Source of the DNA: Bryobacteraceae bacterium
Lineage (GTDB): Bacteria; Acidobacteriota; Terriglobia; Bryobacterales; Bryobacteraceae
Length of the DNA stretch: 64,000 nucleotides
Assembly: GCA_019748195.1 (NCBI GenBank)
Contig: JAIEPW010000043.1
Location: 62,001 to 126,000 of the forward strand
Reading direction: 5' to 3'
Positions 1 through 64,000 of the stretch are shown here, in pieces. Both the position numbers and the translations under genes were made by a program. The notes below the pieces were generated by a model. That model was given only the letters and a program-made list of their open reading frames with translations, was not told the DNA's origin and did no database searches. The first letter of the stretch is position 1; each line of letters begins with the position of its first letter.

Positions 1-2
1 GC

Positions 3-254
<252 letters not shown>

Positions 255-337
255 CATTTAGCTGCGTTTTATTCACTCTCCACATCACTGCTGATCTTTC
301 TGCGAACCGGGAGGACGCTCGGATCGTACTCGGTATC

Positions 338-350
338 AGATAGTATATAG
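338..350 (+). promoter_or_regulatory. AT-rich site in front of the PadR-ADOP operon
   Basis: A short AT-rich stretch (GATAGTATATAG) in a GC-rich context sits directly before the padR start at 355. It contains a possible -10 element (TAGTAT, 341-346) and partial dyad symmetry. PadR proteins usually repress their own operon through such sites. If the -10 is used, the leader would be only a few bases long, and no Shine-Dalgarno sequence is visible. This is inference from position and composition. Confidence 0.3.
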
Positions 351-354
351 AGCG

Positions 355-672
355 ATGGCGATACACCTTAAGCCGAACTGGTTTCATGTGCTGCTCGCTT
401 TGTCCGAAGGCGACCAGCACGGCTATGCGATCATGCAATCCGTTCTGGAGCACACCGGCGGGAAAGTCCGCCTTTGGCCTGCCACCCTTTACGGAACTTT
501 GAAGAAGCTGGTGGACGCCGGGTTGATCGAAGAGACCGGCGACCGGCCGGCGTTCGACGACGCGCGGCGCCGTTACTACCGCCTGACCCCGGAAGGACAG
601 GCCGCCCTTGCCGCCGAGAGCAGCCGCCTGCGGGAACTGGTGCGGATTCTCGATTCGCGGGTGCCCCTATGA
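355..672 (+). CDS. PadR family transcriptional regulator
   Basis: A 105-residue winged-helix protein covering the whole PadR-N domain: helix-turn-helix with GYAIMQ, then LWPATLYGTLKKLVDAGLIE as recognition helix and turn, and a beta wing with RRYYRLTPEG. The short form without a large C-terminal domain is the type usually found beside acidobacterial ADOP permeases. Its TGA overlaps the ATG of the downstream permease (ATGA at 669-672), so the two are translationally coupled and the regulator very probably controls that permease. The effector is unknown. Confidence 0.9.
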   Translation: MAIHLKPNWFHVLLALSEGDQHGYAIMQSVLEHTGGKVRLWPATLYGTLKKLVDAGLIEETGDRPAFDDARRRYYRLTPEGQAALAAESSRLRELVRILDSRVPL

Positions 673-3344
673 GCGCCGGACAGGCAGCCGGCGCCGCGAT
701 CCATGCGTATCGCTGGCTCGCCCGCGGATTTCCGGAGGAGTTTCAGCGGGCCCACGGGAACGAACTGGTCGCGCTATCGGAAGACCTCATCCAGCACGTG
801 GCCGCGCGCCAGGGCTGGCGGGGTTTTCTACCCTTTGTCGCCGGGATGTTTGGAGATCTCATCATGCGTCTGATCGCGGAACTGAGCGCCGAGTTTTGGC
901 TGAATGTGAAGTATGCCTTGCGTACCCTGCGTAAGTCGCCGGGATTCGCCGCGGTGTCGATTCTCTCTCTGGGCATGGGGATCGGGATGGGAACTTCCGT
1001 CTACAGCCAGTTGGAGTCCACGGTGTTTCGGGAGGTTCCGCGGGTTGCGGAGCCAAAGGGCCTGGTGCGGTTCCAGCGGCCGGCTGGATATCCGGATTAC
1101 GAGGATTATCGCGACCATTCCGGCCAGTTCGCCACACTGGCCGCTTACCTGGCGCCCGTGCCTTTCGTGGTGAATTGGGGGGCCGGCCCCGAGCGCGCCT
1201 GGGGCCACCTGGTGACCGCCGATTACTTCGCGACCCTGGGAGTCGCGCCCTACCTGGGGCGACTCATCGGACCCGAGGACAAGCCGGGCGGCCTTCCGGT
1301 GGCGGTGCTCAGCCATCGCTACTGGCGCGACAAGCTGGGCGCGCGCCGCGACATCGCCGGAAGCTCGATCCGGATCAACGGGCAGGCCGTTACCGTCATT
1401 GGCGTCGGGCCACCGGATTTCCTGGGCGCCTCCCCCATGATGGCTGCCGCCGACCTGTTCCTGCCCACCAGCATCCAGACGCGGGTGGCGCCGGAGCTCG
1501 GCAGCGGCGCGCTTACAGACCGGCGCGTGGCCGCGTTTCAGTTGTTCGGACGGCTAAGGCCCGGCGTTAAGGTCTCCGAGGCCGAGAACGCGCTGGATAC
1601 GATGGCGCGGAATCTGGAACAGCAGCGGAACGATCCGGGCAAGGACCACAAGGGCCGCCGCGTCACGCTGCTGCCGGGTGGACGCCTGATTCCGGTGCGC
1701 GATGAGGATCTGCCCACCGTTACTGCGTTTCCGGCGATTCTGGTGGGCCTGATGCTCTGGATCGCCTCCGCCAACGTCGCCACGATGCTGCTGGCCCGGG
1801 CCTTGGCGCGCCGCAAGGAGATCGCCGTGCGGCTCGCGATCGGCGCCGGCCGGGGGCGAATCCTCCGCCAACTGCTCACCGAAAGCATGCTTCTGGCGAT
1901 CGCGGGCGGCGCCGTCGGACTGCTCTTTGCGTACTGGTCCAACTCCACCACCGAATGGTTCCGTCCCATCATCCCGAACTACATGGATCTCCAACTGCGG
2001 ATCAGTTGGACGGCGGCGGGTGTCACCTTTCTGCTGAGCGCCCTCACCGGCATCCTGTTCGGACTTGCTCCGGCCCTTGCCGCCACCCGCAGCGACATCG
2101 CCAGCGCGTTGAAGAGCGGCGGCGCAACGCGCGGCTTCCGCTGGTTCTCCACCCGCAATATCCTGGTGCTGCAGCAGGTGGCCGGCTCCCTGGCCCTGCT
2201 GCTGATGACCGGCTTCATCATTCTGGGATTTCAGCGCACCGCGAACGTGGATGTCGGCTTTGACACGTCCAACCTGTACACGATGTCGCTCGATCCGGTT
2301 CGCGACGGCTACAGTGCGGAACAAGCGCGCGACTTTTTCGACAAGCTGCCCGCCAAGGTCCGGGAGATCGACGGCATCGTGGCCGCCACTCTTACCCAAT
2401 CCGCGCCGCTGAACCTGTTCGGGGGCCAGTCAATCGTGGCGACAAAGCAGGATTTCCTGGACGAAGCGGCCGGAACTCGCGTCAAGCCCACGCGGATCGA
2501 ACATGTCGGCAGCGGCTACTTCGAGACCATCGGCATTCCTCTCGTGGCCGGACGGGGGTTCCAGACGCCGGACGAGCGCGGCGAGGCCCGGGTAGTAGTG
2601 GTGAACGAAAACATGGCTCGCAATTTCTGGCCGAACACAACGGCGGTGGGCCAAACCGTGGACCTTCAAGGCAAGCGCTACGAGGTAGTGGGAGTTGCCC
2701 GGAACGTCCGCTCCACGTTCGTGATCGACGAAGGCGCCAACGGGGCGTATCTGCCGGTGGCGCAGTCGGCTTACGCCACGCCTTCGGCCCAGGGCGTAAC
2801 GCTGATGGTTCGTTCGCGTCCGGGGATCGACGTGATCACGGCGGTCCGGCGGCTGGTCTCGTCCCAGGACGCCAATGTCACCGTGTTCCACGCGGACAGC
2901 ATCGAGAATCAGGTGCGGAATCTGCTGCTGCTGGTGAAGATTACGACGGTGTTGTATGGCGCGATCGGACTGTTCGGCCTGCTTCTGGCCGCGATCGGGC
3001 TGGCCGGCGTCACCGCCTACGCCGTGGTGCAGCGGACCAAGGAGATCGGCATCCGCATGGCGCTGGGCGCGCGCCGCCTGGATGTGGTGCGCCTGGTGAT
3101 GCGCGAGGGTACCTGGATGGTCGCGGTGGGTACGGTATTCGGTTTCGCGGCGGCGTACGCGCTGGTGCAAACCGCCAGCACATACCTGTCGGCGCTTTCG
3201 CAGGTGCTGCAGACCAGCATGACCGATCCCTTGCTGCTGATCGGGGCTCCCTTGCTGCTGGCCGGGCTCGCGCTGGCGGCGTGCTACTGGCCGGCGCGGC
3301 GGTCCACCCGGATCGATCCGCTGGCAGCGCTGCGCGAGGAGTAG
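669..3344 (+). CDS. ADOP-type ABC transporter permease (MacB/FtsX family)
   Basis: An 891-residue integral membrane protein. I chose the ATG at 669, which overlaps the padR stop, over the longer upstream frame because the protein then starts with the short cytoplasmic ADOP N-terminal domain (about residues 1-75). Next come a first transmembrane helix (about 90-115), a MacB periplasmic core domain, an FtsX three-helix block (ending near ARRKEIAVRLAIGAGRGRILRQ), a second periplasmic domain and a second FtsX block (KEIGIRMALGARRLDVVRLV). This duplicated architecture is the acidobacterial duplicated orphan permease. No ATPase gene is adjacent, as is usual for the family. The substrate is unknown; relatives export or sense hydrophobic compounds. 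Confidence 0.9.
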   Translation: MSAGQAAGAAIHAYRWLARGFPEEFQRAHGNELVALSEDLIQHVAARQGWRGFLPFVAGMFGDLIMRLIAELSAEFWLNVKYALRTLRKSPGFAAVSILSLGMGIGMGTSVYSQLESTVFREVPRVAEPKGLVRFQRPAGYPDYEDYRDHSGQFATLAAYLAPVPFVVNWGAGPERAWGHLVTADYFATLGVAPYLGRLIGPEDKPGGLPVAVLSHRYWRDKLGARRDIAGSSIRINGQAVTVIGVGPPDFLGASPMMAAADLFLPTSIQTRVAPELGSGALTDRRVAAFQLFGRLRPGVKVSEAENALDTMARNLEQQRNDPGKDHKGRRVTLLPGGRLIPVRDEDLPTVTAFPAILVGLMLWIASANVATMLLARALARRKEIAVRLAIGAGRGRILRQLLTESMLLAIAGGAVGLLFAYWSNSTTEWFRPIIPNYMDLQLRISWTAAGVTFLLSALTGILFGLAPALAATRSDIASALKSGGATRGFRWFSTRNILVLQQVAGSLALLLMTGFIILGFQRTANVDVGFDTSNLYTMSLDPVRDGYSAEQARDFFDKLPAKVREIDGIVAATLTQSAPLNLFGGQSIVATKQDFLDEAAGTRVKPTRIEHVGSGYFETIGIPLVAGRGFQTPDERGEARVVVVNENMARNFWPNTTAVGQTVDLQGKRYEVVGVARNVRSTFVIDEGANGAYLPVAQSAYATPSAQGVTLMVRSRPGIDVITAVRRLVSSQDANVTVFHADSIENQVRNLLLLVKITTVLYGAIGLFGLLLAAIGLAGVTAYAVVQRTKEIGIRMALGARRLDVVRLVMREGTWMVAVGTVFGFAAAYALVQTASTYLSALSQVLQTSMTDPLLLIGAPLLLAGLALAACYWPARRSTRIDPLAALREE

Positions 3345-3361
3345 AGGCGCGCGGACACACT

Positions 3362-3410
3362 CCGGCCTTCGCCGGTAAACCGTGCAAGCCGCCCCCTTGC
3401 CGGGGGCGGC
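3362..3410 (+). terminator. tandem hairpins after the ADOP gene
   Basis: Two hairpins follow the permease stop. The first is CCGGC-CTTC-GCCGG (3362-3375). The second has a perfect 9-bp GC stem, GCCGCCCCC (3388-3396) with GGGGGCGGC (3402-3410), and a 5-base loop. There is no T-run on either side, so this is a terminator-like or mRNA-protecting structure rather than a classical intrinsic terminator. The next gene is convergent, so the site lies between two gene ends. Confidence 0.5.
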
Positions 3411-3582
3411 CTCTGTCGACGGATTTTCGGTGCGGGATCGATCCCGGCTTAAGAAGCAGGCTGGCCAGCCCGTCGCGCTTCGGACATCTTTGTAGCACGG
3501 CGATGCAACGCGCGAGGGCAAGGGTTCGCGCAAGTGATTGGTAATCGGGGAAATCGAGGTGGAAATCCGGCGTGACCGCGGC

Positions 3583-4350
3583 TTACCCGAGAACCGACTT
3601 CACCGTTTCCGACGCGCGCTCGAACAGGAACCCGGTGTCCGCGCCGCAGCCGATGAACTTCATGCCGCGGTCGCGCCAGAACTGCGCGAGCGGGATGGTG
3701 CGGTTGTGGATGCCCGGCGCGATGCCGTGCTTCAGGCAGGACTCGCGGATCTTCTCCACGGCTTCCACCATCTTGGGATGCTGGAACTCGCCGGGGACGC
3801 CGAGCGAGATGGTGAGGTCGGCCGGGCCCACCATCACCGCGTCGATGCCCGGCACCGACAGCAGTTCGTCGCGGGCGTCCAGCGCCTTTACGGTCTCGAT
3901 CTGCAACACCACCATCGTTTCGGCGTTCATGTGCTCGATCATCTGCGGGATGGTCGCTTTTTCGTAATCGATGTGCGCCGCGCCCAGGCCGAAGCCGCGG
4001 ATGCCCATCGGCGGGAAGCGGGTCCAGGAGATGGCGCGCTCCAACAGTTCGGGCGATTCCACGCGGGGGAACAGGATGCCCTGCGCTCCGTTGTCGAGCG
4101 AACGGGCGATCAGCGAATATTGCAGATCGGCCACGCGCACGATGGGGCACAGCCCGGCTCGCGCGCACGCGCCGGAGAGGCTCGCCAGGGTTTCGGTGCC
4201 GAAGGAGCCGTGCTCGCCGTCGATGAAGGTCCAGTGGAAGCCGGCGGCGGCGAGGATGCGCGCGACCTCGGGCGAGGGGATCATCCCGAAGGCGCATCCG
4301 AGCTGGAGCTGGCCCTGTTTCAGGGCAGCTTTGACGTGGTTGGTTCGCAT
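3583..4350 (-). CDS. HpcH/HpaI family class II aldolase
   Basis: A 255-residue TIM-barrel protein of the HpcH/HpaI family (2-keto-3-deoxy sugar acid or 4-hydroxy-2-oxoacid aldolases), which reversibly splits pyruvate or oxaloacetate from a hydroxy-oxo acid with a divalent metal. Visible signatures are FIDGEHGSFG, the catalytic arginine in GILFPRVES, the metal glutamate in VLQIETVKAL and the metal aspartate in VMVGPADLTISLG. Length is normal. It stands alone, with no sugar-acid dehydratase or kinase beside it, so the substrate (for example 2-keto-3-deoxy-L-rhamnonate or 4-hydroxy-2-oxovalerate type) cannot be decided. Confidence 0.85.
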   Translation of the reverse strand: MRTNHVKAALKQGQLQLGCAFGMIPSPEVARILAAAGFHWTFIDGEHGSFGTETLASLSGACARAGLCPIVRVADLQYSLIARSLDNGAQGILFPRVESPELLERAISWTRFPPMGIRGFGLGAAHIDYEKATIPQMIEHMNAETMVVLQIETVKALDARDELLSVPGIDAVMVGPADLTISLGVPGEFQHPKMVEAVEKIRESCLKHGIAPGIHNRTIPLAQFWRDRGMKFIGCGADTGFLFERASETVKSVLG

Positions 4351-4397
4351 GGAAGGGTTAGGTTACCACGCGAGGGTGGGACGTCGGTGAAGGGCGA

Positions 4398-4676
4398 TTA
4401 CATCTTTTTGAAAAACAATGTTACAGAATCCTGTGAGCTTGTTATCGGCAGCTTTGGCTGGGCTTTGGAGTTTCCCTTCTTAAACTCTATGTACTCGAAA
4501 TAGGCTGTATCGGGATTCGTGATCTTGAAGACGTAACGAATTGGCTTGCCCGGCTGCGGCTCTGGAACTACTGTGATTTGGTTCGCGAGCGACTTGTCGA
4601 ACTCGATGATGATCTCGTGATCGATCATTGTCGTAAAGAGCAGAGCTTTCTCTCCACTGCTTGTTTCATCAGCCAT
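4398..4676 (-). CDS. small hypothetical protein of low GC
   Basis: A 92-residue frame. I chose the ATG at 4676 because a longer frame would begin inside the transcription terminator at 4713-4742. It has no signal peptide or membrane segment. It is beta-strand rich, with a stretch reading VFKITNPDTAYFEYIEFKKG, and could be a small Ig-like fold, but I recognise no family. Base and codon use are clearly more AT-rich than in the neighbours (many AAA, GAT and TTT codons), which suggests recent acquisition. It lies between the aldolase and the S9 peptidase on the same strand, behind its own gap. Confidence 0.5.
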   Translation of the reverse strand: MADETSSGEKALLFTTMIDHEIIIEFDKSLANQITVVPEPQPGKPIRYVFKITNPDTAYFEYIEFKKGNSKAQPKLPITSSQDSVTLFFKKM

Positions 4677-4712
4677 GGCTGGAAAGTTACCACAGCGAAT
4701 CTCTTGATTCAA

Positions 4713-4742
4713 GAAAAAAAGCCGGCTGATCACTCAGCCGGC
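4713..4742 (-). terminator. intrinsic terminator of the S9 peptidase gene
   Basis: A perfect 9-bp stem GCCGGCTGA (4721-4729) / TCAGCCGGC (4734-4742) with a 4-base loop. Read on the minus strand it is followed directly by a run of seven T residues. It starts 26 bases after the peptidase stop, so it is a textbook Rho-independent terminator for that gene. It also shows that the small gene further down needs its own promoter. Confidence 0.9.
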
Positions 4743-4767
4743 CCATGAAAACTCAATCAGAATCCTC

Positions 4768-6816
4768 TTAATCTGTCTTCGAGCTTACATTCGCCCCCGT
4801 GTACTTCTCCATCCACGCCAGGATATGTTCGACTTTGGCGATGTAATGGCTCGTCCGCGCCCGAATCCCGTGTGGCTCATCCGGCACCTTCACCAGCACC
4901 GCCGGAACCTTGCGAGCCTTCAGCGCGAAATACAGCTCCTCGCTTTCCGCCATCGGCGTGCGATAGTCCGCCTCGCCCGTGATCACCATCGTCGGCGTCT
5001 TGAAGTTCTGCGCGTAGAAAATCGGCGAGCGTTCGATGAACTGCTTGGTGTTCTCCCAGGGTAAGCTCTTCATCCATAGGGCCGAATGCGTGTAGCCGCC
5101 GTCCGCGGTGCCCGCCTGCGTGATCCAATTCGTCACCGGGTACTGCGACACCGCCGCGGCGAAACGATCGGTCTGCCCGATGGTCCACGCCGTCAGCAAC
5201 CCGCCGCCCGATCCGCCGGTGACGCCCATGCGCTTGGGATCGATGTAACCCTTGGCGATCAGCTTATCCACGCCCGCCATCAGGTCCTTGAAGTCATCGC
5301 CCGGATATTTGGTGTGGATAATGTTGCCGAAACTCTCGCCGTACCCAGTGGATCCACGAGGATTCGTGTACAGAACAACGAAGCCACGCGCCGCCCGGAT
5401 TTGGAATTCACCCTGGAACCCGACGCCGAACATCGCGTGCGGACCGCCGTGGATATCCAGAATCATGGGGTACTTCTTGGATGCGTCGAACTTCGGCGGC
5501 TTGACGATCCAGCCCTGAATCGTCTTGCCGTCGAAGGAATCGTAGGTAATTTCTTCCACCTCGCCGAGCTCGCGATCCGCCAGGAGGCTGTCATTCACGC
5601 CGGTGATCCTGGTCTGGTCGCCGCCGCGATGCGCATAGAACACCACCACATCGCCGGGCTCCTTGGGCGAGGTCTTCACCGTGGCGATCTGCGTATTGTT
5701 AGCGATGGTGAAGTCGCCGGCGCGTCCGCCGCCGAGCTGGTACATGCCGGTGGTGAGCTGCTTGGGTTCGCCGCCTTCCACCGGAATCGAATACAGGTGC
5801 GTGCTGCCGCGGTCGTCGGCCAGGAAGTAGATCGTCTTGCCGTCCCAGGAGAACTCCGGCGCGCGGATATCGCGATCGAAGTTCGGCGTCAGCGCCTTCC
5901 CGTTCGAGCCGTCAGCATCCATCACGTAGAGGTGATTCACCGTGTAGCTCTGGAACTTCCAGTCATGGCCCGTGTAGGCGATCTTGTTGCCGGCGGGCGA
6001 CGCCACCGGCCCGGTGTCCTGACCCTTGCGGTTGGTCAGTTGCTTCACCGCGCCGTCTGCGATGGTGAAAGCGTAGATCTCGCCGCCTTCCAGGTTGTAG
6101 TCGGCGTCGGGAATCCGCTGCGCGGACACGTACAGGGTCTTCGAATCGGGAGACCAGGAATAGCTGCCGCCGCGCACCGGACCGCCGTGATCGAACTCGC
6201 CGGAAGTGATCTGGCGCGGCGTGCCGCCGGTCGCCGGCACGACGAAGATGTGATAGTTGCCGGGCTGAATCATTCCAAAGCCGTCCTGCCGCCAGCGCAG
6301 GCGTTCGATGATCACCGGAGGGTCAGCCCAACGCGCGCCCTGCGGCTTCTCGGGCATTTTGGCGGACCACTGCGTCTTGCCCGGAACGCGCGCCACGAAG
6401 CTGATGGACTTGCCGTCGGGCGACCAATCGATGGACGACGGCGCCTCGGTGATATCGGTGATCTGCGCGGATTGCCCCGAGTCCATCCAGCGCACGTGGA
6501 TCTGCGTGCGCCCGCTGCGGTTCGACAGATACGCCAGGCGCGTGCCGTCCGGCGACAGCCGCGGCGTGGTGTCGCGGAAGGCGCCGGTGGTCAGCGGGCG
6601 CTGGTCCTTACCGTCGCTCGAGGCAATCCAGAGATTGGAATGCTGCTGATCGGTCATCTTGTCGGCCCAGCCGACCTGATAGATGACGCTCTTGCCGTCC
6701 TTGGTGATGCGCGGGTCCGTGACGGTGCGCAGCTCCCACAGATCGGCCGATGTCATCGGCTGTTTCGCTGCAAAAGCCAGCGCGGAAGTGATGCAGATGG
6801 TCGCCAGAAGTCGCAT
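4768..6816 (-). CDS. secreted S9 family serine peptidase (prolyl oligopeptidase / acylaminoacyl-peptidase type)
   Basis: A 682-residue exported peptidase. The ATG at 6816 is preferred over one 12 codons upstream because it has GGGGAGG about ten bases before it and begins a clean signal peptide (MRLLATICITSALAFA). Residues about 30-420 form a TolB/DPP-like beta-propeller with repeated SPDGTRLAY-like blades. The C-terminal third is an alpha/beta hydrolase with the triad Ser536 (GGSGGG), Asp617 (GEADYRTP) and His649 (DEPHG). Family members cleave short peptides or N-acylated dipeptides. It is monocistronic with its own terminator. Confidence 0.93.
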   Translation of the reverse strand: MRLLATICITSALAFAAKQPMTSADLWELRTVTDPRITKDGKSVIYQVGWADKMTDQQHSNLWIASSDGKDQRPLTTGAFRDTTPRLSPDGTRLAYLSNRSGRTQIHVRWMDSGQSAQITDITEAPSSIDWSPDGKSISFVARVPGKTQWSAKMPEKPQGARWADPPVIIERLRWRQDGFGMIQPGNYHIFVVPATGGTPRQITSGEFDHGGPVRGGSYSWSPDSKTLYVSAQRIPDADYNLEGGEIYAFTIADGAVKQLTNRKGQDTGPVASPAGNKIAYTGHDWKFQSYTVNHLYVMDADGSNGKALTPNFDRDIRAPEFSWDGKTIYFLADDRGSTHLYSIPVEGGEPKQLTTGMYQLGGGRAGDFTIANNTQIATVKTSPKEPGDVVVFYAHRGGDQTRITGVNDSLLADRELGEVEEITYDSFDGKTIQGWIVKPPKFDASKKYPMILDIHGGPHAMFGVGFQGEFQIRAARGFVVLYTNPRGSTGYGESFGNIIHTKYPGDDFKDLMAGVDKLIAKGYIDPKRMGVTGGSGGGLLTAWTIGQTDRFAAAVSQYPVTNWITQAGTADGGYTHSALWMKSLPWENTKQFIERSPIFYAQNFKTPTMVITGEADYRTPMAESEELYFALKARKVPAVLVKVPDEPHGIRARTSHYIAKVEHILAWMEKYTGANVSSKTD

Positions 6817-6905
6817 GGCTGGAATCCTCCCCGGTGGATGTTTGGTGCCCATTCTATCCGAACGTCGCGACGGGGTGCGGCGCCTGGTCGGCGGCAGCTT
6901 CCCGG

Positions 6906-7436
6906 CTACTCAGAGGAAAGTTGGGCGGCCAGCCAGGGATGGAAGGCGGCCAGGGCATCGCGGCGGATCAGCATCAGTTGGCCGGCGGGATCGGACGGTT
7001 TACGCGTTCCCATGGACATCAGAAGGCGGTTTCCGGGTAGTTTTCTGACCAAGATGCTGTACTGCGGCTTTTCCGCGTCGGGCCAGAAGTGGACACGCGA
7101 ATCGCCGGGCGGGAACAGCGCGGTGACGTCGCGCTCCGGCTCGAAGTTCTGCGTGATGCTCACCAGCTTGCCGGAGGTCCGCGAGAAGACCAGGATGTGG
7201 CTGAGCTCATGGAGGTCGTCGACGCCGATTTGGAAGTGGTAGGCGCGGTAATCCGTGCTGAGGTCGGCCACCTGGCGGGGCGGGCCCATTTTCGCCGCAA
7301 CTTCGCCTTCCGTCTCACTCAAAGTAAACTCCAGCAGGAACTCGGGGCGGGTGCGGGGATCGGGTTCGCCGAAGGCGGTGGAAAAACGGGGCGCTGCCAG
7401 CAGCAGCGCCCCCAGGATGAGTTGTCTGGCGATCAT
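6906..7436 (-). CDS. exported protein of unknown function, coupled to alkaline phosphatase
   Basis: A 176-residue protein with an N-terminal signal peptide (about residues 1-22, ending near FSTAFG). The mature part is a compact alpha/beta protein without cysteines. I recognise no family. Its ATG at 7436 follows directly on the TAA of the alkaline phosphatase gene (7437-7439) with no spacer, so translation is almost certainly coupled and the two products should be made together in the envelope. A role in phosphatase function or phosphate scavenging is inferred only from this arrangement. Confidence 0.7.
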   Translation of the reverse strand: MIARQLILGALLLAAPRFSTAFGEPDPRTRPEFLLEFTLSETEGEVAAKMGPPRQVADLSTDYRAYHFQIGVDDLHELSHILVFSRTSGKLVSITQNFEPERDVTALFPPGDSRVHFWPDAEKPQYSILVRKLPGNRLLMSMGTRKPSDPAGQLMLIRRDALAAFHPWLAAQLSSE

Positions 7437-9473
7437 TTACTTGCCGATGGTCTTGGGGTAGCGGTTGGAGTTCAGAACCTCATTGAGGAACTTGTCCGCT
7501 TCCGCGGTATCGCCGGACAGCGCCACCGCCATCTTGAAGAAGATGTCGGTCTGGTCCATGTAGCCGGTGAACAGCAGCGCGCCGGGACCTTCCGCCGTCA
7601 CAGGGACGCTCGATCCCGTGTGATCGCCGGTGCGGAAGCCGACCGCGAGGCGCCGGATGGTCTGTCCCTGCGCGGCGACGTTAGCCGGATAGCCGGTGCG
7701 AGAGTCCATGGGATAGGCGGGAGCCCCGAAGTAGGTGGAGTAGGTGCTGGAAGCCGGGTCCGTGGTGCTGTTGGTGGGCAGGAAGCTGCCGGGCATGCCG
7801 CCCGGTCCGCGGTTGTTGTCGGCGCCGACGCTGCCGTTGATGAAGGGCAGGCCGGCGCGGGCGTTGGTGAACGAATCGCCGTAGACGGTGAAGAACTGCT
7901 CGCCGCGGGAAGAGCGGACCGGCACTTCCTCACGCTTGTCGCGATTCAGATACTCCGAATCGGGAGTGTTGCTGACGCCGATGATGTGCATGGACTGGTC
8001 ATGGTCGGCCGTGACCACGATCAGGGTGTCCTTGGCGGTGCGGCGGGCGGCCCACGACCTGGCCACTCCGACCGCGCGATCCATCTCGATGGTGTCCCAG
8101 ATGGTGCCGCCGTAGTGGTTGGGGTGCGACTGCTTATCGATGGACGCCGCTTCCACCATCAGAATGAAGGGGGCGCGGTTGAAGGAGCTGGACAGAATTT
8201 CGATGGCCTTCTGGGTCATCAGTTCGAGCATGGGCTGGTCAGTGAAGCCGTCGAAGTTGGGACGCGGCTCGGAAGCAGGGCGGGTGAATCCAAGCTTGTC
8301 GTAGGCCACGTCCATATTCACGTCCTGAGCCGCGCGGATGCCGTCAGTGGCGGGGCGAGGGCTGCGAGCGCCCTTGAAGAAGCCCAGGGTAGGCTGGCCG
8401 AACTGCAAACCGCGCAACTCGGCGGCGTTGGTCACCAGGCGATAGCCGCGGTTCTGGAATTCCTGGATCAGGTCGCGGCCATCGGTTCGGCCGCCGGAAG
8501 TGAATGCTTCCGAGCCGCCGCCCATGATCACGTCGAATGCCGGCTGGCCGTTCAGCATCGGATTCTCGAAGTATTGCCGTGCGATCTCCAGTCGCGTCTG
8601 GCGGAAGCCGCTGTAGGCGCCCTGCACGGCCGGAGTTGCATCGGTCACCGCCGCCGTCGATACGATACCGGTGCGGTAGTTGTAGCGCCGCTTCAGGTAC
8701 TGCCACAGGTTCTCCACGCGGGGATTGTCGAGAATGAAGGGCTGCGTGGAGGCGTTCGGCTGCCCGGTGAAGCGCCAGCGGCAGTCGGTGCCGTCGGCGA
8801 ACACGTTCACGGCGTTCAGGAAGCTCTTGTTGCCGGAGGCCCAGGCAGTGCCGGTGTTGGCGGAGTCCGGCACAATGGAGTCGGTTCCATAGGTCATGGA
8901 GAAGCCGCTGACGGGCATCTTGTCCATCTCGAGGAGGTCGTCAAAGAAGCCTTCCCGGAAGGTGTTGCGTCCATTCTGGTCGACGATGGATTTGGAGACC
9001 AGGCGGGCCGCGTCGCGATACGCGGTGCCCATGGCGTCGCCGATGAACAGGATCACGTTGCGCCGGGTGCCGTCCGCGGGCATGCTGAACGGCCGGATCA
9101 GGATCTTGCGGCTGTGGGTGACTTCGCGGCCGTCGGCTTGCAGGGATGCGCGCAGGTCCCACTCGCCAAGCGTCTCAAAAGAAGACAGGTTGGCGCGGAT
9201 GACCCAGTCGCTGGAAGAATCGCAGTCGAGCTCCGCGCGGACGGGGGCGCTGAAACGCGAGGTGATGTCCTGCTCGCCGGCGGTGACACGCAGGCCGCTT
9301 ACGGCCGCGGCATTCCGGACCTCCAGGATCACGTCCACGAGTTGGCCCTGCAGGAGACGGGTACGCTCCGGCAGAAGAATGCGAACGCTGGAGCCGGACG
9401 TCTGGGCTGCCGCGTTCGCTGCGAAAATGGCGCCCAGCGCGATGGTGGGAACCAGGCGATACAAATTGAACAT
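7437..9473 (-). CDS. secreted alkaline phosphatase
   Basis: A 678-residue exported phosphomonoesterase of the PhoA superfamily. The start at 9473 gives a signal peptide ending in NAAAQ. After an N-terminal beta domain of about 130 residues comes the catalytic core: ILFIGDAMG (metal Asp146), VPDSANTGTAWASG with nucleophile Ser204, VTADHDQS for metal binding, and GDHTGSSVPVTAEGPGA as the C-terminal zinc histidine motif. All key residues are present; the usual GDGMG reads GDAMG. It is longer than E. coli PhoA because of the N-terminal domain. It heads a two-gene unit with the unknown exported protein behind it. Confidence 0.93.
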   Translation of the reverse strand: MFNLYRLVPTIALGAIFAANAAAQTSGSSVRILLPERTRLLQGQLVDVILEVRNAAAVSGLRVTAGEQDITSRFSAPVRAELDCDSSSDWVIRANLSSFETLGEWDLRASLQADGREVTHSRKILIRPFSMPADGTRRNVILFIGDAMGTAYRDAARLVSKSIVDQNGRNTFREGFFDDLLEMDKMPVSGFSMTYGTDSIVPDSANTGTAWASGNKSFLNAVNVFADGTDCRWRFTGQPNASTQPFILDNPRVENLWQYLKRRYNYRTGIVSTAAVTDATPAVQGAYSGFRQTRLEIARQYFENPMLNGQPAFDVIMGGGSEAFTSGGRTDGRDLIQEFQNRGYRLVTNAAELRGLQFGQPTLGFFKGARSPRPATDGIRAAQDVNMDVAYDKLGFTRPASEPRPNFDGFTDQPMLELMTQKAIEILSSSFNRAPFILMVEAASIDKQSHPNHYGGTIWDTIEMDRAVGVARSWAARRTAKDTLIVVTADHDQSMHIIGVSNTPDSEYLNRDKREEVPVRSSRGEQFFTVYGDSFTNARAGLPFINGSVGADNNRGPGGMPGSFLPTNSTTDPASSTYSTYFGAPAYPMDSRTGYPANVAAQGQTIRRLAVGFRTGDHTGSSVPVTAEGPGALLFTGYMDQTDIFFKMAVALSGDTAEADKFLNEVLNSNRYPKTIGK

Positions 9474-9575
9474 TGAGTTACGCTCCGAAGGACTTGACTG
9501 CATACCGAAGTTGGTAAGCTTACGCGTCGAGTGTGTCGGAGGCACGACTGGAAGATGAAATACCGGTAAATGGGA

Positions 9576-9590
9576 CCGGCGCCGCGCCGG
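9576..9590 (-). terminator. GC-rich hairpin after the 149-residue gene
   Basis: A short perfect stem, CCGGCG-CCG-CGCCGG, lies 19 bases beyond the stop of the minus-strand gene ending at 9609. On that strand it is followed by a weak pyrimidine stretch (CCCATTT). It may be a weak terminator or only a REP-like GC hairpin. Confidence 0.3.
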
Positions 9591-9608
9591 CCGGCCCCGG
9601 ATCGCGGG

Positions 9609-10058
9609 CTAAAGCCTTCGGCGCTGCTGCCATACGGTGAGGAACTCGAGGAACTCGCGCGCCTTCGCCGGGTTGATGAGCTTCAGCTTGTTGCGATACG
9701 AATACACCAGGTTCAGCATGGAGCGTTCGGCATGCCGCCAGGGCAGCAGCAGCGATTCATCGGAGCGGCCGGAAGCATAGCTGATCGCGTCCATCAGCCA
9801 ATCCAAGTCGTGCAACAGTTCGGCCGAGGGCTTCTTGGTTGTGGTGTCGGGAGCACGCAGCGAAGGCCACAGCCCGCGGATGTCGTTGATGTATCCGGTG
9901 CCCCGGACAATGGTTCCCAGTTCGATCCAGGTTCGGATCAGATACTGAAAATCGTCAAACTTGTCGTCGTGAAAACCGCCGCGTCTCTGAACATGTCTCA
10001 AGTAAGAGATCATCAAGTGGCAGCTTTGGGCCGCCTCGATTCGTTCTTGATCAGTCAA
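9609..10058 (-). CDS. hypothetical protein
   Basis: A 149-residue, mainly helical, cytoplasmic protein with no signal or membrane segment and no motif I recognise. Composition is rich in Arg, Leu and Trp (HLMISYLRHVQRRGGF near the start). The start is TTG at 10058, supported by an AGAGGTG ribosome site seven bases upstream. It stands alone between the NHL-repeat gene and the phosphatase, all on the minus strand but separated by gaps. Confidence 0.65.
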   Translation of the reverse strand: MTDQERIEAAQSCHLMISYLRHVQRRGGFHDDKFDDFQYLIRTWIELGTIVRGTGYINDIRGLWPSLRAPDTTTKKPSAELLHDLDWLMDAISYASGRSDESLLLPWRHAERSMLNLVYSYRNKLKLINPAKAREFLEFLTVWQQRRRL

Positions 10059-10130
10059 GGTTCACCTCTTGATTTACTTACGCGCTGAAGTGCGTTTCCG
10101 CGGATCAACGCCCTTGTGGCGACCGCGGCG

Positions 10131-11915
10131 TCAACGGATGGCGATCCTGGCGGTATTGGAAGCCGCGCCGCGAAGCGTCACGACGACGTCCTGCGGACCG
10201 GTGGGCGCGCCCGCCGGAATCCGGAAGTTGATCTGATACAGGCCGATGAGGCCGGGGGCGAGCCCGGAATAAGCTACCTCGGAACTGAGTCCCGCCACGG
10301 TGACCACGGGCCGGTCCGTGGTTTCGGCGAACGGAGGCGCGGAAGGGGCGACCGCGCCGGTAGACACGGCCGGCCGGACAGCTCCTAATCCTGTCAGGTA
10401 CAGCAATGCGAATGCGTCGCGATCCACCGGATTCGCGGGTCCGATCACGCTGAAGTCCGGCTTGAGAAAGGCGCCGTTCGCCGCCGCGTCAATCAAAATA
10501 ATGCCGGGCTGCTCCTGCAGCAAGGGCACACTGACGGTGGCGCTGCGAACGCCGTTGTTCTCCAGGACCACGCTGACGCTCGAACCAGTCAGATCGAACG
10601 GGACTTGAAAGCTGACCTGCTCCTGACCGGAAACCGTGGCGATCCCGTACATGGGCGCGCTGACTCCATTGATGGTGACCGAAATCCCGTTCAGCCGGGC
10701 GGGCCAGGGTGCTTGCCGCACCAGCACAATGCCGTTGGCGCTGGAGACGTTCCGTCCAAAGATGGTGCCGAGCCCGCCGGGCGTGAAACCGGGCCGGAAA
10801 CTGGCCGCGTTCACCGCGCCGGCCGAGGTGAACTCCGGGGCGCTGGGAGGAGCGATTCCGGAAACGCGGCGAATGCGATTGTTGATTGTGTCGGCGATGT
10901 ATAGGCTGCCCAGATTGTCCAGAGCCACGCCGAAGGCGCCGTTCAAGGAGGCCAGGGTCGCGCTGCCTCCGTCGCCCGAAAAGGCCGCGGCGCCGTTTCC
11001 CGCCACGGTCGAGATGACGCCGTCGGGGCTGATACGGCGGACGCGATGGTTTGGACCGTCGGTGAAGTACAGGGCGCCTCCCTGATCCACGGTCATGCCG
11101 CCGGGAAAATTGAGGCCGGCCGCCGAAGCCGGACCTCCGTCTCCGGAAAAGCCGGGAGTGCCGGTGCCCGCGAACGTGGAGATGGTTCCATTCACGATTC
11201 GCCGGATGCGCTGGTTGAACTGATCGCTGAAATAGATGCGGCCGGAGTAATCAACGGCGATCGCCGTGGGGTTGTCCAGAACCGCGGCGGAGGCGGGACC
11301 GCCGTCGCCGCTGAAGCCTCGCGCGCCGTTGCCCGCCAGGGTCTCCAGAGTGCCGCCCGCGGTGATGCGTGCAACGCGATGCGCGCCCTGATCGACGAAG
11401 TAGAGCGCGTTATTGAAGACCGCGCAGCGGATGGGCAGCCATAAGGTGGCCGCGCCCGCGGGACCGCCCTCGCCGGCCCAGCCGTTGCCGCCGTTTCCGG
11501 CATAGGTCGAAATGACTCCGCCGGGCGAGACGCGGCGTATCCGGGCGTTGCGCAGATCGTTGATATAGACGTTGCCCGAGGCATCGCTGCAGACGCCGGT
11601 GGGCGCGTTCAGTTGTGCCGCCGATGCGGGGCCGCCATCGCCGGAAAAGCCTGCCGCCCCCGTGCCGGCGAAAGTCGTCACCGTCCCGGAGGGGTCGATG
11701 CGCCGGATGCGATGGTTGTTCTCGTCGGTGACATAAACGTTACCCGCGCCATCCACATGCACGTTGACGCTGCGGTTGAACGAGGCCGCTGTCGCCGGGC
11801 CGCCATCACCCCCAAACCCCGCCGTGCCGTTCCCGGCGAATGTCGTGATGATCCCTTGCGCGCACAAGGGCGCAGAGACCAGCCAGAAGGTGAAACCGAG
11901 AAGAACCGCGCGCAT
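10131..11915 (-). CDS. secreted NHL-repeat beta-propeller with Solibacter-type C-terminal domain
   Basis: A 594-residue exported protein. The ATG at 11915 has TTGGAGG just upstream; an in-frame GTG precedes it. The signal peptide ends at LCAQG. Residues about 22-350 hold six NHL repeats of about 56 residues, each with GxxGFSGDGGPASAA, a GNVYVxD strand and NHRIRRI, forming a six-bladed propeller. Residues about 365-594 (PEFTSAGAVNAASF onward) match the domain known as TIGR03437, found in many secreted Solibacter proteins. The function is unknown; binding or structural roles outside the cell are likely. The DNA carries a matching imperfect tandem repeat of about 170 bases. Confidence 0.9.
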   Translation of the reverse strand: MRAVLLGFTFWLVSAPLCAQGIITTFAGNGTAGFGGDGGPATAASFNRSVNVHVDGAGNVYVTDENNHRIRRIDPSGTVTTFAGTGAAGFSGDGGPASAAQLNAPTGVCSDASGNVYINDLRNARIRRVSPGGVISTYAGNGGNGWAGEGGPAGAATLWLPIRCAVFNNALYFVDQGAHRVARITAGGTLETLAGNGARGFSGDGGPASAAVLDNPTAIAVDYSGRIYFSDQFNQRIRRIVNGTISTFAGTGTPGFSGDGGPASAAGLNFPGGMTVDQGGALYFTDGPNHRVRRISPDGVISTVAGNGAAAFSGDGGSATLASLNGAFGVALDNLGSLYIADTINNRIRRVSGIAPPSAPEFTSAGAVNAASFRPGFTPGGLGTIFGRNVSSANGIVLVRQAPWPARLNGISVTINGVSAPMYGIATVSGQEQVSFQVPFDLTGSSVSVVLENNGVRSATVSVPLLQEQPGIILIDAAANGAFLKPDFSVIGPANPVDRDAFALLYLTGLGAVRPAVSTGAVAPSAPPFAETTDRPVVTVAGLSSEVAYSGLAPGLIGLYQINFRIPAGAPTGPQDVVVTLRGAASNTARIAIR

Positions 11916-11979
11916 CACGCCTCCAAGGTTGACGATGGATGCGACCTATCTTAAAAGCTCTGTAAATGCGTGGTCAAAT

Positions 11980-12888
11980 TCATTTTGCCGCCGCGAGCTG
12001 CTGCCAGGTCTCCTGAAGCTGCGCGGGCAGCCGCGGTCCCACCCAGGTTTTCACCGAGTCCGGCATTCGAACCGTGGTGGATACCGGGCGCTCGCCCTCG
12101 ATTTTGACCAGGTCGTTGAGCGTCTTGCCAGCCTTGCGGGCGGCATCCACTTCGCGAACTAGCGTGGAGAGGAACTCGCGCTGCCCGGCAATCACATTTG
12201 CCTTGCCCAGCGGACCATGTCCGGGGGCCACCTGCTCCAGCTTCAACTTCTCCACCTTCGCCAGGATCCGGGGCCAGTTGCGCAAGTCGGAATCGCTCAG
12301 GAAGTTCGCGGGGGCGTTCACGGCGGCGTCTCCGGTGGCGATGATTTTCTCCTTGGGCAGGTACACGTAGCCGTCGCCGCGCGTGTGGCCCCAGCCGTAA
12401 TGGCGGAACTCGATCTTCCGCCGGCCGTCGGTTAACACGAACTTGCCGCCGGAGACGACCTGTTTGGGCGGCTCGGGAGCCTCCAGGCGAAGCGCGGCGA
12501 GATCCTGCCGGTTCTTCACGGCGCCCTGGAAGCGGCCGGGCTCCAGGCGCTTGTACTCGTTGGCGAGCGGCGCGAAGGCTACCGTGGTTGCGCCGGCCCG
12601 GGTCCAGACCGCGCCGCCATAGGTGTGATCGCCGTGGTGATGGGTGAGCAAGACGTAGCGCACTGGCTTGGGGCTGAGCTTCTTCAGGTCCGCCAGTAGC
12701 GCGTTGGCGCCCTGCGGGTAGCTCGCGTCCACGACGGCCAGGTAATCCTTCATTTCGACCACCAGGTGATTGCAGCCTTCGTTCGGACCGGCCTGGCGAA
12801 ACCATACTCCGGGGGCGATTTCCTTCGTCGTACCGGGTTGAGCGAAGGCAACCGAGGCAAGCAGCAAACTCAAGGCGAGCGGTTTCAT
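11980..12888 (-). CDS. exported metallo-beta-lactamase-fold hydrolase
   Basis: A 302-residue protein with a signal peptide (MKPLALSLLLASVAFAQ). The metal site is complete: HHHGDH at residues 83-88, GHTRGD, the bridging aspartate in IIATGDAAVN and the late histidine in VAPGHGPLG. This pattern fits the glyoxalase II-like or quinoprotein-relay hydrolase branch of the superfamily rather than RNases. Substrate unknown. No partner gene is coupled; a short gap separates it from the exported 162-residue protein upstream. Confidence 0.9.
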   Translation of the reverse strand: MKPLALSLLLASVAFAQPGTTKEIAPGVWFRQAGPNEGCNHLVVEMKDYLAVVDASYPQGANALLADLKKLSPKPVRYVLLTHHHGDHTYGGAVWTRAGATTVAFAPLANEYKRLEPGRFQGAVKNRQDLAALRLEAPEPPKQVVSGGKFVLTDGRRKIEFRHYGWGHTRGDGYVYLPKEKIIATGDAAVNAPANFLSDSDLRNWPRILAKVEKLKLEQVAPGHGPLGKANVIAGQREFLSTLVREVDAARKAGKTLNDLVKIEGERPVSTTVRMPDSVKTWVGPRLPAQLQETWQQLAAAK

Positions 12889-12927
12889 GGATGCCCAGTG
12901 TAACGCGGATCGCCCCCGGAGAAGCGG

Positions 12928-13416
12928 CTAGTTCAACTTAGTCACCAGGGCTTCGAAGTCCAGTTTGCGAGCCGCGACGGGATCGTCCAGGGAGGCGATC
13001 ACCCCGGGCTTTCCCAACGTGAGGGATGGCCGGACGTTCAGGGTCACATGGGTCACCAGCGGTGGCTGATTGGCGCGGGACATGTCGGCAAGCGTGAAGT
13101 CGGCCTTCAGTGTCAAAGTCACTTTGCCCGCGGTTTCGCGCACTTCACAATCCAGGGTGAAACCGATATCCGTGAAGTTAACCTGTGGAGGCTTACCGGA
13201 GGACGCAGCGGGAGGGACGGTATACGGAGCGCGAGTATTGCCCCGGAAAAACGTTCGCGTGTCGCCTTCGGTCAACACGGAATAGCGGGCCGCCGGCTTG
13301 GCGGGCTCACCTCCGTCGCGGATCAGAAAATCCACTTTGTAGACAGGCCGGTCCGCTTGGGCGAACAAGGGCGAGGCCAGAATCACCGCCGAAATCGTCA
13401 GAAATCCGAATCGCAT
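12928..13416 (-). CDS. exported hypothetical protein of acidobacterial type
   Basis: A 162-residue protein with a signal peptide ending at LFAQA. The mature part is all-beta, with a central stretch (NFTDIGFTLDCEVRE) and a C-terminal LGKPGVIASLDDPVAARK. From memory, small secreted proteins with this layout are common in Acidobacteria and are reminiscent of secretin-type beta domains. No function can be assigned. It lies upstream of the MBL-fold gene on the same strand with a 39-base gap, so co-transcription is possible. Confidence 0.65.
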   Translation of the reverse strand: MRFGFLTISAVILASPLFAQADRPVYKVDFLIRDGGEPAKPAARYSVLTEGDTRTFFRGNTRAPYTVPPAASSGKPPQVNFTDIGFTLDCEVRETAGKVTLTLKADFTLADMSRANQPPLVTHVTLNVRPSLTLGKPGVIASLDDPVAARKLDFEALVTKLN

Positions 13417-13491
13417 GGCGTTAACGATCTCCTTGCCAGGGAGACGCCTCGCGCGGGGCGTTCGTGCAGGTGTTTTTAATTGCGGCGGTGG

Positions 13492-13806
13492 CTAATCCTT
13501 AGGATTGTCCGAAATCCACGTGAACGCTTTTTGCGCGGCGGGCCAGCCGATGGTGGTGATGGACAAGACCGCGACGTGGTACATCGCCTCGGGTTTCACG
13601 CCGGCAGCCCGTGCCTGCCGGACCGCGGAATGCACCGCACCCTCGTGTCCCGCGCCTATGGCGATGGCAAGCTTGGCAAGGCGCCGGGTTTTTTCATCCA
13701 GCGGCCCGGCTTCATGACATTCCTTTCCAAGATTCTCAAACGCCGCCCAGACTTTGGGATACGATTTCTGGACGCTCCGGACAGCTTTCGGCAGTTTCGT
13801 TTTCAT
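13492..13806 (-). CDS. carboxymuconolactone decarboxylase-like protein lacking the CxxC
   Basis: A 104-residue all-helical protein of the AhpD/carboxymuconolactone decarboxylase-like fold (KTRRLAKLAIAIGAGHEGAVHSAVRQARAAGVKPEAM). In the thiol-active branch this helix carries CxxC before the histidine. Here the position reads GHEG, so no AhpD-type peroxidase-reductase chemistry is expected. The ATG at 13806 overlaps the stop of the DUF7009-like gene (ATGA), making this the last gene of the molybdoenzyme operon. Its role there is unknown; a helper or assembly protein is possible. Confidence 0.8.
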   Translation of the reverse strand: MKTKLPKAVRSVQKSYPKVWAAFENLGKECHEAGPLDEKTRRLAKLAIAIGAGHEGAVHSAVRQARAAGVKPEAMYHVAVLSITTIGWPAAQKAFTWISDNPKD

Positions 13807-14186
13807 GATTGGCAGTGTACTGGATGTCCGGGCGGCGCCGGGAATGCCTCGGCCGGATCTTCTCCCGGGCGGGGCTTGGCGCAACCCAGGTCCTTCTCGA
13901 TCAGAAGCTGCACGGAGCCTCCCGGCCAGAAATTCCCGGCCGACAGACTCAGGTCCGACTTGGCGGCCCATTCGAGCAGTCTTGCGCGCGGGATCTCGAT
14001 CCGGATCGCGCCGGCGTCCATAGCGGCGGAGACGACATCGTCCTGGGAAGCGAGCAGACGATACGACAGGCTCTGTCCGGGCGCGAAATCGGTACGCGAC
14101 TCAATCCAACCGCTGTTGATCAGCCCTCGCAGTTCGCTTTGGGTGATGCGGACGCGAACCGTGTTGTCTTTCAAGCGTAATTTCAT
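13803..14186 (-). CDS. DUF7009-like protein in the molybdoenzyme operon
   Basis: A 127-residue protein beginning MKLRLKDNTVRVRITQSEL, which resembles the family I know as DUF7009 (small beta-rich proteins starting MKLRxxxxxxRxRLT). The C-terminal 25 residues are rich in Pro, Glu and Cys (DLGCAKPRPGEDP). No enzymatic motif is visible. Both ends overlap their neighbours by ATGA junctions (TorD stop at 14183, CMD start at 13806), so it is made together with them. Its job in oxidoreductase maturation is inferred from this context only. Confidence 0.65.
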   Translation of the reverse strand: MKLRLKDNTVRVRITQSELRGLINSGWIESRTDFAPGQSLSYRLLASQDDVVSAAMDAGAIRIEIPRARLLEWAAKSDLSLSAGNFWPGGSVQLLIEKDLGCAKPRPGEDPAEAFPAPPGHPVHCQS

Positions 14187-14740
14187 GGCGCGACCTCCGG
14201 GTCCTGCACCAGTGCGTGGATCAGTTCCGCGGCCAAACGGTACAGCGGGATGCGGGCAGCGGCCTCCAGCTTGCGGCTGAAGCCGGCGAGCCAGTGCAAG
14301 TGCTGGCGCCGGAACAACGCCAGTTCCGAAGGTGCAGCGCCAGAGGCCACCAGAGTTCCATAGAAGCTCAGCAGCAAGCCGGCGTGATCGGCGGGCTCGT
14401 TCTCACGCGACGGCTCCATGCCGCACCGGCGGTACCAGGCCAGCGCGGCGTGGTGCGCATCGCCCAGCAGTTGCGGCGGATCGGCGTACACCGATTGCCA
14501 GGGCAGGCAGGCGGCGTGATCGGGACTGAGGAAGAGCCGCACGTATTCTTTCTCCAGGTCCTGGCTGCCGATCTGGAGGGCGGCACGCCACGGTTCCCGC
14601 GCGGAGGACGGCAACGCCTCCTCCGCGTCATCGAGAACCGCTTTCAGTTCCTGAGGGGAGGAAGTCAGGAGCGACCTTCCGGCCAAAAGGTAGAGCGCGG
14701 CCAGGTTACGAGTCTCGGCCGTATCCTGCGCGATGGTCAT
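14183..14740 (-). CDS. TorD/DmsD-family molybdoenzyme chaperone
   Basis: A 185-residue all-helical cytoplasmic protein of the TorD/DmsD/NarJ family, which binds the Tat leader of a molybdoenzyme and holds it until cofactor insertion. Visible signatures are LEKEYVRLFLSPDHAACLPWQSVYAD near the middle, the late EPADHAGLLLSFYG helix and the histidine-rich ending. The start at 14740 overlaps the stop of the catalytic-subunit gene (ATGA at 14737-14740). Its client is almost certainly the adjacent Tat-exported protein. Confidence 0.88.
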   Translation of the reverse strand: MTIAQDTAETRNLAALYLLAGRSLLTSSPQELKAVLDDAEEALPSSAREPWRAALQIGSQDLEKEYVRLFLSPDHAACLPWQSVYADPPQLLGDAHHAALAWYRRCGMEPSRENEPADHAGLLLSFYGTLVASGAAPSELALFRRQHLHWLAGFSRKLEAAARIPLYRLAAELIHALVQDPEVAP

Positions 14741-16986
14741 GACACACGCTCCACCTTGACCACGGCATCCATGATGCAGGAGGCGCCGGCGAAATTCCCG
14801 GCGCGCACCAATTCGTCGGCGGACTGCGCCGGAATTACGTCGCCGTCGCGAACGCCTTTTTGTCCGGAAACGCTCAGCAGCCGGGAGCGATGTCCGAAGC
14901 CGTGCGCCACCATCACGCAATCGGGACGCAGGTGTTGCGTCAGGTGGGCCTTGAGTTCGATCGAGCCGACGCGCGAGGTGACGCGGATGCGATCGCCCTC
15001 GCGGATGCCGAGCTTGGCGGCCATCTCCGCCGGCACCAGCGCCGGTTCCTCGGGGCCGAACATCTCCGCCAGAATCGGATTGTTATGCGTGGTCAGGCGC
15101 TTGTGGACCGCGGGAATGAAGGTCAGGTAGTAGAAGGGATAATCCGCCGTGGGGATCTCGCGCTTCGGCTTCCAGACGGGCAGGGGATCGGCTCCTTTCT
15201 CGCGCGTGAACTGCGGGACGTAGATCTGGCATTTGCCGCCGCCGCCCGCGGTGTTGAAGCGGGTCATCGGCACGAAGTTCTGTTCGCGGGTCACCAGGCC
15301 CTTGGCGCGGAACTCCGCGAAATTCTCGCCCAGGCCCGCGCGCTTGATCTTTTCATCGAGAAGCGTGTTCAGGTTGATGAACTCGCCGGCGGGTGTCCGG
15401 AAGAATTCGGGCGCCAGGCGCTTGCCCAGCTCCAGGGCGACAAACGGGATGCCGCGCGCTTCAAAGATCGGCGGGGCCACCGCCGTGCGAGCCACGGCCT
15501 GCGGCATCTTCGCCGAGTAATCGCGCGACACCACGTCGTTGCCCTCCAGGTAGATCGCCGACGGAAGCGCGATGTCGGCCATGTTCACGGTGTCGGTCGG
15601 CAGGAAGTCCATGGCCACGGTGAAGGGGATCGCCTTCAACATCTCTTCGCCCAGCTTGGGCTGCGGCCAAGCCAGGACGGTATAGGCGTTGAAGAATGCA
15701 AACCGGATCATGCCGGGATACTGCCGCAGCACGCCATCGGCGCAGGTGGAAAACATTCCCCCGCCGTCTTCCAGCACAAACGGCAGCTTATCCTTGCCGT
15801 CCACGCGCCGCCCCTGCTTGGGCGGATAAGGCGGCGGGGGATAGACGGCGTCCACGCCGGGAATACTGAACTGCCGGGCGAAGTAGCGGCCGCCCGGCCG
15901 GTCGATGGTTCCGGCCAGGATGTTCAGAATCGAGATCGCGTGCACCAGTTGGCTGGCGTTGGCATAGTTGGCGCACAAGGTTTTCTTGTGCGCGGGGGCG
16001 ACGGCCGGCCGCGTGTTGGCGAACTCCCGCGCGATCCGCCGGATCGCGTCCGCCGGCACGTCCGATTCGCGCTCGGCCCACTCCGGCGTGAATTGCTGGA
16101 AGTGCTGCCGGATCTGCGTTTCAAACTCGGCGAAATTGGTGTAGTTGTCGACGAATTCCTTGTGGTACAGGTTCTCGGAGACGATGATGTTGATCATCGC
16201 CAGCGCCACCGCCAGATCCGAGCCGGGACGGATGGGATGCCATTCATCGGCGAACTTGCCCGTGGCGGAGAACTGCGGGTTGAACATCACCACCTTCGCG
16301 CCGTTGCTCTTCGCTTTCACCATGCCGTTGGCGTGCACGATCTTGGTTTTGGCCAGGATGTCCCAGCCGAACAGGAGGATGTATCGGGAGTTTTCGAAAT
16401 CGACGCTCCAGCTCTTGCCGCCGGTGGTGTAGCGCTGGATGATGCGGTCGGTGAGAAAGCACTCGTCGATGTGATCGATCCGATTCACCACGCCGATGGA
16501 ATTCAGGAAGCGGGCCCACATGTCGGGCGCCGGCAGCGTGACGAACAGGAGGCTCTCCGCGCCAAATTGCTGCCGGGTGTCGGCGATCTTTTGCGCAATC
16601 GTATCCAGCGCCTCGGTCCAGGAGACGCGGACCCAGCCGGGATCCTCGTCGAAGCCCTTGCGCGGATTGGTGCGGCGCATGGGGTACTTCAGGCGATCCG
16701 GATCGTACAGGAATCCCGCCGCCGATGCGCCCTTACCGCAAAGGTGGCCTTCGCCCGAAAAGTCACCGGGCAGGCCTTCCACAAACCGCAGGACTCCGTC
16801 CTGAACGGTGGCTTTGATTCCGCACGCGGGCGAGCAGATGCCGCAGGCCGTCGTGATGGTGTTGACGGCCGCCTGCCGCGAAACCGCGGGGCGGAAGTAC
16901 TCGTCGAGGGCGAAAAGCGGGCTCGACGCCAGGGCAGCCGAAGCGCCGCCCGTGAATTTCATCCAATCCCTTCGTGTGATGGTCAT
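14737..16986 (-). CDS. Tat-exported molybdopterin oxidoreductase, catalytic subunit (PsrA/PhsA-like)
   Basis: A 749-residue DMSO-reductase-family protein. It starts with a twin-arginine leader (ITRRDWMKFTGG), so the folded enzyme is exported. Cys48, Cys51, Cys55 and Cys83 form the N-terminal iron-sulfur site. Cys176 (HIDECFLTD) is at the expected molybdenum-ligand position, suggesting Cys coordination as in polysulfide/thiosulfate reductases, formate dehydrogenases and periplasmic nitrate reductases. The C-terminal cap domain (LGIREGDRIRVTSRVGSIELK) is complete. The partner set with a four-cluster ferredoxin and TorD fits a Psr/Phs-type enzyme, but no NrfD/PsrC anchor is present. Substrate and electron partner are unknown. 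Confidence 0.88.
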   Translation of the reverse strand: MTITRRDWMKFTGGASAALASSPLFALDEYFRPAVSRQAAVNTITTACGICSPACGIKATVQDGVLRFVEGLPGDFSGEGHLCGKGASAAGFLYDPDRLKYPMRRTNPRKGFDEDPGWVRVSWTEALDTIAQKIADTRQQFGAESLLFVTLPAPDMWARFLNSIGVVNRIDHIDECFLTDRIIQRYTTGGKSWSVDFENSRYILLFGWDILAKTKIVHANGMVKAKSNGAKVVMFNPQFSATGKFADEWHPIRPGSDLAVALAMINIIVSENLYHKEFVDNYTNFAEFETQIRQHFQQFTPEWAERESDVPADAIRRIAREFANTRPAVAPAHKKTLCANYANASQLVHAISILNILAGTIDRPGGRYFARQFSIPGVDAVYPPPPYPPKQGRRVDGKDKLPFVLEDGGGMFSTCADGVLRQYPGMIRFAFFNAYTVLAWPQPKLGEEMLKAIPFTVAMDFLPTDTVNMADIALPSAIYLEGNDVVSRDYSAKMPQAVARTAVAPPIFEARGIPFVALELGKRLAPEFFRTPAGEFINLNTLLDEKIKRAGLGENFAEFRAKGLVTREQNFVPMTRFNTAGGGGKCQIYVPQFTREKGADPLPVWKPKREIPTADYPFYYLTFIPAVHKRLTTHNNPILAEMFGPEEPALVPAEMAAKLGIREGDRIRVTSRVGSIELKAHLTQHLRPDCVMVAHGFGHRSRLLSVSGQKGVRDGDVIPAQSADELVRAGNFAGASCIMDAVVKVERVS

Positions 16987-16996
16987 GGCGCTCCTC

Positions 16997-17539
16997 CTAC
17001 CTGCCGAAACCCGCGGTGATGAACCGGATTTGTGGACGCGTACCCGACGGTGTGGGGAAATTCGCCGCTTCGGCCGGATAGTTGTCCTTGATTTCGTCCC
17101 AGGGCTTGAACTGCAGCGCGCCCGTGGGACAAATGGTGGCGCACGCCGGCTCCAGGTTCTGTTCCAGCCGGTCGAAGCACATGGTGCACTTCATCATCTT
17201 GCCGGCCTTGGCGTTGAAGCGCGGCGCCCCGTACGGACACCACTTCTCGCAGAAGCGGCAGCCGATGCATTTCTCCTGGTCGATGATCACCGCGCCGTCC
17301 TGCTCGCGGCGGTAAATAGCCTTCACCGGACAAGCCTTCATGCACAGCGCGTTCTCGCAGTGATTGCAGGCCAGGGACAGCGCCAGGCGGGAGGGGCGGG
17401 GGTAGGTTCCGGATTCGAACACCCGGACCTTGCGGTATTGGATTCCAGGCTCCAGGCCGTTCCATTGTTTGCAGGCTGCCTCGCAAGCCCGGCACTCGAT
17501 GCAGCGTTTGTAATCGAGGAGCCAGCCGTATCGGGCCAT
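16997..17539 (-). CDS. four-cluster 4Fe-4S ferredoxin subunit (PsrB/DmsB-like)
   Basis: A 180-residue electron-transfer subunit with sixteen cysteines in four groups: 13/16/19/23, 58/61/66/70, 91/94/97/101 and 118/121/133/137. This is the DmsB/PsrB/NrfC pattern that relays electrons between a membrane quinol module and the molybdenum subunit. There is no own signal peptide, so it should be exported with the Tat-bearing catalytic subunit. It is the first gene of the operon, with a strong AAAGGAGGG ribosome site before its ATG, and it precedes the catalytic gene by 10 bases. Confidence 0.93.
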   Translation of the reverse strand: MARYGWLLDYKRCIECRACEAACKQWNGLEPGIQYRKVRVFESGTYPRPSRLALSLACNHCENALCMKACPVKAIYRREQDGAVIIDQEKCIGCRFCEKWCPYGAPRFNAKAGKMMKCTMCFDRLEQNLEPACATICPTGALQFKPWDEIKDNYPAEAANFPTPSGTRPQIRFITAGFGR

Positions 17540-17632
17540 GCACCCTCCTTTCGTCTGAAAAGCTGAGGATGCCGCTGCCGGAAGCGGGTGACGAGAAAAG
17601 TGGTTTACGGACTGGAATGGTCCGCGTGATTC

Positions 17633-17665
17633 CGTCCGGATTGGACGAGCCGTCCGATCCGGACG
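17633..17665 (-). terminator. long hairpin between isomerase and oxidoreductase operon
   Basis: An inverted repeat with a 15-bp stem (17633-17647 against 17651-17665), one G-U wobble and a 3-base loop (AGC). It begins 8 bases after the stop of the minus-strand isomerase gene. There is no T-run behind it. It probably ends or attenuates transcription of the isomerase gene, separating it from the molybdoenzyme operon 94 bases further on. Confidence 0.6.
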
Positions 17666-17672
17666 ATTCGCG

Positions 17673-18632
17673 CTACACCCACCAGGGCGCCGCGGGTTGA
17701 TCGCGGATCACAATCGCATTCAGGAAGGCCGCCGCCTTGGTCAAACCCTCCTCGGGCGACATCAGCGTGTCCTCATGTTCGATGGAGAGCACGTAGTCGT
17801 AGCCGTACATCCGCAGCGTCGACACGAATTCCGTCCACCATTCATGGGAATGGCCATAACCGACCGTGCGGAAAATCCAGGTTCGATGGCGCTCGTCCGT
17901 GTACCGCTTGGTGTCCAGGACGCCCGTTCGGGGCAGATTCGCGGCGTAGATCTGCGTGTCCTTGGCGTGGCAATGGAAGATGGAGTCGCCCAGCACGCGG
18001 ATCGCGGCGATGGGGTCGATGCCCTGCCAGAACATGTGGCTGGGATCGTAGTTGGCGCCGAGAGCCGGTCCGGCGATCTCGCGCAGGCGCAGCAGTGTCT
18101 CCGGGCTGTAGGCGACAAATCCGGGATGCATCTCGATGGCGATCTTCACGCCGTGGTCGGAGGCGAACCTGGCCTGCCGCGTCCAGTACGGGGCCACTTT
18201 CTTCTCCCACTGCCAGTCCAGCACGTCCAGGTACTCGGGCGGCCAGGGGCAGGTGACCCAGTTCGGATACTTGGCCTTGTCGCTGTCACCCGGGCAACCG
18301 GAGAAATCGATCACCACCGGCACTTCCAGCTTCTCGGCCAGCAGGATCGTCTTGCGTGACGTTTCCTGAGCCCGCCGGGCAAGGTCCTTGTCCGGATGCA
18401 GCGGGTTGCCGTGGCAGCTCAGCGCGCTGATCTGAAATCCCGCGTCGGCGACGCGCTGCTTGAACTCCTTCAGCGCCCGCCGGTCAGCCAGCAAGTCCAG
18501 CTTCAGGTGGGTATCGCCGGGGTAATTGCCGGTCCCCAATTCCACGGTGGAGATCCCCAGCGCGCGCAGCTTTTCGAAAACGGTATCCAGCGGGAACCGC
18601 GCCAGCAAGGGTGTGAAAACGCCGACTCTCAT
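17673..18632 (-). CDS. sugar phosphate isomerase/epimerase (xylose isomerase-like TIM barrel)
   Basis: A 319-residue protein of the AP-endonuclease-2/xylose-isomerase-like TIM barrel family. I start it at the ATG at 18632 (MRVGVFTPLLARFPLDTV). Metal-site signatures include SALSCHGNPLHPD, IAIEMHPGFV, GANYDPSHMFWQGID, FHCHAKDTQI and LSIEHEDTLM, giving the Glu-Asp-His-Glu set of active isomerases and epimerases. Substrate unknown; relatives include inosose isomerases and D-tagatose epimerases. It is not linked to a transporter or kinase here, and it diverges from the sirtuin operon with only 43 bases between starts. Confidence 0.88.
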   Translation of the reverse strand: MRVGVFTPLLARFPLDTVFEKLRALGISTVELGTGNYPGDTHLKLDLLADRRALKEFKQRVADAGFQISALSCHGNPLHPDKDLARRAQETSRKTILLAEKLEVPVVIDFSGCPGDSDKAKYPNWVTCPWPPEYLDVLDWQWEKKVAPYWTRQARFASDHGVKIAIEMHPGFVAYSPETLLRLREIAGPALGANYDPSHMFWQGIDPIAAIRVLGDSIFHCHAKDTQIYAANLPRTGVLDTKRYTDERHRTWIFRTVGYGHSHEWWTEFVSTLRMYGYDYVLSIEHEDTLMSPEEGLTKAAAFLNAIVIRDQPAAPWWV

Positions 18633-18675
18633 AACGCGCCAGAATAGCACGCGGCCCGGCCGCTACAATGAAGAA

Positions 18676-19383
18676 TTGGAAGAGATCCGAGCCCTGTTGC
18701 GATCCGCGCGAAGCGTCGCCGCGCTTACCGGCGCGGGCATCTCCGCCGAAAGCGGAGTCCCTACGTTCCGCGGAGCGGGAGGCCTGTGGCGCGACTTCCG
18801 TCCGGAGGAGCTGGCCACGCCCCAGGCGTTCTCCCGGGACGCGAAACTGGTTTGGGAGTGGTACGAGTGGCGCCGCGGCCTGATCGCCAAAACCGAACCG
18901 AACGCCGGGCATCGCGCGCTGGCGGAGTTCGAAGGGCGCTGCCCGGACTTCACATTGATCACCCAGAACGTCGACGGACTGCATGATCGCGCCGGCAGCC
19001 GCAATGTTCTGAAGGTCCACGGCGATCTGTGGGACAGCCGTTGCACGCGCTGCTCGCGAAGCTGGCGTGATTTCGCGCCGCTGAACGAGATCCCGCCGTT
19101 ATGCGAATGCGGGGCGATCGCGCGGCCGGGCGTGGTCTGGTTCGGAGAAGCGCTGCCGCGGCGGGTGTGGTTCGAGGCGGAGAAAGCCGCCCGCGAATGC
19201 CAGCTCCTGCTGGTGATCGGCACGTCCGCAGTCGTGTACCCGGCGGCGGGCCTGGCCTCGCTGGCGCGAACGTCCGGGGCGAAGCTGGTGGAAGTCAACA
19301 TCGACGAGACGCCGGTGAGCAGCCAGGCGGACTACTCGCTTCGAGGTCCGGCCGGCGAGATCCTGCCGCAACTACTTTCATGA
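18676..19383 (+). CDS. cobB: NAD-dependent protein deacylase (sirtuin)
   Basis: A 235-residue sirtuin that removes acyl groups from lysines using NAD+. The start is a TTG at 18676; the frame offers no ATG or GTG nearby, and the next upstream ATG in frame lies inside the divergent gene. Motifs: GAGISAESGVPTFRG (19-33), TQNVDGLH (96-103), catalytic His115 in VHGD, zinc cysteines 123/126 and 143/145, and GTSAVVYPAA. Tyr63 and Arg66 (YEWR) are the acid-pocket pair of CobB/SIRT5-type enzymes, pointing to desuccinylase activity as well as deacetylase. It overlaps larC by ATGA and opens a five-gene operon. Confidence 0.92.
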   Translation: MEEIRALLRSARSVAALTGAGISAESGVPTFRGAGGLWRDFRPEELATPQAFSRDAKLVWEWYEWRRGLIAKTEPNAGHRALAEFEGRCPDFTLITQNVDGLHDRAGSRNVLKVHGDLWDSRCTRCSRSWRDFAPLNEIPPLCECGAIARPGVVWFGEALPRRVWFEAEKAARECQLLLVIGTSAVVYPAAGLASLARTSGAKLVEVNIDETPVSSQADYSLRGPAGEILPQLLS

Positions 19384-20540
19384 CCATCTGCTACTTTGAC
19401 GCATTCTCGGGAATCGCCGGCGACATGACGGTGGGCGCGCTGCTCGATGCGGGCGCGTCCGCCGAGGCCCTGATGGCGGCCCTGGACTCCCTGAACACCG
19501 GCGCAAGCTTCGCGGTGGAGAAGACCCGGCGGCGCGGCATCACGGCGAGCAAGTTCCATGTCCGCGTCGCGGCCGCGCGGCACAGCCATCGCCACCTGCA
19601 CAGCATTCTGGAGATGATCGACGCGGCGGCGCTGGCGCCTCGGGCTCGCGGCCACGCGCGGAAGATCTTCACCACGCTGGGCGAGGCGGAGGCGGCCGTG
19701 CATGGCGTGCCGGTCGAGAAGGTCCACTTCCACGAGGTGGGCGCGGTGGATTCCATTGCCGACATCGTGGGCGTTTCCGTCGCGCTCGATCTGCTGGGCG
19801 TCGACGCGGTCGAATCCTCCGCCGTCAACACCGGCGGCGGAACCGTAAAGACGGAGCACGGGATCCTGCCGGTGCCGGCGCCGGCGACGGCTCTGCTGCT
19901 GAAGGGGTGTCCGGTGTACGCGCGCGGCCCCGAGATGGAATTGACCACGCCGACCGGCGCGGCGATCCTCGCCGCGCTCGCGCAACGCTTCGGACCCATG
20001 CCGGCGCTGCGTATCGCGAGCATCGGCTACGGCGCGGGGGATCGCGACTTCGCCGAGCACGCCAACGTCCTGCGCTGCATCATCGGCCACGCCAGCGGAG
20101 CGGCGGAATCGACGCTGATTTCGGTCATCGAGGCCAACCTCGATGATGCCTCGCCGCAAGTTCTGGGTTATGCGCTGGATCGGCTGATGGCGGCGGGCGC
20201 GCTGGATGTTTCCCTGTCGCCGGTCACCATGAAGAAGAATCGCCCCGGCACGCTGCTGCGGGTGCTGGCCTCGCCCGGCGATCAGGAAAAGCTGGCCGAA
20301 CTGGTATTCGCCGAGACTCCCACGCTGGGGCTGCGGATCTACCCGGCGGAGCGCCGCGTGCAGGCGCGAAGCTTCGCGGAAGTGCGCACCGAGTGGGGCC
20401 CGGTGCGGATCAAGGTAGCCGCGAACGGCGAGTTTGCGCCAGAATACGAAGACTGCCGCGTTCTCGCGGAGAAGTCCGGCGTGCCGCTGCGAAAAATACT
20501 GGCGGAAGCCGGCTTCCTGTACCGGAAAACGATCGAATGA
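19380..20540 (+). CDS. larC: nickel-pincer cofactor cyclometallase LarC
   Basis: A 386-residue protein matching LarC (DUF111) over its full length. It starts MTICYFDAFSGIAGDMTVGALLDAG, has a histidine-rich RHSHRHLHSILEMID segment (about 75-90) and the EKVHFHEVGAVDSIADIVG signature, and ends with the ferredoxin-like C-terminal part. LarC inserts nickel into the pincer cofactor of lactate racemase-like enzymes, consuming CTP. The partner genes larB, larE and larA are not in the window. It is coupled by ATGA overlaps to the sirtuin before it and metG after it. Confidence 0.93.
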   Translation: MTICYFDAFSGIAGDMTVGALLDAGASAEALMAALDSLNTGASFAVEKTRRRGITASKFHVRVAAARHSHRHLHSILEMIDAAALAPRARGHARKIFTTLGEAEAAVHGVPVEKVHFHEVGAVDSIADIVGVSVALDLLGVDAVESSAVNTGGGTVKTEHGILPVPAPATALLLKGCPVYARGPEMELTTPTGAAILAALAQRFGPMPALRIASIGYGAGDRDFAEHANVLRCIIGHASGAAESTLISVIEANLDDASPQVLGYALDRLMAAGALDVSLSPVTMKKNRPGTLLRVLASPGDQEKLAELVFAETPTLGLRIYPAERRVQARSFAEVRTEWGPVRIKVAANGEFAPEYEDCRVLAEKSGVPLRKILAEAGFLYRKTIE

Positions 20541-22483
20541 AATATTACCTGACCACGCCTCTTTACTACACCAACGGCGCGCCGCACATCGGCCACGCCT
20601 ACGCGACCATCGCGGCGGATGTGATCCGCCGCTTCCAGCGGCTGGAGGGCCGCGAGGCGGTGCTCACTACCGGCACCGACGAGCACGGCGTCAACGTGGA
20701 GCGTTCCGCCCAGAACGCGGGAAAATCGCCCAAGGATTTCTCGGACGCGGTGGTGGCCGAATTCGATCTGAACTGGAAAGCGCTGAAGATCACGCCGGAC
20801 CGCTTCATCCGCACCGTTTCGCCCGAGCATCACCGCACCGTGCAGTGGCTGTTTGAGCGCTGCCGCGCCAACGGCTTTGTGTACAAGGGGACCTACACCG
20901 GGCAGTACTGCGTGTTCGACAACCTCTATGTGAATGAGGCGAAGCCCGGCGACAACTGCCCGGATTGCGGGCGGCCGACGGAAACGGTTACCGAGGAGAA
21001 CTTCTTCTTCAAACTCTCCGCCCTGCAGGAGCGGCTGATCCGCCATTTCGAGGAGAATCCCGAGTTCGTGCAGCCGGAGACGCGGCGCAATGAGGTGCTC
21101 AGCTTCATCCGCGGCGGCCTTTCGGACCTTTCGATCACGCGCACCAATATCCAGTGGGGCATTCCGGTTCCCGGCGAGGCGCCGCACGTCTTCTACGTCT
21201 GGTTTGATGCGCTGATCGGCTACTTCACCGCGGTGGGCGGGCCCGATTATCAGAAGCAAAACCTCTGGCCCGCCGATCTGCACCTGATCGGCAAGGAGAT
21301 CCTGCGCTTCCACGCCGTCTTCTGGCCGGCGTTCCTGATGGCGGCGGACCTTCCACTGCCCGGCAAGGTCTTCGCCCACGGCTGGCTGCTGGTGGAGCAG
21401 GACAAGATGTCGAAGTCGCGGGGCAATATCGTGCGCCCGCGCCCCATCGCGGAAGTGGTGGGCCCGGAGCCGCTGCGGTACTTCCTGATGCGGGAAATCG
21501 TTTTCGGGCAGGACGGCAGCTTCTCCTACGATGCGCTGATCCAGCGCTACAACTCCGATCTGGCCAACGGGCTGGGCAACCTGGCCAGCCGCACGCTGAG
21601 CATGATCCAGCAATACCGCGGAGGCGCGGTGCCGGCGGGTTCCGACCCTGGGGTCGCCGCGGATGCCGCTCGCCAGAGCGAGGCGGCGCTGGAAGCCTAC
21701 CGCCGCTTCGATTTCTCGCGCGCGCTGGAGAGCATCTGGGCTCTGATCTCGACGGTGGACAAGTTCATCGTGGAGCGCGCGCCCTGGAAGCTGGCCAAGG
21801 ATCCGGATCTGGCGGCCCGGCTGGACGAGACGCTCGCCACCGCGATCGAGGCGCTGCGCCTGGCCACCGCCCTCGTCTCGCCCGTGATTCCCGAATCGGC
21901 GGCCAGGGTCTGGTCGCAATTGGGTCTGGACAAGGATCTGGCTGATATTCGCGTAAGCGACCTGAGCTGGGGCGCGATGCCGTTCAGGGCCAGGCTCGAA
22001 GCGCCTCTCGCCGTGTTTCCGCGGCTCGAAGCAAAGCCGCTGATTGAAAGGATGCGCGAGTTGGAGGAAGGGGAGCGCGCGCGTCAAATGGCGCTGCTGG
22101 GCAAGGTGGAAGCGGCTTCGGAACCGGAGGGTCCGCCGCCGGCTCCGCTGGCGCCCGAGATCACCATCGACGACTTCGTGAAGGTCGACTTGCGGGTGGG
22201 CATGGTCAAGTCGGCCGAAGCGGTGAAAGGCGCCGACAAGCTGCTGCACCTGCATGTCGATATCGGGGAAGCGGAGCCGCGGTCCATCGTTGCCGGCATC
22301 GCCAAGGCCTACGCGCCGGCGACGCTGGTGGGGCGCAAGGTGGTGATCGTCGCCAATCTTGCGCCGCGGAAGCTGCGCGGGCTGGTTTCGCAGGGGATGA
22401 TCGTGGCCGCCTCGCTGGAAGGCGGCAGCCCCGTGCTGGCGGGCTTCCTGGAAGACGTGCCGGTGGGAGCCCGGCTGAAATAG
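20537..22483 (+). CDS. metG: methionyl-tRNA synthetase
   Basis: A 648-residue class I synthetase charging tRNA-Met. It shows the HIGH signature at residues 17-20 (PHIGHAYA), a CPDCG zinc knuckle, the KMSKS loop at 290-294, the anticodon-binding helical domain (about 390-500) and a fused C-terminal EMAP/Trbp111-like tRNA-binding domain (from about 545, DFVKVDLRVGMV). Length and order are standard for the long bacterial form. ATGA overlap with larC at 20537-20540. Confidence 0.97.
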   Translation: MKYYLTTPLYYTNGAPHIGHAYATIAADVIRRFQRLEGREAVLTTGTDEHGVNVERSAQNAGKSPKDFSDAVVAEFDLNWKALKITPDRFIRTVSPEHHRTVQWLFERCRANGFVYKGTYTGQYCVFDNLYVNEAKPGDNCPDCGRPTETVTEENFFFKLSALQERLIRHFEENPEFVQPETRRNEVLSFIRGGLSDLSITRTNIQWGIPVPGEAPHVFYVWFDALIGYFTAVGGPDYQKQNLWPADLHLIGKEILRFHAVFWPAFLMAADLPLPGKVFAHGWLLVEQDKMSKSRGNIVRPRPIAEVVGPEPLRYFLMREIVFGQDGSFSYDALIQRYNSDLANGLGNLASRTLSMIQQYRGGAVPAGSDPGVAADAARQSEAALEAYRRFDFSRALESIWALISTVDKFIVERAPWKLAKDPDLAARLDETLATAIEALRLATALVSPVIPESAARVWSQLGLDKDLADIRVSDLSWGAMPFRARLEAPLAVFPRLEAKPLIERMRELEEGERARQMALLGKVEAASEPEGPPPAPLAPEITIDDFVKVDLRVGMVKSAEAVKGADKLLHLHVDIGEAEPRSIVAGIAKAYAPATLVGRKVVIVANLAPRKLRGLVSQGMIVAASLEGGSPVLAGFLEDVPVGARLK

Positions 22484-22484
22484 C

Positions 22485-23276
22485 GTGACCTTCATCGACA
22501 CGCATTGTCACCTGGATTCGAAGGATTTCGACGCGGATCGCGAGGAGGTGATCCGGCGCGCCCTCGATGCCGGCGTGGAGGCGATGGTCGCCATCGGCAC
22601 CGGCGAGGGCCCGCCCGACCTGGAAGCCGGAATCCGGCTGGCGCAACAACACGACTGCTTTTATTGCACGGCCGGCATCCATCCCCACGACGCGGCAAAA
22701 ACCACGCCCGAACTTTTTCAGAAGCTGGAAGCGCTGGCGAGGCATCCCAAGGTTGTAGCGTTCGGTGAGATCGGGCTCGACTACCACTACGATTTCGCGC
22801 CGCGGGATGTGCAACGCGATGTATTCGTCGAACAGTTGGGGATCGCCCGGCGGGCCGGGCTGCCGGTGGTCATTCACACCCGCGAGGCCTGGGACGACAC
22901 CTTCGCCGTACTCGAGCGGCATTGGGCGGACGCGCCCGGCGGCATCATGCATTGCTTTTCCGGCGGTCCGGAACAAGCGCGCCGCGCGCTGGAGTTGGGG
23001 TTTCACCTCAGCTTCGGGGGCATCGTCACGTACCCGAAGGCGATCGAGGTGCAACAGGCCGCGCGTGAGGCGCCCACGGAGCGAATTCTGATCGAGACCG
23101 ACGCGCCCTATCTGGCGCCGGTTCCCCGGCGGGGCAAGCGCAACGAGCCCGCCTTCGTCGTCGAGACAGCGAAGAAACTGGCGGAACTGCGCGGCGTTTC
23201 CGTGGACGAGATCGCCGCCGCCACCACGGCCAATTTTCAGCGGTTGTGTTTGCGTCCGCGCGGCGCGGGACGCTAG
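22485..23276 (+). CDS. TatD family metal-dependent hydrolase
   Basis: A 263-residue TIM-barrel hydrolase starting from GTG at 22485, one base after the metG stop. All metal-binding motifs are present: DTHCHLD, GEIGLDYHY, VIHTREA, IMHCFSGG and ETDAPYLAPVP. TatD/YcfH-type proteins are 3'-5' DNA exonucleases, or D-aminoacyl-tRNA deacylases in some lineages. The metG-tatD order is common in bacteria. The last residues are arginine-rich. Confidence 0.93.
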   Translation: MTFIDTHCHLDSKDFDADREEVIRRALDAGVEAMVAIGTGEGPPDLEAGIRLAQQHDCFYCTAGIHPHDAAKTTPELFQKLEALARHPKVVAFGEIGLDYHYDFAPRDVQRDVFVEQLGIARRAGLPVVIHTREAWDDTFAVLERHWADAPGGIMHCFSGGPEQARRALELGFHLSFGGIVTYPKAIEVQQAAREAPTERILIETDAPYLAPVPRRGKRNEPAFVVETAKKLAELRGVSVDEIAAATTANFQRLCLRPRGAGR

Positions 23277-23291
23277 ACTAAGGAACTTCAC

Positions 23292-24293
23292 ATGGCCTTC
23301 GGCAAGATTGGACAGTCGCTTCGCGCGGCCGAGATTCTGGATCTGGTTCGCGGCGATCTGGAGCGGGTGGAACGGGAGATCAGCCTGGAATCGATCGCGT
23401 CGGTGGACGCCATCACCGCGATCGGGCAGTATCTTCAATCGGGGGGAGGGAAGCGCCTGCGCCCGATGCTGGTGCTGCTCTCGGCCCGGCTCGCCGGAAG
23501 CGCCACCGATATGGCCATCCGCATGGCCGCCGTCGTGGAGATGATTCACACCGCGACGCTGGTCCACGACGATGTCATCGATTTCGCGCAGACCCGCCGC
23601 GGCAAGCCCTCGATCAACGTCGTGTGGGGCAATCACGTCAGCGTCCTGGCCGGCGACTGGCTGTACATGCAGGCCTTCCAGGTGGCCCTGCGGGAGCGCA
23701 ACTTCCATGTGCTGGACTTGCTCATCGCGCTGACGCAGCGCATGGTGGAAGGCGAACTCTTTCAACTGGAAAAGATCGGCAGGATCGACGTCACCGAAGC
23801 CGATTACATGGAACTGATCGACCGCAAGACCGCCAGCCTGTTTGCCGCCTGCTCCAAGCTGGGCGCGGTGGCCGGCGGCGGCGGCGAGAACGTCGAGGGC
23901 ATGCTGGGCGAGTACGCCTGGAACCTGGGAATCGCCTTCCAGCTGGTCGACGACATCCTGGACTTCACCGCCCGCGAGAAGATTCTGGGCAAGCCGGTGG
24001 GCAACGATCTGCGCGAAGGCAAGGTGACCCTGCCGCTGATCTATGCCCTTGAAACCTGTTCGCGCGAAGAGCGCACGCTGGTGGAAGCCGTGCTGAACGA
24101 CGGCAACTACGATCAGGTGCCGCTGCTAAAAATTCTGCAGATCCTGCGGAAGCATCGCGCGCTGGATCGCGCGCAGCAGCGGGCGCAGTACTTCGCCGCG
24201 AAAGCTCGAGAGATCATCCTGGGCTTCCCCGATTCGCCGTACCAGCGCGCGCTGCTGACGGTGACCGAGATGGTCACCGATCGCGATCACTAG
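23292..24293 (+). CDS. all-trans polyprenyl diphosphate synthase
   Basis: A 333-residue trans-isoprenyl diphosphate synthase. The first Asp-rich motif is LVHDDVIDFAQTRRG, the second is FQLVDDILDF, and GGGKRLRP forms the isopentenyl-diphosphate pocket. The length fits octaprenyl or heptaprenyl synthases that make the side chain of respiratory quinones. The chain-length-determining residues upstream of the first motif are small or medium (MIHTATLVHDD), consistent with long-chain product. Last gene of the sirtuin operon, 15 bases behind tatD. Confidence 0.92.
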   Translation: MAFGKIGQSLRAAEILDLVRGDLERVEREISLESIASVDAITAIGQYLQSGGGKRLRPMLVLLSARLAGSATDMAIRMAAVVEMIHTATLVHDDVIDFAQTRRGKPSINVVWGNHVSVLAGDWLYMQAFQVALRERNFHVLDLLIALTQRMVEGELFQLEKIGRIDVTEADYMELIDRKTASLFAACSKLGAVAGGGGENVEGMLGEYAWNLGIAFQLVDDILDFTAREKILGKPVGNDLREGKVTLPLIYALETCSREERTLVEAVLNDGNYDQVPLLKILQILRKHRALDRAQQRAQYFAAKAREIILGFPDSPYQRALLTVTEMVTDRDH

Positions 24294-24300
24294 CCCGCCG

Positions 24301-24636
24301 CTACGGCTGCACGACGAGATTGTTCACGACGCGCGCCACACCGTCCACGCTGCGCGCCACTTCCTCCGCGCGGCGCTTATCGTCGTCGGTGGGCACACGG
24401 CCGGTCAGCGTCACGGTGCTTCCGTTTGAGTCAACGTTGATCGAGGTCAGGGTGGAAAGCCGCACGTCGGCTGCGAGCTTGGTCTTCACGGCGGTGGTGG
24501 TCGCCGCGTTGTCCACGGTCCTGCCGGCCGAGTCCGCCGCCCGTTCCGCGGAGCGTTCCTGCCGTTCGGTGCACGCCGCCGCCGTCATCATCATCGCCGC
24601 GGCGGCGAAGGCCGCTAGTAAAGGTTTCTTGGTCAT
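24301..24636 (-). CDS. BON-domain envelope protein, probable lipoprotein
   Basis: A 111-residue protein. The ATG at 24636 is chosen because AAGGAG lies five bases upstream and it starts a short signal (MTKKPLLAAFAAAAMMMTAAAC). The cysteine after the hydrophobic run suggests a lipoprotein, though the lipobox (TAAAC) is not ideal. The rest is one BON domain (VKTKLAADVRLSTLTSINVD onward), a phospholipid-binding fold seen in OsmY and other stress proteins. Convergent with the polyprenyl synthase, seven bases apart. Confidence 0.85.
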   Translation of the reverse strand: MTKKPLLAAFAAAAMMMTAAACTERQERSAERAADSAGRTVDNAATTTAVKTKLAADVRLSTLTSINVDSNGSTVTLTGRVPTDDDKRRAEEVARSVDGVARVVNNLVVQP

Positions 24637-24767
24637 GTGCGCTCCTTGAAGCTGCCTCACGAAGGTGTCTCGTGGCATACTTCCGGAGCTAAGACCGGGC
24701 AGGACGGGATTCCGTTTCATGTCTCGACCGGCGTGGCTGCAATGGTGCAAGGTGATACGCTGATCGC

Positions 24768-27518
24768 ATGAATCGTGAATGGGATACCCGTCGCCGGCGC
24801 AGCATCCTGCCGTGGCTCCTCCCCGCGCTGCTGTTCCTGCTGATCGCCTCCCGTTCCATTGCCGGGTTCGTTCTCGACTACCAGTGGTGGCAGGAGTTGC
24901 GGCAAGTCGATACCTGGATGAACATCCTGCTGTACCGGTATCTCCCCTGGATGGGCGCGGCGATCCTGTTCTTCGCCGTCCTCTGGATCGCTCATGCGCG
25001 CGGACTGAAGCATGGCGGCGCCAGCCTGAGCCGGAATCGCCGCTATGCGGTGAACTCCACCCTGGTTCTACTGGGCATCTCGATTGTCCTCGCGCTGGCG
25101 ATTGTCGACTCCTGGGCCATCGTGCGCTGGGTGGGATCGCTGGGGCTCTCCGGCGAGCAGGACGCGTGGCGTGATCCGGTGTTCGGCAAGCCGCTGTCCT
25201 TTTACTTCTTCGACCTCCCGTTCTACCGGACGCTGCTGAGCGTCCTGCTCTTCCTGTCCATCGCCGCGGCGCTCCTGTTCTGGCTGACCAGCCGCATCTG
25301 GGACATGCGCGACATGTGGGGCCGCTTGCAGGACACGCGCATCGAAGTCAGTGATCTGCGCCTGGCCGGGAGTTTCGACGCGGTCTTTCTTCGCGTCCTG
25401 CTGGCGCTGTTTCTGGTCGCGCTGGCCGTGAAGTATTACCTGGATCGCTACGAGTTCCTTTTCGAGGACCACGGCTCGTTCGTCGGAGTCGATTGGGTTG
25501 CCGAGAATCTGGGATTGCCGCTGCAGTGGCTGTTGATCGCCGCGGCGCTGGGCGCGGCGGCCTTGGTGCTTGCCGGCCGGATGCGCTGGGCGCTGGCGGC
25601 GCTGATCGTATATCCGGTTCAACTGCTGGTGCCGGGCATCGTCTCCAGCGTTTATGTCAGCCCCAACGAGATCGCCATCCAGCGGCCTTACATACAGCGG
25701 CATATCGAAGCAACGAGGTCCGCCTTCGGCCTGGACCGCCGCGCCCGCGGCATCGAGTACACCGCGCAGCGCGAGGCCCGCATCGACGTGGACAAGAACC
25801 GCGCGCTGTTTGAGAACATCCGGCTGTGGGACTGGCGTCCTTTCCGCGACACCGTCACGCAGGTGCAGCCGCTGCGCCCGTTCACCTACAGCGATATCGA
25901 CGTGGACCGCTATACGCTGGGCGGGAAGCTGCAGCAGGTGTTGCTGGCGCCCCGCGAAATGCAATTGCAGCAGTTGGACCCGGCCGCCCGACGCTGGATC
26001 AACCTGCATTTCACCTTCACCCACGGCTACGGGCTGGTGCTGGCCGAGGCCAACAAGATCACTTCCGCCGGCTTGCCTGTGTTCTTCATCCAGGATGCCC
26101 CGCCGGAAATCTCGGTTCCGGAACTGAAGCTGACCCGGCCCGAGATCTACTACGGCGAGCAATCGCACGACCCGGTGTTTGTCCGCACCAACCAGCCCGA
26201 GTTCAGCTACCCATCGGGCAGCCAGGATATCAGTTCGAAATACGCGGGACAGGGAGGATTTCCGATCTCCTCGTTCGCGCTGCGGCTGATGGCCGCCGTT
26301 TATCACGGCGATTACAACATCGCCCTCACCGGCAACATCACCGGTGAGAGCCGGATGATGATGCGCCGCCGCGTGGACGAGCGCCTGCAGACGCTGGCGG
26401 GCTTCGTCACCTGGGACCGCGATCCCTACCTGGTGCTCACCAACGAGGGCCGCATGGTCTGGATGGCCGACGGCTACATGACCTCCGACGCGCACCCCTA
26501 CGCGCGGCACGTATCCACCGGCGAATTCGGAAGGGTCAACTTCATCCGCAACTCGGTAAAAGCGACCGTCGACGCCTATGACGGCGTCACCCGCATCTAC
26601 GTCTTCGACCAGAGCGATCCCCTGGTGCGGGCCTACCGCAGCCTGTTCCCCGCGCTCTTTCAGGATGCCGGCGAAATGCCGGCCGATCTCCGGGCTCACG
26701 CCCGCGTCCCGGAGACCATGTTCCGCGTCCAGGCCGAGATGTATCGCGCCTACCACATGCGCGACCCCGAAAGCTTCTACAACCGCGCCGACCTGTGGGA
26801 CCTCCCCGTCGCCGGCGGCTCCGGAGGCGGCGGATTGCGCGCCGCCGCCGAAGGCGCGTTCTCCTTCGCGCCCACTTACATCATCGCCAAGCTGCCCGGC
26901 GAAACCGAACCCGAGTTCCTGCTGACCATTCCCTTCGTGCCGCACAACAAGCAGAACCTCATCGGCATGATGGTGGCGCGCTGTGACGGCGACAAGCTGG
27001 GGGAGCTCGTCTACATCAATGTCGGACGCCAGGACATCATCCCGGGTCCCAACCAGGTGGAAGCCAATATCAGCCAGGACCAGAACATCGCCAAGGATCT
27101 GTCGCTGTGGAATCAGCAAGGCTCGCAGGTGCTGCGCGGCCAGACCCTGATCATCCCGGTGGACGGTTCGTTCGTGTACGTCGCGCCCATCTACATTCAG
27201 GCCTCGGAAGCTAAGATGCCGCAGTTGAAAAAGGTGGCGATCGTCAACGGGAACAGCATTTTCTACCGCGACACCTTCGATCAGGCCTTGGCCGATCTTC
27301 GCGCCTCCGCCGGAGGTCAGATGCCTCCGGACAAGCCGGCCGGGGCGCCGGACGCCAAGCCGGCCGCCGGCGCTTCCGCGCCGCAACAGCCCGCGGCCGA
27401 TGCTCGCATCGAGCAGATCCGGCGGGCGTTTGAGCGCTACCGGACCTTCACTTCCCAAGGAAAATGGGCGGAGGCCGGCCGGGAGCTCGAGAATATTGAG
27501 GCGCTGGTTCGCCGCTAG
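24768..27518 (+). CDS. UPF0182 family membrane protein
   Basis: A 916-residue protein of the UPF0182 (COG1615) family. The N-terminal 280 residues contain seven hydrophobic helices. The large remaining part is extracytoplasmic, with conserved stretches such as YVSPNEIAIQRPYIQRHIEAT and FTHGYGLVLAEANKI. The C-terminal 60 residues hold a low-complexity Pro/Ala linker and a short helical segment. The biochemical function is unknown across the family. It is monocistronic and meets the minus-strand peptidase gene three bases after its stop. Confidence 0.92.
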   Translation: MNREWDTRRRRSILPWLLPALLFLLIASRSIAGFVLDYQWWQELRQVDTWMNILLYRYLPWMGAAILFFAVLWIAHARGLKHGGASLSRNRRYAVNSTLVLLGISIVLALAIVDSWAIVRWVGSLGLSGEQDAWRDPVFGKPLSFYFFDLPFYRTLLSVLLFLSIAAALLFWLTSRIWDMRDMWGRLQDTRIEVSDLRLAGSFDAVFLRVLLALFLVALAVKYYLDRYEFLFEDHGSFVGVDWVAENLGLPLQWLLIAAALGAAALVLAGRMRWALAALIVYPVQLLVPGIVSSVYVSPNEIAIQRPYIQRHIEATRSAFGLDRRARGIEYTAQREARIDVDKNRALFENIRLWDWRPFRDTVTQVQPLRPFTYSDIDVDRYTLGGKLQQVLLAPREMQLQQLDPAARRWINLHFTFTHGYGLVLAEANKITSAGLPVFFIQDAPPEISVPELKLTRPEIYYGEQSHDPVFVRTNQPEFSYPSGSQDISSKYAGQGGFPISSFALRLMAAVYHGDYNIALTGNITGESRMMMRRRVDERLQTLAGFVTWDRDPYLVLTNEGRMVWMADGYMTSDAHPYARHVSTGEFGRVNFIRNSVKATVDAYDGVTRIYVFDQSDPLVRAYRSLFPALFQDAGEMPADLRAHARVPETMFRVQAEMYRAYHMRDPESFYNRADLWDLPVAGGSGGGGLRAAAEGAFSFAPTYIIAKLPGETEPEFLLTIPFVPHNKQNLIGMMVARCDGDKLGELVYINVGRQDIIPGPNQVEANISQDQNIAKDLSLWNQQGSQVLRGQTLIIPVDGSFVYVAPIYIQASEAKMPQLKKVAIVNGNSIFYRDTFDQALADLRASAGGQMPPDKPAGAPDAKPAAGASAPQQPAADARIEQIRRAFERYRTFTSQGKWAEAGRELENIEALVRR

Positions 27519-27521
27519 TCG

Positions 27522-28769
27522 CTACCGCGCGGCGTCCGCCTGGATCCTGCGGTCCAGGTCTTCGGTGATTCGCGCCAGCATGTCGGGGTTGCGCACCAGA
27601 TTGGCGATTCCGTACTGGCTGTGGTGCTCGAAGAACAGGTCGATCGCCCACAGCGAATAGGCGTACGCCATCGCCGCGTGTTGCGCGCTCATGCGGGACC
27701 AGTCCTGCCCCAGCATGTTCAGGCGCGGCAATTGCCGGGAGGCGGCCATTTGCTGCAGGCGGCCGCGAACCCCCGCGTTCAACTGATCCCCGGACAGCTT
27801 CTGCGCCACCCCCTCATGAAACCAGGCAGGCCAGCGCCCCAGCGTCGCCAGGCAGGCATGAACGCTTTCGTGAGCCAGCGCCCGGCGCAACAGATTCAGG
27901 CTGGCCCCCGATCTCGGAAACGGCACCCGGATGCGACCGTCGAACTGCCCTCCGGACCACTCCGCGGCATCGGTCGCGCGCCGGTAGTTCTGCTCGCTCT
28001 GCACGATCGCGATCACGCGTTCGGCGCCCGTGCATCCCAACTGCTGTTGCACCCGGCCGAATTCGTCGTCCAGAATCGCCAGCAGGTCGCGGGCGGTCTC
28101 GGCCGGCACGGCCTCCCCTTCGTAGCGGAGCTGCACGCGCAGGCCGATCAAGCGCTCGCGTCCGGGATCCCCGGCGATTTCGCGCTCCACCTTCTGATAC
28201 AGCCGCTGCAGCTCCGGATTCGGATCCGCGGCGAGAGAGTCCCGCCAGAACTCCAGGGCCCGCCTCGGATCGTCGGCGCGCCACGCGGCGATCCCCGCCA
28301 GGGCAAGCACGCCCGGATCCTTAGGATGCGTCTTCATCTCGCGCTCCAGCACTTCCAGCGCTTTCGCCGGCTGGCTCTCATGAATCAGCTTCGATGCTTC
28401 GGGCAGGATGCTGCTGCGCGTCTTGGTTTCCAGTCTTCCGGTGGCGGCGCGATCCCCCGGCGCCTGGGCCAGGCGGGGCTCGGCTTGGGCCACGGACCGC
28501 AGGATCGTCTCCGCGTCCAGCCACGCCGCGCTGCGCCGCGCCCGGTCAAAGGTCTCCAGCCCCCGCAGCGATCCCGATCCCAGGTAGCCTTCCAGCTTGC
28601 CGGCGGCCACCTTGTAGCAATCCTCGCCGCCCACCGAGAAGCGGACCGTCACTTCCGTCCCGGCTTCCAGTTTCGCGATCGCCGGGGAGTCTCCCGCGCA
28701 GCCGGACCTCAGCACCGACGGTTCCCGCACCGTCACCGCCGCCAGGGCGAGAATCGACCACCAGGCCAT
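27522..28769 (-). CDS. exported gluzincin-like (peptidase MA) protein with TPR segment
   Basis: A 415-residue protein with a short N-terminal hydrophobic leader. Residues about 18-70 look like an SH3-type domain, about 125-200 form TPR-like helices, and the C-terminal half is a zincin with His300-Glu301-His304 (HESVH) and a downstream Glu319 in WFHEGVAQ. This is the peptidase MA-like arrangement often seen in large envelope proteins of Acidobacteria. Substrate unknown. A second protein of similar logic is encoded at 32567-34345. Confidence 0.82.
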   Translation of the reverse strand: MAWWSILALAAVTVREPSVLRSGCAGDSPAIAKLEAGTEVTVRFSVGGEDCYKVAAGKLEGYLGSGSLRGLETFDRARRSAAWLDAETILRSVAQAEPRLAQAPGDRAATGRLETKTRSSILPEASKLIHESQPAKALEVLEREMKTHPKDPGVLALAGIAAWRADDPRRALEFWRDSLAADPNPELQRLYQKVEREIAGDPGRERLIGLRVQLRYEGEAVPAETARDLLAILDDEFGRVQQQLGCTGAERVIAIVQSEQNYRRATDAAEWSGGQFDGRIRVPFPRSGASLNLLRRALAHESVHACLATLGRWPAWFHEGVAQKLSGDQLNAGVRGRLQQMAASRQLPRLNMLGQDWSRMSAQHAAMAYAYSLWAIDLFFEHHSQYGIANLVRNPDMLARITEDLDRRIQADAAR

Positions 28770-28970
28770 GACCCGAGCATAGGGCCATTCCGCACGAAAA
28801 TCTCTCGGGGAAAATACTTAGCAAGTCGCGGAGCCGTGAGCCCCAGGCCCCGAGGAATCGCCCGCCTCCGGAACGCGGGGTGCGCTCCAGTACACACGCC
28901 GCCGTACCGGGACTAGTATTCTATTGCCGAGGGTTCCTCAGGCGGATACCCTAGTAAGCCGAGGCACAGA

Positions 28971-29270
28971 TTGACCCACCAGCTCACCCAGTATTCCTAT
29001 CTGCAGCTACTCGATCTCCTAACCACGTTGGCCTTTCTTTTGAGAGGCTTACAGGAGGGCAATCCGGTTGTCCGGCTGGCCTTGAATGTCGCCCCGGACC
29101 CGCTTACCGGCTTGCTCGCCGTCAAGCTGTTGGCACTGGGCCTCGGGGTTTACTGCTGGAGGGTGGGCCGGGAACGCCTGCTGCAGCGGATGAACCTGCT
29201 GTTCGCCGCCGTGGTCGCGTGGAATCTGGTGGCGCTGATTGTCGGTTCTTTGCCTGGGGTGAACGTATGA
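28971..29270 (+). CDS. DUF5658-like small membrane protein
   Basis: A 99-residue protein with three hydrophobic helices (about 10-27, 45-63 and 76-93) and the EGNPVVRLAL turn typical of DUF5658 proteins. The start is TTG at 28971, supported by GAGGC six bases upstream. Function unknown. It overlaps the next small gene by ATGA, so they are coupled. The 200 bases before it hold only weak promoter-like sequence and no gene. Confidence 0.75.
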   Translation: MTHQLTQYSYLQLLDLLTTLAFLLRGLQEGNPVVRLALNVAPDPLTGLLAVKLLALGLGVYCWRVGRERLLQRMNLLFAAVVAWNLVALIVGSLPGVNV

Positions 29271-29533
29271 CGCCAAGAAGTGTGACCGGATTTGTGACCA
29301 CCGCGGACGGTGCTCCGCTGCAAGGGGTCATGGTGATGGGTCTCGACCTGAACTACGCCGAAACCGACGCCGACGGCCGTTTCGAACTCATCCGTCCGGA
29401 GATGGCCGTATTTTGCTGGCTCACCGGTTTTCGCCCCACCACGCGACTGCTGTCGCGCGATTCGGAAGCGTTGAATATCGTCATGGAACCGGTGGCGGCT
29501 GCCCCGTCACGCGCTGCCGGCGCCGGACGCTAG
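29267..29533 (+). CDS. small carboxypeptidase-regulatory-like (Ig-fold) protein
   Basis: An 88-residue protein that is essentially one carboxypeptidase regulatory-like domain (SVTGFVTTADGAPLQGVMVM, then ETDADGRFEL). This is the beta-sandwich usually fused to TonB receptors in Acidobacteria, but here it stands alone and without a signal peptide. It starts within the DUF5658 stop (ATGA) and overlaps the convergent PGPGW gene by four bases (CTAG). A role with the membrane protein is inferred from coupling. Confidence 0.75.
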   Translation: MTPRSVTGFVTTADGAPLQGVMVMGLDLNYAETDADGRFELIRPEMAVFCWLTGFRPTTRLLSRDSEALNIVMEPVAAAPSRAAGAGR

Positions 29534-29955
29534 TCGAGAATCAGAGGCGGCTTCCCGTGCCGCCTCCTCAGGTTGTTGATCGCCTCGAAAACCGCCGGGT
29601 AGGAGATCAGCCTGGTCTCCAGTTTCCGCTTCCCTGGAAAGTCCAGCAGCATCACGCCGATGAAGGCGACCAGCAGGCCCGGACCCGGGATGCCGGGAAT
29701 CGACATCACTAACCCGAGCGGGATCGCGATCGCGCCCAAAACGTTCTTCACTGCCACCCCCGTCATTCGCACCAGCGGATGGCGGTCCACCCAGAACGTT
29801 CGCGGCCGGGAGTGTGCGAAATAGGCAGCCGGTAACTTCACCAGCAGCACGCTGACCAGCGCCAGGCCGCCGATCGAGGTGACCGCGAACAGCCCGGCGC
29901 CGATCAACAGGCCGGTCCACGTGATCTCGGGCATGGTGAACAGACGATCCAGCAA
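29530..29955 (-). CDS. PGPGW-motif transmembrane protein
   Basis: A 141-residue membrane protein with two long hydrophobic regions (about 14-40 and 72-105). The second contains SIPGIPGPGLLVAFIG, the signature of the small PGPGW transmembrane family. The start is taken as TTG at 29955; an ATG seven codons later is possible. Function unknown. The gene ends tail-to-tail with the small Ig-fold gene, sharing CTAG as both stop codons. Confidence 0.75.
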   Translation of the reverse strand: MLDRLFTMPEITWTGLLIGAGLFAVTSIGGLALVSVLLVKLPAAYFAHSRPRTFWVDRHPLVRMTGVAVKNVLGAIAIPLGLVMSIPGIPGPGLLVAFIGVMLLDFPGKRKLETRLISYPAVFEAINNLRRRHGKPPLILD

Positions 29956-30085
29956 GGATGAACGAGCCCCTTCTTCTAGACTACGAGATCAAACCGTAAG
30001 TCCGACGGTCCAGCCTGCGTCCTTTCTCGCCTCCGGCCGCGGCGGCCGGGCCACGTGCTAGCATCAAATCGCCGGAGGGGAATCC

Positions 30086-31282
30086 GTGGTTCGAGTGCTG
30101 TTGATGATTGCCGTCATTGTCTCCTGCCATGCCGCGGACTGGCCGCAGTGGCGGGGTCCGCAACGCAATGGCCATTCGCCGGAAACCGGTCTGCTCCAGA
30201 GCTGGCCCCGCACCGGTCCGCCGCGGGTCTTCAAGGCTCAAGGCGCGGGCGAAGGATACTCCAGCATGGCCGTGAGCCGCGGCAAACTGATCACTCAGGG
30301 CCAGCGCCGCGACTCCGAATTTGTTGTTGCTTTCGATTCGCAAACCGGCCGGAAGCTGTGGGAGACGCCGAACGGAAAAGCCTTCCGCGAACGCCGCGGA
30401 CATGGCCCCCGCGGCACCCCTACCATCGACGGCGATCGAGTCTTCGCGCTCTCCGCCGACGGCAACCTGCTTTGCCTCGATCTCCAAACCGGCAAGCCGT
30501 CGTGGAATGTCAACATCGTCCAGAAGTACGGCGGCTCCATCCCCACCTGGGGAATTTCGGAATCCCCCCTGGTGGACGGCGACCGCCTGATTGTGATGCC
30601 CGGCGGGCGCGGGTCCGCGGTGATTGCCCTGGATAAGCGCAACGGCAACCTGGTCTGGAAATCGCAAAGCGATTCCGTGGGATACTCCTCCGCCATCGCC
30701 GTGGATTCGCCCGACGGCCGGTTGATCATTGCCTTTACCGGCGATGGCGTGCTGGGGCTGCTGGCCTCGAACGGCGAATTGCTGTGGCGCTATGACAAAG
30801 TATCGAATTCGACCGCCAACATCGCCACGCCGATCCACTCGAACGGCTATGTGTTCGTCTCCTCGGACTACGGCGCCGGGTGCGCGCTGTTGAGACTCCT
30901 GCCCGGCCGCAAGATGCAGGAAGTGTACTTCAGCCGTGACATGAAGAACCATTACAGTTCCTCGGTTCTGGTGGGCAGCCACCTTTACGGGTTCAACAGC
31001 AACATCCTGACCGCGCTGGAGTTCGCCACCGGGAAGGTGGCCTGGCGCGACCGCTCCGTCGGCAAGGGCTCCCTGATTTACGGCGACGGGCACCTGGTGG
31101 TGCTGGGCGAAAACGGCCTGCTGGCGCTGGTGGAAGCGAACCCCGCGGCGTATCGCGAAAAGAGCCGCTTCGACATCCAGCGCGGCGACTGGCCCGCCTG
31201 GTCCCCGCCGGTGATCGCCGATGGCAAGCTCTACCTCCGCGATCAGGATTCCATCTACTGCTGGGATGTGAAAGCGAAGTGA
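30086..31282 (+). CDS. exported PQQ-type beta-propeller protein
   Basis: A 398-residue protein starting at GTG 30086 behind GGAGGGG, with a signal peptide (about 1-17, ending CHAAD). It then carries the DWPQWRGPQRNGHS opening common to planctomycete and acidobacterial BamB-like proteins and repeated PQQ/Trp-docking blades (GRKLWETP, GKPSWNVN, GNLVWKS, GELLWRY). No PQQ-dehydrogenase active-site set is seen, so it is more likely a binding or assembly protein than an enzyme. It overlaps the MFS gene by GTGA. Confidence 0.85.
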   Translation: MVRVLLMIAVIVSCHAADWPQWRGPQRNGHSPETGLLQSWPRTGPPRVFKAQGAGEGYSSMAVSRGKLITQGQRRDSEFVVAFDSQTGRKLWETPNGKAFRERRGHGPRGTPTIDGDRVFALSADGNLLCLDLQTGKPSWNVNIVQKYGGSIPTWGISESPLVDGDRLIVMPGGRGSAVIALDKRNGNLVWKSQSDSVGYSSAIAVDSPDGRLIIAFTGDGVLGLLASNGELLWRYDKVSNSTANIATPIHSNGYVFVSSDYGAGCALLRLLPGRKMQEVYFSRDMKNHYSSSVLVGSHLYGFNSNILTALEFATGKVAWRDRSVGKGSLIYGDGHLVVLGENGLLALVEANPAAYREKSRFDIQRGDWPAWSPPVIADGKLYLRDQDSIYCWDVKAK

Positions 31283-32514
31283 AGGGTCCCTTCGCAAACC
31301 CGGATTTCCGGCGTTTGTGGATCGGCCAGGTGGTTTCGGAAATGGGCTCGCGGATCACGCGCGAGGGCGTGCCGCTGACCGCCGCCCTGGTGCTCGGCGC
31401 GACCCCGTTCCAGATGAGCCTGCTCACCGCGATCAGCGCCGCCGCGGTGTTCAGCGTCAGCCTCTTCGCCGGGGTTTGGGTGGATCGCCTGCGGCGCAAG
31501 CCGATTCTCATCGGCAGCGATTTGGGCCGCGCCCTGCTGGTCGGCTCGATTCCGGCGGCGGCGGTGGCCGGCGTGCTGACCTTGTTTCAGTTGTATGTCG
31601 TGGCCGCGCTCGCCGGCGTCCTCACCGTAATCTTTCAAGTCGCTTACCACGCCTATGTTCCCTGGCTGGTCCACCGCGAGGAATTGCTCGAAGCGAACAG
31701 CAAGCTGGCGCTGACCAACTCAATCGCGGAAGTCACGGGACCGGGAGTAACCGGCGTTCTGGTTCAGACGCTGACCGCCCCGGTGGCCATGCTGTTCGAC
31801 GCTTTGTCCTTTCTGTGGTCCGCCGCGGCGATTTTGCGGATTCGGGCCGCGGAGCCGGCGCCCGTCCCGGCGTCCGATCCCCATGTTTGGCGCGAGATCC
31901 GGGAGGGATTCGCGGCGCTGGCCGAACGAAAACCGCTGCTGGTGCTCGCGGCCCGCGACGCGACCCTTTACTTCTGCTTCGGAACGCTGGCGGCCATGTA
32001 CGTCCTGTTCGCGATTCGCGAGATCGGGCTCGGCCCCCTGGCGTTGGGAATTACGATCGCGATGGGCGGCATCGGCAACCTGGTGGGGGCGCTCTGGGCT
32101 CCGCGTTTCGTCGCCCGCCTGGGACTGGGGCGCGCCCTGGTTACGGCGTCATTCGCTTATGGTTCGCTGGTCTTTTTCATTCCCTTCGCTCCCGCCGATC
32201 TTTATCGCGGTTCCGCCGCGCTCATCGTTTCCCAGCTTTTTGGCGACATGGCCTTTGTTCTGTTCAACGTGCCGGAAATCAGCTACCGGCAGAGCGTAGT
32301 TCCAGCGGAGCTGCTGGGGCGCGTGAACGCATCCATGTCGCTCTTGACGCAAGGAATGCTGCCCCTGGGCGCTCTGGCGGGCGGATGGGCGGCGGCGCAA
32401 TACGGCATCCGGACAGCCTTGCTGATCGCCTGCTGCGGTATTTTCGCGTCGTCGTTCTGGACGCTGCATCCCGCCGTGCGCAACCTGGGGCGAAAATCAG
32501 TACTAATATCCTGA
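31279..32514 (+). CDS. MFS transporter
   Basis: A 411-residue permease with 12 predicted helices, starting from GTG at 31279 within the stop of the PQQ-like gene. The loop between helices 2 and 3 reads GVWVDRLRRKPILIGSD, the classic MFS motif A. The protein resembles the enterobactin-exporter/MFS_3 branch, which mainly exports drugs or siderophores. Substrate unknown. Coupling with the propeller protein is unusual but does not identify the cargo. Confidence 0.9.
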   Translation: MKGPFANPDFRRLWIGQVVSEMGSRITREGVPLTAALVLGATPFQMSLLTAISAAAVFSVSLFAGVWVDRLRRKPILIGSDLGRALLVGSIPAAAVAGVLTLFQLYVVAALAGVLTVIFQVAYHAYVPWLVHREELLEANSKLALTNSIAEVTGPGVTGVLVQTLTAPVAMLFDALSFLWSAAAILRIRAAEPAPVPASDPHVWREIREGFAALAERKPLLVLAARDATLYFCFGTLAAMYVLFAIREIGLGPLALGITIAMGGIGNLVGALWAPRFVARLGLGRALVTASFAYGSLVFFIPFAPADLYRGSAALIVSQLFGDMAFVLFNVPEISYRQSVVPAELLGRVNASMSLLTQGMLPLGALAGGWAAAQYGIRTALLIACCGIFASSFWTLHPAVRNLGRKSVLIS

Positions 32515-32566
32515 TTTGTTTCCCCGGTACTCGTGATATTCTATCCGCACCCAGGATCTGACAGCC

Positions 32567-34345
32567 ATGCCGCGTTTTCGAATTCCCGTGTTGCTGCTTG
32601 TTTCCGCCGCCGTTGTGTCCGGTGAAGACAAATGGCTGGTGGCGAGAACCGACAACTTCGAGTTGTTCACCACGGAAGGCAACCGCCAGGCGAAGGAAGC
32701 GATTCAGCACTTCGAGCGGGTGCGGGCGTTTTTCGCGGCTTCGGTCACCGGCAAGCGCGACAACAGCCAGCCGATCCGAATCGTCGCTTTCAACTCGGAG
32801 AAGGACTTCCGGCCGTTCCGTCCCGGCGAATCCGCCTTCGCCTATTACATTGGCGGACCGGAACGGGATTACATCGTCATGCAGCAACTGGGCCGGGAAA
32901 GCTTCCCCGTCGCTGTCCACGAATACACCCATCTTCTGGTGAAGCATTCCGGCTCCAAGATTCCCGCGTGGCTCAACGAGGGGCTGGCCGAACTTTATTC
33001 CTCGCTGCGGCCGGATGGCGAGAAGGTGATTGTGGGCGACCTGCTCGCGGGCCGGTATTTGACGCTGCAACAGGAGAAGTGGATTCCCCTCGACACGCTG
33101 CTGGACGTCGACCACGGGTCGCCGTATTACAACGAGAAGAACAAAACCGGCATCTTCTACGCGCAGAGCTGGGCGCTGACCCACATGCTCAACCTCGACG
33201 CGAATTTCCGGCCGAAGCTAGGCGACTTTCTGAACTCGATCGCCAAGGGCGATACAGCGGCCGCCTCGTTTGAATCCGCTTATGGGAAGACCACCGCGAT
33301 GGTCGCCCGCGACCTCCGGAAATACATGGACGGCAACCGCTTCTTCGCGGCGGTATTCCCCATCAAGCTGGAAGCTAAGATGGAGAACCCCGAGATCCGG
33401 CTGGCGGATTCGTTCGAGCTCGGACTCGCGCTGGCGGAATTGCACGTGCTCGGCCGCCGCACCGATCAGGCGCGCGCAGCGTACGCCAAGCTCGCCACGC
33501 AGAATCCGCGGAGCATCGAGGTGGAGGAAGGCCTGGCCCGGCTGGAGCAATACGAGCGAAACTTCGAAGCCGCCAAGCCCCATTTCGCCAAGGCGGTCGA
33601 GCTCGGCTCCAAGAACCCGCGGCTGCTGCGCGACTATGTGGGCATGCTGCGGTTCACCAACGCGCCGGAACCGGAGGTGGAAGCCGCCCTCCGCAAAGCC
33701 GTGATGTACGACCCCGCCTGGGTGGAGGGCTACGTACACCTGTCCGGCATCGCCTTGCGCAACCGCAACCATGAGGCCGCGCTCGCCTGGCTGGCGCGCG
33801 TTCGCAGCGTCAAGCCGGAGACCGCCTATTTCTTCTTCACGAATCTCGCGCTGGCGAATTTCTACAAGGGCGACAAGGAAGAAGCATTGAAGGCGGCCAC
33901 GCGGGCCGCCGAATACGCCAAGGAAGATTCGCAGAAACGGAATTCCCGGGAGCTGATGAACTTCGTCTCGCAGATCCGGCTCGAGGAACGGGCCGCCAAG
34001 CCGCGTCCGGCAGTCGTGGCGGAGGAAGAGCAGCCGCGCATGGAGCGGCGCCCCCGGCAGGAGATGCCCGCCGAGGAAACGGTGGCGCCCCCCAAGGACG
34101 ACCTCACGTACGCCGAAGGTTCACTCACTCTGGTCGATTGCCGCCCCAGCGGCACCCGGCTGCACCTGCAGGCGGAAGCTCGGAAACTGGTGTTCGTCAT
34201 CGAAGATCCGAATTCCGTTCGCCTTACGAATGCGGGCGGCGCCACCCGCGAGTTCACCTGCGGACCCCAGAACCTGAAGGTGAAGCTTGGCTACCGGCCG
34301 CGCTCCGACGTTACCGGCGACATCCGCGCCATCGAGTTCCGTTAG
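32567..34345 (+). CDS. exported zincin-like (HEYTH) protein with TPR repeats
   Basis: A 592-residue protein with a signal peptide (about 1-19). Residues 25-300 form a DUF1570/peptidase-MA-like metalloprotease domain with His118-Glu119-His122 (HEYTH) and Glu138 in WLNEGLAELY. Residues about 305-470 are TPR repeats; a Pro/Glu-rich linker and a small C-terminal beta domain (about 515-592) follow. It ends one base before the convergent ADOP gene. Substrate unknown; the TPR part suggests docking to a partner. Confidence 0.85.
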   Translation: MPRFRIPVLLLVSAAVVSGEDKWLVARTDNFELFTTEGNRQAKEAIQHFERVRAFFAASVTGKRDNSQPIRIVAFNSEKDFRPFRPGESAFAYYIGGPERDYIVMQQLGRESFPVAVHEYTHLLVKHSGSKIPAWLNEGLAELYSSLRPDGEKVIVGDLLAGRYLTLQQEKWIPLDTLLDVDHGSPYYNEKNKTGIFYAQSWALTHMLNLDANFRPKLGDFLNSIAKGDTAAASFESAYGKTTAMVARDLRKYMDGNRFFAAVFPIKLEAKMENPEIRLADSFELGLALAELHVLGRRTDQARAAYAKLATQNPRSIEVEEGLARLEQYERNFEAAKPHFAKAVELGSKNPRLLRDYVGMLRFTNAPEPEVEAALRKAVMYDPAWVEGYVHLSGIALRNRNHEAALAWLARVRSVKPETAYFFFTNLALANFYKGDKEEALKAATRAAEYAKEDSQKRNSRELMNFVSQIRLEERAAKPRPAVVAEEEQPRMERRPRQEMPAEETVAPPKDDLTYAEGSLTLVDCRPSGTRLHLQAEARKLVFVIEDPNSVRLTNAGGATREFTCGPQNLKVKLGYRPRSDVTGDIRAIEFR

Positions 34346-36823
34346 TTACTCGTATCTCAGCGCGACCATGGGATCGATCCGGGTTGCGCGCCGCGCCGGC
34401 AGGTAGCCCGCCAGCAGCGCGATCCCCGCCAGCAGAATCGTCGCCCCCGCCAGCGTCAGCGCGTCATGCTCGGAAATGCCGTAGAGCTGCGATTTTACGA
34501 AGCGCGTAAGGTACCAGGAGAGCGGCAACGCCACCGCGATGCCGGCCGCGGCCAGGATCGCCACCTCCCGCATCACCAGCCCGAGCACGTTGGAACGTTG
34601 CGCGCCCAAGGCCATGCGGACGCCGATCTCTCGCGTCCGCCTGGCCACGCTGTACGCCATCACGCCGTACAGCCCGACAGCCGCCAGCAGCGTGGCAAGC
34701 GCGCCCGCGGCGGTGGAAAGCGAGGCCACCATGCGCTCGGCGAACAGCGATTCGTCCGCCTGCGCCTCCATCGTCTTCACCCCGAACACCGGCAGGTTGG
34801 CGTCGGCTCGCCGCACTTCCTCCCGCAGCGCCGCCGCCAGTTGCGTGGGATCGCCCGAAGTGCGGACAAAGAACGTCATCTGGCCCAGCGTCTCGTCCTG
34901 AGAATAAGGCAGGAACACCTGGCGCGGATTGTTTTCGCGGACGTTGGCGTATTTGCTGTCGCCCACGACTCCCACGATCTCGAACTCAGGCTTGTAGTCG
35001 CGGCCGTAGGTGAAGTGCTTGCCGATCGCATTCTGGCCCTTGAAGAAGTAATCGACGAATTTCTTGTTGACGATCGCCACCTTCGGCGCGGTCAGCCCGT
35101 CCTTGGCGGAGAAGTCGCGGCCTTGCAGCATCGGGATGCCCAGGGTCTGGAAATAGCCCGGCCCTACCGCGTTGAACAACGGGTTGGTGTCCTCGCCTTC
35201 CTTGGCCTGATACCCCTCCACGCTTACCGTGGACATGTTCATATCGTCCGAAAGAGGCGTCACGTAGCCCAGGCTGGCGGCTTCCACCCCCGGCGTCGAG
35301 ACGAACGCCTGCTGCAGCCTTTCGAACAAAGCGACCGACCGCGGCGCTTTGTAGCCGTTCAGCAGCGGGTCCAGGGAAAACGTCAGAATCCGGTCCAGCC
35401 GCAGGCCGAGATCCGTGCTTCGCAGCAGGAACAGGCTTCGGGCGAACAATCCGGCGCCGATCAGCAGGAGCAGGGAAAGGGCCACCTGCGCCGATACGAG
35501 TCCCTTGCGGAGCCGGGCCTGCCCGCCGGAACCGAGGTTCGCCGCCTGATCCTTGAGCGTGGGAGCAAGCACCGGGCGGGTGGCTTGCAGCGCGGGCGCC
35601 AGCCCGAACACCAAGCCAGTCAACAGGCTCAGGCCAAACGCGAACGACAGGACGCGAAGATCCGGCGTTCCGGTAAGCCCGAACACCCGGACCTCCGCGG
35701 GCATCGTCTGGATCAATAGGTCCACGCACCAATACGACAGCAGCACTCCGGCGCAACCGGACGCCAGCGACAGCATCATGCTCTCGATGAGCAACTGGCG
35801 GATCAGACGGCCGCGCGAGGCGCCCAGCGCCAGCCGCACCGCGATTTCCTTCTGCCTTCCGGCGGCCCGCGCCAGCAGCAGGTTCGCCACATTCGCGCAC
35901 GCGATCAGCAGCACCATGCCCACCATCGCCATCAGCAGGCTGAGCGGCTTTAAGGCGCCCGCCCGCCGCTCCGTCCGCCCTTGACCTCCCGGGTCCAGGG
36001 TGATTTGCTTGGCAAGGTAGCGCTCGCGGAACCGCTGTGACGGCCCTTCGATTGCCTTCAGATCCGCCTCGAACACGCCCCGCGCGAAGGTGTTCAGCCC
36101 CACCTGAGCCTGCTCCCGGCTGAGCCCCGGCTTCAACCGCGCGATCAGATTGAGGAACCACGCCGCCCGATTGTCGACCTGATCCCAGGTGGGCGTGATC
36201 ACTTTCTTCATCGCCAAGGGAACGAACAGGTCGGTGGAGGCGGCGATGGACGACCCGGGAAAGCCCTGAGGCGCGATCCCGACCACCGTGAACGAGAGCC
36301 CGTTCAGTTTCACCTCTCGGTTCACGGCGTCCATCTGTCCGCCGAAACGGCGGATCCAGAAATCGTGGGAGATCACCGCCACCGGATGCCCGCCCCGCAC
36401 CTGGTCGTCGGCGTCCGTGAGCAACCTCCCGGCCCGGGGGGCTAACCCGAGAACCTCAAAGTAATTCCCCGTCACGAGTTCCGCGCGGGCGCGTTGCGTT
36501 TGCGTCCCTTCGCTGAAGCTCACCGGTGCTCCGAAGAACGCGGTTACCCCGGAGAACACCGGGCTACCCTTGCGGATGTCCTGGAACTGCCCGAAGCTGA
36601 AGACGTTAGACCCAAAGACAGAGCCGCTAAAAGGACCGCCGATCTTCAGGTAAACCAACTCGCCCGGGTTCTTTAGCGGCATTAAGCGCAGCAGTAAGTG
36701 GTCAAACAGCGTGAAGATGGCCGTATTCGCTCCGATCCCCAACGCGATCGAGAGGATCGCGATCGAAGTGAAAAGCGGGCTCTTGCGCAGGTTGCGGATA
36801 GAGAATCGAATATCGGCAAGCAT
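34346..36823 (-). CDS. ADOP-type ABC transporter permease (MacB/FtsX family)
   Basis: An 825-residue duplicated permease. It starts MLADIRFSIRNLRKSPLFTS with a first helix, then a MacB periplasmic core, an FtsX block (GRQKEIAVRLALGASRGRLIRQ), a second periplasmic part and a second FtsX block (REIGVRMALGAQRSNVLGLV). It ends in the family signature RATRIDPMVALRYE. Unlike the copy at 669 it lacks the N-terminal ADOP domain and no PadR gene is adjacent. A dyad operator lies directly upstream. Confidence 0.92.
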   Translation of the reverse strand: MLADIRFSIRNLRKSPLFTSIAILSIALGIGANTAIFTLFDHLLLRLMPLKNPGELVYLKIGGPFSGSVFGSNVFSFGQFQDIRKGSPVFSGVTAFFGAPVSFSEGTQTQRARAELVTGNYFEVLGLAPRAGRLLTDADDQVRGGHPVAVISHDFWIRRFGGQMDAVNREVKLNGLSFTVVGIAPQGFPGSSIAASTDLFVPLAMKKVITPTWDQVDNRAAWFLNLIARLKPGLSREQAQVGLNTFARGVFEADLKAIEGPSQRFRERYLAKQITLDPGGQGRTERRAGALKPLSLLMAMVGMVLLIACANVANLLLARAAGRQKEIAVRLALGASRGRLIRQLLIESMMLSLASGCAGVLLSYWCVDLLIQTMPAEVRVFGLTGTPDLRVLSFAFGLSLLTGLVFGLAPALQATRPVLAPTLKDQAANLGSGGQARLRKGLVSAQVALSLLLLIGAGLFARSLFLLRSTDLGLRLDRILTFSLDPLLNGYKAPRSVALFERLQQAFVSTPGVEAASLGYVTPLSDDMNMSTVSVEGYQAKEGEDTNPLFNAVGPGYFQTLGIPMLQGRDFSAKDGLTAPKVAIVNKKFVDYFFKGQNAIGKHFTYGRDYKPEFEIVGVVGDSKYANVRENNPRQVFLPYSQDETLGQMTFFVRTSGDPTQLAAALREEVRRADANLPVFGVKTMEAQADESLFAERMVASLSTAAGALATLLAAVGLYGVMAYSVARRTREIGVRMALGAQRSNVLGLVMREVAILAAAGIAVALPLSWYLTRFVKSQLYGISEHDALTLAGATILLAGIALLAGYLPARRATRIDPMVALRYE

Positions 36824-36826
36824 GGG

Positions 36827-36847
36827 AGTGCTACGAGATGTAGCACT
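36827..36847 (-). promoter_or_regulatory. dyad operator just upstream of the second ADOP gene
   Basis: A perfect 8-bp inverted repeat, AGTGCTAC-GAGAT-GTAGCACT, ends four bases from the ATG of the ADOP gene at 36823. Its position over the ribosome-binding region and its symmetry suggest a repressor site, for example for a PadR or BlaI/MecI-type regulator encoded elsewhere. It could also form an mRNA hairpin that limits translation. The regulator is not identifiable from the window. Confidence 0.5.
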
Positions 36848-37027
36848 TTACCTTCCACTTGTAAGTACATGAAAAGAGTCGTGAAGTTCGCGCCGAGCTG
36901 TCCGCTTGTGGGATTTTCCTGCGCGGCGAAAAAAAACTTGAGCCGATTTCGCCCCGGTCCACGCGCTATCCAGTGTCGGAGGATTGCAGGAGGCCCGGCA
37001 AGGCCGCCCGCGACCCAAAACTTTGAA

Positions 37028-37052
37028 GGAGGACGGCAGCGCACCGTCCTCC
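37028..37052 (-). terminator. terminator hairpin after the kinase gene
   Basis: A perfect 9-bp stem GGAGGACGG (37028-37036) / CCGTCCTCC (37044-37052) with a 7-base loop, 12 bases beyond the kinase stop. On the minus strand it is followed by TTCAAAGTTTT, a moderate T-rich tail. It would separate the sigma factor-kinase unit from the ADOP gene. The region from here to 36848 contains no gene. Confidence 0.7.
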
Positions 37053-37064
37053 GCATCCAAACCG

Positions 37065-38756
37065 TTACCGGCTCAGCCTCTGCTGCACGCTCCCCTGATT
37101 CGAGCTATCCGCCAGCGCCAGCGCTTTTTCATACGTTTGGCGAGCTTCTGACCCGTTGCCTCGTGCGCGCTGCAGATCCCCGATCCTGAGGTAATCGTCG
37201 ACAATGCCGCGCCGCAGGGCGGTGTTTCCCTCCGAGATGCGGACCAGGCGGTCCAGATAATCGAGCGCGTACCGGATGGCCGCGTCGGGATCGGGCTGCG
37301 TGGCCAGGCCGGCAACGGTGCTGCGCGCGTACTCGCGGGACAGCGCGGACTGCTGCTCGACAATCGCCATGGTCCGCCGGACCCGGGCGGCCGCCTCCCA
37401 GTTGGCGATCGCCGCCGCCACCAGCAGCGCCAGACCGGCCAGCGCCGCCAGGACTCCCGCTTTGTGGCGGCTTAGGAACTTGCCCGCGCGGTAGCCGGGC
37501 TTGTCGCCGCGCGCCACGACAGGCAGGCCTTCCAGGTGACGCCGGATATCCTCGGAGAACTGGTCCGCGGAAGCGTAGCGGCGCTCCGGCTCCTGCCGCA
37601 GGGCTTTCAAGATGATGTTGTCGAGGTCGCCCGCCAGTTTGCGCCGCAGACGCTTGCGCGAAGCCTCGCGCGACTCTTGCCCGGATCCGGCATCGGGAGC
37701 GCGCATCTGCAACGTGGAATCGGGAACCGCCATCTGCTCGTCGGTGAGGACGACATCGGAGGGGCGCTCCAGCTTGCCGTCGAGAATCGCTTCGCGCAGC
37801 GTCTGGAAGTCGCGCTGCGCCACGGCGTAGGGAGATCGGCCGGTCAGCAGCCGGTACAGCAGAACGCCGAGGGAATAGATATCACTCGCGGTGGTGATGG
37901 TGTCGCCCCGCACCTGCTCCGGACTGGCGCAGTCGATGGTCATGGGACGCATGTAGATTTGCGTCTGCTGCGAATCGCCGGGAGACAGTCCGGGGCGCAG
38001 CACCTTGGCGATGCCGAAATCGAGGAGCTTCGCGGTTCGGTCTCCGGTCACCAGGATGTTGCCGGGCTTGATGTCGCGATGCACGATCAGGTTCTGATGC
38101 GCGTACTGCACCGCGGAGCACACCTGCCGGAAGAGCTTCAGCCTCTCGGTGATACTGAGGTGATTCTGTTCGCAATAGCGGTCAATCGGCGTGCCCTCGA
38201 CATACTCCATCACCAGGTAGGGGATGCCGTCGTCGGTGGAACCGCCGTCGATCAGCCGGGCGATGTTGGCGTGGTTCAGGCTTGCCAGCATCTGGCGCTC
38301 CATGCGGAAGCGGCGCAGGATCTCGTGGGTATCCATGCCGCGGCGCACCAGCTTGATGGCCACCTTGTGATTGAAATCCTGCTCGGCGCGCACCGCTTCG
38401 TACACCGCGCCCATGCCGCCCCTGCCGATCCGCCGCCGCAGCTCGAACTGGCCGATACGATGGCCCGGCTCATAATCGCTGGGGTCGTCCTCGGAGTACA
38501 ACGCGGTCTGCGACATCAGCGTGTTGTCCTCGAAGAGCGACTTCGAGATCAGCGTCTGATCGAGCTGCGCCACGGGCTTGTTCAGGAATTGCGTGGATTC
38601 CTCGTAGGAGGCGAGGAGCGCGTGGATCTCCTCCCGCAAGTCCGCGTCGCCTCCGCAGGCCTGATCCAGATACCTGGAACGTTCGGCGGCGGGGCGTTCG
38701 AGTGTCGCGTCAAAGATCTGACGAACCAGCGCCCACCGCTCCGGAGTCACTCGCAT
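37065..38756 (-). CDS. membrane Ser/Thr protein kinase (short form)
   Basis: A 563-residue Hanks-type kinase. The first 60 residues (MRVTPERWALVRQIFDATLE onward) are the usual acidobacterial leader. The kinase domain (about 104-410) has GRGGMGAVYE, Lys135, HRDIKPGN with Asp228 and Asn233, and DFG with Asp246, so it should be active. One transmembrane helix lies at about 433-452. The outer part is only 110 residues with perhaps one and a half TPR units, whereas relatives often carry several hundred TPR residues here. The start overlaps the ECF sigma gene by 47 bases. Confidence 0.9.
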   Translation of the reverse strand: MRVTPERWALVRQIFDATLERPAAERSRYLDQACGGDADLREEIHALLASYEESTQFLNKPVAQLDQTLISKSLFEDNTLMSQTALYSEDDPSDYEPGHRIGQFELRRRIGRGGMGAVYEAVRAEQDFNHKVAIKLVRRGMDTHEILRRFRMERQMLASLNHANIARLIDGGSTDDGIPYLVMEYVEGTPIDRYCEQNHLSITERLKLFRQVCSAVQYAHQNLIVHRDIKPGNILVTGDRTAKLLDFGIAKVLRPGLSPGDSQQTQIYMRPMTIDCASPEQVRGDTITTASDIYSLGVLLYRLLTGRSPYAVAQRDFQTLREAILDGKLERPSDVVLTDEQMAVPDSTLQMRAPDAGSGQESREASRKRLRRKLAGDLDNIILKALRQEPERRYASADQFSEDIRRHLEGLPVVARGDKPGYRAGKFLSRHKAGVLAALAGLALLVAAAIANWEAAARVRRTMAIVEQQSALSREYARSTVAGLATQPDPDAAIRYALDYLDRLVRISEGNTALRRGIVDDYLRIGDLQRARGNGSEARQTYEKALALADSSNQGSVQQRLSR

Positions 38757-39315
38757 CCTCCTTGCTGATCTCGCGGTGCAGCCAGGCGCGAGCCGAGTTC
38801 CAGCTTCTCTTCACTGTCGCCGGGGAACAGCCAAGCACGTCCGCGGTCTCTTCGACGCTTAACCCGCCGAAAAAGCGCAGCTCCACCATGCGCGCCTGGT
38901 TGGGATCGAGCGCCGCCAGCTTCACCAGCGCCGCGTCGAGCGCGATCACGTCCAGCGGCTTTTGCTCGCTGATCGCCATGGCGTCTTCGAGCAGCACGCG
39001 CTGCCCGTCGCCGCCGCGGCGCGCCGCCCGGCGCCTGCGGGCGTAATCGAGCAGAATGCGGCGCATCTGGGTAGCCGCCACGGCCAGGAAATGCCCGCGG
39101 CTCTCCATCCGCGCCCGCTGATCCACCAACCGGATGTAGGCTTCGTGCACCAGCGCGGTGGGCTGCAGCGTATGCTCGCCGCGCTCCCGGCGGAAATACA
39201 AACGGGCGAGCCGGTGCAGCTCGTCGTAAACCAGCGGCAGCAGGCGATTGATCGCGTCCTTGTCGCCCTTGCCGAAATCCACGAGTAACCGCGTTACTTC
39301 TCCGCTGTGGTCCAT
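38710..39315 (-). CDS. ECF sigma factor of the kinase-linked acidobacterial type
   Basis: A 201-residue extracytoplasmic-function sigma factor. Region 2 is at about 15-85 (YDELHRLARLYFRRERGEHTLQPTALVHEAYIRL), with region 4 at about 135-185 including the helix-turn-helix LSVEETADVLGCSPATVKR. This class is typically encoded beside a Ser/Thr kinase in Acidobacteria and Planctomycetes and lacks a classical anti-sigma factor. The last 47 bases are shared with the kinase start, which implies coupled translation. Confidence 0.93.
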   Translation of the reverse strand: MDHSGEVTRLLVDFGKGDKDAINRLLPLVYDELHRLARLYFRRERGEHTLQPTALVHEAYIRLVDQRARMESRGHFLAVAATQMRRILLDYARRRRAARRGGDGQRVLLEDAMAISEQKPLDVIALDAALVKLAALDPNQARMVELRFFGGLSVEETADVLGCSPATVKRSWNSARAWLHREISKEDASDSGAVGAGSSDL

Positions 39316-39410
39316 GTGTCGTTGAGCCTGAGGCGAATTATATCCGATGGATGCGCCGGGGTGGACCGGTCCGCCGGGAACTTCCGCCGCGGCGCGGTGT
39401 CCAGGTGTAC

Positions 39411-39806
39411 ATGCAAACCGGCGCGGAACAGAATTGCGCGATCAACGTCACCCCGCTCATCGATGTGCTGCTGGTATTGCTGATCATCTTTCTGGTGATC
39501 ACGCCGGTGACCTCCACCGGCTTACCGGCGCTTGCCCCGGAGACGGCGACGGCGGCCGCGCCGGAACAGCCGGACGCCCTTGTCGTTTCGATCGGCGCCG
39601 ACGGCGCAATCCGCGTCAACCGGCGTCCCGTGACCCTGAGCGAGCTTCCCGGCGTGCTGCGCGAAGCGTTTGCCGTTCGTCCGGCAACGGTGCTGTTCGT
39701 GCACGGATCGCCGGAACTGGCCTTCGGTGACGTGGCGGCGGTGATCGACATCGGGCGCGGCGCGGGGTGGGAACGGATCGGCCTGATGCCGGCCGGGGCT
39801 CCCTAG
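39411..39806 (+). CDS. ExbD/TolR-like biopolymer transport protein
   Basis: A 131-residue protein starting at ATG 39411: a short cytoplasmic N-terminus, one transmembrane helix with the essential aspartate (INVTPLIDVLLVLLIIFLV), and a periplasmic ExbD/TolR fold. ExbD works with ExbB to energise TonB-dependent uptake or TolQ-type processes. No exbB or tonB gene is adjacent; it stands alone between the divergent ECF sigma gene and the convergent mmsA gene. The TonB receptor of the island (55079-58453) would need such a motor, but a link is only inference. Confidence 0.88.
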   Translation: MQTGAEQNCAINVTPLIDVLLVLLIIFLVITPVTSTGLPALAPETATAAAPEQPDALVVSIGADGAIRVNRRPVTLSELPGVLREAFAVRPATVLFVHGSPELAFGDVAAVIDIGRGAGWERIGLMPAGAP

Positions 39807-39812
39807 CTTCGC

Positions 39813-41324
39813 TTAACGCACCTGCGGGAAGCCCAGATCCACCTTGCTGCCGGCCGGGTCCGGCCAGCGGCTGGTGACCACCTTGCCTCGCGTGTAGAAC
39901 TGAACGCCTTCGGGACCGTAAATGTGCAGGTCTCCGAAGAGGGAAGCCTTCCAACCGCCGAAGCTGTAGTAAGCCACCGGAACCGGAATGGGCACGTTGA
40001 TGCCGACCATGCCCGCTTCCACCTCGAACTGGAAGCGCCGGGCGGCGCCGCCGTCCCTGGTGAAGATGGCCACGCCGTTGCCGTAGGGGTTGGTGTTCAC
40101 CAGCCGGACCGCCTCCTCGTAAGTGTTCACGCGCACCACGCTGAGCACCGGGCCGAAGATCTCCTCGTCGTAACAGCGCATGCCCGGCTTCACTCCATCC
40201 AACAGGGAGGCGCCCAGGAAGAACCCGTCGCGCTCCGCGGCTGCCGCCTCGCGTCCATCCACCACGACCTGGGCGCCCTCCCCAGGAGCGCCGGCGATGT
40301 AGCCGGCAACGCGATCGCGATGCTCGCGCGTGATCAGCGGGCCGAGCTCATTGCCGTCCTCGTCGCCGGGGCCGATACGAATTTTGGGGATGCGCTCGCG
40401 AATGGCCTCGATCACGGGGTCGGCCGCGCTGCCCACCGCCACCAGCACCGAGATCGCCATGCAGCGTTCCCCGGCCGAGCCGTAGGCAGCCGAGACCGCG
40501 GCATCCGCCGCCATTCCGATATCGGCGTCGGGCAGCACCACCATGTGATTCTTGGCGCCGCCCAGCGCCTGGACGCGCTTGCCGTTGCGGGTCGCCGTTT
40601 CATAGATCGACCGCGCCACGGGCGTGGAGCCGACAAAGCTCACGGCCTTGACCTCGGGATGCTCCAGCAGCCGGTCCACGGCGGCCTTGTCGCCCTGAAT
40701 GATATTGAAGACGCCGCCGGGAATACCCGCCTGGTGGATCAGTTTGGCCAGGATCAGGCTGGCGGAAGGATCCCTCTCCGAGGGCTTGAGCACGAATGTG
40801 TTGCCGCAAGCGATCCCGGTCGCGATCATCCACATCGGCACCATCGCCGGGAAGTTGAAGGGAGTGATGCCGGCCACCACGCCGAGCGGCTGCCGGATCT
40901 GGTACACGTCCACGCCACCGCTGGCCTGCTCGGAGAAGCCGCCCTTGAGCAGGTTCGGAATACCGCAGGCGAACTCGATGTTCTCCAGCCCGCGGGCGAC
41001 CTCGCCCATGGCGTCGGGCAGCGTCTTGCCGTGCTCGGCGGTGATCGCTTCGGCGATCGCGCGGCGATTCTCGTGAACCAGTTGGCGAAGCTGGAACAGC
41101 AACTCCGCGCGGCGGGAAAGGGGCGTGGCCCGCCACTCCGGAAACGCCTTGGCCGCCGCCGCCACCGCCAGGTCGACTTCCTCCACGCTGGCGAACACTG
41201 TGTGCGCCCGAGGCTCGCCCGTGGCCGGGTTCCACACCACGCCGGATCGCCCGGACGACGATTCCACCGGCTTGCCGCCGATCCAATGGCTGATGCGCTT
41301 CACTGCGATACTGGAAGTGCTCAT
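39813..41324 (-). CDS. mmsA: CoA-acylating methylmalonate/malonate semialdehyde dehydrogenase
   Basis: A 503-residue aldehyde dehydrogenase that converts malonate semialdehyde to acetyl-CoA plus CO2 (or methylmalonate semialdehyde to propionyl-CoA) with NAD+ and CoA. The start at 41324 has GGGAGG five bases upstream. The catalytic cysteine is Cys288 (GSAGERCMAIS), and GGAKNHMVVLPDAD is the signature of this CoA-dependent branch, replacing the usual general-base glutamate motif. In inositol catabolism this is IolA, the last step. It is divergent from iolB with an operator between them. Confidence 0.93.
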   Translation of the reverse strand: MSTSSIAVKRISHWIGGKPVESSSGRSGVVWNPATGEPRAHTVFASVEEVDLAVAAAAKAFPEWRATPLSRRAELLFQLRQLVHENRRAIAEAITAEHGKTLPDAMGEVARGLENIEFACGIPNLLKGGFSEQASGGVDVYQIRQPLGVVAGITPFNFPAMVPMWMIATGIACGNTFVLKPSERDPSASLILAKLIHQAGIPGGVFNIIQGDKAAVDRLLEHPEVKAVSFVGSTPVARSIYETATRNGKRVQALGGAKNHMVVLPDADIGMAADAAVSAAYGSAGERCMAISVLVAVGSAADPVIEAIRERIPKIRIGPGDEDGNELGPLITREHRDRVAGYIAGAPGEGAQVVVDGREAAAAERDGFFLGASLLDGVKPGMRCYDEEIFGPVLSVVRVNTYEEAVRLVNTNPYGNGVAIFTRDGGAARRFQFEVEAGMVGINVPIPVPVAYYSFGGWKASLFGDLHIYGPEGVQFYTRGKVVTSRWPDPAGSKVDLGFPQVR

Positions 41325-41400
41325 GAAACCTCCCGGGCCGGACCGATTCGGTGTGCCGCCGCTACCTGAACTTATCACAGCGGAGCGTAGCCGCTGCTGC

Positions 41401-41430
41401 TTGACAGGTTTGCGAAGAGTATGGGATAAA
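41401..41430 (+). promoter_or_regulatory. sigma-70-like promoter of the iolB operon
   Basis: A consensus -35 TTGACA (41401-41406), an 18-base spacer and GATAAA (41425-41430) as -10. Transcription would start near 41437, exactly at the left edge of the palindromic operator, so a bound repressor would block initiation. Confidence 0.6.
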
Positions 41431-41436
41431 CGGCAG

Positions 41437-41450
41437 TGCAACCGTGTGCA
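41437..41450. promoter_or_regulatory. LacI-type operator, site 1 (iolB/mmsA)
   Basis: TGCAACCGTGTGCA matches the island consensus TGCACACGTGTGCA at 12 of 14 positions, keeping the central CG and both outer TGCA halves. It lies between divergent mmsA and iolB, at the predicted iolB transcription start. Central-CG palindromes of this kind are characteristic of LacI-family operators. Confidence 0.75.
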
Positions 41451-41462
41451 GGAGATTGCCCG

Positions 41463-42323
41463 TTGAGCTCACCGGCCCTGCTTTTCCGCCCCCAATTACC
41501 GGCCGCGAGCTCGGGACCGCTGCTCCGCGTCACACCGGAATCGGCCGGCTTTCAGTTCCTCACGTTTGAGGTCCGGCGCCTGGCCGCGGGCGAGCAATAC
41601 GCAGCGGAAACCGCCGGCAGCGAGCTCGCGATCGTGATGCTCGGCGGCGTTTGTTCCGTTCACTCGCGGGCGGGCGCCTGGCCGCGGGTCGGCAGACGCG
41701 AGAACGTCTTCGCCGGCATGCCTTATGCCGTGTATCTTCCACCCGGAACGGCGTACGAAATACGCGCCGATTCCCACTGCGAGTTCGCGTTATGCTCCTG
41801 TCCCGCGGAGGAAAGCTTCCCCGCGCGGTTGATTCGCCCGGCCGACGTGGAGATCGAGATCCGTGGGGGCGGAAACGCCACCCGGCAAATCAACAAGATC
41901 ATCCAACCGGAATTCCCGGCGCAGCGGCTGCTGATTGTCGAGGTTTATACCCCCAGCGGCAACTGGTCCAGCTATCCGCCCCACAAGCACGACGTGCATC
42001 AACCGCCCGGCGAAGTGGATCTGGAGGAAATCTACTACTACCGCATCGACCGGGCCGAGGGCTACGCGATCCAGCGCGTCTACACCAGGGACAAGCGCCT
42101 GGACGCCACGCTGACGGTGCGCGATGGCGAACTGGTTCTGATTCCGGAGGGCTATCATCCGGTGGCGGCGGCGCACGGCTACAACGTGTATTACCTGAAC
42201 GTGCTGGCGGGCTCGGCGCGCTCCATGGCCGCCAGCGACGACCCTGACTACGCCTGGGTGCGGCAGACATGGACGGACAAAGACCCCAGGGTTCCGGTGG
42301 TCCGTCCAGCGGAGGGGGAGTGA
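41463..42323 (+). CDS. iolB: 5-deoxy-glucuronate isomerase
   Basis: A 286-residue bicupin of the IolB family, which converts 5-deoxy-D-glucuronate to 2-deoxy-5-keto-D-gluconate in myo-inositol breakdown. I use the TTG at 41463, because AGGAGA stands seven bases before it; an upstream GTG at 41436 would lie in the operator. The metal site is seen as YPPHKHDVHQ with a following EEIYYYRI and VPxGYHP-type histidine (IPEGYHPVAAAHGYNVYYLN). Length is normal. First gene of the iolB-iolD-iolE-VOC operon. Confidence 0.93.
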   Translation: MSSPALLFRPQLPAASSGPLLRVTPESAGFQFLTFEVRRLAAGEQYAAETAGSELAIVMLGGVCSVHSRAGAWPRVGRRENVFAGMPYAVYLPPGTAYEIRADSHCEFALCSCPAEESFPARLIRPADVEIEIRGGGNATRQINKIIQPEFPAQRLLIVEVYTPSGNWSSYPPHKHDVHQPPGEVDLEEIYYYRIDRAEGYAIQRVYTRDKRLDATLTVRDGELVLIPEGYHPVAAAHGYNVYYLNVLAGSARSMAASDDPDYAWVRQTWTDKDPRVPVVRPAEGE

Positions 42324-44197
42324 GGCGCACGCGCAGGCTGACCATGTCCCAGGCGCTGGTCGCCTGGCTGAAAAATCAGCACGTGGAGCGCGACGGCAAA
42401 ACCAACCCGTTTTTCGCGGGGATGTGGGGCATCTTCGGCCATGGCTGCGTGGCGGGAGTGGGCCAGGCGCTGCAGCAGAACCTCGATTTTCCCTACTATT
42501 TGTGCCGCAATGAACAAGGCGCGGTGCACGCGGCCGCGGCCTTCGCCAAGGCGAGCCGGCGCATGCGAGCCTTCGCCTGCACATCGTCGGTCGGACCGGG
42601 CGCCACCAACATGATCACCGGCGCCGCGACGGCGACCATCAACCGGCTTCCGGTCCTGCTGCTGCCCGGCGACATTTTCGCGCGCCGCAACGTCGGCCCC
42701 GTACTGCAACAGCTCGAGTGGGAGCAGAGCCTGGACGTCAGCGTGAACGATGCCTTCCGGCCCGTCTCCCGCTATTGGGACCGGGTCAACCGCCCCGATC
42801 AGCTTCCCAGCGCGCTGGACGAGGCGATGCGAGTACTCACCTCGCCGGCCGAGACCGGAGCCGTGGTGCTGGCGCTGCCCCAGGACGTTCAGGCGGAGGC
42901 CTGGGAATACGACGAATCGCTCTTTCAGAAGCGCGTCTGGACCATCCCGCGCGCGACCGGAGATCCGGACCGGCTCCGCGAAGCAGCAGCGGCCGTCCGC
43001 TCCGCCGCCCGCCCGCTGATCATCGCCGGCGGCGGTGTCCTGTACAGCGAAGCGGAAGGGGCGCTGGCTGCCTTCGTCCAACAGACCGGAATTCCCGTGG
43101 CCGAAACGCAGGCGGGCAAGGGCTCGCTGGCCTACGATCACCGGCAATCGCTGGGCGCAATGGGCGTCACCGGGACGCCGGGAGCGAATCTCGCCGCGCG
43201 CGAGGCCGACCTGGTGATCGCCATCGGCACCCGCCTGGCCGACTTCACCACCGCGTCCAAGACCGCGTTCCAGAATCCCGGCGTTCGCTTCGTCAACATC
43301 AACGTGAATGAGCGGGACGCCCGCAAGCATGCCGGGATTCCGGTGGTGGCGGATGCGCGGGCGGCGCTCGCCTGGCTGGCCGAGGCTCTCGCCGGATACC
43401 GGGTCCCCGGCGAATACGCCGGTCGCACCCTTGCGTGGAAGACGAGCTGGGAGGGGGAGACGGACCGGCTGTTCGCCATCCGTCATGGATACCCCTTCAG
43501 CCAGAGCGAAGTAATCGGCGCGGTGTGGGAGTCTTCGCAGCCCGAGGACGTCGTCGTCTGCGCCGCGGGAAGCCTTCCGGGCGACCTGCATAAGCTGTGG
43601 CGCACACGCCGGCCCGGCGGATACCACATGGAGTACGGCTACTCGTGCATGGGATATGAGATTGCCGGAGGTCTCGGCGTCAAAATGGCCGATCCCACCC
43701 GCGAGGTCTGGGTCCTGGTGGGGGACGGCTCCTTCCTGATGATGTCGTCGGAGATCGTCACCTCGATCCAGGAGCGCTACCCGCTGCGCATCGTGTTGCT
43801 CGACAACCAGGGCTACTCGAGTATCGGGGGCTTGTCTCGCAGCCTCGGATCCTTGGGCTTCGGCACGGATTACCGGATGCGGAACCCGGCCAGCGGGCAA
43901 CTGGACGGGGATCGCCTGCCGGTGGACTTCGTCGCGCTGGCTTCCGGGATGGGAGCCCAGGCGATCCGCGTTAAAACGCACGAGGAGTTACGCAGGGCGC
44001 TGGCGGCGACACGCGGCGCGGACCGCACCTCCGTGATCGTTCTCGAAACCGACAAGGAAGCACGCGTGCCCGGCTACGAGTCCTGGTGGGATGTGCCCGT
44101 GGCCGAAGTATCGACAATGCCATCCGTGCGGGACGCACGGGCAGCGTATGAAGAATCCGTTCAGCGGGAGCGTGTCTTTCCCGCGGAGAAGAGCTAA
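42320..44197 (+). CDS. iolD: 3D-trihydroxycyclohexane-1,2-dione hydrolase
   Basis: A 625-residue thiamine-diphosphate enzyme that opens the ring of 3D-(3,5/4)-trihydroxycyclohexane-1,2-dione to 5-deoxy-glucuronate. It begins at GTG 42320 within the iolB stop, behind GGAGGGGG, which keeps the conserved N-terminal RLTMSQALV. The ThDP glutamate is in YLCRNEQGAVHAA and the pyrophosphate-metal motif is GDGSFL...LDNQGYSS. The FGHGCVAGVGQAL stretch is specific for IolD within the acetolactate-synthase superfamily. Full length. Confidence 0.95.
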   Translation: MRRTRRLTMSQALVAWLKNQHVERDGKTNPFFAGMWGIFGHGCVAGVGQALQQNLDFPYYLCRNEQGAVHAAAAFAKASRRMRAFACTSSVGPGATNMITGAATATINRLPVLLLPGDIFARRNVGPVLQQLEWEQSLDVSVNDAFRPVSRYWDRVNRPDQLPSALDEAMRVLTSPAETGAVVLALPQDVQAEAWEYDESLFQKRVWTIPRATGDPDRLREAAAAVRSAARPLIIAGGGVLYSEAEGALAAFVQQTGIPVAETQAGKGSLAYDHRQSLGAMGVTGTPGANLAAREADLVIAIGTRLADFTTASKTAFQNPGVRFVNINVNERDARKHAGIPVVADARAALAWLAEALAGYRVPGEYAGRTLAWKTSWEGETDRLFAIRHGYPFSQSEVIGAVWESSQPEDVVVCAAGSLPGDLHKLWRTRRPGGYHMEYGYSCMGYEIAGGLGVKMADPTREVWVLVGDGSFLMMSSEIVTSIQERYPLRIVLLDNQGYSSIGGLSRSLGSLGFGTDYRMRNPASGQLDGDRLPVDFVALASGMGAQAIRVKTHEELRRALAATRGADRTSVIVLETDKEARVPGYESWWDVPVAEVSTMPSVRDARAAYEESVQRERVFPAEKS

Positions 44198-45094
44198 GTG
44201 CCGATTCGAATCGCCACCGCCCCGGTAAGCTGGGGCATTCTGGAATTTGCGGGTTGGGGCTGGCCTCGCGGCTACCGGGAGATCCTGGACGAGATGCAGC
44301 AGGCCGGCTATGCCGGAACCGAGCTGGGACCGTATGGTTTCCTGCCCACGGATCCGGCGGAGCTGAAAGCCGAGTTGAGCCGCAGGAACATGCCTCTGCT
44401 CGGGGCGTTCGTGCCGCTGCCCCTGACGGACTCAGCCCTCCATGAACGAGGCTTAAACGATGCGTTGGACGTAGCGAAGCTGCTCTCGGCGGCGGGCGCT
44501 GAGTTCCTGGTGCTTGCCGACCGCATGGACGAGGCGCGCATGAGGATTGCGGGAAGCGTCACGGAGGCCGACGGCATGAGCGATGCGCAGTGGAAGTCCG
44601 CCGCGGCGCTGGTGACGCGAATCGCGGAGGCCGCGGCCATCCTGGGGCTGCGCACGGTGTTTCATCATCACGGAGGCACCTTCGTCGAGACCCCGGCCGA
44701 GCTCGATCGCCTTCTGGACTCGATCGAAGCCTCGTTGGTCGGGGTCTGCCTGGACACCGGGCACTACTGGTACGGGGGCGGGGATCCGGTCCGGTTCGCG
44801 CAATCGCATGCCCGGCGCATCTGGCATTTGCACCTGAAGGATGTTCGCCAGGATGTTCTGGATCGCGTGCGGCGGGAGAAAATCCCGTACATGGACGCGG
44901 TCCGCGCCGGGCTCTTCTGCGCGCTGGGAGACGGAGCAGTGGACATTGCCGGCGTCACCCGGGAGTTGGAGAAACGGGGGTTCGACGGCTGGGCGGTGTT
45001 CGAACAGGATATTGATGCCGCGTTGGGGAACTCGGACCCGCTGGCCAGCGCGATCCGGAGCCGGGAGTATCTGAAGTCGGCCGCGGGGTTGTAG
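44198..45094 (+). CDS. iolE: inosose dehydratase-like TIM barrel protein
   Basis: A 298-residue xylose-isomerase-like TIM barrel starting at GTG 44198, directly after the iolD TAA. The opening IATAPVSWGILEFAGWGWPR is typical of IolE, which dehydrates 2-keto-myo-inositol to the dione used by IolD. Metal ligands are in TVFHHHGGTFVETP, GVCLDTGHYWYGGGDP, IWHLHLKDV and the late FEQDID. Residues about 224-235 (KIPYMDAVRAGLFCALGDG) also fit IolE. Position behind iolD supports the call. Confidence 0.9.
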   Translation: MPIRIATAPVSWGILEFAGWGWPRGYREILDEMQQAGYAGTELGPYGFLPTDPAELKAELSRRNMPLLGAFVPLPLTDSALHERGLNDALDVAKLLSAAGAEFLVLADRMDEARMRIAGSVTEADGMSDAQWKSAAALVTRIAEAAAILGLRTVFHHHGGTFVETPAELDRLLDSIEASLVGVCLDTGHYWYGGGDPVRFAQSHARRIWHLHLKDVRQDVLDRVRREKIPYMDAVRAGLFCALGDGAVDIAGVTRELEKRGFDGWAVFEQDIDAALGNSDPLASAIRSREYLKSAAGL

Positions 45095-45138
45095 CCAGGC
45101 CTGCGTGAGAGAACAATCCGGTGACGGACGGAAGTTAC

Positions 45139-45552
45139 ATGAGCGGACTCGAGATCACCGGGATCGCCCCCTTCTTCATCGTGCGGGATGTCCCTGCGTC
45201 CTTGGCTTTCTATCGCCACCGCCTGGGATTCGAGATCGCCTTTCCAGGCCCCGAACCGGGGGACATTTTCTTCGGCATCGTGCAGCGCGGCGCGGCAATG
45301 GTAATGCTCAAGTCCATCGGGGTGGAGCCGCGGCCAAACTGCTTGCGGGATATCGGCGAAGGCATAGCGCGTTGGGACGCCTATCCGCACGTCCCGGATC
45401 CCGATGCGCTGGCGGCGGAGTTTTTGGCCCGCGGCGCGAAGTTTTCAGAACCTCTCAGGGATACTGACGACGGGCTGCGCGGCTTCGAAGTCCAGGATGC
45501 GGATGGCTACGTGTTGTTTTTCGGCCGTCCGGTGGCCGAAACGGCGCCGTAG
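45139..45552 (+). CDS. VOC superfamily (glyoxalase/bleomycin-resistance-like) protein
   Basis: A 137-residue vicinal-oxygen-chelate protein with two beta-alpha-beta-beta-beta modules (IAPFFIVRDVPASLAFYRHR at the start, GFEVQDADGYVLFFGRP at the end). I use ATG 45139; a GTG six codons upstream is possible. Of the usual metal ligands only the last glutamate (GFEVQDADGY) is clear, and the first histidine is replaced by Pro/Phe, so it may bind rather than convert its ligand. Last gene of the iol operon; it ends directly against the convergent transaldolase gene. Confidence 0.82.
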   Translation: MSGLEITGIAPFFIVRDVPASLAFYRHRLGFEIAFPGPEPGDIFFGIVQRGAAMVMLKSIGVEPRPNCLRDIGEGIARWDAYPHVPDPDALAAEFLARGAKFSEPLRDTDDGLRGFEVQDADGYVLFFGRPVAETAP

Positions 45553-46659
45553 CTACCCCTTTTCCAGGTCCGGATCCGGCAACAGCAGGTCCCGCACGAC
45601 GGCGTCCAGGTCATGGCACGCCCCCACGAACTGCCGCAGGGTTCGGCGGGTCGGGGGATACGCGCCGAATTCGGCCACGCTCAACCCTTCCTCCAGATAC
45701 GCCCGGCGAAAATCGGGGAACTTGCGCAGCAGTTCCTCCACTACCCGCGCATCGACCGGATCGGCGATCCGCGGCCGCACGGTGATATCGCTCGAGTTGA
45801 AACGCACCTGCCAGGCGTGGGGCGGGGAGATCACCACGTCGCCACCGATCAGCTCGCTCCAGTGCATGTGATTGCGAAACGCGGCGGAGAGGAGGCGCAG
45901 CCGGTAGCCGCGCGCGCGAAACAGCTCGTACGTTTTCTTGAATACGGCCACCCCGGCCCATTCCAGGTAGCCGGGATCGGTGATGATGTTGTCCCTCTCG
46001 GCGCAGACTTTCAGCCAGTCATCCAGGCGGCCGGCCATGATGGTACAGACCGGGCCCATGCGGGAGATGTCCTGTCCCGCCTGCTCGCGGCGGCGCAAGC
46101 CGCGCTCCACCGCTTCGGCTACCGCGACGCATTGGGGCAGCGTGAAACAGACGGTCGCGTTGATGCTGATCCCGCGCGATGTGGCTTCCTCGATGGCGGC
46201 GATGCCGGCCGGCGTCACCGGAATTTTCACGATCATGTTGGGAGCAAGGTCCGCGAAGCGCACCGCCTGCTCCACGATCTCCGCCGCGCTGCGATATTTG
46301 CGCGGGTCGGTCTGGATGGAGAGCCGCCCGTTGCGGCCCCTCTCCGCTTCGAACACCGGCAGCAGAAGGCGGGACGCGCTGACGGAGATCTCTTCGACGA
46401 TGCGCCAGGCGATCCGGTCCTCGTCCCATTCCGGCTGCTCCCGGATCAAAGCCAGGATCCGCTCCCGCCAGCGCGCCATCTCCTTCTTCAGCACGCCGAG
46501 CACGATCACGGGATTGCACGTGGCGCCGACCGCGCCGTGATCCATCGAGTAGCGCAGCTCTTCCAGCGACGCGGAATCGTTCCACAGGCAAGTGGGGGTG
46601 GTCTGCGTCATCTCCCGGAGCGGACTCCGCGGCGTCTGCTTGCTTTCAGTCGGAATCAC
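45553..46659 (-). CDS. transaldolase-family protein with Gln at the Glu96 position
   Basis: A 368-residue class I aldolase-fold protein starting at GTG 46659 (GGGAGG five bases upstream). Aligned by eye with E. coli TalB it keeps the Schiff-base lysine (Lys145, IVKIPVTPAG), Asn167 and Thr169 (ISINATVCF), the TCNP turn, and phosphate-binding arginines Arg211 (MAGRLDDW) and Arg262 (AAFRN). The acid-base glutamate of TalB (Glu96) is Gln116 (SIQTDPRKY), as in fructose-6-phosphate aldolase, and TalB Phe178 is Met208. It is the last gene of the DegT-creatininase-creatininase operon in an inositol island without iolC or iolJ. The substrate may be 2-deoxy-5-keto-gluconate (inference). Confidence 0.88.
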   Translation of the reverse strand: MIPTESKQTPRSPLREMTQTTPTCLWNDSASLEELRYSMDHGAVGATCNPVIVLGVLKKEMARWRERILALIREQPEWDEDRIAWRIVEEISVSASRLLLPVFEAERGRNGRLSIQTDPRKYRSAAEIVEQAVRFADLAPNMIVKIPVTPAGIAAIEEATSRGISINATVCFTLPQCVAVAEAVERGLRRREQAGQDISRMGPVCTIMAGRLDDWLKVCAERDNIITDPGYLEWAGVAVFKKTYELFRARGYRLRLLSAAFRNHMHWSELIGGDVVISPPHAWQVRFNSSDITVRPRIADPVDARVVEELLRKFPDFRRAYLEEGLSVAEFGAYPPTRRTLRQFVGACHDLDAVVRDLLLPDPDLEKG

Positions 46660-46672
46660 GGGCGCCTCCCGG

Positions 46673-47533
46673 CTACCGGAGTTGCCGGTCGTAGTTCTCT
46701 TTCTGAATCTTAGCTGTTGTTTCGTCCGCTTTCACGTTGCGGATCGCCTCCACCAGCAGCCGGGTGACGTGGGCGTTGGAGAATCGGCCTTCTTCGGCGC
46801 TCGCGGCCGCGCCGACGCCCGCGTAGTGGTTCGGGAATCGCGCGTACCAGGAGGTCGCCGTCCAGATGTCGGGCAGGTGAGCGAGGCGCTTCTGATCGCT
46901 GCTGTCCTCCCGCGGCGCGCGTTCCAGCTTCACGATGTCCGGCCGGATGGCCATGATGCGGGAAGTCTCCTGCTCGCCCGCGTGCTCGTCGCCGGCCAGA
47001 GGAGTCTTGCGGAAGGACTGGCTCTGGAACGTTTTCAGATACTCAGGATCGGGGGCCGGATCGAACAGGTACACCACGTAATCGCGCCTCTTTTCGAGCT
47101 GCGTCTGCACCCAGAAGCGCAGCCAGTGGGGATTGCCGCCGTGCGTGCTGTAGATCAGGATTTTCTTGAAACCGTTGCGGGCGATCTCATCCAAGGTGGC
47201 TTGCAGCAATTCGGAGATCAGGTGGGGAGGGAGGGCGACGGTCCCTTCGGCGTACTTCGCCTCGTAGATCTGGCCCCAGTAGTATTCCGGAAAAACAACG
47301 GCGTACTCCTGGCGAGCGGCTTCCTTGGCGCGATGCTGCGCGCCGATCAGATCCGCGCCGATGGGCAGGTGCGGGCCGTGTTTCTCCAGGATGCCGATCG
47401 GCAGTATGCACGTCCCCTTGGACAGCTCGATCGCCTTTTTCCAGTCGGAAGCGACCAACTCATCCCAGCGGACGGGGAGAGGCTGCGCCAGCGCGCAAGC
47501 GGCGAGCAGGGGCGGCAGGACGAGTCTCCACAT
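46673..47533 (-). CDS. exported creatininase-family amidohydrolase, copy 2
   Basis: A 286-residue creatininase-superfamily protein with a signal peptide (MWRLVLPPLLAACALAQPLP). The dinuclear metal motifs are intact: ILEKHGPHLPIGADL, STHGGNPHWLRF and DEHAGEQETS. Cytoplasmic relatives hydrolyse creatinine, cyclic amides or formamides (creatininase, MftE, ArfB). The export signal and an extra C-terminal stretch of about 60 residues set this branch apart. It is a tandem paralogue of the next gene upstream, sharing most of its sequence (for example PVRWDELVASDWKKAIELSK). Substrate unknown. Confidence 0.88.
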   Translation of the reverse strand: MWRLVLPPLLAACALAQPLPVRWDELVASDWKKAIELSKGTCILPIGILEKHGPHLPIGADLIGAQHRAKEAARQEYAVVFPEYYWGQIYEAKYAEGTVALPPHLISELLQATLDEIARNGFKKILIYSTHGGNPHWLRFWVQTQLEKRRDYVVYLFDPAPDPEYLKTFQSQSFRKTPLAGDEHAGEQETSRIMAIRPDIVKLERAPREDSSDQKRLAHLPDIWTATSWYARFPNHYAGVGAAASAEEGRFSNAHVTRLLVEAIRNVKADETTAKIQKENYDRQLR

Positions 47534-47544
47534 GACGGTTCTCC

Positions 47545-48402
47545 CTATTTCAACTGCCGGTCGTAGTTTTCCTTCTGGACCTTAGGCGTGACTTCGTCGT
47601 CCTTGACGGCGCGCAGCGTTTTCGCCAGCAGGCTGATGCTGCGTTCGAGCAGGACGCGGCCCTGTTCGGCGGTCGCGGCGCCGCCCACTCCCGCGTAGTG
47701 ATTGGGGAAACGGGCATACCAACTGGTGGCGGTCCAGAGGTTGGGAAGGTGGGCCAGACGCTTCTGATCGCTGCTATCCTCGCTCGCGGCGCGGTCGAGC
47801 TTCACCAGTTCCGGACGCATCGCCAGCAGCCCGGAGGTTTCCCGCTCGCCGCCGTGCTCATCGCCCGCCAGCGGAGTCTTGCGCATCTTCGTGTATTTCT
47901 CGATCCACTCCGGATCGGGCTGCGGATCGTAGTAGTACACGACGTAATCGCGGCGCAATTCGAGCTGCGACTGCACGAAGAAGCGCAGCCAATGCGGATT
48001 GCCCCCGTGCGTGCTGTAAATCAGGATCTTCTTGAAGCCGTTGCGGGCAATCTCGTCCAGCGTGGCCTGCAGCACTTCGGAGATCAGGCGGGGAGGCAGC
48101 GCGATGGTTCCCTCGGCGTACTTGGCCTCATAGATCTGGCCGAAATAATACTCCGGGAAGACCACCGCGTACTCCCGCTTGGCTACTGCCTTGGCGATGA
48201 ACTGCGCGTACAGCAGGTCCGAGCCGACGGGAGCATGCGGTCCGTGCTTCTCCAGGATCGCGATCGGCAGGATGCAGGTGCCCTTGGAAAGCTCGATCGC
48301 CTTCTTCCAGTCCGAGGCGACCAGTTCGTCCCAGCGCACCGGGAGGTCCTGCGCGGCGGCAGCCGCGGCGATCATGGTCAGACAGAGATAGCGGTGGAAC
48401 AA
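47545..48402 (-). CDS. exported creatininase-family amidohydrolase, copy 1
   Basis: A 285-residue paralogue of the gene downstream, with its own signal peptide (MFHRYLCLTMIAAAAAAQ) and intact metal motifs (ILEKHGPHAPVGSDL, STHGGNPHWLRF, DEHGGERETS). The start is TTG at 48402, ten bases after the DegT stop, behind GAGGAGG. Differences from copy 2 cluster around the metal loops (LPIGADL against APVGSDL) and the Asp-Pro loop after strand five, which suggests that the two copies differ in substrate or form a heteromer. Confidence 0.88.
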   Translation of the reverse strand: MFHRYLCLTMIAAAAAAQDLPVRWDELVASDWKKAIELSKGTCILPIAILEKHGPHAPVGSDLLYAQFIAKAVAKREYAVVFPEYYFGQIYEAKYAEGTIALPPRLISEVLQATLDEIARNGFKKILIYSTHGGNPHWLRFFVQSQLELRRDYVVYYYDPQPDPEWIEKYTKMRKTPLAGDEHGGERETSGLLAMRPELVKLDRAASEDSSDQKRLAHLPNLWTATSWYARFPNHYAGVGGAATAEQGRVLLERSISLLAKTLRAVKDDEVTPKVQKENYDRQLK

Positions 48403-48412
48403 GGCAGCCTCC

Positions 48413-49720
48413 TCAGCCCCTGGCGGCCCGGATCAAGGAATCCTTGTCCGCCAGGACCTTTTCGAATGCGTCGGCGTAATATCTCATCAGTTCCAGGTCC
48501 TGCCCGGCAAGCGGAGCCGACTGGGAACCGATCACCAGGGAGTTTTCGAGCAGCTTCGTGGTTGCCGGATAACTCTCCTCGCGGTACCGGACCGGAGAGT
48601 TGTGACAGCTCCAGGGGCAGCCTTTACCGTATCCGTTCTGCTGCTGAAACAGAATCTGCGACGGCACCGGGGTCACCTGCCAAAGCACTGCCTCCACGCC
48701 TTCCTGGCGAAGCGCCCGCAGCACGGCATTGCGGAACCGGCGGGGGTCCAGGCCGGCTTCCAGGCGTTCCGGATGCAGCCGCACCCGATACTTGTGGAAC
48801 ACGCTGGTGCGATCCGCCGGAACCGCGGGCGGCGTCACCAGTTCGAGTCCGGAAAGCCGCGACGTCAGGTACCCGGCGTTGCGCTGCGCGTTGCGGGTGA
48901 ACTCGGGCAGCCGCGCCAATTGCGCCCGTCCCACGGCCGCGGTGAGCGCCGTCATGCGATACATCCAACCCATCATCACGGCGTTGTAGTCGCGCATGTC
49001 GTCCAGCGGGCGATTCGGATCGGCGCCCGCCAGCGACGTTTCCGCCGCTTCCTCGCCAAACTGCCGGACGCAGTCGGCGCGCTTGTGCAGCGCCGGGTCA
49101 TCGGTGACGAGCAACCCGCCCTCCCCGGCGGACAAATTCTTGCTGCTTTGCACGCTGAACGCTCCCATGTGTCCGATGGTTCCCGCGTTGCGGCCCTTGT
49201 AGGTGGCGCCGTGCGCCTGCGCGGCGTCCTCGATCACGATCAGGCCATGCTTGCGGGCGATCGCCATGATCTCGTCCATGTCGGCGGGAAGTCCGTGGAT
49301 GTGCACCGGGATCAGCGCGCGGGTGCGGGGCGTGATTCGCCGCTCGATGTCCGCCGGGCTGATATTGAAGGTCGCCGGATCGATATCGGCGAACACGGGG
49401 ACGGCATTGTGATGGAGCACCGCCAGCGCGGACGCGAGGAAGGTGAAGGCCGAGGTGATGACTTCATCGCCCGGACCCAGGCCGGCGGCCGCTACCGCCA
49501 TGTGCAGCGCCGCGGTGCCGCTGTTGGCGGTGAGGCAGTGGCGCGATCCGATGTAGGCGGCGAATTCCCGCTCGAAGGCGCGGATTTCGGGAGCCAGAGA
49601 GCCGGAAAGGACGCCGCCGTCGAGCACGCGCATCACGGCCTCGCGCTCCGCTTCGCCCAGGATCGGCCATTGCCGGGTGATTCCCTCGGGCACGACCGGG
49701 CTGGTAGTCGGGTTGGACAT
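48413..49720 (-). CDS. DegT/DnrJ/EryC1/StrS family PLP aminotransferase
   Basis: A 435-residue sugar/cyclitol aminotransferase. The start at 49720 has GGAGGAGG upstream. PLP-binding residues are Asp165 (IVIEDAAQAHGA) and Lys194 (SSKNLSAGEGG); ANSGTAALHMA binds the phosphate. The C-terminal QQQNGYGKGCPWSC stretch and the length above 420 are like scyllo-inosose aminotransferases (StsC type) more than nucleotide-sugar enzymes of about 370 residues. It leads a four-gene operon ending in the transaldolase, controlled by a perfect palindromic operator. An aminocyclitol substrate fits the inositol genes nearby but is inference. Confidence 0.9.
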   Translation of the reverse strand: MSNPTTSPVVPEGITRQWPILGEAEREAVMRVLDGGVLSGSLAPEIRAFEREFAAYIGSRHCLTANSGTAALHMAVAAAGLGPGDEVITSAFTFLASALAVLHHNAVPVFADIDPATFNISPADIERRITPRTRALIPVHIHGLPADMDEIMAIARKHGLIVIEDAAQAHGATYKGRNAGTIGHMGAFSVQSSKNLSAGEGGLLVTDDPALHKRADCVRQFGEEAAETSLAGADPNRPLDDMRDYNAVMMGWMYRMTALTAAVGRAQLARLPEFTRNAQRNAGYLTSRLSGLELVTPPAVPADRTSVFHKYRVRLHPERLEAGLDPRRFRNAVLRALRQEGVEAVLWQVTPVPSQILFQQQNGYGKGCPWSCHNSPVRYREESYPATTKLLENSLVIGSQSAPLAGQDLELMRYYADAFEKVLADKDSLIRAARG

Positions 49721-49739
49721 GGGCCTCCTCCGGGTCCAC

Positions 49740-49753
49740 TGCACACGTGTGCA
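49740..49753. promoter_or_regulatory. LacI-type operator, site 2 (DegT operon / regulator)
   Basis: TGCACACGTGTGCA, a perfect 14-base palindrome, lies 20 bases upstream of the DegT start and about 100 bases upstream of the divergent LacI-family gene. It overlaps the first transcribed bases of the predicted DegT promoter, so binding would block it, and autoregulation of the regulator is plausible. Confidence 0.85.
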
Positions 49754-49764
49754 AGGGACTTCTT

Positions 49765-49793
49765 ATACTAACCGCCATGAACTTCCAAGTCAA
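49765..49793 (-). promoter_or_regulatory. sigma-70-like promoter of the DegT operon
   Basis: On the minus strand a -35 TTGACT (plus-strand 49788-49793), a 17-base spacer and a -10 TAGTAT (plus-strand 49765-49770). The expected start of transcription is just before the operator at 49740-49753. Confidence 0.6.
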
Positions 49794-49850
49794 TACTCGC
49801 GCCGCCAGACCACGTTGACGGGCCATCCCCTGCTTGTTACCCTGAATGAG

Positions 49851-50864
49851 GTGCGCCAAAGCCTTTCGATTAAGGACGTTGCCCGAATTGCAAACGTGTC
49901 GCACTCCACCGTTTCCCGGGCTTTGCGCGACAGCCCCCTCGTCAACCCCGAAACCGCCGCGCGCATCAAGAAGATTGCCCTCGAATCCAGCTACCGCGCC
50001 AGCGCCGTGGCCCGCAGCCTGGCCACCAGCAAGACCCACACGCTGGGAGTGGTAGTGGCCACCGTCGCCGATCCGTTTATCGCCGAAGTGATCAGCGGCA
50101 TCGAGGCGGCGGCGCGGCAGCGAGGTTATTCCGTATTTCTCGCCAATTCCGACGGCGTGGCGGACCGCGAAACGTCCGTGGTGGAATCTTTCGAGGAGCG
50201 TCGCGTGGAGGGAATTCTCGTGCTTGCGTCCCGGGTAGGCTCGTCTTACCGCACCCTGCTGGAAAAAACGAGCATACCGATCGTTTTGATCAACAATTAC
50301 AAGTTCGGCGATTGCGCTTATTCGGTGGATATTGACAACGTTCCCGCCAGCCGGGAGGCAACGCGGCATCTGATCGGTTTGGGTCACCGGCGAATCGCTT
50401 ACTTGGGAGACCGTTTTGGATTCAACTCCGACACCGAGCGATTCAGCGGATACCGGCAGGAGCTCGCGGCGGCGGATATCGCTTTTCGCCCCGAATTCGT
50501 CGTCCACGGAGACGGGACGCCGCCGGGCGGTGAAGCGGCGGTGCAGCAACTGATGCAGCTTCCCGGCCGCCCGACCGCGGTGTTCTGCTATGACGATATG
50601 ACCGCGCTGGGCGCGCTGCGCGGCATTCGAGCCGCTGGCCTGCGGGTGCCGGAGGACGTCTCGGTGGTGGGCTTCGACGATCTCCTGATCGCGTCCTACG
50701 TGGAGCCCGCGCTCACCACTATCCGGCAGCCGAAGGAACACATGGGAACACTGGCCACGGAAATGATTCTCAACCTGCTCTCGGGGGAAAAAGGGGAGGC
50801 GAACGTCAAGGTGGCGGGCGAGCTGATTGTCCGCAAGTCGGCCTGCCCGCCCGCTGTCCCCTAG
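49851..50864 (+). CDS. LacI family transcriptional regulator of the catabolic island
   Basis: A 337-residue LacI/GalR protein with the N-terminal helix-turn-helix and hinge (SIKDVARIANVSHSTVSRAL, about 5-25, then VARSLATSKTHTLGVVV) and a periplasmic-binding-like sensor domain ending in VSVVGFDDLLIASYVEPALTTI. I take GTG 49851; an alternative TTG lies at 49815. A weak TTGACG (49815) and TACCCT (49838) pair would start transcription at about the GTG, so the message could be leaderless. It is the only LacI-type gene in the window and is surrounded by the palindromes, so it is the likely binder. Effector unknown. Confidence 0.9.
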   Translation: MRQSLSIKDVARIANVSHSTVSRALRDSPLVNPETAARIKKIALESSYRASAVARSLATSKTHTLGVVVATVADPFIAEVISGIEAAARQRGYSVFLANSDGVADRETSVVESFEERRVEGILVLASRVGSSYRTLLEKTSIPIVLINNYKFGDCAYSVDIDNVPASREATRHLIGLGHRRIAYLGDRFGFNSDTERFSGYRQELAAADIAFRPEFVVHGDGTPPGGEAAVQQLMQLPGRPTAVFCYDDMTALGALRGIRAAGLRVPEDVSVVGFDDLLIASYVEPALTTIRQPKEHMGTLATEMILNLLSGEKGEANVKVAGELIVRKSACPPAVP

Positions 50865-52301
50865 TTATCGTGTCCGGATCGCCCGGCCCGGGTAGACGCC
50901 ATCCAGCAGCTTGCCATCACGCAGCACGAAGCTCCCTTCCACCAGAACGTGCCGGATACCCGTGGAAGGCTGCGCTGCGTTTTCGAAGGTGGCTTTGTCC
51001 AGGACAGTGTCCGGATCGAAAACGGTGATGTCGGCGTCGGCGCCGGGGCGCAGGCGGCCTTTGTTGCGCATGGCCGGAACGGACGTCTCCAATCGCTGCG
51101 CCGGCATGAGCGTCATCTTGCGGATCGCGTCCATCAGGGGCAGCATTTTCCGATCCCGGGAATACAGCCCGAGCACGCGCGCGAACGTGCCGGCGCTTCG
51201 CGGATGGCCCTTGCCGCCGGCGAGCCTGCCGTCGCTGGCGATCATGACCATCGGATGCGCGAGCCCGAGGCGTAACGCCTCCTCGGGCAGCGTATGGCTG
51301 ATCACGGCGCCGCCCGTCTTGCGATACCGGGCGAACGTCTCCGCTGTCAGGCGCTCTCCGGTTGCTACCCACTGCAGGTCGCCATACTTGTTGCCGGTGC
51401 GCTTCTCCCAATCGCCGTCGAACAGCGCCGACTCGATGCGAGTCGCCGAGGCCGTGTACGGATACATCTCGGTGGTGATGTCGAGCCCCCGTTTCCGCGC
51501 GCCTTCGATCATCTCCAGACAGGTGGCGGTGTTACGCCCGCCGACGCTGGTGATATGGACCGCGTGTAAAGCCGCGCCGGTGATCAGCGCATTGGCGATC
51601 ACCTCCTGCAGCGCGGCGATCACCCCCTCGCCCCGCATGTGAACGAACACCGGCGCCTTGTATTCGGCGGCCAGACGGAACAATCTCAGAATCTCCTCGC
51701 GCGGAGCCGCGGGGACGTAGGCGATTCCGAAGCCGACGCCCACGGCCCCATCCTCCAGCCCGCGACGGACCTGCTGGATGATCGAGAGCGTTTCTTCCGG
51801 CGAGGCGGCGCGGTGGGCTGCTTCATCGCGGGGCAGGAAGTCGCCTGTGTCCTTCATCACCAGCATCCGGGCGGGAACATGGCCGGAGCTCGCCCCGAAG
51901 TGGATACGCGCCTTGCCTTCCCGCTGCCGGTACCATTCCGCGGCGCCCGCCACGCCGATCTCCAGCTCGAGCGCCGAGGTGACTCCGTCGTGCGCCTTAT
52001 ACCGGTAGTTCTCGTCATCCTGGCCGTGCGAATGCAGATCGATGAACCCGGGCGCGATCGCCAGCCCCTCGGCGTCGACCACGATCTTCCCCCGCAGGGG
52101 CGTCGCGGAGACAGCGGCGATCCTGCGGCCCTGAATGCCGACGCTGCGAACAGCGTCCAGCCCGGACTCCGGATCGAGGACGCGGCCGTTCGCCAGCACG
52201 ACATCATAGGTCTGGGCGCTCAGGCACGCGCCGCAAGTCAGCAACAACACAATGGATCGCGTCATCCGCGCGGATATCTCCATTCTCGAAAGGGATTTCA
52301 T
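50865..52301 (-). CDS. exported N-acyl-D-amino-acid deacylase-like amidohydrolase
   Basis: A 478-residue metal-dependent amidohydrolase of the D-aminoacylase/dihydroorotase type. It starts at ATG 52301, overlapping the permease stop (ATGA); an ATG at 52265 would give a tighter signal peptide (MTRSIVLLLTCGACLSAQ). Motifs: PGFIDLHSHGQDD (first metal histidines), VFVHMRGEG, HAVHITSVGGRN, and MIASDGRLAG with the catalytic aspartate, then the composite beta-domain end (GADADITVFDPDTV). The enzyme should free D-amino acids or amines from N-acyl compounds in the periplasm. Coupled to an APC permease. Confidence 0.88.
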   Translation of the reverse strand: MKSLSRMEISARMTRSIVLLLTCGACLSAQTYDVVLANGRVLDPESGLDAVRSVGIQGRRIAAVSATPLRGKIVVDAEGLAIAPGFIDLHSHGQDDENYRYKAHDGVTSALELEIGVAGAAEWYRQREGKARIHFGASSGHVPARMLVMKDTGDFLPRDEAAHRAASPEETLSIIQQVRRGLEDGAVGVGFGIAYVPAAPREEILRLFRLAAEYKAPVFVHMRGEGVIAALQEVIANALITGAALHAVHITSVGGRNTATCLEMIEGARKRGLDITTEMYPYTASATRIESALFDGDWEKRTGNKYGDLQWVATGERLTAETFARYRKTGGAVISHTLPEEALRLGLAHPMVMIASDGRLAGGKGHPRSAGTFARVLGLYSRDRKMLPLMDAIRKMTLMPAQRLETSVPAMRNKGRLRPGADADITVFDPDTVLDKATFENAAQPSTGIRHVLVEGSFVLRDGKLLDGVYPGRAIRTR

Positions 52302-53626
52302 GCAGCCACCCCGGGCGTGCGATTCCAGGTCCCGCGGATCGCGCCATAGGTGATTCCCGCCGCCAACCACGCCGCGCCGGCGATTTTCGCTCCCATGTTC
52401 AAGTTCGCCCAGATATAGAAACAAACCAGAAATCCGAGCAGCGGTGGAACGGCATTGGCCGCGGACCAGTCCCGCTGCCGCAGGCAATAGTGACGAAACG
52501 CGGCCAGGTTCACTCCCATGAAGGCGATAAACGCGCCGAAATTCAGCATCTCGACTCCCAACTGGTAGCTGAGGAACAGCGGACAGAGCAGGGTCAGCGC
52601 ACCGCTGAACAGCACGCTGTTGCGCGGCGTGCCGTTGGCCGTCAACTGGGCGAAAAATCTCTTCGGGATGGTGTTGTCCCGGCCCATGCCGAACAGCAAC
52701 CGGGCGGCCGCCATTTGCGCTCCGGAGCCCGATCCGATGGTCGCGACAAGCAACGCCAGGTTCAGCAGGGCGAACAGCAGCGGCCCGCCCGCCCGCCCCG
52801 CGACATGGACAAAGGCGGTGTCCACATCGGGGTAGCTGGTGAAGTCCGGCCAGATCAACTGGGCGGCGTACACCTCCAGCGCGGCCAGCGTCCCGGTGAT
52901 CAGGCACACCAGAACCGTGGCCCGCATCACGTTGCGCCGGGGGTTCTCCACTTCCTCGGACAGCGTCGAAACGCCGTCAAAGCCGATGTACGTCAACACG
53001 GATACGGCCGTACCGGTGAACAGCGTCCCCACCGCGAAGGTCGCGGGGTCATAGAAAGGCCGGCTGAGCGCGGCGGAAGTCAGCGGCTGCCCCAACAGGT
53101 AGCGGACCGCGTACCCAAGAAACACCAGCACCACCGCGCCCAGTCCGTAGGCGAGCCAGCGGTTCGTGCGCGCGGAGCTCTCCACGCGCCGCAAGTTCAG
53201 CGCGGTGAACAGCACCGCGAATCCAAGCGCGAAGACGGGGTAGGGAACCGCCGGGAAGAAGTTGCCGGCTGCCTTGGCGCACCAGATGGTGGAGATGACC
53301 GGGTTTAACAGATAGTCGAGCGTGATGCTCCACCCCGTGACATAGCCGAGGGTGGGATGCAACGCGTTGCCGACGTATGTGTAAGCGGATCCGGCGCTCG
53401 GATAAGCCCGCGCCATGCGGCCGTAAGACACCGCCGTGAACAGCATTGCGACCATGGCGATCAGCAGCGCCGTCACCACGTGCCCGCGCGCTTCCTGGCT
53501 CACCACGCCGAAAATCGGCATGGGAGCCGTCGGCTGGACAATGACGATGCCGTAAAGGACCAGGTCCTGAAGGCGGAGCACGCGGCGAAGCTGGGGGGTA
53601 GGCGGGCCTGCCGCGAGTTCAGGCAA
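52298..53626 (-). CDS. APC superfamily amino acid/polyamine permease
   Basis: A 442-residue transporter with 12 helices, starting at TTG 53626 behind GGAG. The first helix carries IVIVQPTAPMPIFGVVS, the region unwound for substrate binding in APC proteins, and FTAVSYGRMARAYPSAGSAYTY is the conserved second and third helix. It probably takes up the amino compound released by the exported enzymes of the island. Overlaps the amidohydrolase gene; divergent from the DSD1-like gene across operator site 3. Confidence 0.92.
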   Translation of the reverse strand: MPELAAGPPTPQLRRVLRLQDLVLYGIVIVQPTAPMPIFGVVSQEARGHVVTALLIAMVAMLFTAVSYGRMARAYPSAGSAYTYVGNALHPTLGYVTGWSITLDYLLNPVISTIWCAKAAGNFFPAVPYPVFALGFAVLFTALNLRRVESSARTNRWLAYGLGAVVLVFLGYAVRYLLGQPLTSAALSRPFYDPATFAVGTLFTGTAVSVLTYIGFDGVSTLSEEVENPRRNVMRATVLVCLITGTLAALEVYAAQLIWPDFTSYPDVDTAFVHVAGRAGGPLLFALLNLALLVATIGSGSGAQMAAARLLFGMGRDNTIPKRFFAQLTANGTPRNSVLFSGALTLLCPLFLSYQLGVEMLNFGAFIAFMGVNLAAFRHYCLRQRDWSAANAVPPLLGFLVCFYIWANLNMGAKIAGAAWLAAGITYGAIRGTWNRTPGVAA

Positions 53627-53689
53627 GCCAACTCCGGGCGTATGCCGAGTACGGTTTCACGCGAACCACGATATCACGGAAAGCCATAT

Positions 53690-53703
53690 TACACACGTTT
53701 GCA
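53690..53703. promoter_or_regulatory. LacI-type operator, site 3 (permease / DSD1 genes)
   Basis: TACACACGTTTGCA matches the consensus TGCACACGTGTGCA at 12 of 14 positions. It lies between the divergent permease (start 53626) and DSD1-like (start 53731) genes, over the expected -35 region of the latter, so one site could control both directions. Confidence 0.75.
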
Positions 53704-53715
53704 GGTGAGGCTGCA

Positions 53716-53724
53716 TGATACAAT
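53716..53724 (+). promoter_or_regulatory. extended -10 element before the DSD1-like gene
   Basis: TGATACAAT is an extended -10 (TG, one base, TACAAT at 53719-53724). The predicted start of transcription is at about 53731, which is the A of the ATG, so the mRNA may be leaderless. No ribosome-binding site is placed correctly for this ATG. Confidence 0.45.
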
Positions 53725-53730
53725 TCCGCC

Positions 53731-54951
53731 ATGATCTCCAGAAGGACCGTGTGCGCCAGTCTGATCGCCGGCCCGGCCTTGAGCGCGGCGGCGGACACCA
53801 AACGCTACGCCAGCCTGGAAGCGCGCTTTTCGCGCGGCGATCTCCGCGACATCCACAAGGAAGACCTGCCGACCCCCGCGATGGTGGTGGATCTCGATCT
53901 GTTCGAGAGCAACGTGAAAAAGATGGCGGAGCACTGCCGCGCCGCCGGCATTCAGTTGCGTTCTCACGTGAAGGTTCATAAGAGCACCGACATCGCCAAG
54001 CGCCAGGTGGCATCCGGCGCAAACGGGCTCACGTGCGCAACCGTAGCCGAATGCGAACTCATGGCCGGGGCGGGGCTGACGGGCATTCTGCTGACGCGCC
54101 AGCCGGCGGGCAAGAACAACATCCACCGCGTGGTGGCGTTGGCCAAACGCGAGCCCACCTTCGCGACGGTAGTGGACGATCCCTTGGTGGCGGACTGGCT
54201 GCAGGACTGCGCCGCGGCGGAAAAGACCACGGTTCGCACCGTGGTGGATGTGTTCGCCGGCCTGAAACGGCACGGCATCGAAGCCGGGCAACCCGCGATC
54301 GATCTCGCCAAGCACGTGGACCGGTCCAAGAACCTGAAGCTGGCGGGATGGATGGGCTACTCGGGCATCGCCGCCCACGTGCCGGGCTGGCCCGACCGCA
54401 AGGCGCGATCGCTTGGCGACCTGGCCGGACTGCGGGAAACCGTGCGGCTGGCCAAGGCGGCGGGTCTGCCCGTGGAAGTAGTCACCGGCGGCAGCACGGG
54501 AACCTACAACATCGATTCCGAAACGAAAGATCTGACCGAGCTGCAGGCGGGATCCTACGTGTTCATGGACACCCTCTACAAGGTAATCGGCGGCAAGCGC
54601 GACCCGAAGGTGTATGACGATTTCGCCATGGCCCTCACCGTGCTGAGCACGGTGGTCAGCGCCCGCCATCCCAAACTGTGCACCATCGATGCGGGCAACA
54701 AAGCGCTATTGCGCACCACCGATGAGGTGAAGGGGCATCCGCGGATGAAGGTGATCAATCAGGGCGCCGAGTACGGCGGGATCACCTGGGAAGACGGCGA
54801 CCAGGGCTTCAAGCTGGGCGATCGCGTGGAGATCTATCCCTCCAACCTGGACATGAGCACCAACTGCTATGACCGCTACTACGTCGCGCGCGGCGAGAAG
54901 ATCGTCGATATCTGGCCCATCATGGGGCGGTCGGGCGCGGCGCAGCGATAG
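53731..54951 (+). CDS. exported DSD1/D-threonine aldolase-like PLP protein
   Basis: A 406-residue fold-type III PLP protein of the D-threonine aldolase / D-serine dehydratase / alanine-racemase-like group. The N-terminus carries a twin-arginine-like leader (MISRRTVCASLIAGPALSAA). The PLP lysine is Lys81 in RSHVKVHKS; GLTCATVAECE and VTGGSTGTY bind the cofactor. The C-terminal metal site of the family normally reads H-x-C or H-x-D; here it is Asn372-x-Asp374 (PSNLDMSTN), so metal binding may be changed. It probably acts on a D-beta-hydroxy amino acid. Under operator site 3. Confidence 0.87.
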   Translation: MISRRTVCASLIAGPALSAAADTKRYASLEARFSRGDLRDIHKEDLPTPAMVVDLDLFESNVKKMAEHCRAAGIQLRSHVKVHKSTDIAKRQVASGANGLTCATVAECELMAGAGLTGILLTRQPAGKNNIHRVVALAKREPTFATVVDDPLVADWLQDCAAAEKTTVRTVVDVFAGLKRHGIEAGQPAIDLAKHVDRSKNLKLAGWMGYSGIAAHVPGWPDRKARSLGDLAGLRETVRLAKAAGLPVEVVTGGSTGTYNIDSETKDLTELQAGSYVFMDTLYKVIGGKRDPKVYDDFAMALTVLSTVVSARHPKLCTIDAGNKALLRTTDEVKGHPRMKVINQGAEYGGITWEDGDQGFKLGDRVEIYPSNLDMSTNCYDRYYVARGEKIVDIWPIMGRSGAAQR

Positions 54952-54964
54952 GGCCCCCCGGGAG

Positions 54965-55020
54965 AAAAAAGGGGAGGCCGCGCCTGAGGCTTTCTGGGGA
55001 CAATAACAGCCGGCCTCCCC
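54965..55020 (-). terminator. terminator between DSD1-like and TonB receptor genes
   Basis: A perfect 10-bp stem GGGGAGGCCG (54971-54980) / CGGCCTCCCC (55011-55020) with a 30-base loop. On the minus strand it is followed by TTTTTT (plus-strand 54965-54970), which suits termination of the receptor gene ending at 55079. It lies between two convergent genes and may also slow transcription from the other side. The loop is long for a classical terminator. Confidence 0.6.
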
Positions 55021-55078
55021 GCCGCGAACCCGCTCCAGGCTCCGCCGCGCCGCGACGGAGCCCCGGCAAACGGGACCG

Positions 55079-58000
55079 TTAGTAGTAGAACTTCAGCGCG
55101 AACTGAATCTGCCGCGGATCTCCTTGGGTGGCGCGGATCTGGCCGAAACTGGGCTCACCCAGGCGGGGATTCGGACCCTGGAAGGCAGCCCGGTTGAAGA
55201 TATTGAACATCTCCGCCCGGAACTGGAAGTACGCCTTCTCCGTCACCGGAATGTGCTTGAAGAACGACAGATCCCAGTTGTGGAGGCCTGGAACGCGCAC
55301 GCCGGGGGTGGGTCCGCAGCTTCCGAAAAAGAAGGCCTGCGGGATCGCATACGCGCCGGGATCCAGATACTGCGAAACGGTGCGGTTTTCCAGACGGTCC
55401 GGCCGAAGGCAGTCCGGCCGGTTGTTCTTGTAACCGCCGGTGCGGCTGGTGTCCACGACGCTGATGATGCCGAGGGGTTGGCCGTCGGCGAAGGTGGCGA
55501 TGCCATTCACCTGCCACCGCTCCAGGATCTTGCCGATCACCGGCCCGCCGCCGAAGCGATGGCCGGCGCCCACCGGCAACTCATAACTCCAGCTTGTCAC
55601 CAGGCGGCGGGGAGTGTCGTTGAGGTAGAAGCCGCGCTCGGCCTTCAGGTTCCAGCGATCCTGCGGCGCGACGGACCGGCCGAATCCGCGCTCGTCGCCC
55701 GAGGTGGAGAGCATCTCCTGCGCGTCGGCCAGGCTCTTGCTCCAGGCATAGGACACCAGGAAGCTGAGTCCCGCCGAGAAGCGCTTCTCCAGCTTGATCT
55801 GCAGCCCGTTGTAGTTCGAGTTGCCGACGCTGTCGAGCAGTTGGATGGTGGTGGGACTTGCGCCCGGCGCCGCCGGCACGGCGCGATTCACGCGGAAGTC
55901 GGGATAGGGCAGGATGCCGGGTTGTCCCGGCGTCACCAGGCGGAGCTGGTTGGCGTTCATCAGGCGCCATAGCTTGTGCGCGGAGTTGCCCGTATAGTCG
56001 ACTTCAATCGCCATGTCCTTGGTGATCGAATACTGGAATCCGGCGGAGACCTGACCGATATAGGGCACGCGCCGGTTCTGGGCCGTGGTGCGCAGGAACA
56101 GCCCCGCGACGCGATCCAGATCGTCGATCGGCACGGGATTCATGAAGCCCCGCGGGAAACCGTTCTGCAGGTAGATCAGCGGCGCCTGATTCTGCACGTA
56201 GGTCTGCTGCACATCGGTGAGGAACGGCGGATTGAGACCCAATTGCGCTTCGCTTCCGTGCCGGTCGTAGCCCTGGAAGAAGTATCCGCCGCCGGCGCGG
56301 AACACCAGTTTTGAGGAGATCTGGTAAGCGATGCCGATGCGGGGCGCGAAGTTGTTGCGATCCGGGCGGACCAGCGCCCGCTCGTACACGCCGTCCGCAT
56401 CCGGGCGCGCGGTCACCAACGCTCCCTGGCCGTTGCGCGCGGAGTAGTCGAAGTTGGTGTACCGGTTGTCGCGTTCAATTTCAGGCGACACGTACTCATA
56501 GCGCAGGCCGTAGTTCAGGGTGAGCTTCTTGGTCACGCGCCAGGTATCCTGCGCGAACCAGGAAAAGCCGTCCTGATACTGGTGCGGGATGGTTTCCGAG
56601 GTCAACGCGACGCGCTGCGGCGCGCCGAGCAGAAAGTCCACCAGGCCGCTGCGCGTGTACTGGCCGTTGAAGTTGAAGGATCCGCGGTTGCAACACACGT
56701 CCAGGAACTGCTGCGAGTCCCGGCGGATTTCGCCCCCGAACTTGAAGGTGTGCGAGCCCTTGATCCAAGTGAGCGCGTCGCGCCAGCTCCATACGTGCGA
56801 GTATTGGTTCTGCGGGAGGAACTCGGGGGCGCCAAGACCGCCGAAGCCCGCGATCGCCAGCGACGGCAGCCCGCCCGTGAAGTTCGGGCTCACCGGAAAT
56901 CCCACCAGGCCGAACTGGTCATTGACGTTCTGCCCGAAGGTGAGCTGCTGCGAATTCGACGCCACGCGGTTGTAGCCGGCGCGGAACTCGTTCACAATGC
57001 GCGGATTGAATACGTGGGTCCAACTGATAGCGCCGCTGGTGCCGCGATTCAGGTTCTGCCCGCCCACGGCATTGAAGCTGCCGTCCGCGATCGGGTTGAA
57101 ATCGGCGAACGCGCCGGGACGGACGCGGACCGTGTCCATGATGGCGAAGCGCACGAAGATGCTGTCTTTTTCACTGAAGGTGTGATCGACGCGGGCGCCT
57201 CCCTGGTTGGCGTCGGTCCGCTCCACCGGAGCCGAAACGTAGTTCAACCCGGCGAATCCACCGGTGACGCCTTCCTGGCCCCGGTTCGTATTGGGCAGCG
57301 GGAACAACGGCAGCAGCCGGGCGGCCACGCGGTCCACGCAGGAGGAACTCAGCCGGTTGGCATTGATGCAGTTGGCGAACTGCTCCATGCCCGGGGCCGC
57401 GGGATTCTGCAGCACGAGGGGCGTATTCGGGGCGGAGCGCAGCTCGCGGAAGTCCAACTGGCGCATCAGCGGCGTCGGAACCGTGGAAAGTGTCGTGGTG
57501 CCGCGCCGCCGCCGGGCGCCTTCATAGTTCACGAACCAGAAGGTCTTGTTGCGCCCGTCGTACAGTTTCGGAAACACCACCGGTCCGCCGAGCGTGAAGC
57601 CGAACTGATTCTGCTGGAACTTGGGGCGCTGCAGTCCGGCGCGATTGGCGAACCAGTCATTGGCGTCCAGGTTGCGGTTGCGAAGGAAGTGAAACAGGTT
57701 GCCATGCACCTGATTCGTGCCCGACTTGGTGGTGGCATTTACGACGGATCCAGCATTACGGCCGAACTCGGCGTCGTAAGTGCGAGTCTGGACGCGGAAC
57801 TCCGCCAAGGCATCGACGGACGGAATCACTACCTGCGCGCTGCCCTCCTGCAGGTTCGTGGAGAAGGAGTTGTTATCGACGCCGTCGAGCAGGAAGTTGT
57901 TCTGCAGGGCAGTATTGCCGTTCACGCTGAAGACGCCCTGCCCGCGCAGCCGCTGACGCGGCGTGGTGATCGTCACGCCGGGGGACAGAAGGGCCAGCGA

Positions 58001-58453
58001 ATCGTATTCGCGTCCGTTTAAGGGCAGATCCTGAATGCGTTTGGCTTCCACAACCTGTCCGAGTTGCGCTCCCTGAGTCTGCAGGAGAGGAACGTCTCCG
58101 GTCACCTGCACTTCCTGCGTGACCGAGCCGACCACCAGGTCGGCGTCCACCTGCCGGCGATCCTGAATGTTGAGGACGATGCCAGTTTGACGAAAGCGTT
58201 GAAAGCCGTCCTTTTCCACGACTACCGTGTAGGTGCCGACCTTCAAGGCGGGCACCACGTACTCGCCGTTATTGCCGGTAGTGGTCACCAGGCTGACATT
58301 CGTGCCTTCGTTGGTGACGGTGACTTTTGCACCGGCAACGGCCGCGCCGGTGGCGTCTCGCACGCCGCCGACGATGGAGCCGACATCCATCTGGGCACAG
58401 GCCAGAATCGTGAAAAGAGTTCCCATCCAGGCAGCCCTTGAAATCGCGATCAT
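55079..58453 (-). CDS. TonB-dependent receptor with carboxypeptidase-regulatory N-domain (Oar-like)
   Basis: A 1124-residue outer-membrane protein. The ATG at 58453 has AAGGAGAGG upstream and starts a signal peptide (ending LACAQ). Residues about 25-110 are a carboxypeptidase regulatory-like Ig domain (GSIVGGVRDATGAAVAGAKV), about 120-240 the plug (LPLNGREYDSLALLSPGV), and the rest a beta-barrel ending in an aromatic residue (FALKFYY). This Oar-like class is greatly expanded in Solibacter-type Acidobacteria. With operator site 4 in its leader it is the likely outer-membrane importer for the island substrate. Confidence 0.92.
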   Translation of the reverse strand: MIAISRAAWMGTLFTILACAQMDVGSIVGGVRDATGAAVAGAKVTVTNEGTNVSLVTTTGNNGEYVVPALKVGTYTVVVEKDGFQRFRQTGIVLNIQDRRQVDADLVVGSVTQEVQVTGDVPLLQTQGAQLGQVVEAKRIQDLPLNGREYDSLALLSPGVTITTPRQRLRGQGVFSVNGNTALQNNFLLDGVDNNSFSTNLQEGSAQVVIPSVDALAEFRVQTRTYDAEFGRNAGSVVNATTKSGTNQVHGNLFHFLRNRNLDANDWFANRAGLQRPKFQQNQFGFTLGGPVVFPKLYDGRNKTFWFVNYEGARRRRGTTTLSTVPTPLMRQLDFRELRSAPNTPLVLQNPAAPGMEQFANCINANRLSSSCVDRVAARLLPLFPLPNTNRGQEGVTGGFAGLNYVSAPVERTDANQGGARVDHTFSEKDSIFVRFAIMDTVRVRPGAFADFNPIADGSFNAVGGQNLNRGTSGAISWTHVFNPRIVNEFRAGYNRVASNSQQLTFGQNVNDQFGLVGFPVSPNFTGGLPSLAIAGFGGLGAPEFLPQNQYSHVWSWRDALTWIKGSHTFKFGGEIRRDSQQFLDVCCNRGSFNFNGQYTRSGLVDFLLGAPQRVALTSETIPHQYQDGFSWFAQDTWRVTKKLTLNYGLRYEYVSPEIERDNRYTNFDYSARNGQGALVTARPDADGVYERALVRPDRNNFAPRIGIAYQISSKLVFRAGGGYFFQGYDRHGSEAQLGLNPPFLTDVQQTYVQNQAPLIYLQNGFPRGFMNPVPIDDLDRVAGLFLRTTAQNRRVPYIGQVSAGFQYSITKDMAIEVDYTGNSAHKLWRLMNANQLRLVTPGQPGILPYPDFRVNRAVPAAPGASPTTIQLLDSVGNSNYNGLQIKLEKRFSAGLSFLVSYAWSKSLADAQEMLSTSGDERGFGRSVAPQDRWNLKAERGFYLNDTPRRLVTSWSYELPVGAGHRFGGGPVIGKILERWQVNGIATFADGQPLGIISVVDTSRTGGYKNNRPDCLRPDRLENRTVSQYLDPGAYAIPQAFFFGSCGPTPGVRVPGLHNWDLSFFKHIPVTEKAYFQFRAEMFNIFNRAAFQGPNPRLGEPSFGQIRATQGDPRQIQFALKFYY

Positions 58454-58480
58454 GAATCCTCTCCTTCCCTCCAACAGCGT

Positions 58481-58494
58481 TACACACGTGTGCA
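58481..58494. promoter_or_regulatory. LacI-type operator, site 4 (TonB receptor)
   Basis: TACACACGTGTGCA, 13 of 14 matches to the consensus, lies 28 bases upstream of the receptor ATG and just downstream of its predicted promoter, a position suited to repression by blocking transcription. Confidence 0.82.
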
Positions 58495-58508
58495 AAGACT
58501 GCGAGAAG

Positions 58509-58535
58509 AATATAGCACCCTCGACTTGATGTCAA
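58509..58535 (-). promoter_or_regulatory. sigma-70-like promoter of the TonB receptor gene
   Basis: On the minus strand a consensus -35 TTGACA (plus-strand 58530-58535) and TATATT (plus-strand 58509-58514) with a 15-base spacer. The spacer is short; shifting to TATTCT gives 17. The operator at 58481-58494 would cover the early transcribed region. Confidence 0.6.
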
Positions 58536-58597
58536 GACACAGTTATAAAACGACGGAGAACGCCGGAGGGGCCGGGAAGAGAACGGCATTGTTGCGG

Positions 58598-58611
58598 TGC
58601 ACACGCTTGCA
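58598..58611. promoter_or_regulatory. LacI-type operator, site 5 (VOC-SnoaL gene)
   Basis: TGCACACGCTTGCA matches the consensus at 12 of 14 positions with both TGCA ends intact. It is 40 bases upstream of the VOC-SnoaL gene at 58651 and about 105 bases from site 4, so the two could be bridged by a LacI tetramer. I see no clear -35/-10 pair for the downstream gene. Confidence 0.72.
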
Positions 58612-58650
58612 GGACGCCGGATGAATTTTCACCCTGCTTAGAATGGAGGA

Positions 58651-59430
58651 ATGCCCATCGAGATCCAAGGGATGGCCCCATTGCTGCAGGTCTTTGACAT
58701 GTCGGCGTCCCTGCGCTTCTACCGCGACATTCTGGGCTTCGAACTGGCCGGCAGTTCGGCGGCTTCCGAACCGTTCGACTGGGTGATGCTGCGCCGGGAT
58801 GGCGTCACCATCATGCTGAATACAGCCTATGAAACCGATTCCCGCCCGCCGGCCCCGGATCCGGCTCGAATGGCCGGACACCAGGACACGGCGCTGTATT
58901 TTGGCTGTGAAGACCTCGACGGCGCCTTTGCGCAACTACGCGCTTGCGGCGTGGAGGCGGAGCCGCCCGTGGTGCAGGCATACGGGATGAAGCAGGTGTA
59001 TCTGAAGGATCCGGACGGATACGTCATCTGCTTCCAATGGCCTGCCATGGATGCGAAGCTTCAGCAGTTCGCGGAACGATACACCGCGGCGTGGTGCGCT
59101 CACGATCCGGCCGGCGTTGCCGCGCATTTCGCTTCCGACGGATGGCTGCGAGTGAATGGCGGCGATCGAGCGGTGGGCCGCCTGGCCATCGCCGAGGTCG
59201 CGCGAGGGTTTATGACCGAATTTCCGGACCTCCGGGTGCTGTTTGACGGCCTGGCGACGCGCGGCGACCGAACCGAGTATCGCTGGACGCTGACCGGCAC
59301 GCACTCCGGGAGCCGGAATCGGGTCCGGATCAGCGGACGGGAACTATGGAAGCTGGACGCTGGCGGCTTGATCGAGGAATCGGAGGGCAGCTTCGATGCG
59401 GCTGATTACCAGCGTCAGATCGGGATGTGA
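58651..59430 (+). CDS. VOC-SnoaL fusion protein
   Basis: A 259-residue protein made of two domains. Residues 1-130 are a glyoxalase/VOC module (MAPLLQVFDMSASLRFYRDI, ending YLKDPDGYVICFQWP). Residues about 133-255 are a SnoaL-like/NTF2 domain (FAERYTAAWCAHDPAGVAAHF, then WTLTGTHSG). Both folds often bind small cyclic or polyketide-like ligands and act as isomerases, dehydratases or lyases; I cannot name the reaction. The ATG at 58651 follows GGAGGA very closely. Operator site 5 ties it to the island regulon. Confidence 0.85.
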   Translation: MPIEIQGMAPLLQVFDMSASLRFYRDILGFELAGSSAASEPFDWVMLRRDGVTIMLNTAYETDSRPPAPDPARMAGHQDTALYFGCEDLDGAFAQLRACGVEAEPPVVQAYGMKQVYLKDPDGYVICFQWPAMDAKLQQFAERYTAAWCAHDPAGVAAHFASDGWLRVNGGDRAVGRLAIAEVARGFMTEFPDLRVLFDGLATRGDRTEYRWTLTGTHSGSRNRVRISGRELWKLDAGGLIEESEGSFDAADYQRQIGM

Positions 59431-59515
59431 ACCGCCGGTCCGTATTTCGCCCCGCAATCGGTCGGACTTGCCCCACAGCTTGAGACTGTTTCGGGTACGA
59501 GGCGTCTGAATTGGC

Positions 59516-60676
59516 ATGAAACGCTGCTTGTTCTCGCTCGTGCTGGGCGCCGCCGCGTTGTACGGCCAGCCGGAGAAATTCCAGTATCCGCTCCCATCGG
59601 AGGACCGGATTCAGATCCGCAAGGATCTTACTTATAAGGAAGTTGACGGGCAAAAGTTGCAGTTTGACTTGTACACGCCCAAGGGTTCCACCGGCCGGTT
59701 GCCGGTGGTGATTTTCGTCAACGGAGTCGGGGCGGACTTTCGCCCATGGGTGCAATACGTGGGATGGTCCAAGGCGGTGACGTCGCGCGGTCTGGCTGGG
59801 GTCAATTACCAGGCCTACGATCCGCGGCGCACCATGGAAGACTCGCGAAAAGACTTTGATGCGCTGGTGGCGCACCTGCGAACGAACGCCGAGAGCCTCG
59901 GAATCGACATGAACAACTTCGCCGTCTGGTCCTGCTCGGCGAATTCCTCCATCGGAGTTCCGATTTCGACCAGCGACCTGGCAGGCCTCGCTTCAGCGGT
60001 CATCTACTACGGAGCGGGAGAGGCGAAGCAGTTTCCTTTGGACCGCCCCGTGTTGCTCGCGCGGGCCGGCCTGGATAACACGGCCCTGAATCGCGCAATC
60101 GATTCCCTGGCGGCGCGAGCGGTGGAGGCGAACGCGCCCTGGACGGTGGTCAACCTGCCCGGCGGTCATCATGGCTTCGACGTAGACGACGACAATGAGG
60201 CCACGCGGCTGGTGGTGGGACAAACGCTGGATTTTCTTGCCGGCACCTTGAAGGCCGCGGTGCAGCAGTCTTACCGCGATCTTTCCTCGCAGGCGAGCGC
60301 GGCTTCCCTGGTGAACCGGCGAGACTGGCCGGAAGCGATCCGCGCGTACCAGGAACTGGCGAAACGGTTACCCCGCGATAGCGAGATCCTGCGCCAGCTC
60401 GGGGCGGCCTACCTCGGCGCCGAGCAGTGGCAACAAGCCGTCGACACCTTCCAGAAATCCCTGGACCTGGGGAACCGGAATCGCGGCAATATCGCATACC
60501 AGATCGGTATCGGCCTGGTCCGGCTGGGCCGTGGCGAGGAGGCGATCGGATGGCTCGAAAAGCTGCCGAAGCTGCCCCGCTTCGCTCGCGACCTCCGGAC
60601 CCATGAGGTGTGGCAGCCCGTGCGGTCCTCGGCCCGATTCCAGGCGCTTCTGGCAACTTTCCCGGCCGGCTCCTGA
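59516..60676 (+). CDS. exported alpha/beta hydrolase with C-terminal TPR repeats
   Basis: A 386-residue protein with a signal peptide (MKRCLFSLVLGAAALYGQ). Residues about 35-245 are an alpha/beta hydrolase domain (LQFDLYTPKGSTGRLPVVIF, GGHHGFDVDDD for the catalytic histidine). The nucleophile elbow reads SCSANS instead of GxSxG, so catalysis is uncertain. Residues about 260-386 contain TPR units (DWPEAIRAYQELAKRLPRD, QWQQAVDTFQKSLDLG). Dienelactone-hydrolase-like lineages are the nearest I can suggest. Monocistronic, with no operator of the island type. Confidence 0.8.
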   Translation: MKRCLFSLVLGAAALYGQPEKFQYPLPSEDRIQIRKDLTYKEVDGQKLQFDLYTPKGSTGRLPVVIFVNGVGADFRPWVQYVGWSKAVTSRGLAGVNYQAYDPRRTMEDSRKDFDALVAHLRTNAESLGIDMNNFAVWSCSANSSIGVPISTSDLAGLASAVIYYGAGEAKQFPLDRPVLLARAGLDNTALNRAIDSLAARAVEANAPWTVVNLPGGHHGFDVDDDNEATRLVVGQTLDFLAGTLKAAVQQSYRDLSSQASAASLVNRRDWPEAIRAYQELAKRLPRDSEILRQLGAAYLGAEQWQQAVDTFQKSLDLGNRNRGNIAYQIGIGLVRLGRGEEAIGWLEKLPKLPRFARDLRTHEVWQPVRSSARFQALLATFPAGS

Positions 60677-60685
60677 GCGGGGGCG

Positions 60686-61060
60686 TTATTTCGCCAATTG
60701 CATCGCGCCCACGAAGTTTCCTTCGGTGTCGTGGAAGTATATTCCCGTTCCCACTGTGGGGATGTGGAACTTGGGCATCACGATCCGGCCTCCGTTGGCT
60801 TCCACGGCGCGCGAGATCTGGTCGATGTCGGACACCGCGAATGAGCACTCGAAGCCGGTCATTCCGGTTCCGCTTACCGGTTCGCGCCGCTTATGCATCA
60901 GACCCTGCACGCCGGGGTTTTTGGAATCTCCCGTGTGGATGAGGTAGAAGTCCGGGGGACCCCAGGGTTCAAAGCGCCATTCAAACACCTTCTCGTAGAA
61001 CTGCCGCGCGCGGGTCACGTCGTCGGCGGTGATTCCGAAGCTGTGCAAAGGGTTGGGCAT
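60686..61060 (-). CDS. VOC superfamily protein
   Basis: A 124-residue two-module VOC protein (SFGITADDVTRARQFYEKVF at the start, IPTVGTGIYFHDTEGNFVGAMQ at the end). This form, with FxxxEGNxxG at the end, is common among uncharacterised glyoxalase-like proteins that use a glutamate metal ligand. Divergent from the AraC regulator with 55 bases between, so AraC could control it. Substrate unknown. Confidence 0.85.
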   Translation of the reverse strand: MPNPLHSFGITADDVTRARQFYEKVFEWRFEPWGPPDFYLIHTGDSKNPGVQGLMHKRREPVSGTGMTGFECSFAVSDIDQISRAVEANGGRIVMPKFHIPTVGTGIYFHDTEGNFVGAMQLAK

Positions 61061-61115
61061 GGCCCAAAGTATACGAGAGCCACACGATGCCGGTCTTGCG
61101 CTAAATTGACATTTA

Positions 61116-61889
61116 ATGCCGCTGATGCGCCATCGGCTGACGCTGGAGCAGGAGCCCTACCTGGCGGTTCGCTCTTTCGCCTGCGATTACAGCAGCGGTT
61201 CGACCATCGAGCCGCACCTTCACGAATGGCACCAGTTGCTGTACGCGACCTCAGGCGCCATGTCGGTTCATGCCGGAGATCGTTCCTGGATGATTCCGCC
61301 GGGCAAGGCGGTGGTGATTCCGCAAGGCTGTCCGCACACGATTCACATTTGGGGCCAAGTGGCCATGCGCTCTCTCGCATTCCCTTCGTGCCGGGATGCC
61401 GCGGCGGTGGTGGCGGCGGGGGGCTGCCGCGTCCTCTCCGTGACGCCGCTGCTGCGTGAATTGATTCTCCGCGTGATCGATGCCCAGGCGCTGGACGAGC
61501 GCGTTCCTTCCGACCAGCGCCTGATGGGTGTGCTTCTCGATGAGATTGCATCCGCTCCCGAAGCTCCGCTGTCGCTGCCGCTACCCTCCGATAACCGGGC
61601 GCTGGCGGTGGCGCGACGAGTTCTGGCGGATCCGGCCGGGGGCGAGACGCTGGATCGCCATGCCCGCGGTTGCGGCGCCGGACGGCGCACACTGGAGCGC
61701 CTGTTTCGCGGTGAAACGGGGCTCACTTTCGGGCTGTGGCGTCAGAAAGCACGCATGCTGTACGCAGTGCGGCTGCTGTCGGAAGGCAGATCCGTGACCG
61801 ATACGGCGCTCGACTCCGGATATAACAGCGTGAGCGCGTTCATTGCGGCCTTCAAGCAGACGTTCGGGTGCACGCCCGGCAAACTTTGA
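61116..61889 (+). CDS. AraC family transcriptional regulator
   Basis: A 257-residue regulator with an N-terminal cupin (YLAVRSFACDYSSGSTIEPH, HEWHQLLYATSGAMSV, WMIPPGKAVVIPQG) and a C-terminal double helix-turn-helix (LDRHARGCGAGRRTLERLFR and SVTDTALDSGYNSVSAFIAA, then FKQTFGCTPGKL). Like the NimR/YdeC-type AraC proteins, it likely senses a small ligand in the cupin. The target may be the divergent VOC gene or the regulator itself. ATG at 61116; an ATG three codons later is equally possible. Confidence 0.92.
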   Translation: MPLMRHRLTLEQEPYLAVRSFACDYSSGSTIEPHLHEWHQLLYATSGAMSVHAGDRSWMIPPGKAVVIPQGCPHTIHIWGQVAMRSLAFPSCRDAAAVVAAGGCRVLSVTPLLRELILRVIDAQALDERVPSDQRLMGVLLDEIASAPEAPLSLPLPSDNRALAVARRVLADPAGGETLDRHARGCGAGRRTLERLFRGETGLTFGLWRQKARMLYAVRLLSEGRSVTDTALDSGYNSVSAFIAAFKQTFGCTPGKL

Positions 61890-61896
61890 ACCAGGA

Positions 61897-62331
61897 TCAG
61901 ACGATCGCGTCCTGGGTGGAAGCGTGCCTTGCCTGCGCGCAGGAGTCGCAATAGCCGTAGAGAACGAACTCGTGGCCGGTGACCACAAACCCATCCGGGC
62001 CCTCGTCTTCGTGTCCGGGGCAGCCGTTCATCTCGAATACCTTATCGCAGTCCCGGCAGTGGAAGTGGTGATGATGCCCCTTGCCGGATTGCTCATAGCG
62101 CGACACTTGGCCTGGAAGATCCACGGTCACCAGCCAACCGTCTTCCAGAAGGCCCTTGATGGTGCGATACACAGTGGCGATACCGATGCCGGAGACCGAT
62201 TGGCTGGCGATCGCCAACACTTCGGCGGGGTTCATGGGGCGTCCACTTCCGGTGAAGGCGTCGCGAATGGCTTTTCGCTGGCGGGTGTTGCGGGATTGCG
62301 TTGCGACCTGGATTGCGGCTGGCGAGGACAT
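61897..62331 (-). CDS. Fur family metalloregulator
   Basis: A 144-residue Fur-type regulator starting at ATG 62331: winged-helix DNA-binding domain (NTRQRKAIRDAFTGSGRPMN, then SGIGIATVYRTIKGLLEDG) and dimerisation domain with HHHHFHCRDCDKVFE and a second CDSC pair near the end (structural zinc). The histidine cluster HHHHFH is the usual regulatory-site start. The length and CxxC pairs fit Fur, Zur or Nur; the metal cannot be decided. The neighbouring hyp genes make nickel worth testing. Confidence 0.9.
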   Translation of the reverse strand: MSSPAAIQVATQSRNTRQRKAIRDAFTGSGRPMNPAEVLAIASQSVSGIGIATVYRTIKGLLEDGWLVTVDLPGQVSRYEQSGKGHHHHFHCRDCDKVFEMNGCPGHEDEGPDGFVVTGHEFVLYGYCDSCAQARHASTQDAIV

Positions 62332-62359
62332 TAGGCTATCTCGAATCTGATAAGACGCC

Positions 62360-62388
62360 AGTATGAACGTTGGATGACGGCGGGTCAA
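62360..62388 (-). promoter_or_regulatory. sigma-70-like promoter of the Fur-family gene
   Basis: On the minus strand -35 TTGACC (plus-strand 62383-62388), a 17-base spacer and -10 CATACT (plus-strand 62360-62365), 29 bases before the ATG. It shows that the regulator is not simply part of the hyp transcript ending at 62396. Confidence 0.55.
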
Positions 62389-62395
62389 CTACCCT

Positions 62396-63175
62396 TTAGT
62401 CCGATGGGTTCACCTGCTTCAGGAACTCGGCCACGGCCCGCGACACGGCAGGCGCGAGGCCGGGCTCGCTGTGGGGCGAATGCCCGGCGCCTTCGATTAC
62501 CCTAAACCTTTGATTAGGCAATACATGCTGGATCTGCTCGAACTCTCCTGGTTCGATGCGCGGGTCCTTTTGGCCTTTCAGGAAGAGCGCCGGCGCGGTC
62601 AGGGTGTGGAGCGGAGCGCCGTAAAAAAAAGATTCCGGCTGATCTTTCCACTTACCCAACTCGATCCATGCGCGCGAGAAGTTGCGGATCACCAGCCGCC
62701 AGTCCTCGCCGTGCTCGCGTTCCAGCAGCGCCGCGACCCGAGGTCCGAAGGAGTCCGGATCGGCCGCGCCCTTCTGAAAGAACTCCTGGTTGGATGGCTT
62801 GCCGAAGTTCCGATGAAACGCCTCGAGGACCAGGGCCGGAAACCGGCCGGGAGCACGCATGGCGGCGATGGCGGCGATTACAGCCCCGTCCGAATGCCCC
62901 CACAACACCGCCCGCTCAATCCCGAGGGCATCGAGAAAAGCAAGTGTTTCGACCGCCGCGTCCTGATGAAAATGCAGGGGCAGCTCCGGCAGGTGGCGGG
63001 ACTTGCCGTAGCCGGACCGGTACGGTATCAGGATGCGGTAGTCCGGCTCGAACGCCGGAATCTGCGGATCGAAGGGCATCGAATCGTGCCCCCAACCGGA
63101 GTGCAGAAAGAGCAGGGGGAATCCGGACCCGTGCTCGCGATAATGAACGGGGTAAGGAATGTGAACGAAGGGCAC
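62396..63175 (-). CDS. alpha/beta hydrolase
   Basis: A 259-residue alpha/beta hydrolase starting at GTG 63175, one base after the hypB stop. The triad is clear: serine in LWGHSDGAVIA, aspartate in FLKGQKDPRIEP and histidine in IEGAGHSPHSEP; the oxyanion region reads FLHSGWGHDSMPFDPQ. It is not a known hydrogenase maturation factor. Tight coupling to hypB suggests co-expression, but a functional link is not evident. Could be an esterase, lactonase or C-C hydrolase. Confidence 0.88.
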   Translation of the reverse strand: MPFVHIPYPVHYREHGSGFPLLFLHSGWGHDSMPFDPQIPAFEPDYRILIPYRSGYGKSRHLPELPLHFHQDAAVETLAFLDALGIERAVLWGHSDGAVIAAIAAMRAPGRFPALVLEAFHRNFGKPSNQEFFQKGAADPDSFGPRVAALLEREHGEDWRLVIRNFSRAWIELGKWKDQPESFFYGAPLHTLTAPALFLKGQKDPRIEPGEFEQIQHVLPNQRFRVIEGAGHSPHSEPGLAPAVSRAVAEFLKQVNPSD

Positions 63176-63176
63176 G

Positions 63177-63839
63177 TTAGCGCGCCGGCATGGCTTTCCG
63201 GTGGCGATCCAGCCAGCCGAACCATTTGTCGAGTCCCGCGCCGGACAACGCGGACGTTTCCACGATTTCGATTCCCGGCTGAATGGAGCGCGCATTCTGA
63301 CGGGCAAGCTCCGCGTCGAACGGCACATAAGGCAGCAGGTCGATCTTGTTCAGGATCATGAGCCGCGCCTTGCGGAAAATGCCGGGGTACTTGAGCGGCT
63401 TGTCTTCGCCTTCCGTCACGGACAAAATGACGATCTTGGCTTCTTCACCCAGGTCATAGCTGGTGGGGCAAACCAGATTCCCCACATTCTCGATAATCAG
63501 CAGGTCGAGCGAGGCGAGATCCCAATCCTTCAAGTGATTCTCGATCATGCGCGCGTCCAGGTGGCAGGCGCCGGCGGTGGTGATCTGCTTCACGGGAAAA
63601 CCGGCGCGGGCCAGGCGCCGCGCGTCGTTGTCCGTTTGCAGGTCGCCGGTCAGGACCGCGACACGAGTATCCTTGGGAAACTGCTCCAGGGTTTTCTCAA
63701 GAAGCAGGGTCTTGCCGGAGCCGGGGGAGCTGATGAAGTTCAGGGTCAGGACATTGTGTTTCGCGAACCGGTCGCGAAGCTCCGCCGCGATCCGGTCATT
63801 CTCGCTCAGGACTTTCTTTTCCAGAGGAACTCGATTCAT
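63177..63839 (-). CDS. hypB: hydrogenase nickel-incorporation GTPase HypB
   Basis: A 220-residue GTPase that helps deliver nickel to [NiFe] hydrogenase or urease. Start at 63839 (MNRVPLEKKVLSENDRIAAE). It has the P-loop at 39-45 (SPGSGKT), the switch and metal-site residues Cys92-His93 (GACHLDARM), Cys124 (ENVGNLVCP) and NKID at 164-167. The N-terminal high-affinity nickel motif (CxxGCxC) and any histidine-rich tail are absent, as in the short HypB class. It overlaps the upstream HypA-like gene by 44 bases. Confidence 0.95.
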   Translation of the reverse strand: MNRVPLEKKVLSENDRIAAELRDRFAKHNVLTLNFISSPGSGKTLLLEKTLEQFPKDTRVAVLTGDLQTDNDARRLARAGFPVKQITTAGACHLDARMIENHLKDWDLASLDLLIIENVGNLVCPTSYDLGEEAKIVILSVTEGEDKPLKYPGIFRKARLMILNKIDLLPYVPFDAELARQNARSIQPGIEIVETSALSGAGLDKWFGWLDRHRKAMPAR

Positions 63840-64000
63840 GGTCTTCCTCGATTTCAAGATAGCTTAGGTCCAACTCTTCTCCACCGGGCCGGAACTCGAT
63901 TTCGAGCACGAGGTGCTCCAGGTCCGTCTCGCGGGTGAGCGCTTCAAAGCAAAACTTCAGGGACTCGGTGTCGACGCCGGAATATTCGCCCAGGCGGACG
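63796..64000 (-). CDS. hypA: C-terminal part of a HypA-like protein without a visible zinc ribbon
   Basis: The frame runs in from beyond the right edge and stops at a TGA at 63796-63798, inside hypB. The visible 67 residues begin VRLGEYSGVDTESLKFCFEA and go on with LTRETDLEHLVLEIE, which matches the nickel-binding half of HypA. In HypA a zinc ribbon with two CxxC pairs should follow. Here the sequence passes within five residues to LDLSYLEIEED, the usual last strand, and then to a Ser/Glu-rich tail. No CxxC is present, only one cysteine earlier. The N-terminus with its nickel histidine is outside the window. Confidence 0.75.
   Translation of the reverse strand, partial: VRLGEYSGVDTESLKFCFEALTRETDLEHLVLEIEFRPGGEELDLSYLEIEEDHESSSSGKESPERE

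Follow-up and report, generated by a model that had tools for sequence, protein, structure and literature searches.

Gene content points to a transaldolase in place of the kinase and aldolase of inositol breakdown in many soil bacteria

Introduction

Soil is rich in inositol and phytate. The canonical myo-inositol pathway, of the B. subtilis and S. enterica type, proceeds through IolG, IolE, IolD, IolB, IolC, IolJ and IolA, and IolB, IolD, an IolE-like protein and MmsA are shared with the gene cluster described here. A large survey of inositol use treats iolC as an essential core gene, requires three of the genes iolB, iolC, iolD and iolE, and explains the absence of the fourth by genome incompleteness, errors of assembly or frameshifts (PMC9430895). 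In sulfo-TAL sulfoglycolysis (SqvA/SftT), a 2-ketose that bears an acidic tail and no phosphate is cleaved by a transaldolase, and the C3 unit is passed to glyceraldehyde-3-phosphate (GAP), yielding fructose-6-phosphate (PMC9594981).

The open-access literature yielded no description of a transaldolase that takes part in inositol breakdown, subscription papers and preprints being outside the scope of the search, and PMC12130570, PMC4866288 and PMC7736159 proved unrelated; the preliminary description of the present locus had likewise known of no inositol pathway of such a kind. Comparison of gene content points to many soil bacteria with inositol-type genes carrying a special transaldolase in place of the kinase and the aldolase, and hence to a putative, undescribed version of the pathway that is kinase-free.

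Genes of the window

The window, a stretch of 64,000 nucleotides from a Bryobacteraceae bacterium, belongs to a genome that is 99.67% complete. The following genes were assigned, the divergent transaldolase being referred to as TAL:

39813..41441 (-), MmsA/IolA, CoA-acylating (methyl)malonate semialdehyde dehydrogenase (TIGR01722 709 bits, over the cut-off)
41436..42323 (+), IolB, 5-deoxy-glucuronate isomerase, forming 2-deoxy-5-keto-gluconate (DKG) (TIGR04378 347 bits, cut-off 205)
42269..44197 (+), IolD, trihydroxycyclohexane-1,2-dione acylhydrolase (TIGR04377 903 bits, cut-off 715)
44198..45094 (+), IolE-like inosose dehydratase (TIGR04379 217 bits, under the cut-off of 290; PF01261)
45121..45552 (+), glyoxalase-fold protein, last in the iolBDE run (PF00903)
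45553..46659 (-), TAL, divergent transaldolase, proposed 2-deoxy-5-keto-gluconate : glyceraldehyde-3-phosphate dihydroxyacetone transferase (PF00923, catalytic residues, AF2 model)
46673..47533 (-), creatininase-family hydrolase, 13 bp upstream of TAL (PF02633 148 bits; PDB creatininases, E 3e-11)
47545..48402 (-), second creatininase-family hydrolase (PF02633 149 bits)
48413..49744 (-), DegT-family aminotransferase, a possible aminocyclitol transaminase (PF01041 325 bits)
49677..50864 (+), LacI-family regulator, divergent from the DegT-TAL run (PF00356, PF13377)
52298..53626 (-), amino acid permease-family transporter, a possible importer whose association is inferred (PF00324/PF13520)

The preliminary description had named iolB, iolD, iolE and the MmsA gene; IolB, IolD and MmsA stand over their cut-offs, and the remaining gene can be called no more than IolE-like. 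The profile match of MmsA starts at residue 51, so the real start codon probably lies further inside the frame. The TAL gene and iolB-iolD-iolE are convergent, and TAL lies outside the iolBDE transcript, a point missed in the preliminary description; it forms the end of a separate minus-strand run of DegT, the two creatininase-like genes and TAL, with gaps of 10-13 bp. An IolN-like function for the two creatininase-family genes was rejected, as they score only 40 and 44 bits with the IolN model, whose cut-off is 245. Away from the iol cluster, at 17673-18650 (-), lies the gene of a further PF01261 protein, a second xylose isomerase-like TIM barrel.

The absence of iolC that had been remarked upon for the window extends to the whole genome, where a search with TIGR04382 reached 105.7 bits at best against a cut-off of 300. 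Sub-threshold stretches numbered eight, across six contigs. No protein of family PF22649, the usual partner of IolC in this order, was found in the genome either. An IolJ of the class II FBA type (PF01116) would in any case depend on the product of IolC. An iolG over cut-off was also lacking (best score 127.6 against 355 bits), which had escaped earlier notice; the iolG cut-off was passed in all seven other TAL genomes of the order given to the same search. Two further TAL_FSA proteins, scoring 297 and 182 bits, are encoded in the genome, so that the housekeeping role of a transaldolase can be covered there. The ordinary transaldolase of this genome (C112:52349-53377) lies inside an open frame of 930 residues and may be of the transaldolase/phosphoglucose isomerase fusion type, the fusion being conjectural.

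Sequence and predicted structure of TAL

The 368 amino acid product of TAL (45553-46659, minus strand) matched the TAL_FSA family (PF00923) with 128.1 bits and so met the curated cut-off of 27. Scores fell below the cut-offs of the NCBIfam transaldolase equivalogs TIGR00876 (80 against 234 bits) and TIGR00874 (46 against 396), of the subfamily model PRK03343 (107 against 367), and of the fructose-6-phosphate aldolase (FSA) model TIGR00875 (47 against 246), FSA having a length of about 220 amino acids compared with 368. As TAL is far under the cut-off of every listed model, it is considered a divergent member of the family.

For the residue check, TAL was aligned to E. coli TalB, FsaA and 88 rows of its own clade, among which are at least three duplicates; the tree was built from 90 rows, of which 87 are different. 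Locus L141, whose ORF was called at 22 amino acids, was left out of both. Lys145 aligns with the Schiff-base lysine of TalB, K132, and Arg211 and Arg262 align with R181 and R228; the position of E96 is taken by Gln116, FsaA also having Gln, and that of F178 by Met208. These five residues, correctly named in the preliminary description, are identical in 88 of 88 rows. The same complete conservation was found for Asp28 and Asn49 (equivalents of Asp17 and Asn35), Asn167 and Thr169, and for Ala260, previously overlooked, which replaces the phosphate-site Ser226 of TalB. Met208 is also the residue found in every row at the position of Tyr131 of FSA, and the FSA-type Gln59 is kept as Gln. By spacing, S176 of TalB corresponds to Thr206, an alignment gap having shifted S176. 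The numbers and roles of the TalB and FSA residues, Tyr131 included, are presumed here, the alignment being a test of positions only.

An AF2 model of TAL (51 sequences) had a mean pLDDT of 94.5. The nearest solved fold was the transaldolase 3clm (Z 39.8, rmsd 1.9 over 322), followed by 3r5e (Z 38.3). Other matches were to TalB 1onr (Z 32.3), the sulfofructose transaldolase 8bc3 (Z 22.3) and FSA 1l6w (Z 20.7).

Distribution within the order

The order was represented by 120 genomes. Members of the TAL clade (56-100% identity) were present in 12 of them, and iolB, iolC and iolD passed their curated cut-offs in 17, 12 and 32 respectively. Among the 17 iolB genomes, TAL occurred in none of the nine with iolC and in seven of the eight without it (Fisher 4.1e-4). 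The 19 iolD genomes of the window's family divided into ten with iolC, eight with TAL, one with neither and none with both (Fisher 1.2e-4). These tests take no account of shared ancestry. An association of the clade with iolB and iolD in the absence of iolC, which the preliminary description had raised, is borne out by these counts and by the exchange of genes within genus g15 described below.

The family PF22649 was detected in 12 of the 120 genomes, exactly the 12 with iolC, and in the iolC-type operons inspected a PF22649 (Cgl0159-like) protein directly follows iolC. It is presumably the DKG-phosphate aldolase. A search for Cgl0159 in connection with inositol gave no match in the open-access literature, so this role rests on the place of the gene beside iolC.

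Both operon types occur in genus g15. The gene order is LacI-iolB-iolC-PF22649-iolD-iolE-iolG in G063 and LacI-iolB-TAL-iolD-mmsA-iolE-iolG-transporter in G043 and G066. Judged on gene content, TAL is the only candidate in the latter two genomes for the missing step of an otherwise complete inositol operon. A further operon, in G110, reads iolB-TAL-iolD-iolE-iolG, and genus g14 is also mixed, with G117 of the iolC type and G082 of the TAL type. Just upstream of the TAL-type operon of G066 (L093:10255-13275) lie a microcompartment shell-domain gene (PF00936) and genes of the DHDPS, Exo_endo_phos and L-PSP families; gene families matching those of this region are found in G043 as well.

G001, an iolB genome of 81% completeness, lacks TAL as well as an iolC over cut-off and has a sub-threshold PfkB of 144 bits; it was set aside as a counter-example, its contig ending soon after iolD. 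G079, with iolG and iolD in one stretch and no iolB match, was set aside likewise. In another family, 12 genomes (G002, G005, G007 and nine more) have iolD over cut-off and no match to iolB, iolC or the TAL clade at the same thresholds; an IolE-like gene lies near iolD in G005, and in G019 iolD stands alone within 18 kb.

Distribution beyond the order

Among 84,980 species genomes scanned, 501 relatives of TAL were found, and the best 80 of the 501 were kept. Apart from Acidobacteriota, their sources are bins labelled Chloroflexi, Dormiibacterota, Spirochaetaceae, Planctomycetota, Verrucomicrobiota and Deltaproteobacteria. Metagenome bins make up many of the sources, and it is not excluded that individual contigs were assigned to the wrong bin.

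Within the best 80 of 501 loci (tblastn, E 1e-20), an IolG-like neighbour was found in 42, IolB in 41, IolD in 41, an IolE-like protein in 36 and MmsA in 23, and neither IolC nor PF22649 in any; as a positive control, the same IolC and PF22649 queries matched 11 of 11 control loci. The IolG and IolE counts take in any homologue at that threshold, down to about 25% identity. At E 1e-3, two weak IolC-like (PfkB) stretches appeared among the 80, at L149 and L151. IolB or IolD was present in 47 of these loci and at least one of IolB, IolD, IolE and IolG in 55. No iol or MmsA neighbour was seen in 22, some of them because the locus is short: six of the 80 are shorter than 4,500 bases and 15 shorter than 7,500. 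With the best 80 restricted to loci of at least 15 kb, IolB or IolD was present in 28 of 37 and neither in nine.

The commonest neighbour families over 87 loci, obtained without preselected queries, were IolD, IolG, LacI, IolB, IolE and MmsA. The MmsA gene is directly upstream of TAL in seven loci, and in the Chloroflexi locus L139 mmsA, TAL, iolD and iolB are consecutive on one strand. Apart from a PfkB kinase inside the iol cluster of L149, no known sugar kinase or aldolase was met among the representatives of 18 neighbour families scanned (one for each family, rarer families being outside the scan). Five Chloroflexi loci (L119, L138, L148, L157 and L178) encode a protein of 600-640 residues with a PEP-utiliser mobile domain (PF00391; representative 613 amino acids), together with molybdopterin dehydrogenase genes and without IolB or IolD.

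At the level of whole genomes, counts were made for the genomes of the first 50 of the best 80 loci, four of which (L114, L140, L143 and L150) match genomes of the order set (G096, G087, G111 and G100). An iolB over cut-off was present in 43 of the 50 and an iolC over cut-off in two, G164 and G169, where a classic iolC operon stands on a contig other than that of TAL. PfkB matches at E 1e-40 or better occur in a further seven, with 143.7-186.4 bits against the iolC cut-off of 300.

The TAL clade is not tied to iol genes everywhere. Four of the 12 TAL genomes of the order (G087, G100, G078 and G098) have no iolB or iolD over cut-off; in each of them an SDR gene adjoins TAL, and three have an MFS gene as well. 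Together with L167, which also has an SDR gene, they form one nested subclade of the midpoint-rooted 90-row tree, in which some supports are weak, and the iol-linked rows are scattered over its remaining parts. For this tree the G038 outgroup protein was trimmed by 60 residues and the G098 ORF to an internal Met. The nested position of these SDR-linked members without iolB and iolD suggests that the clade has been recruited to another job there, which is the probable interpretation; they may draw on another source of DKG or on another ketose. SDR-neighbour loci are L086, L087, L088, L090, L167 and, on a side branch, L130.

A sister clade (36-38% identity; G016, G053, G038, G067 and G118, loci L095-L099) was not counted as the same enzyme, since a fused pyruvate dehydrogenase-like E1 gene is present in all five loci and E2/E3-type genes in several. 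One aligned member of it has the same Gln and Met.

Proposed reaction and alternatives

The IolB product, 2-deoxy-5-keto-D-gluconate, is a 2-ketose when read from C6, and its C3 and C4 have the D-fructose configuration, as follows from the name of the compound. A transaldolase could therefore cleave it into a bound dihydroxyacetone unit and malonate semialdehyde, and the chemistry put forward to this effect in the preliminary description is sound on the same ground. In the proposed reaction Lys145 would form a Schiff base with C5 of DKG, the C3-C4 bond would be cut and malonate semialdehyde would pass to MmsA. Transfer of the bound dihydroxyacetone unit to GAP would then give fructose-6-phosphate, with no sugar-acid kinase needed at the DKG step.

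It is probable that TAL is a dedicated transaldolase of this type, replacing IolC, the DKG kinase, and the partner DKG-phosphate aldolase, by transfer from DKG to GAP with release of malonate semialdehyde. The gene content, the near-exclusion with iolC, the exchange of operon slots, the catalytic residues and the predicted fold form the basis for this proposal. No assay has been made, and the substrate, the role of GAP as acceptor and the supply from inositol or an aminocyclitol are inferred. The substitution of a transaldolase for kinase and aldolase, the central suggestion of the preliminary description, thus has the support of comparative genomics and amounts to a strong genomic prediction without biochemical proof.

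TAL might instead be an FSA-like aldolase acting on the same substrate, the Schiff base being hydrolysed to give free dihydroxyacetone and malonate semialdehyde. Such an enzyme would be in keeping with the FSA-type Gln116 for Glu96 in all 88 rows, which counts mildly against transfer, with the replacement of the phosphate-site serine by Ala260, and with the dihydroxyacetone kinase (PF02733) that was found in 10 of 44 TAL genomes. The kinase was nevertheless absent from the window genome and from the other 34 of the 44, in a search that took in 36 of the 50 TAL genomes and 17 genomes of the order and covered only this sink for dihydroxyacetone. Since, moreover, the Tyr position of FSA is Met throughout and the 350-residue fold is that of a full-length transaldolase, matching 3clm far more closely than FSA, transfer is the more likely of the two reactions, although only weakly separated from plain cleavage, and the FSA-like alternative is considered unlikely. 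Another view would make TAL an ordinary pentose-phosphate transaldolase that travels with the iol genes, DKG being processed by an unrecognised PfkB kinase and an aldolase. The sub-threshold PfkB stretches on six contigs of the window genome could supply the former, as could the PfkB of the L149 cluster, and four genomes of the order have TAL without iolD. TAL is also the sole PF00923 protein in G043 and G066, and the iolC-bearing G063 of the same genus has none, so a second, pentose-phosphate role is not excluded there. Exclusion with iolC is, however, not expected of a housekeeping enzyme, and within that one genus TAL alone occupies the iolC-PF22649 slot of an operon that is otherwise complete; for these reasons we regard this explanation as decidedly improbable. 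The two other TAL_FSA proteins of the window genome and the lack of a known sugar kinase or aldolase among the scanned recurrent neighbour families also speak against it.

The nested SDR-linked subclade (G087, G100, G078, G098 and L167), with its four genomes of the order lacking iolB and iolD over cut-off, leaves room for a main substrate other than DKG, a ketose belonging to some pathway for ring sugars or sugar acids, and G164 and G169 keep a full iolC pathway elsewhere in their genomes. With iol-linked rows across the rest of the tree around that subclade (some supports being weak), iolB in 43 of the 50 TAL genomes and the malonate semialdehyde enzyme MmsA directly upstream of TAL in seven loci, there is very little to recommend a different main substrate, and transfer of the dihydroxyacetone unit from DKG to GAP is retained as the preferred function.

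Entry substrate in the window genome

In the absence of an iolG over cut-off, the pathway of the window genome may start from an aminocyclitol instead of inositol. The region 46673-53626, with DegT, two creatininase-family hydrolases, an amidohydrolase and an amino acid permease, looks like a module for an aminocyclitol or a nitrogen-containing ring sugar. The DegT family occurs in eight TAL loci including the window, downstream of TAL in the other seven (L102, L106, L111, L117, L126, L128 and L136) and within 200 bp of it in six of these. Each of the seven also carries a gene from one or the other of two amino acid permease families, and in six a Gfo/Idh/MocA family gene is present as well, as judged from one scanned representative per family. 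Two permease families of the Pfam of the window transporter were present in 12 and seven other TAL loci, again with one representative scanned for each. PDB matches of the window DegT include inosose aminotransferases, the best match being an aminotransferase of unnamed substrate. An aminocyclitol as the starting substrate is only weakly inferred.

A wider scheme is offered tentatively and as no more than possible: a widespread kinase-free ring-sugar pathway in soil bacteria, with the DKG:GAP transaldolase as its last member, fed in the window genome by an aminocyclitol through the permease and the DegT transaminase instead of inositol dehydrogenase. The first and the late textbook steps would then both be replaced.

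Comparison with known systems

If true, the transaldolase route would explain some of the iolC gaps in surveys of the type of PMC9430895. With it, the range of inositol users may come to include Acidobacteriota, Chloroflexota/Dormibacterota and others. We know of only one natural case, sulfoglycolysis, in which a transaldolase replaces a kinase-aldolase pair; the present one would be the second.

Under the proposed scheme, the canonical pathway and the TAL-type pathway would have the same intermediates as far as DKG and the same product, malonate semialdehyde. They differ in that the window genome is without iolC over cut-off and without PF22649, that TAL-type operons have a transaldolase in the slot of these genes, and that DKG would remain unphosphorylated. 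The transaldolases of the C. glutamicum and N. gonorrhoeae type (3r5e and 3clm) match TAL over the full length of the fold (Z 38-40), the region of the Schiff-base lysine being aligned, but identity is only 23-26% and TAL is under the TIGR00876 and PRK03343 cut-offs. Compared with the active site of TalB, Glu is replaced by Gln, Phe by Met and Ser by Ala. The Gln at the Glu96 position is shared with FSA, from which TAL is set apart by the lack of a Tyr131 equivalent, by its length of 368 as opposed to 220 residues and by a weaker fold match. The nearest known logic is that of sulfo-TAL sulfoglycolysis, with another substrate and in another pathway (PMC9594981); BmSF-TAL belongs to the short type that forms decamers (Z 22.3 over 196 residues), whereas the transaldolase of the window is of the 350-residue type.
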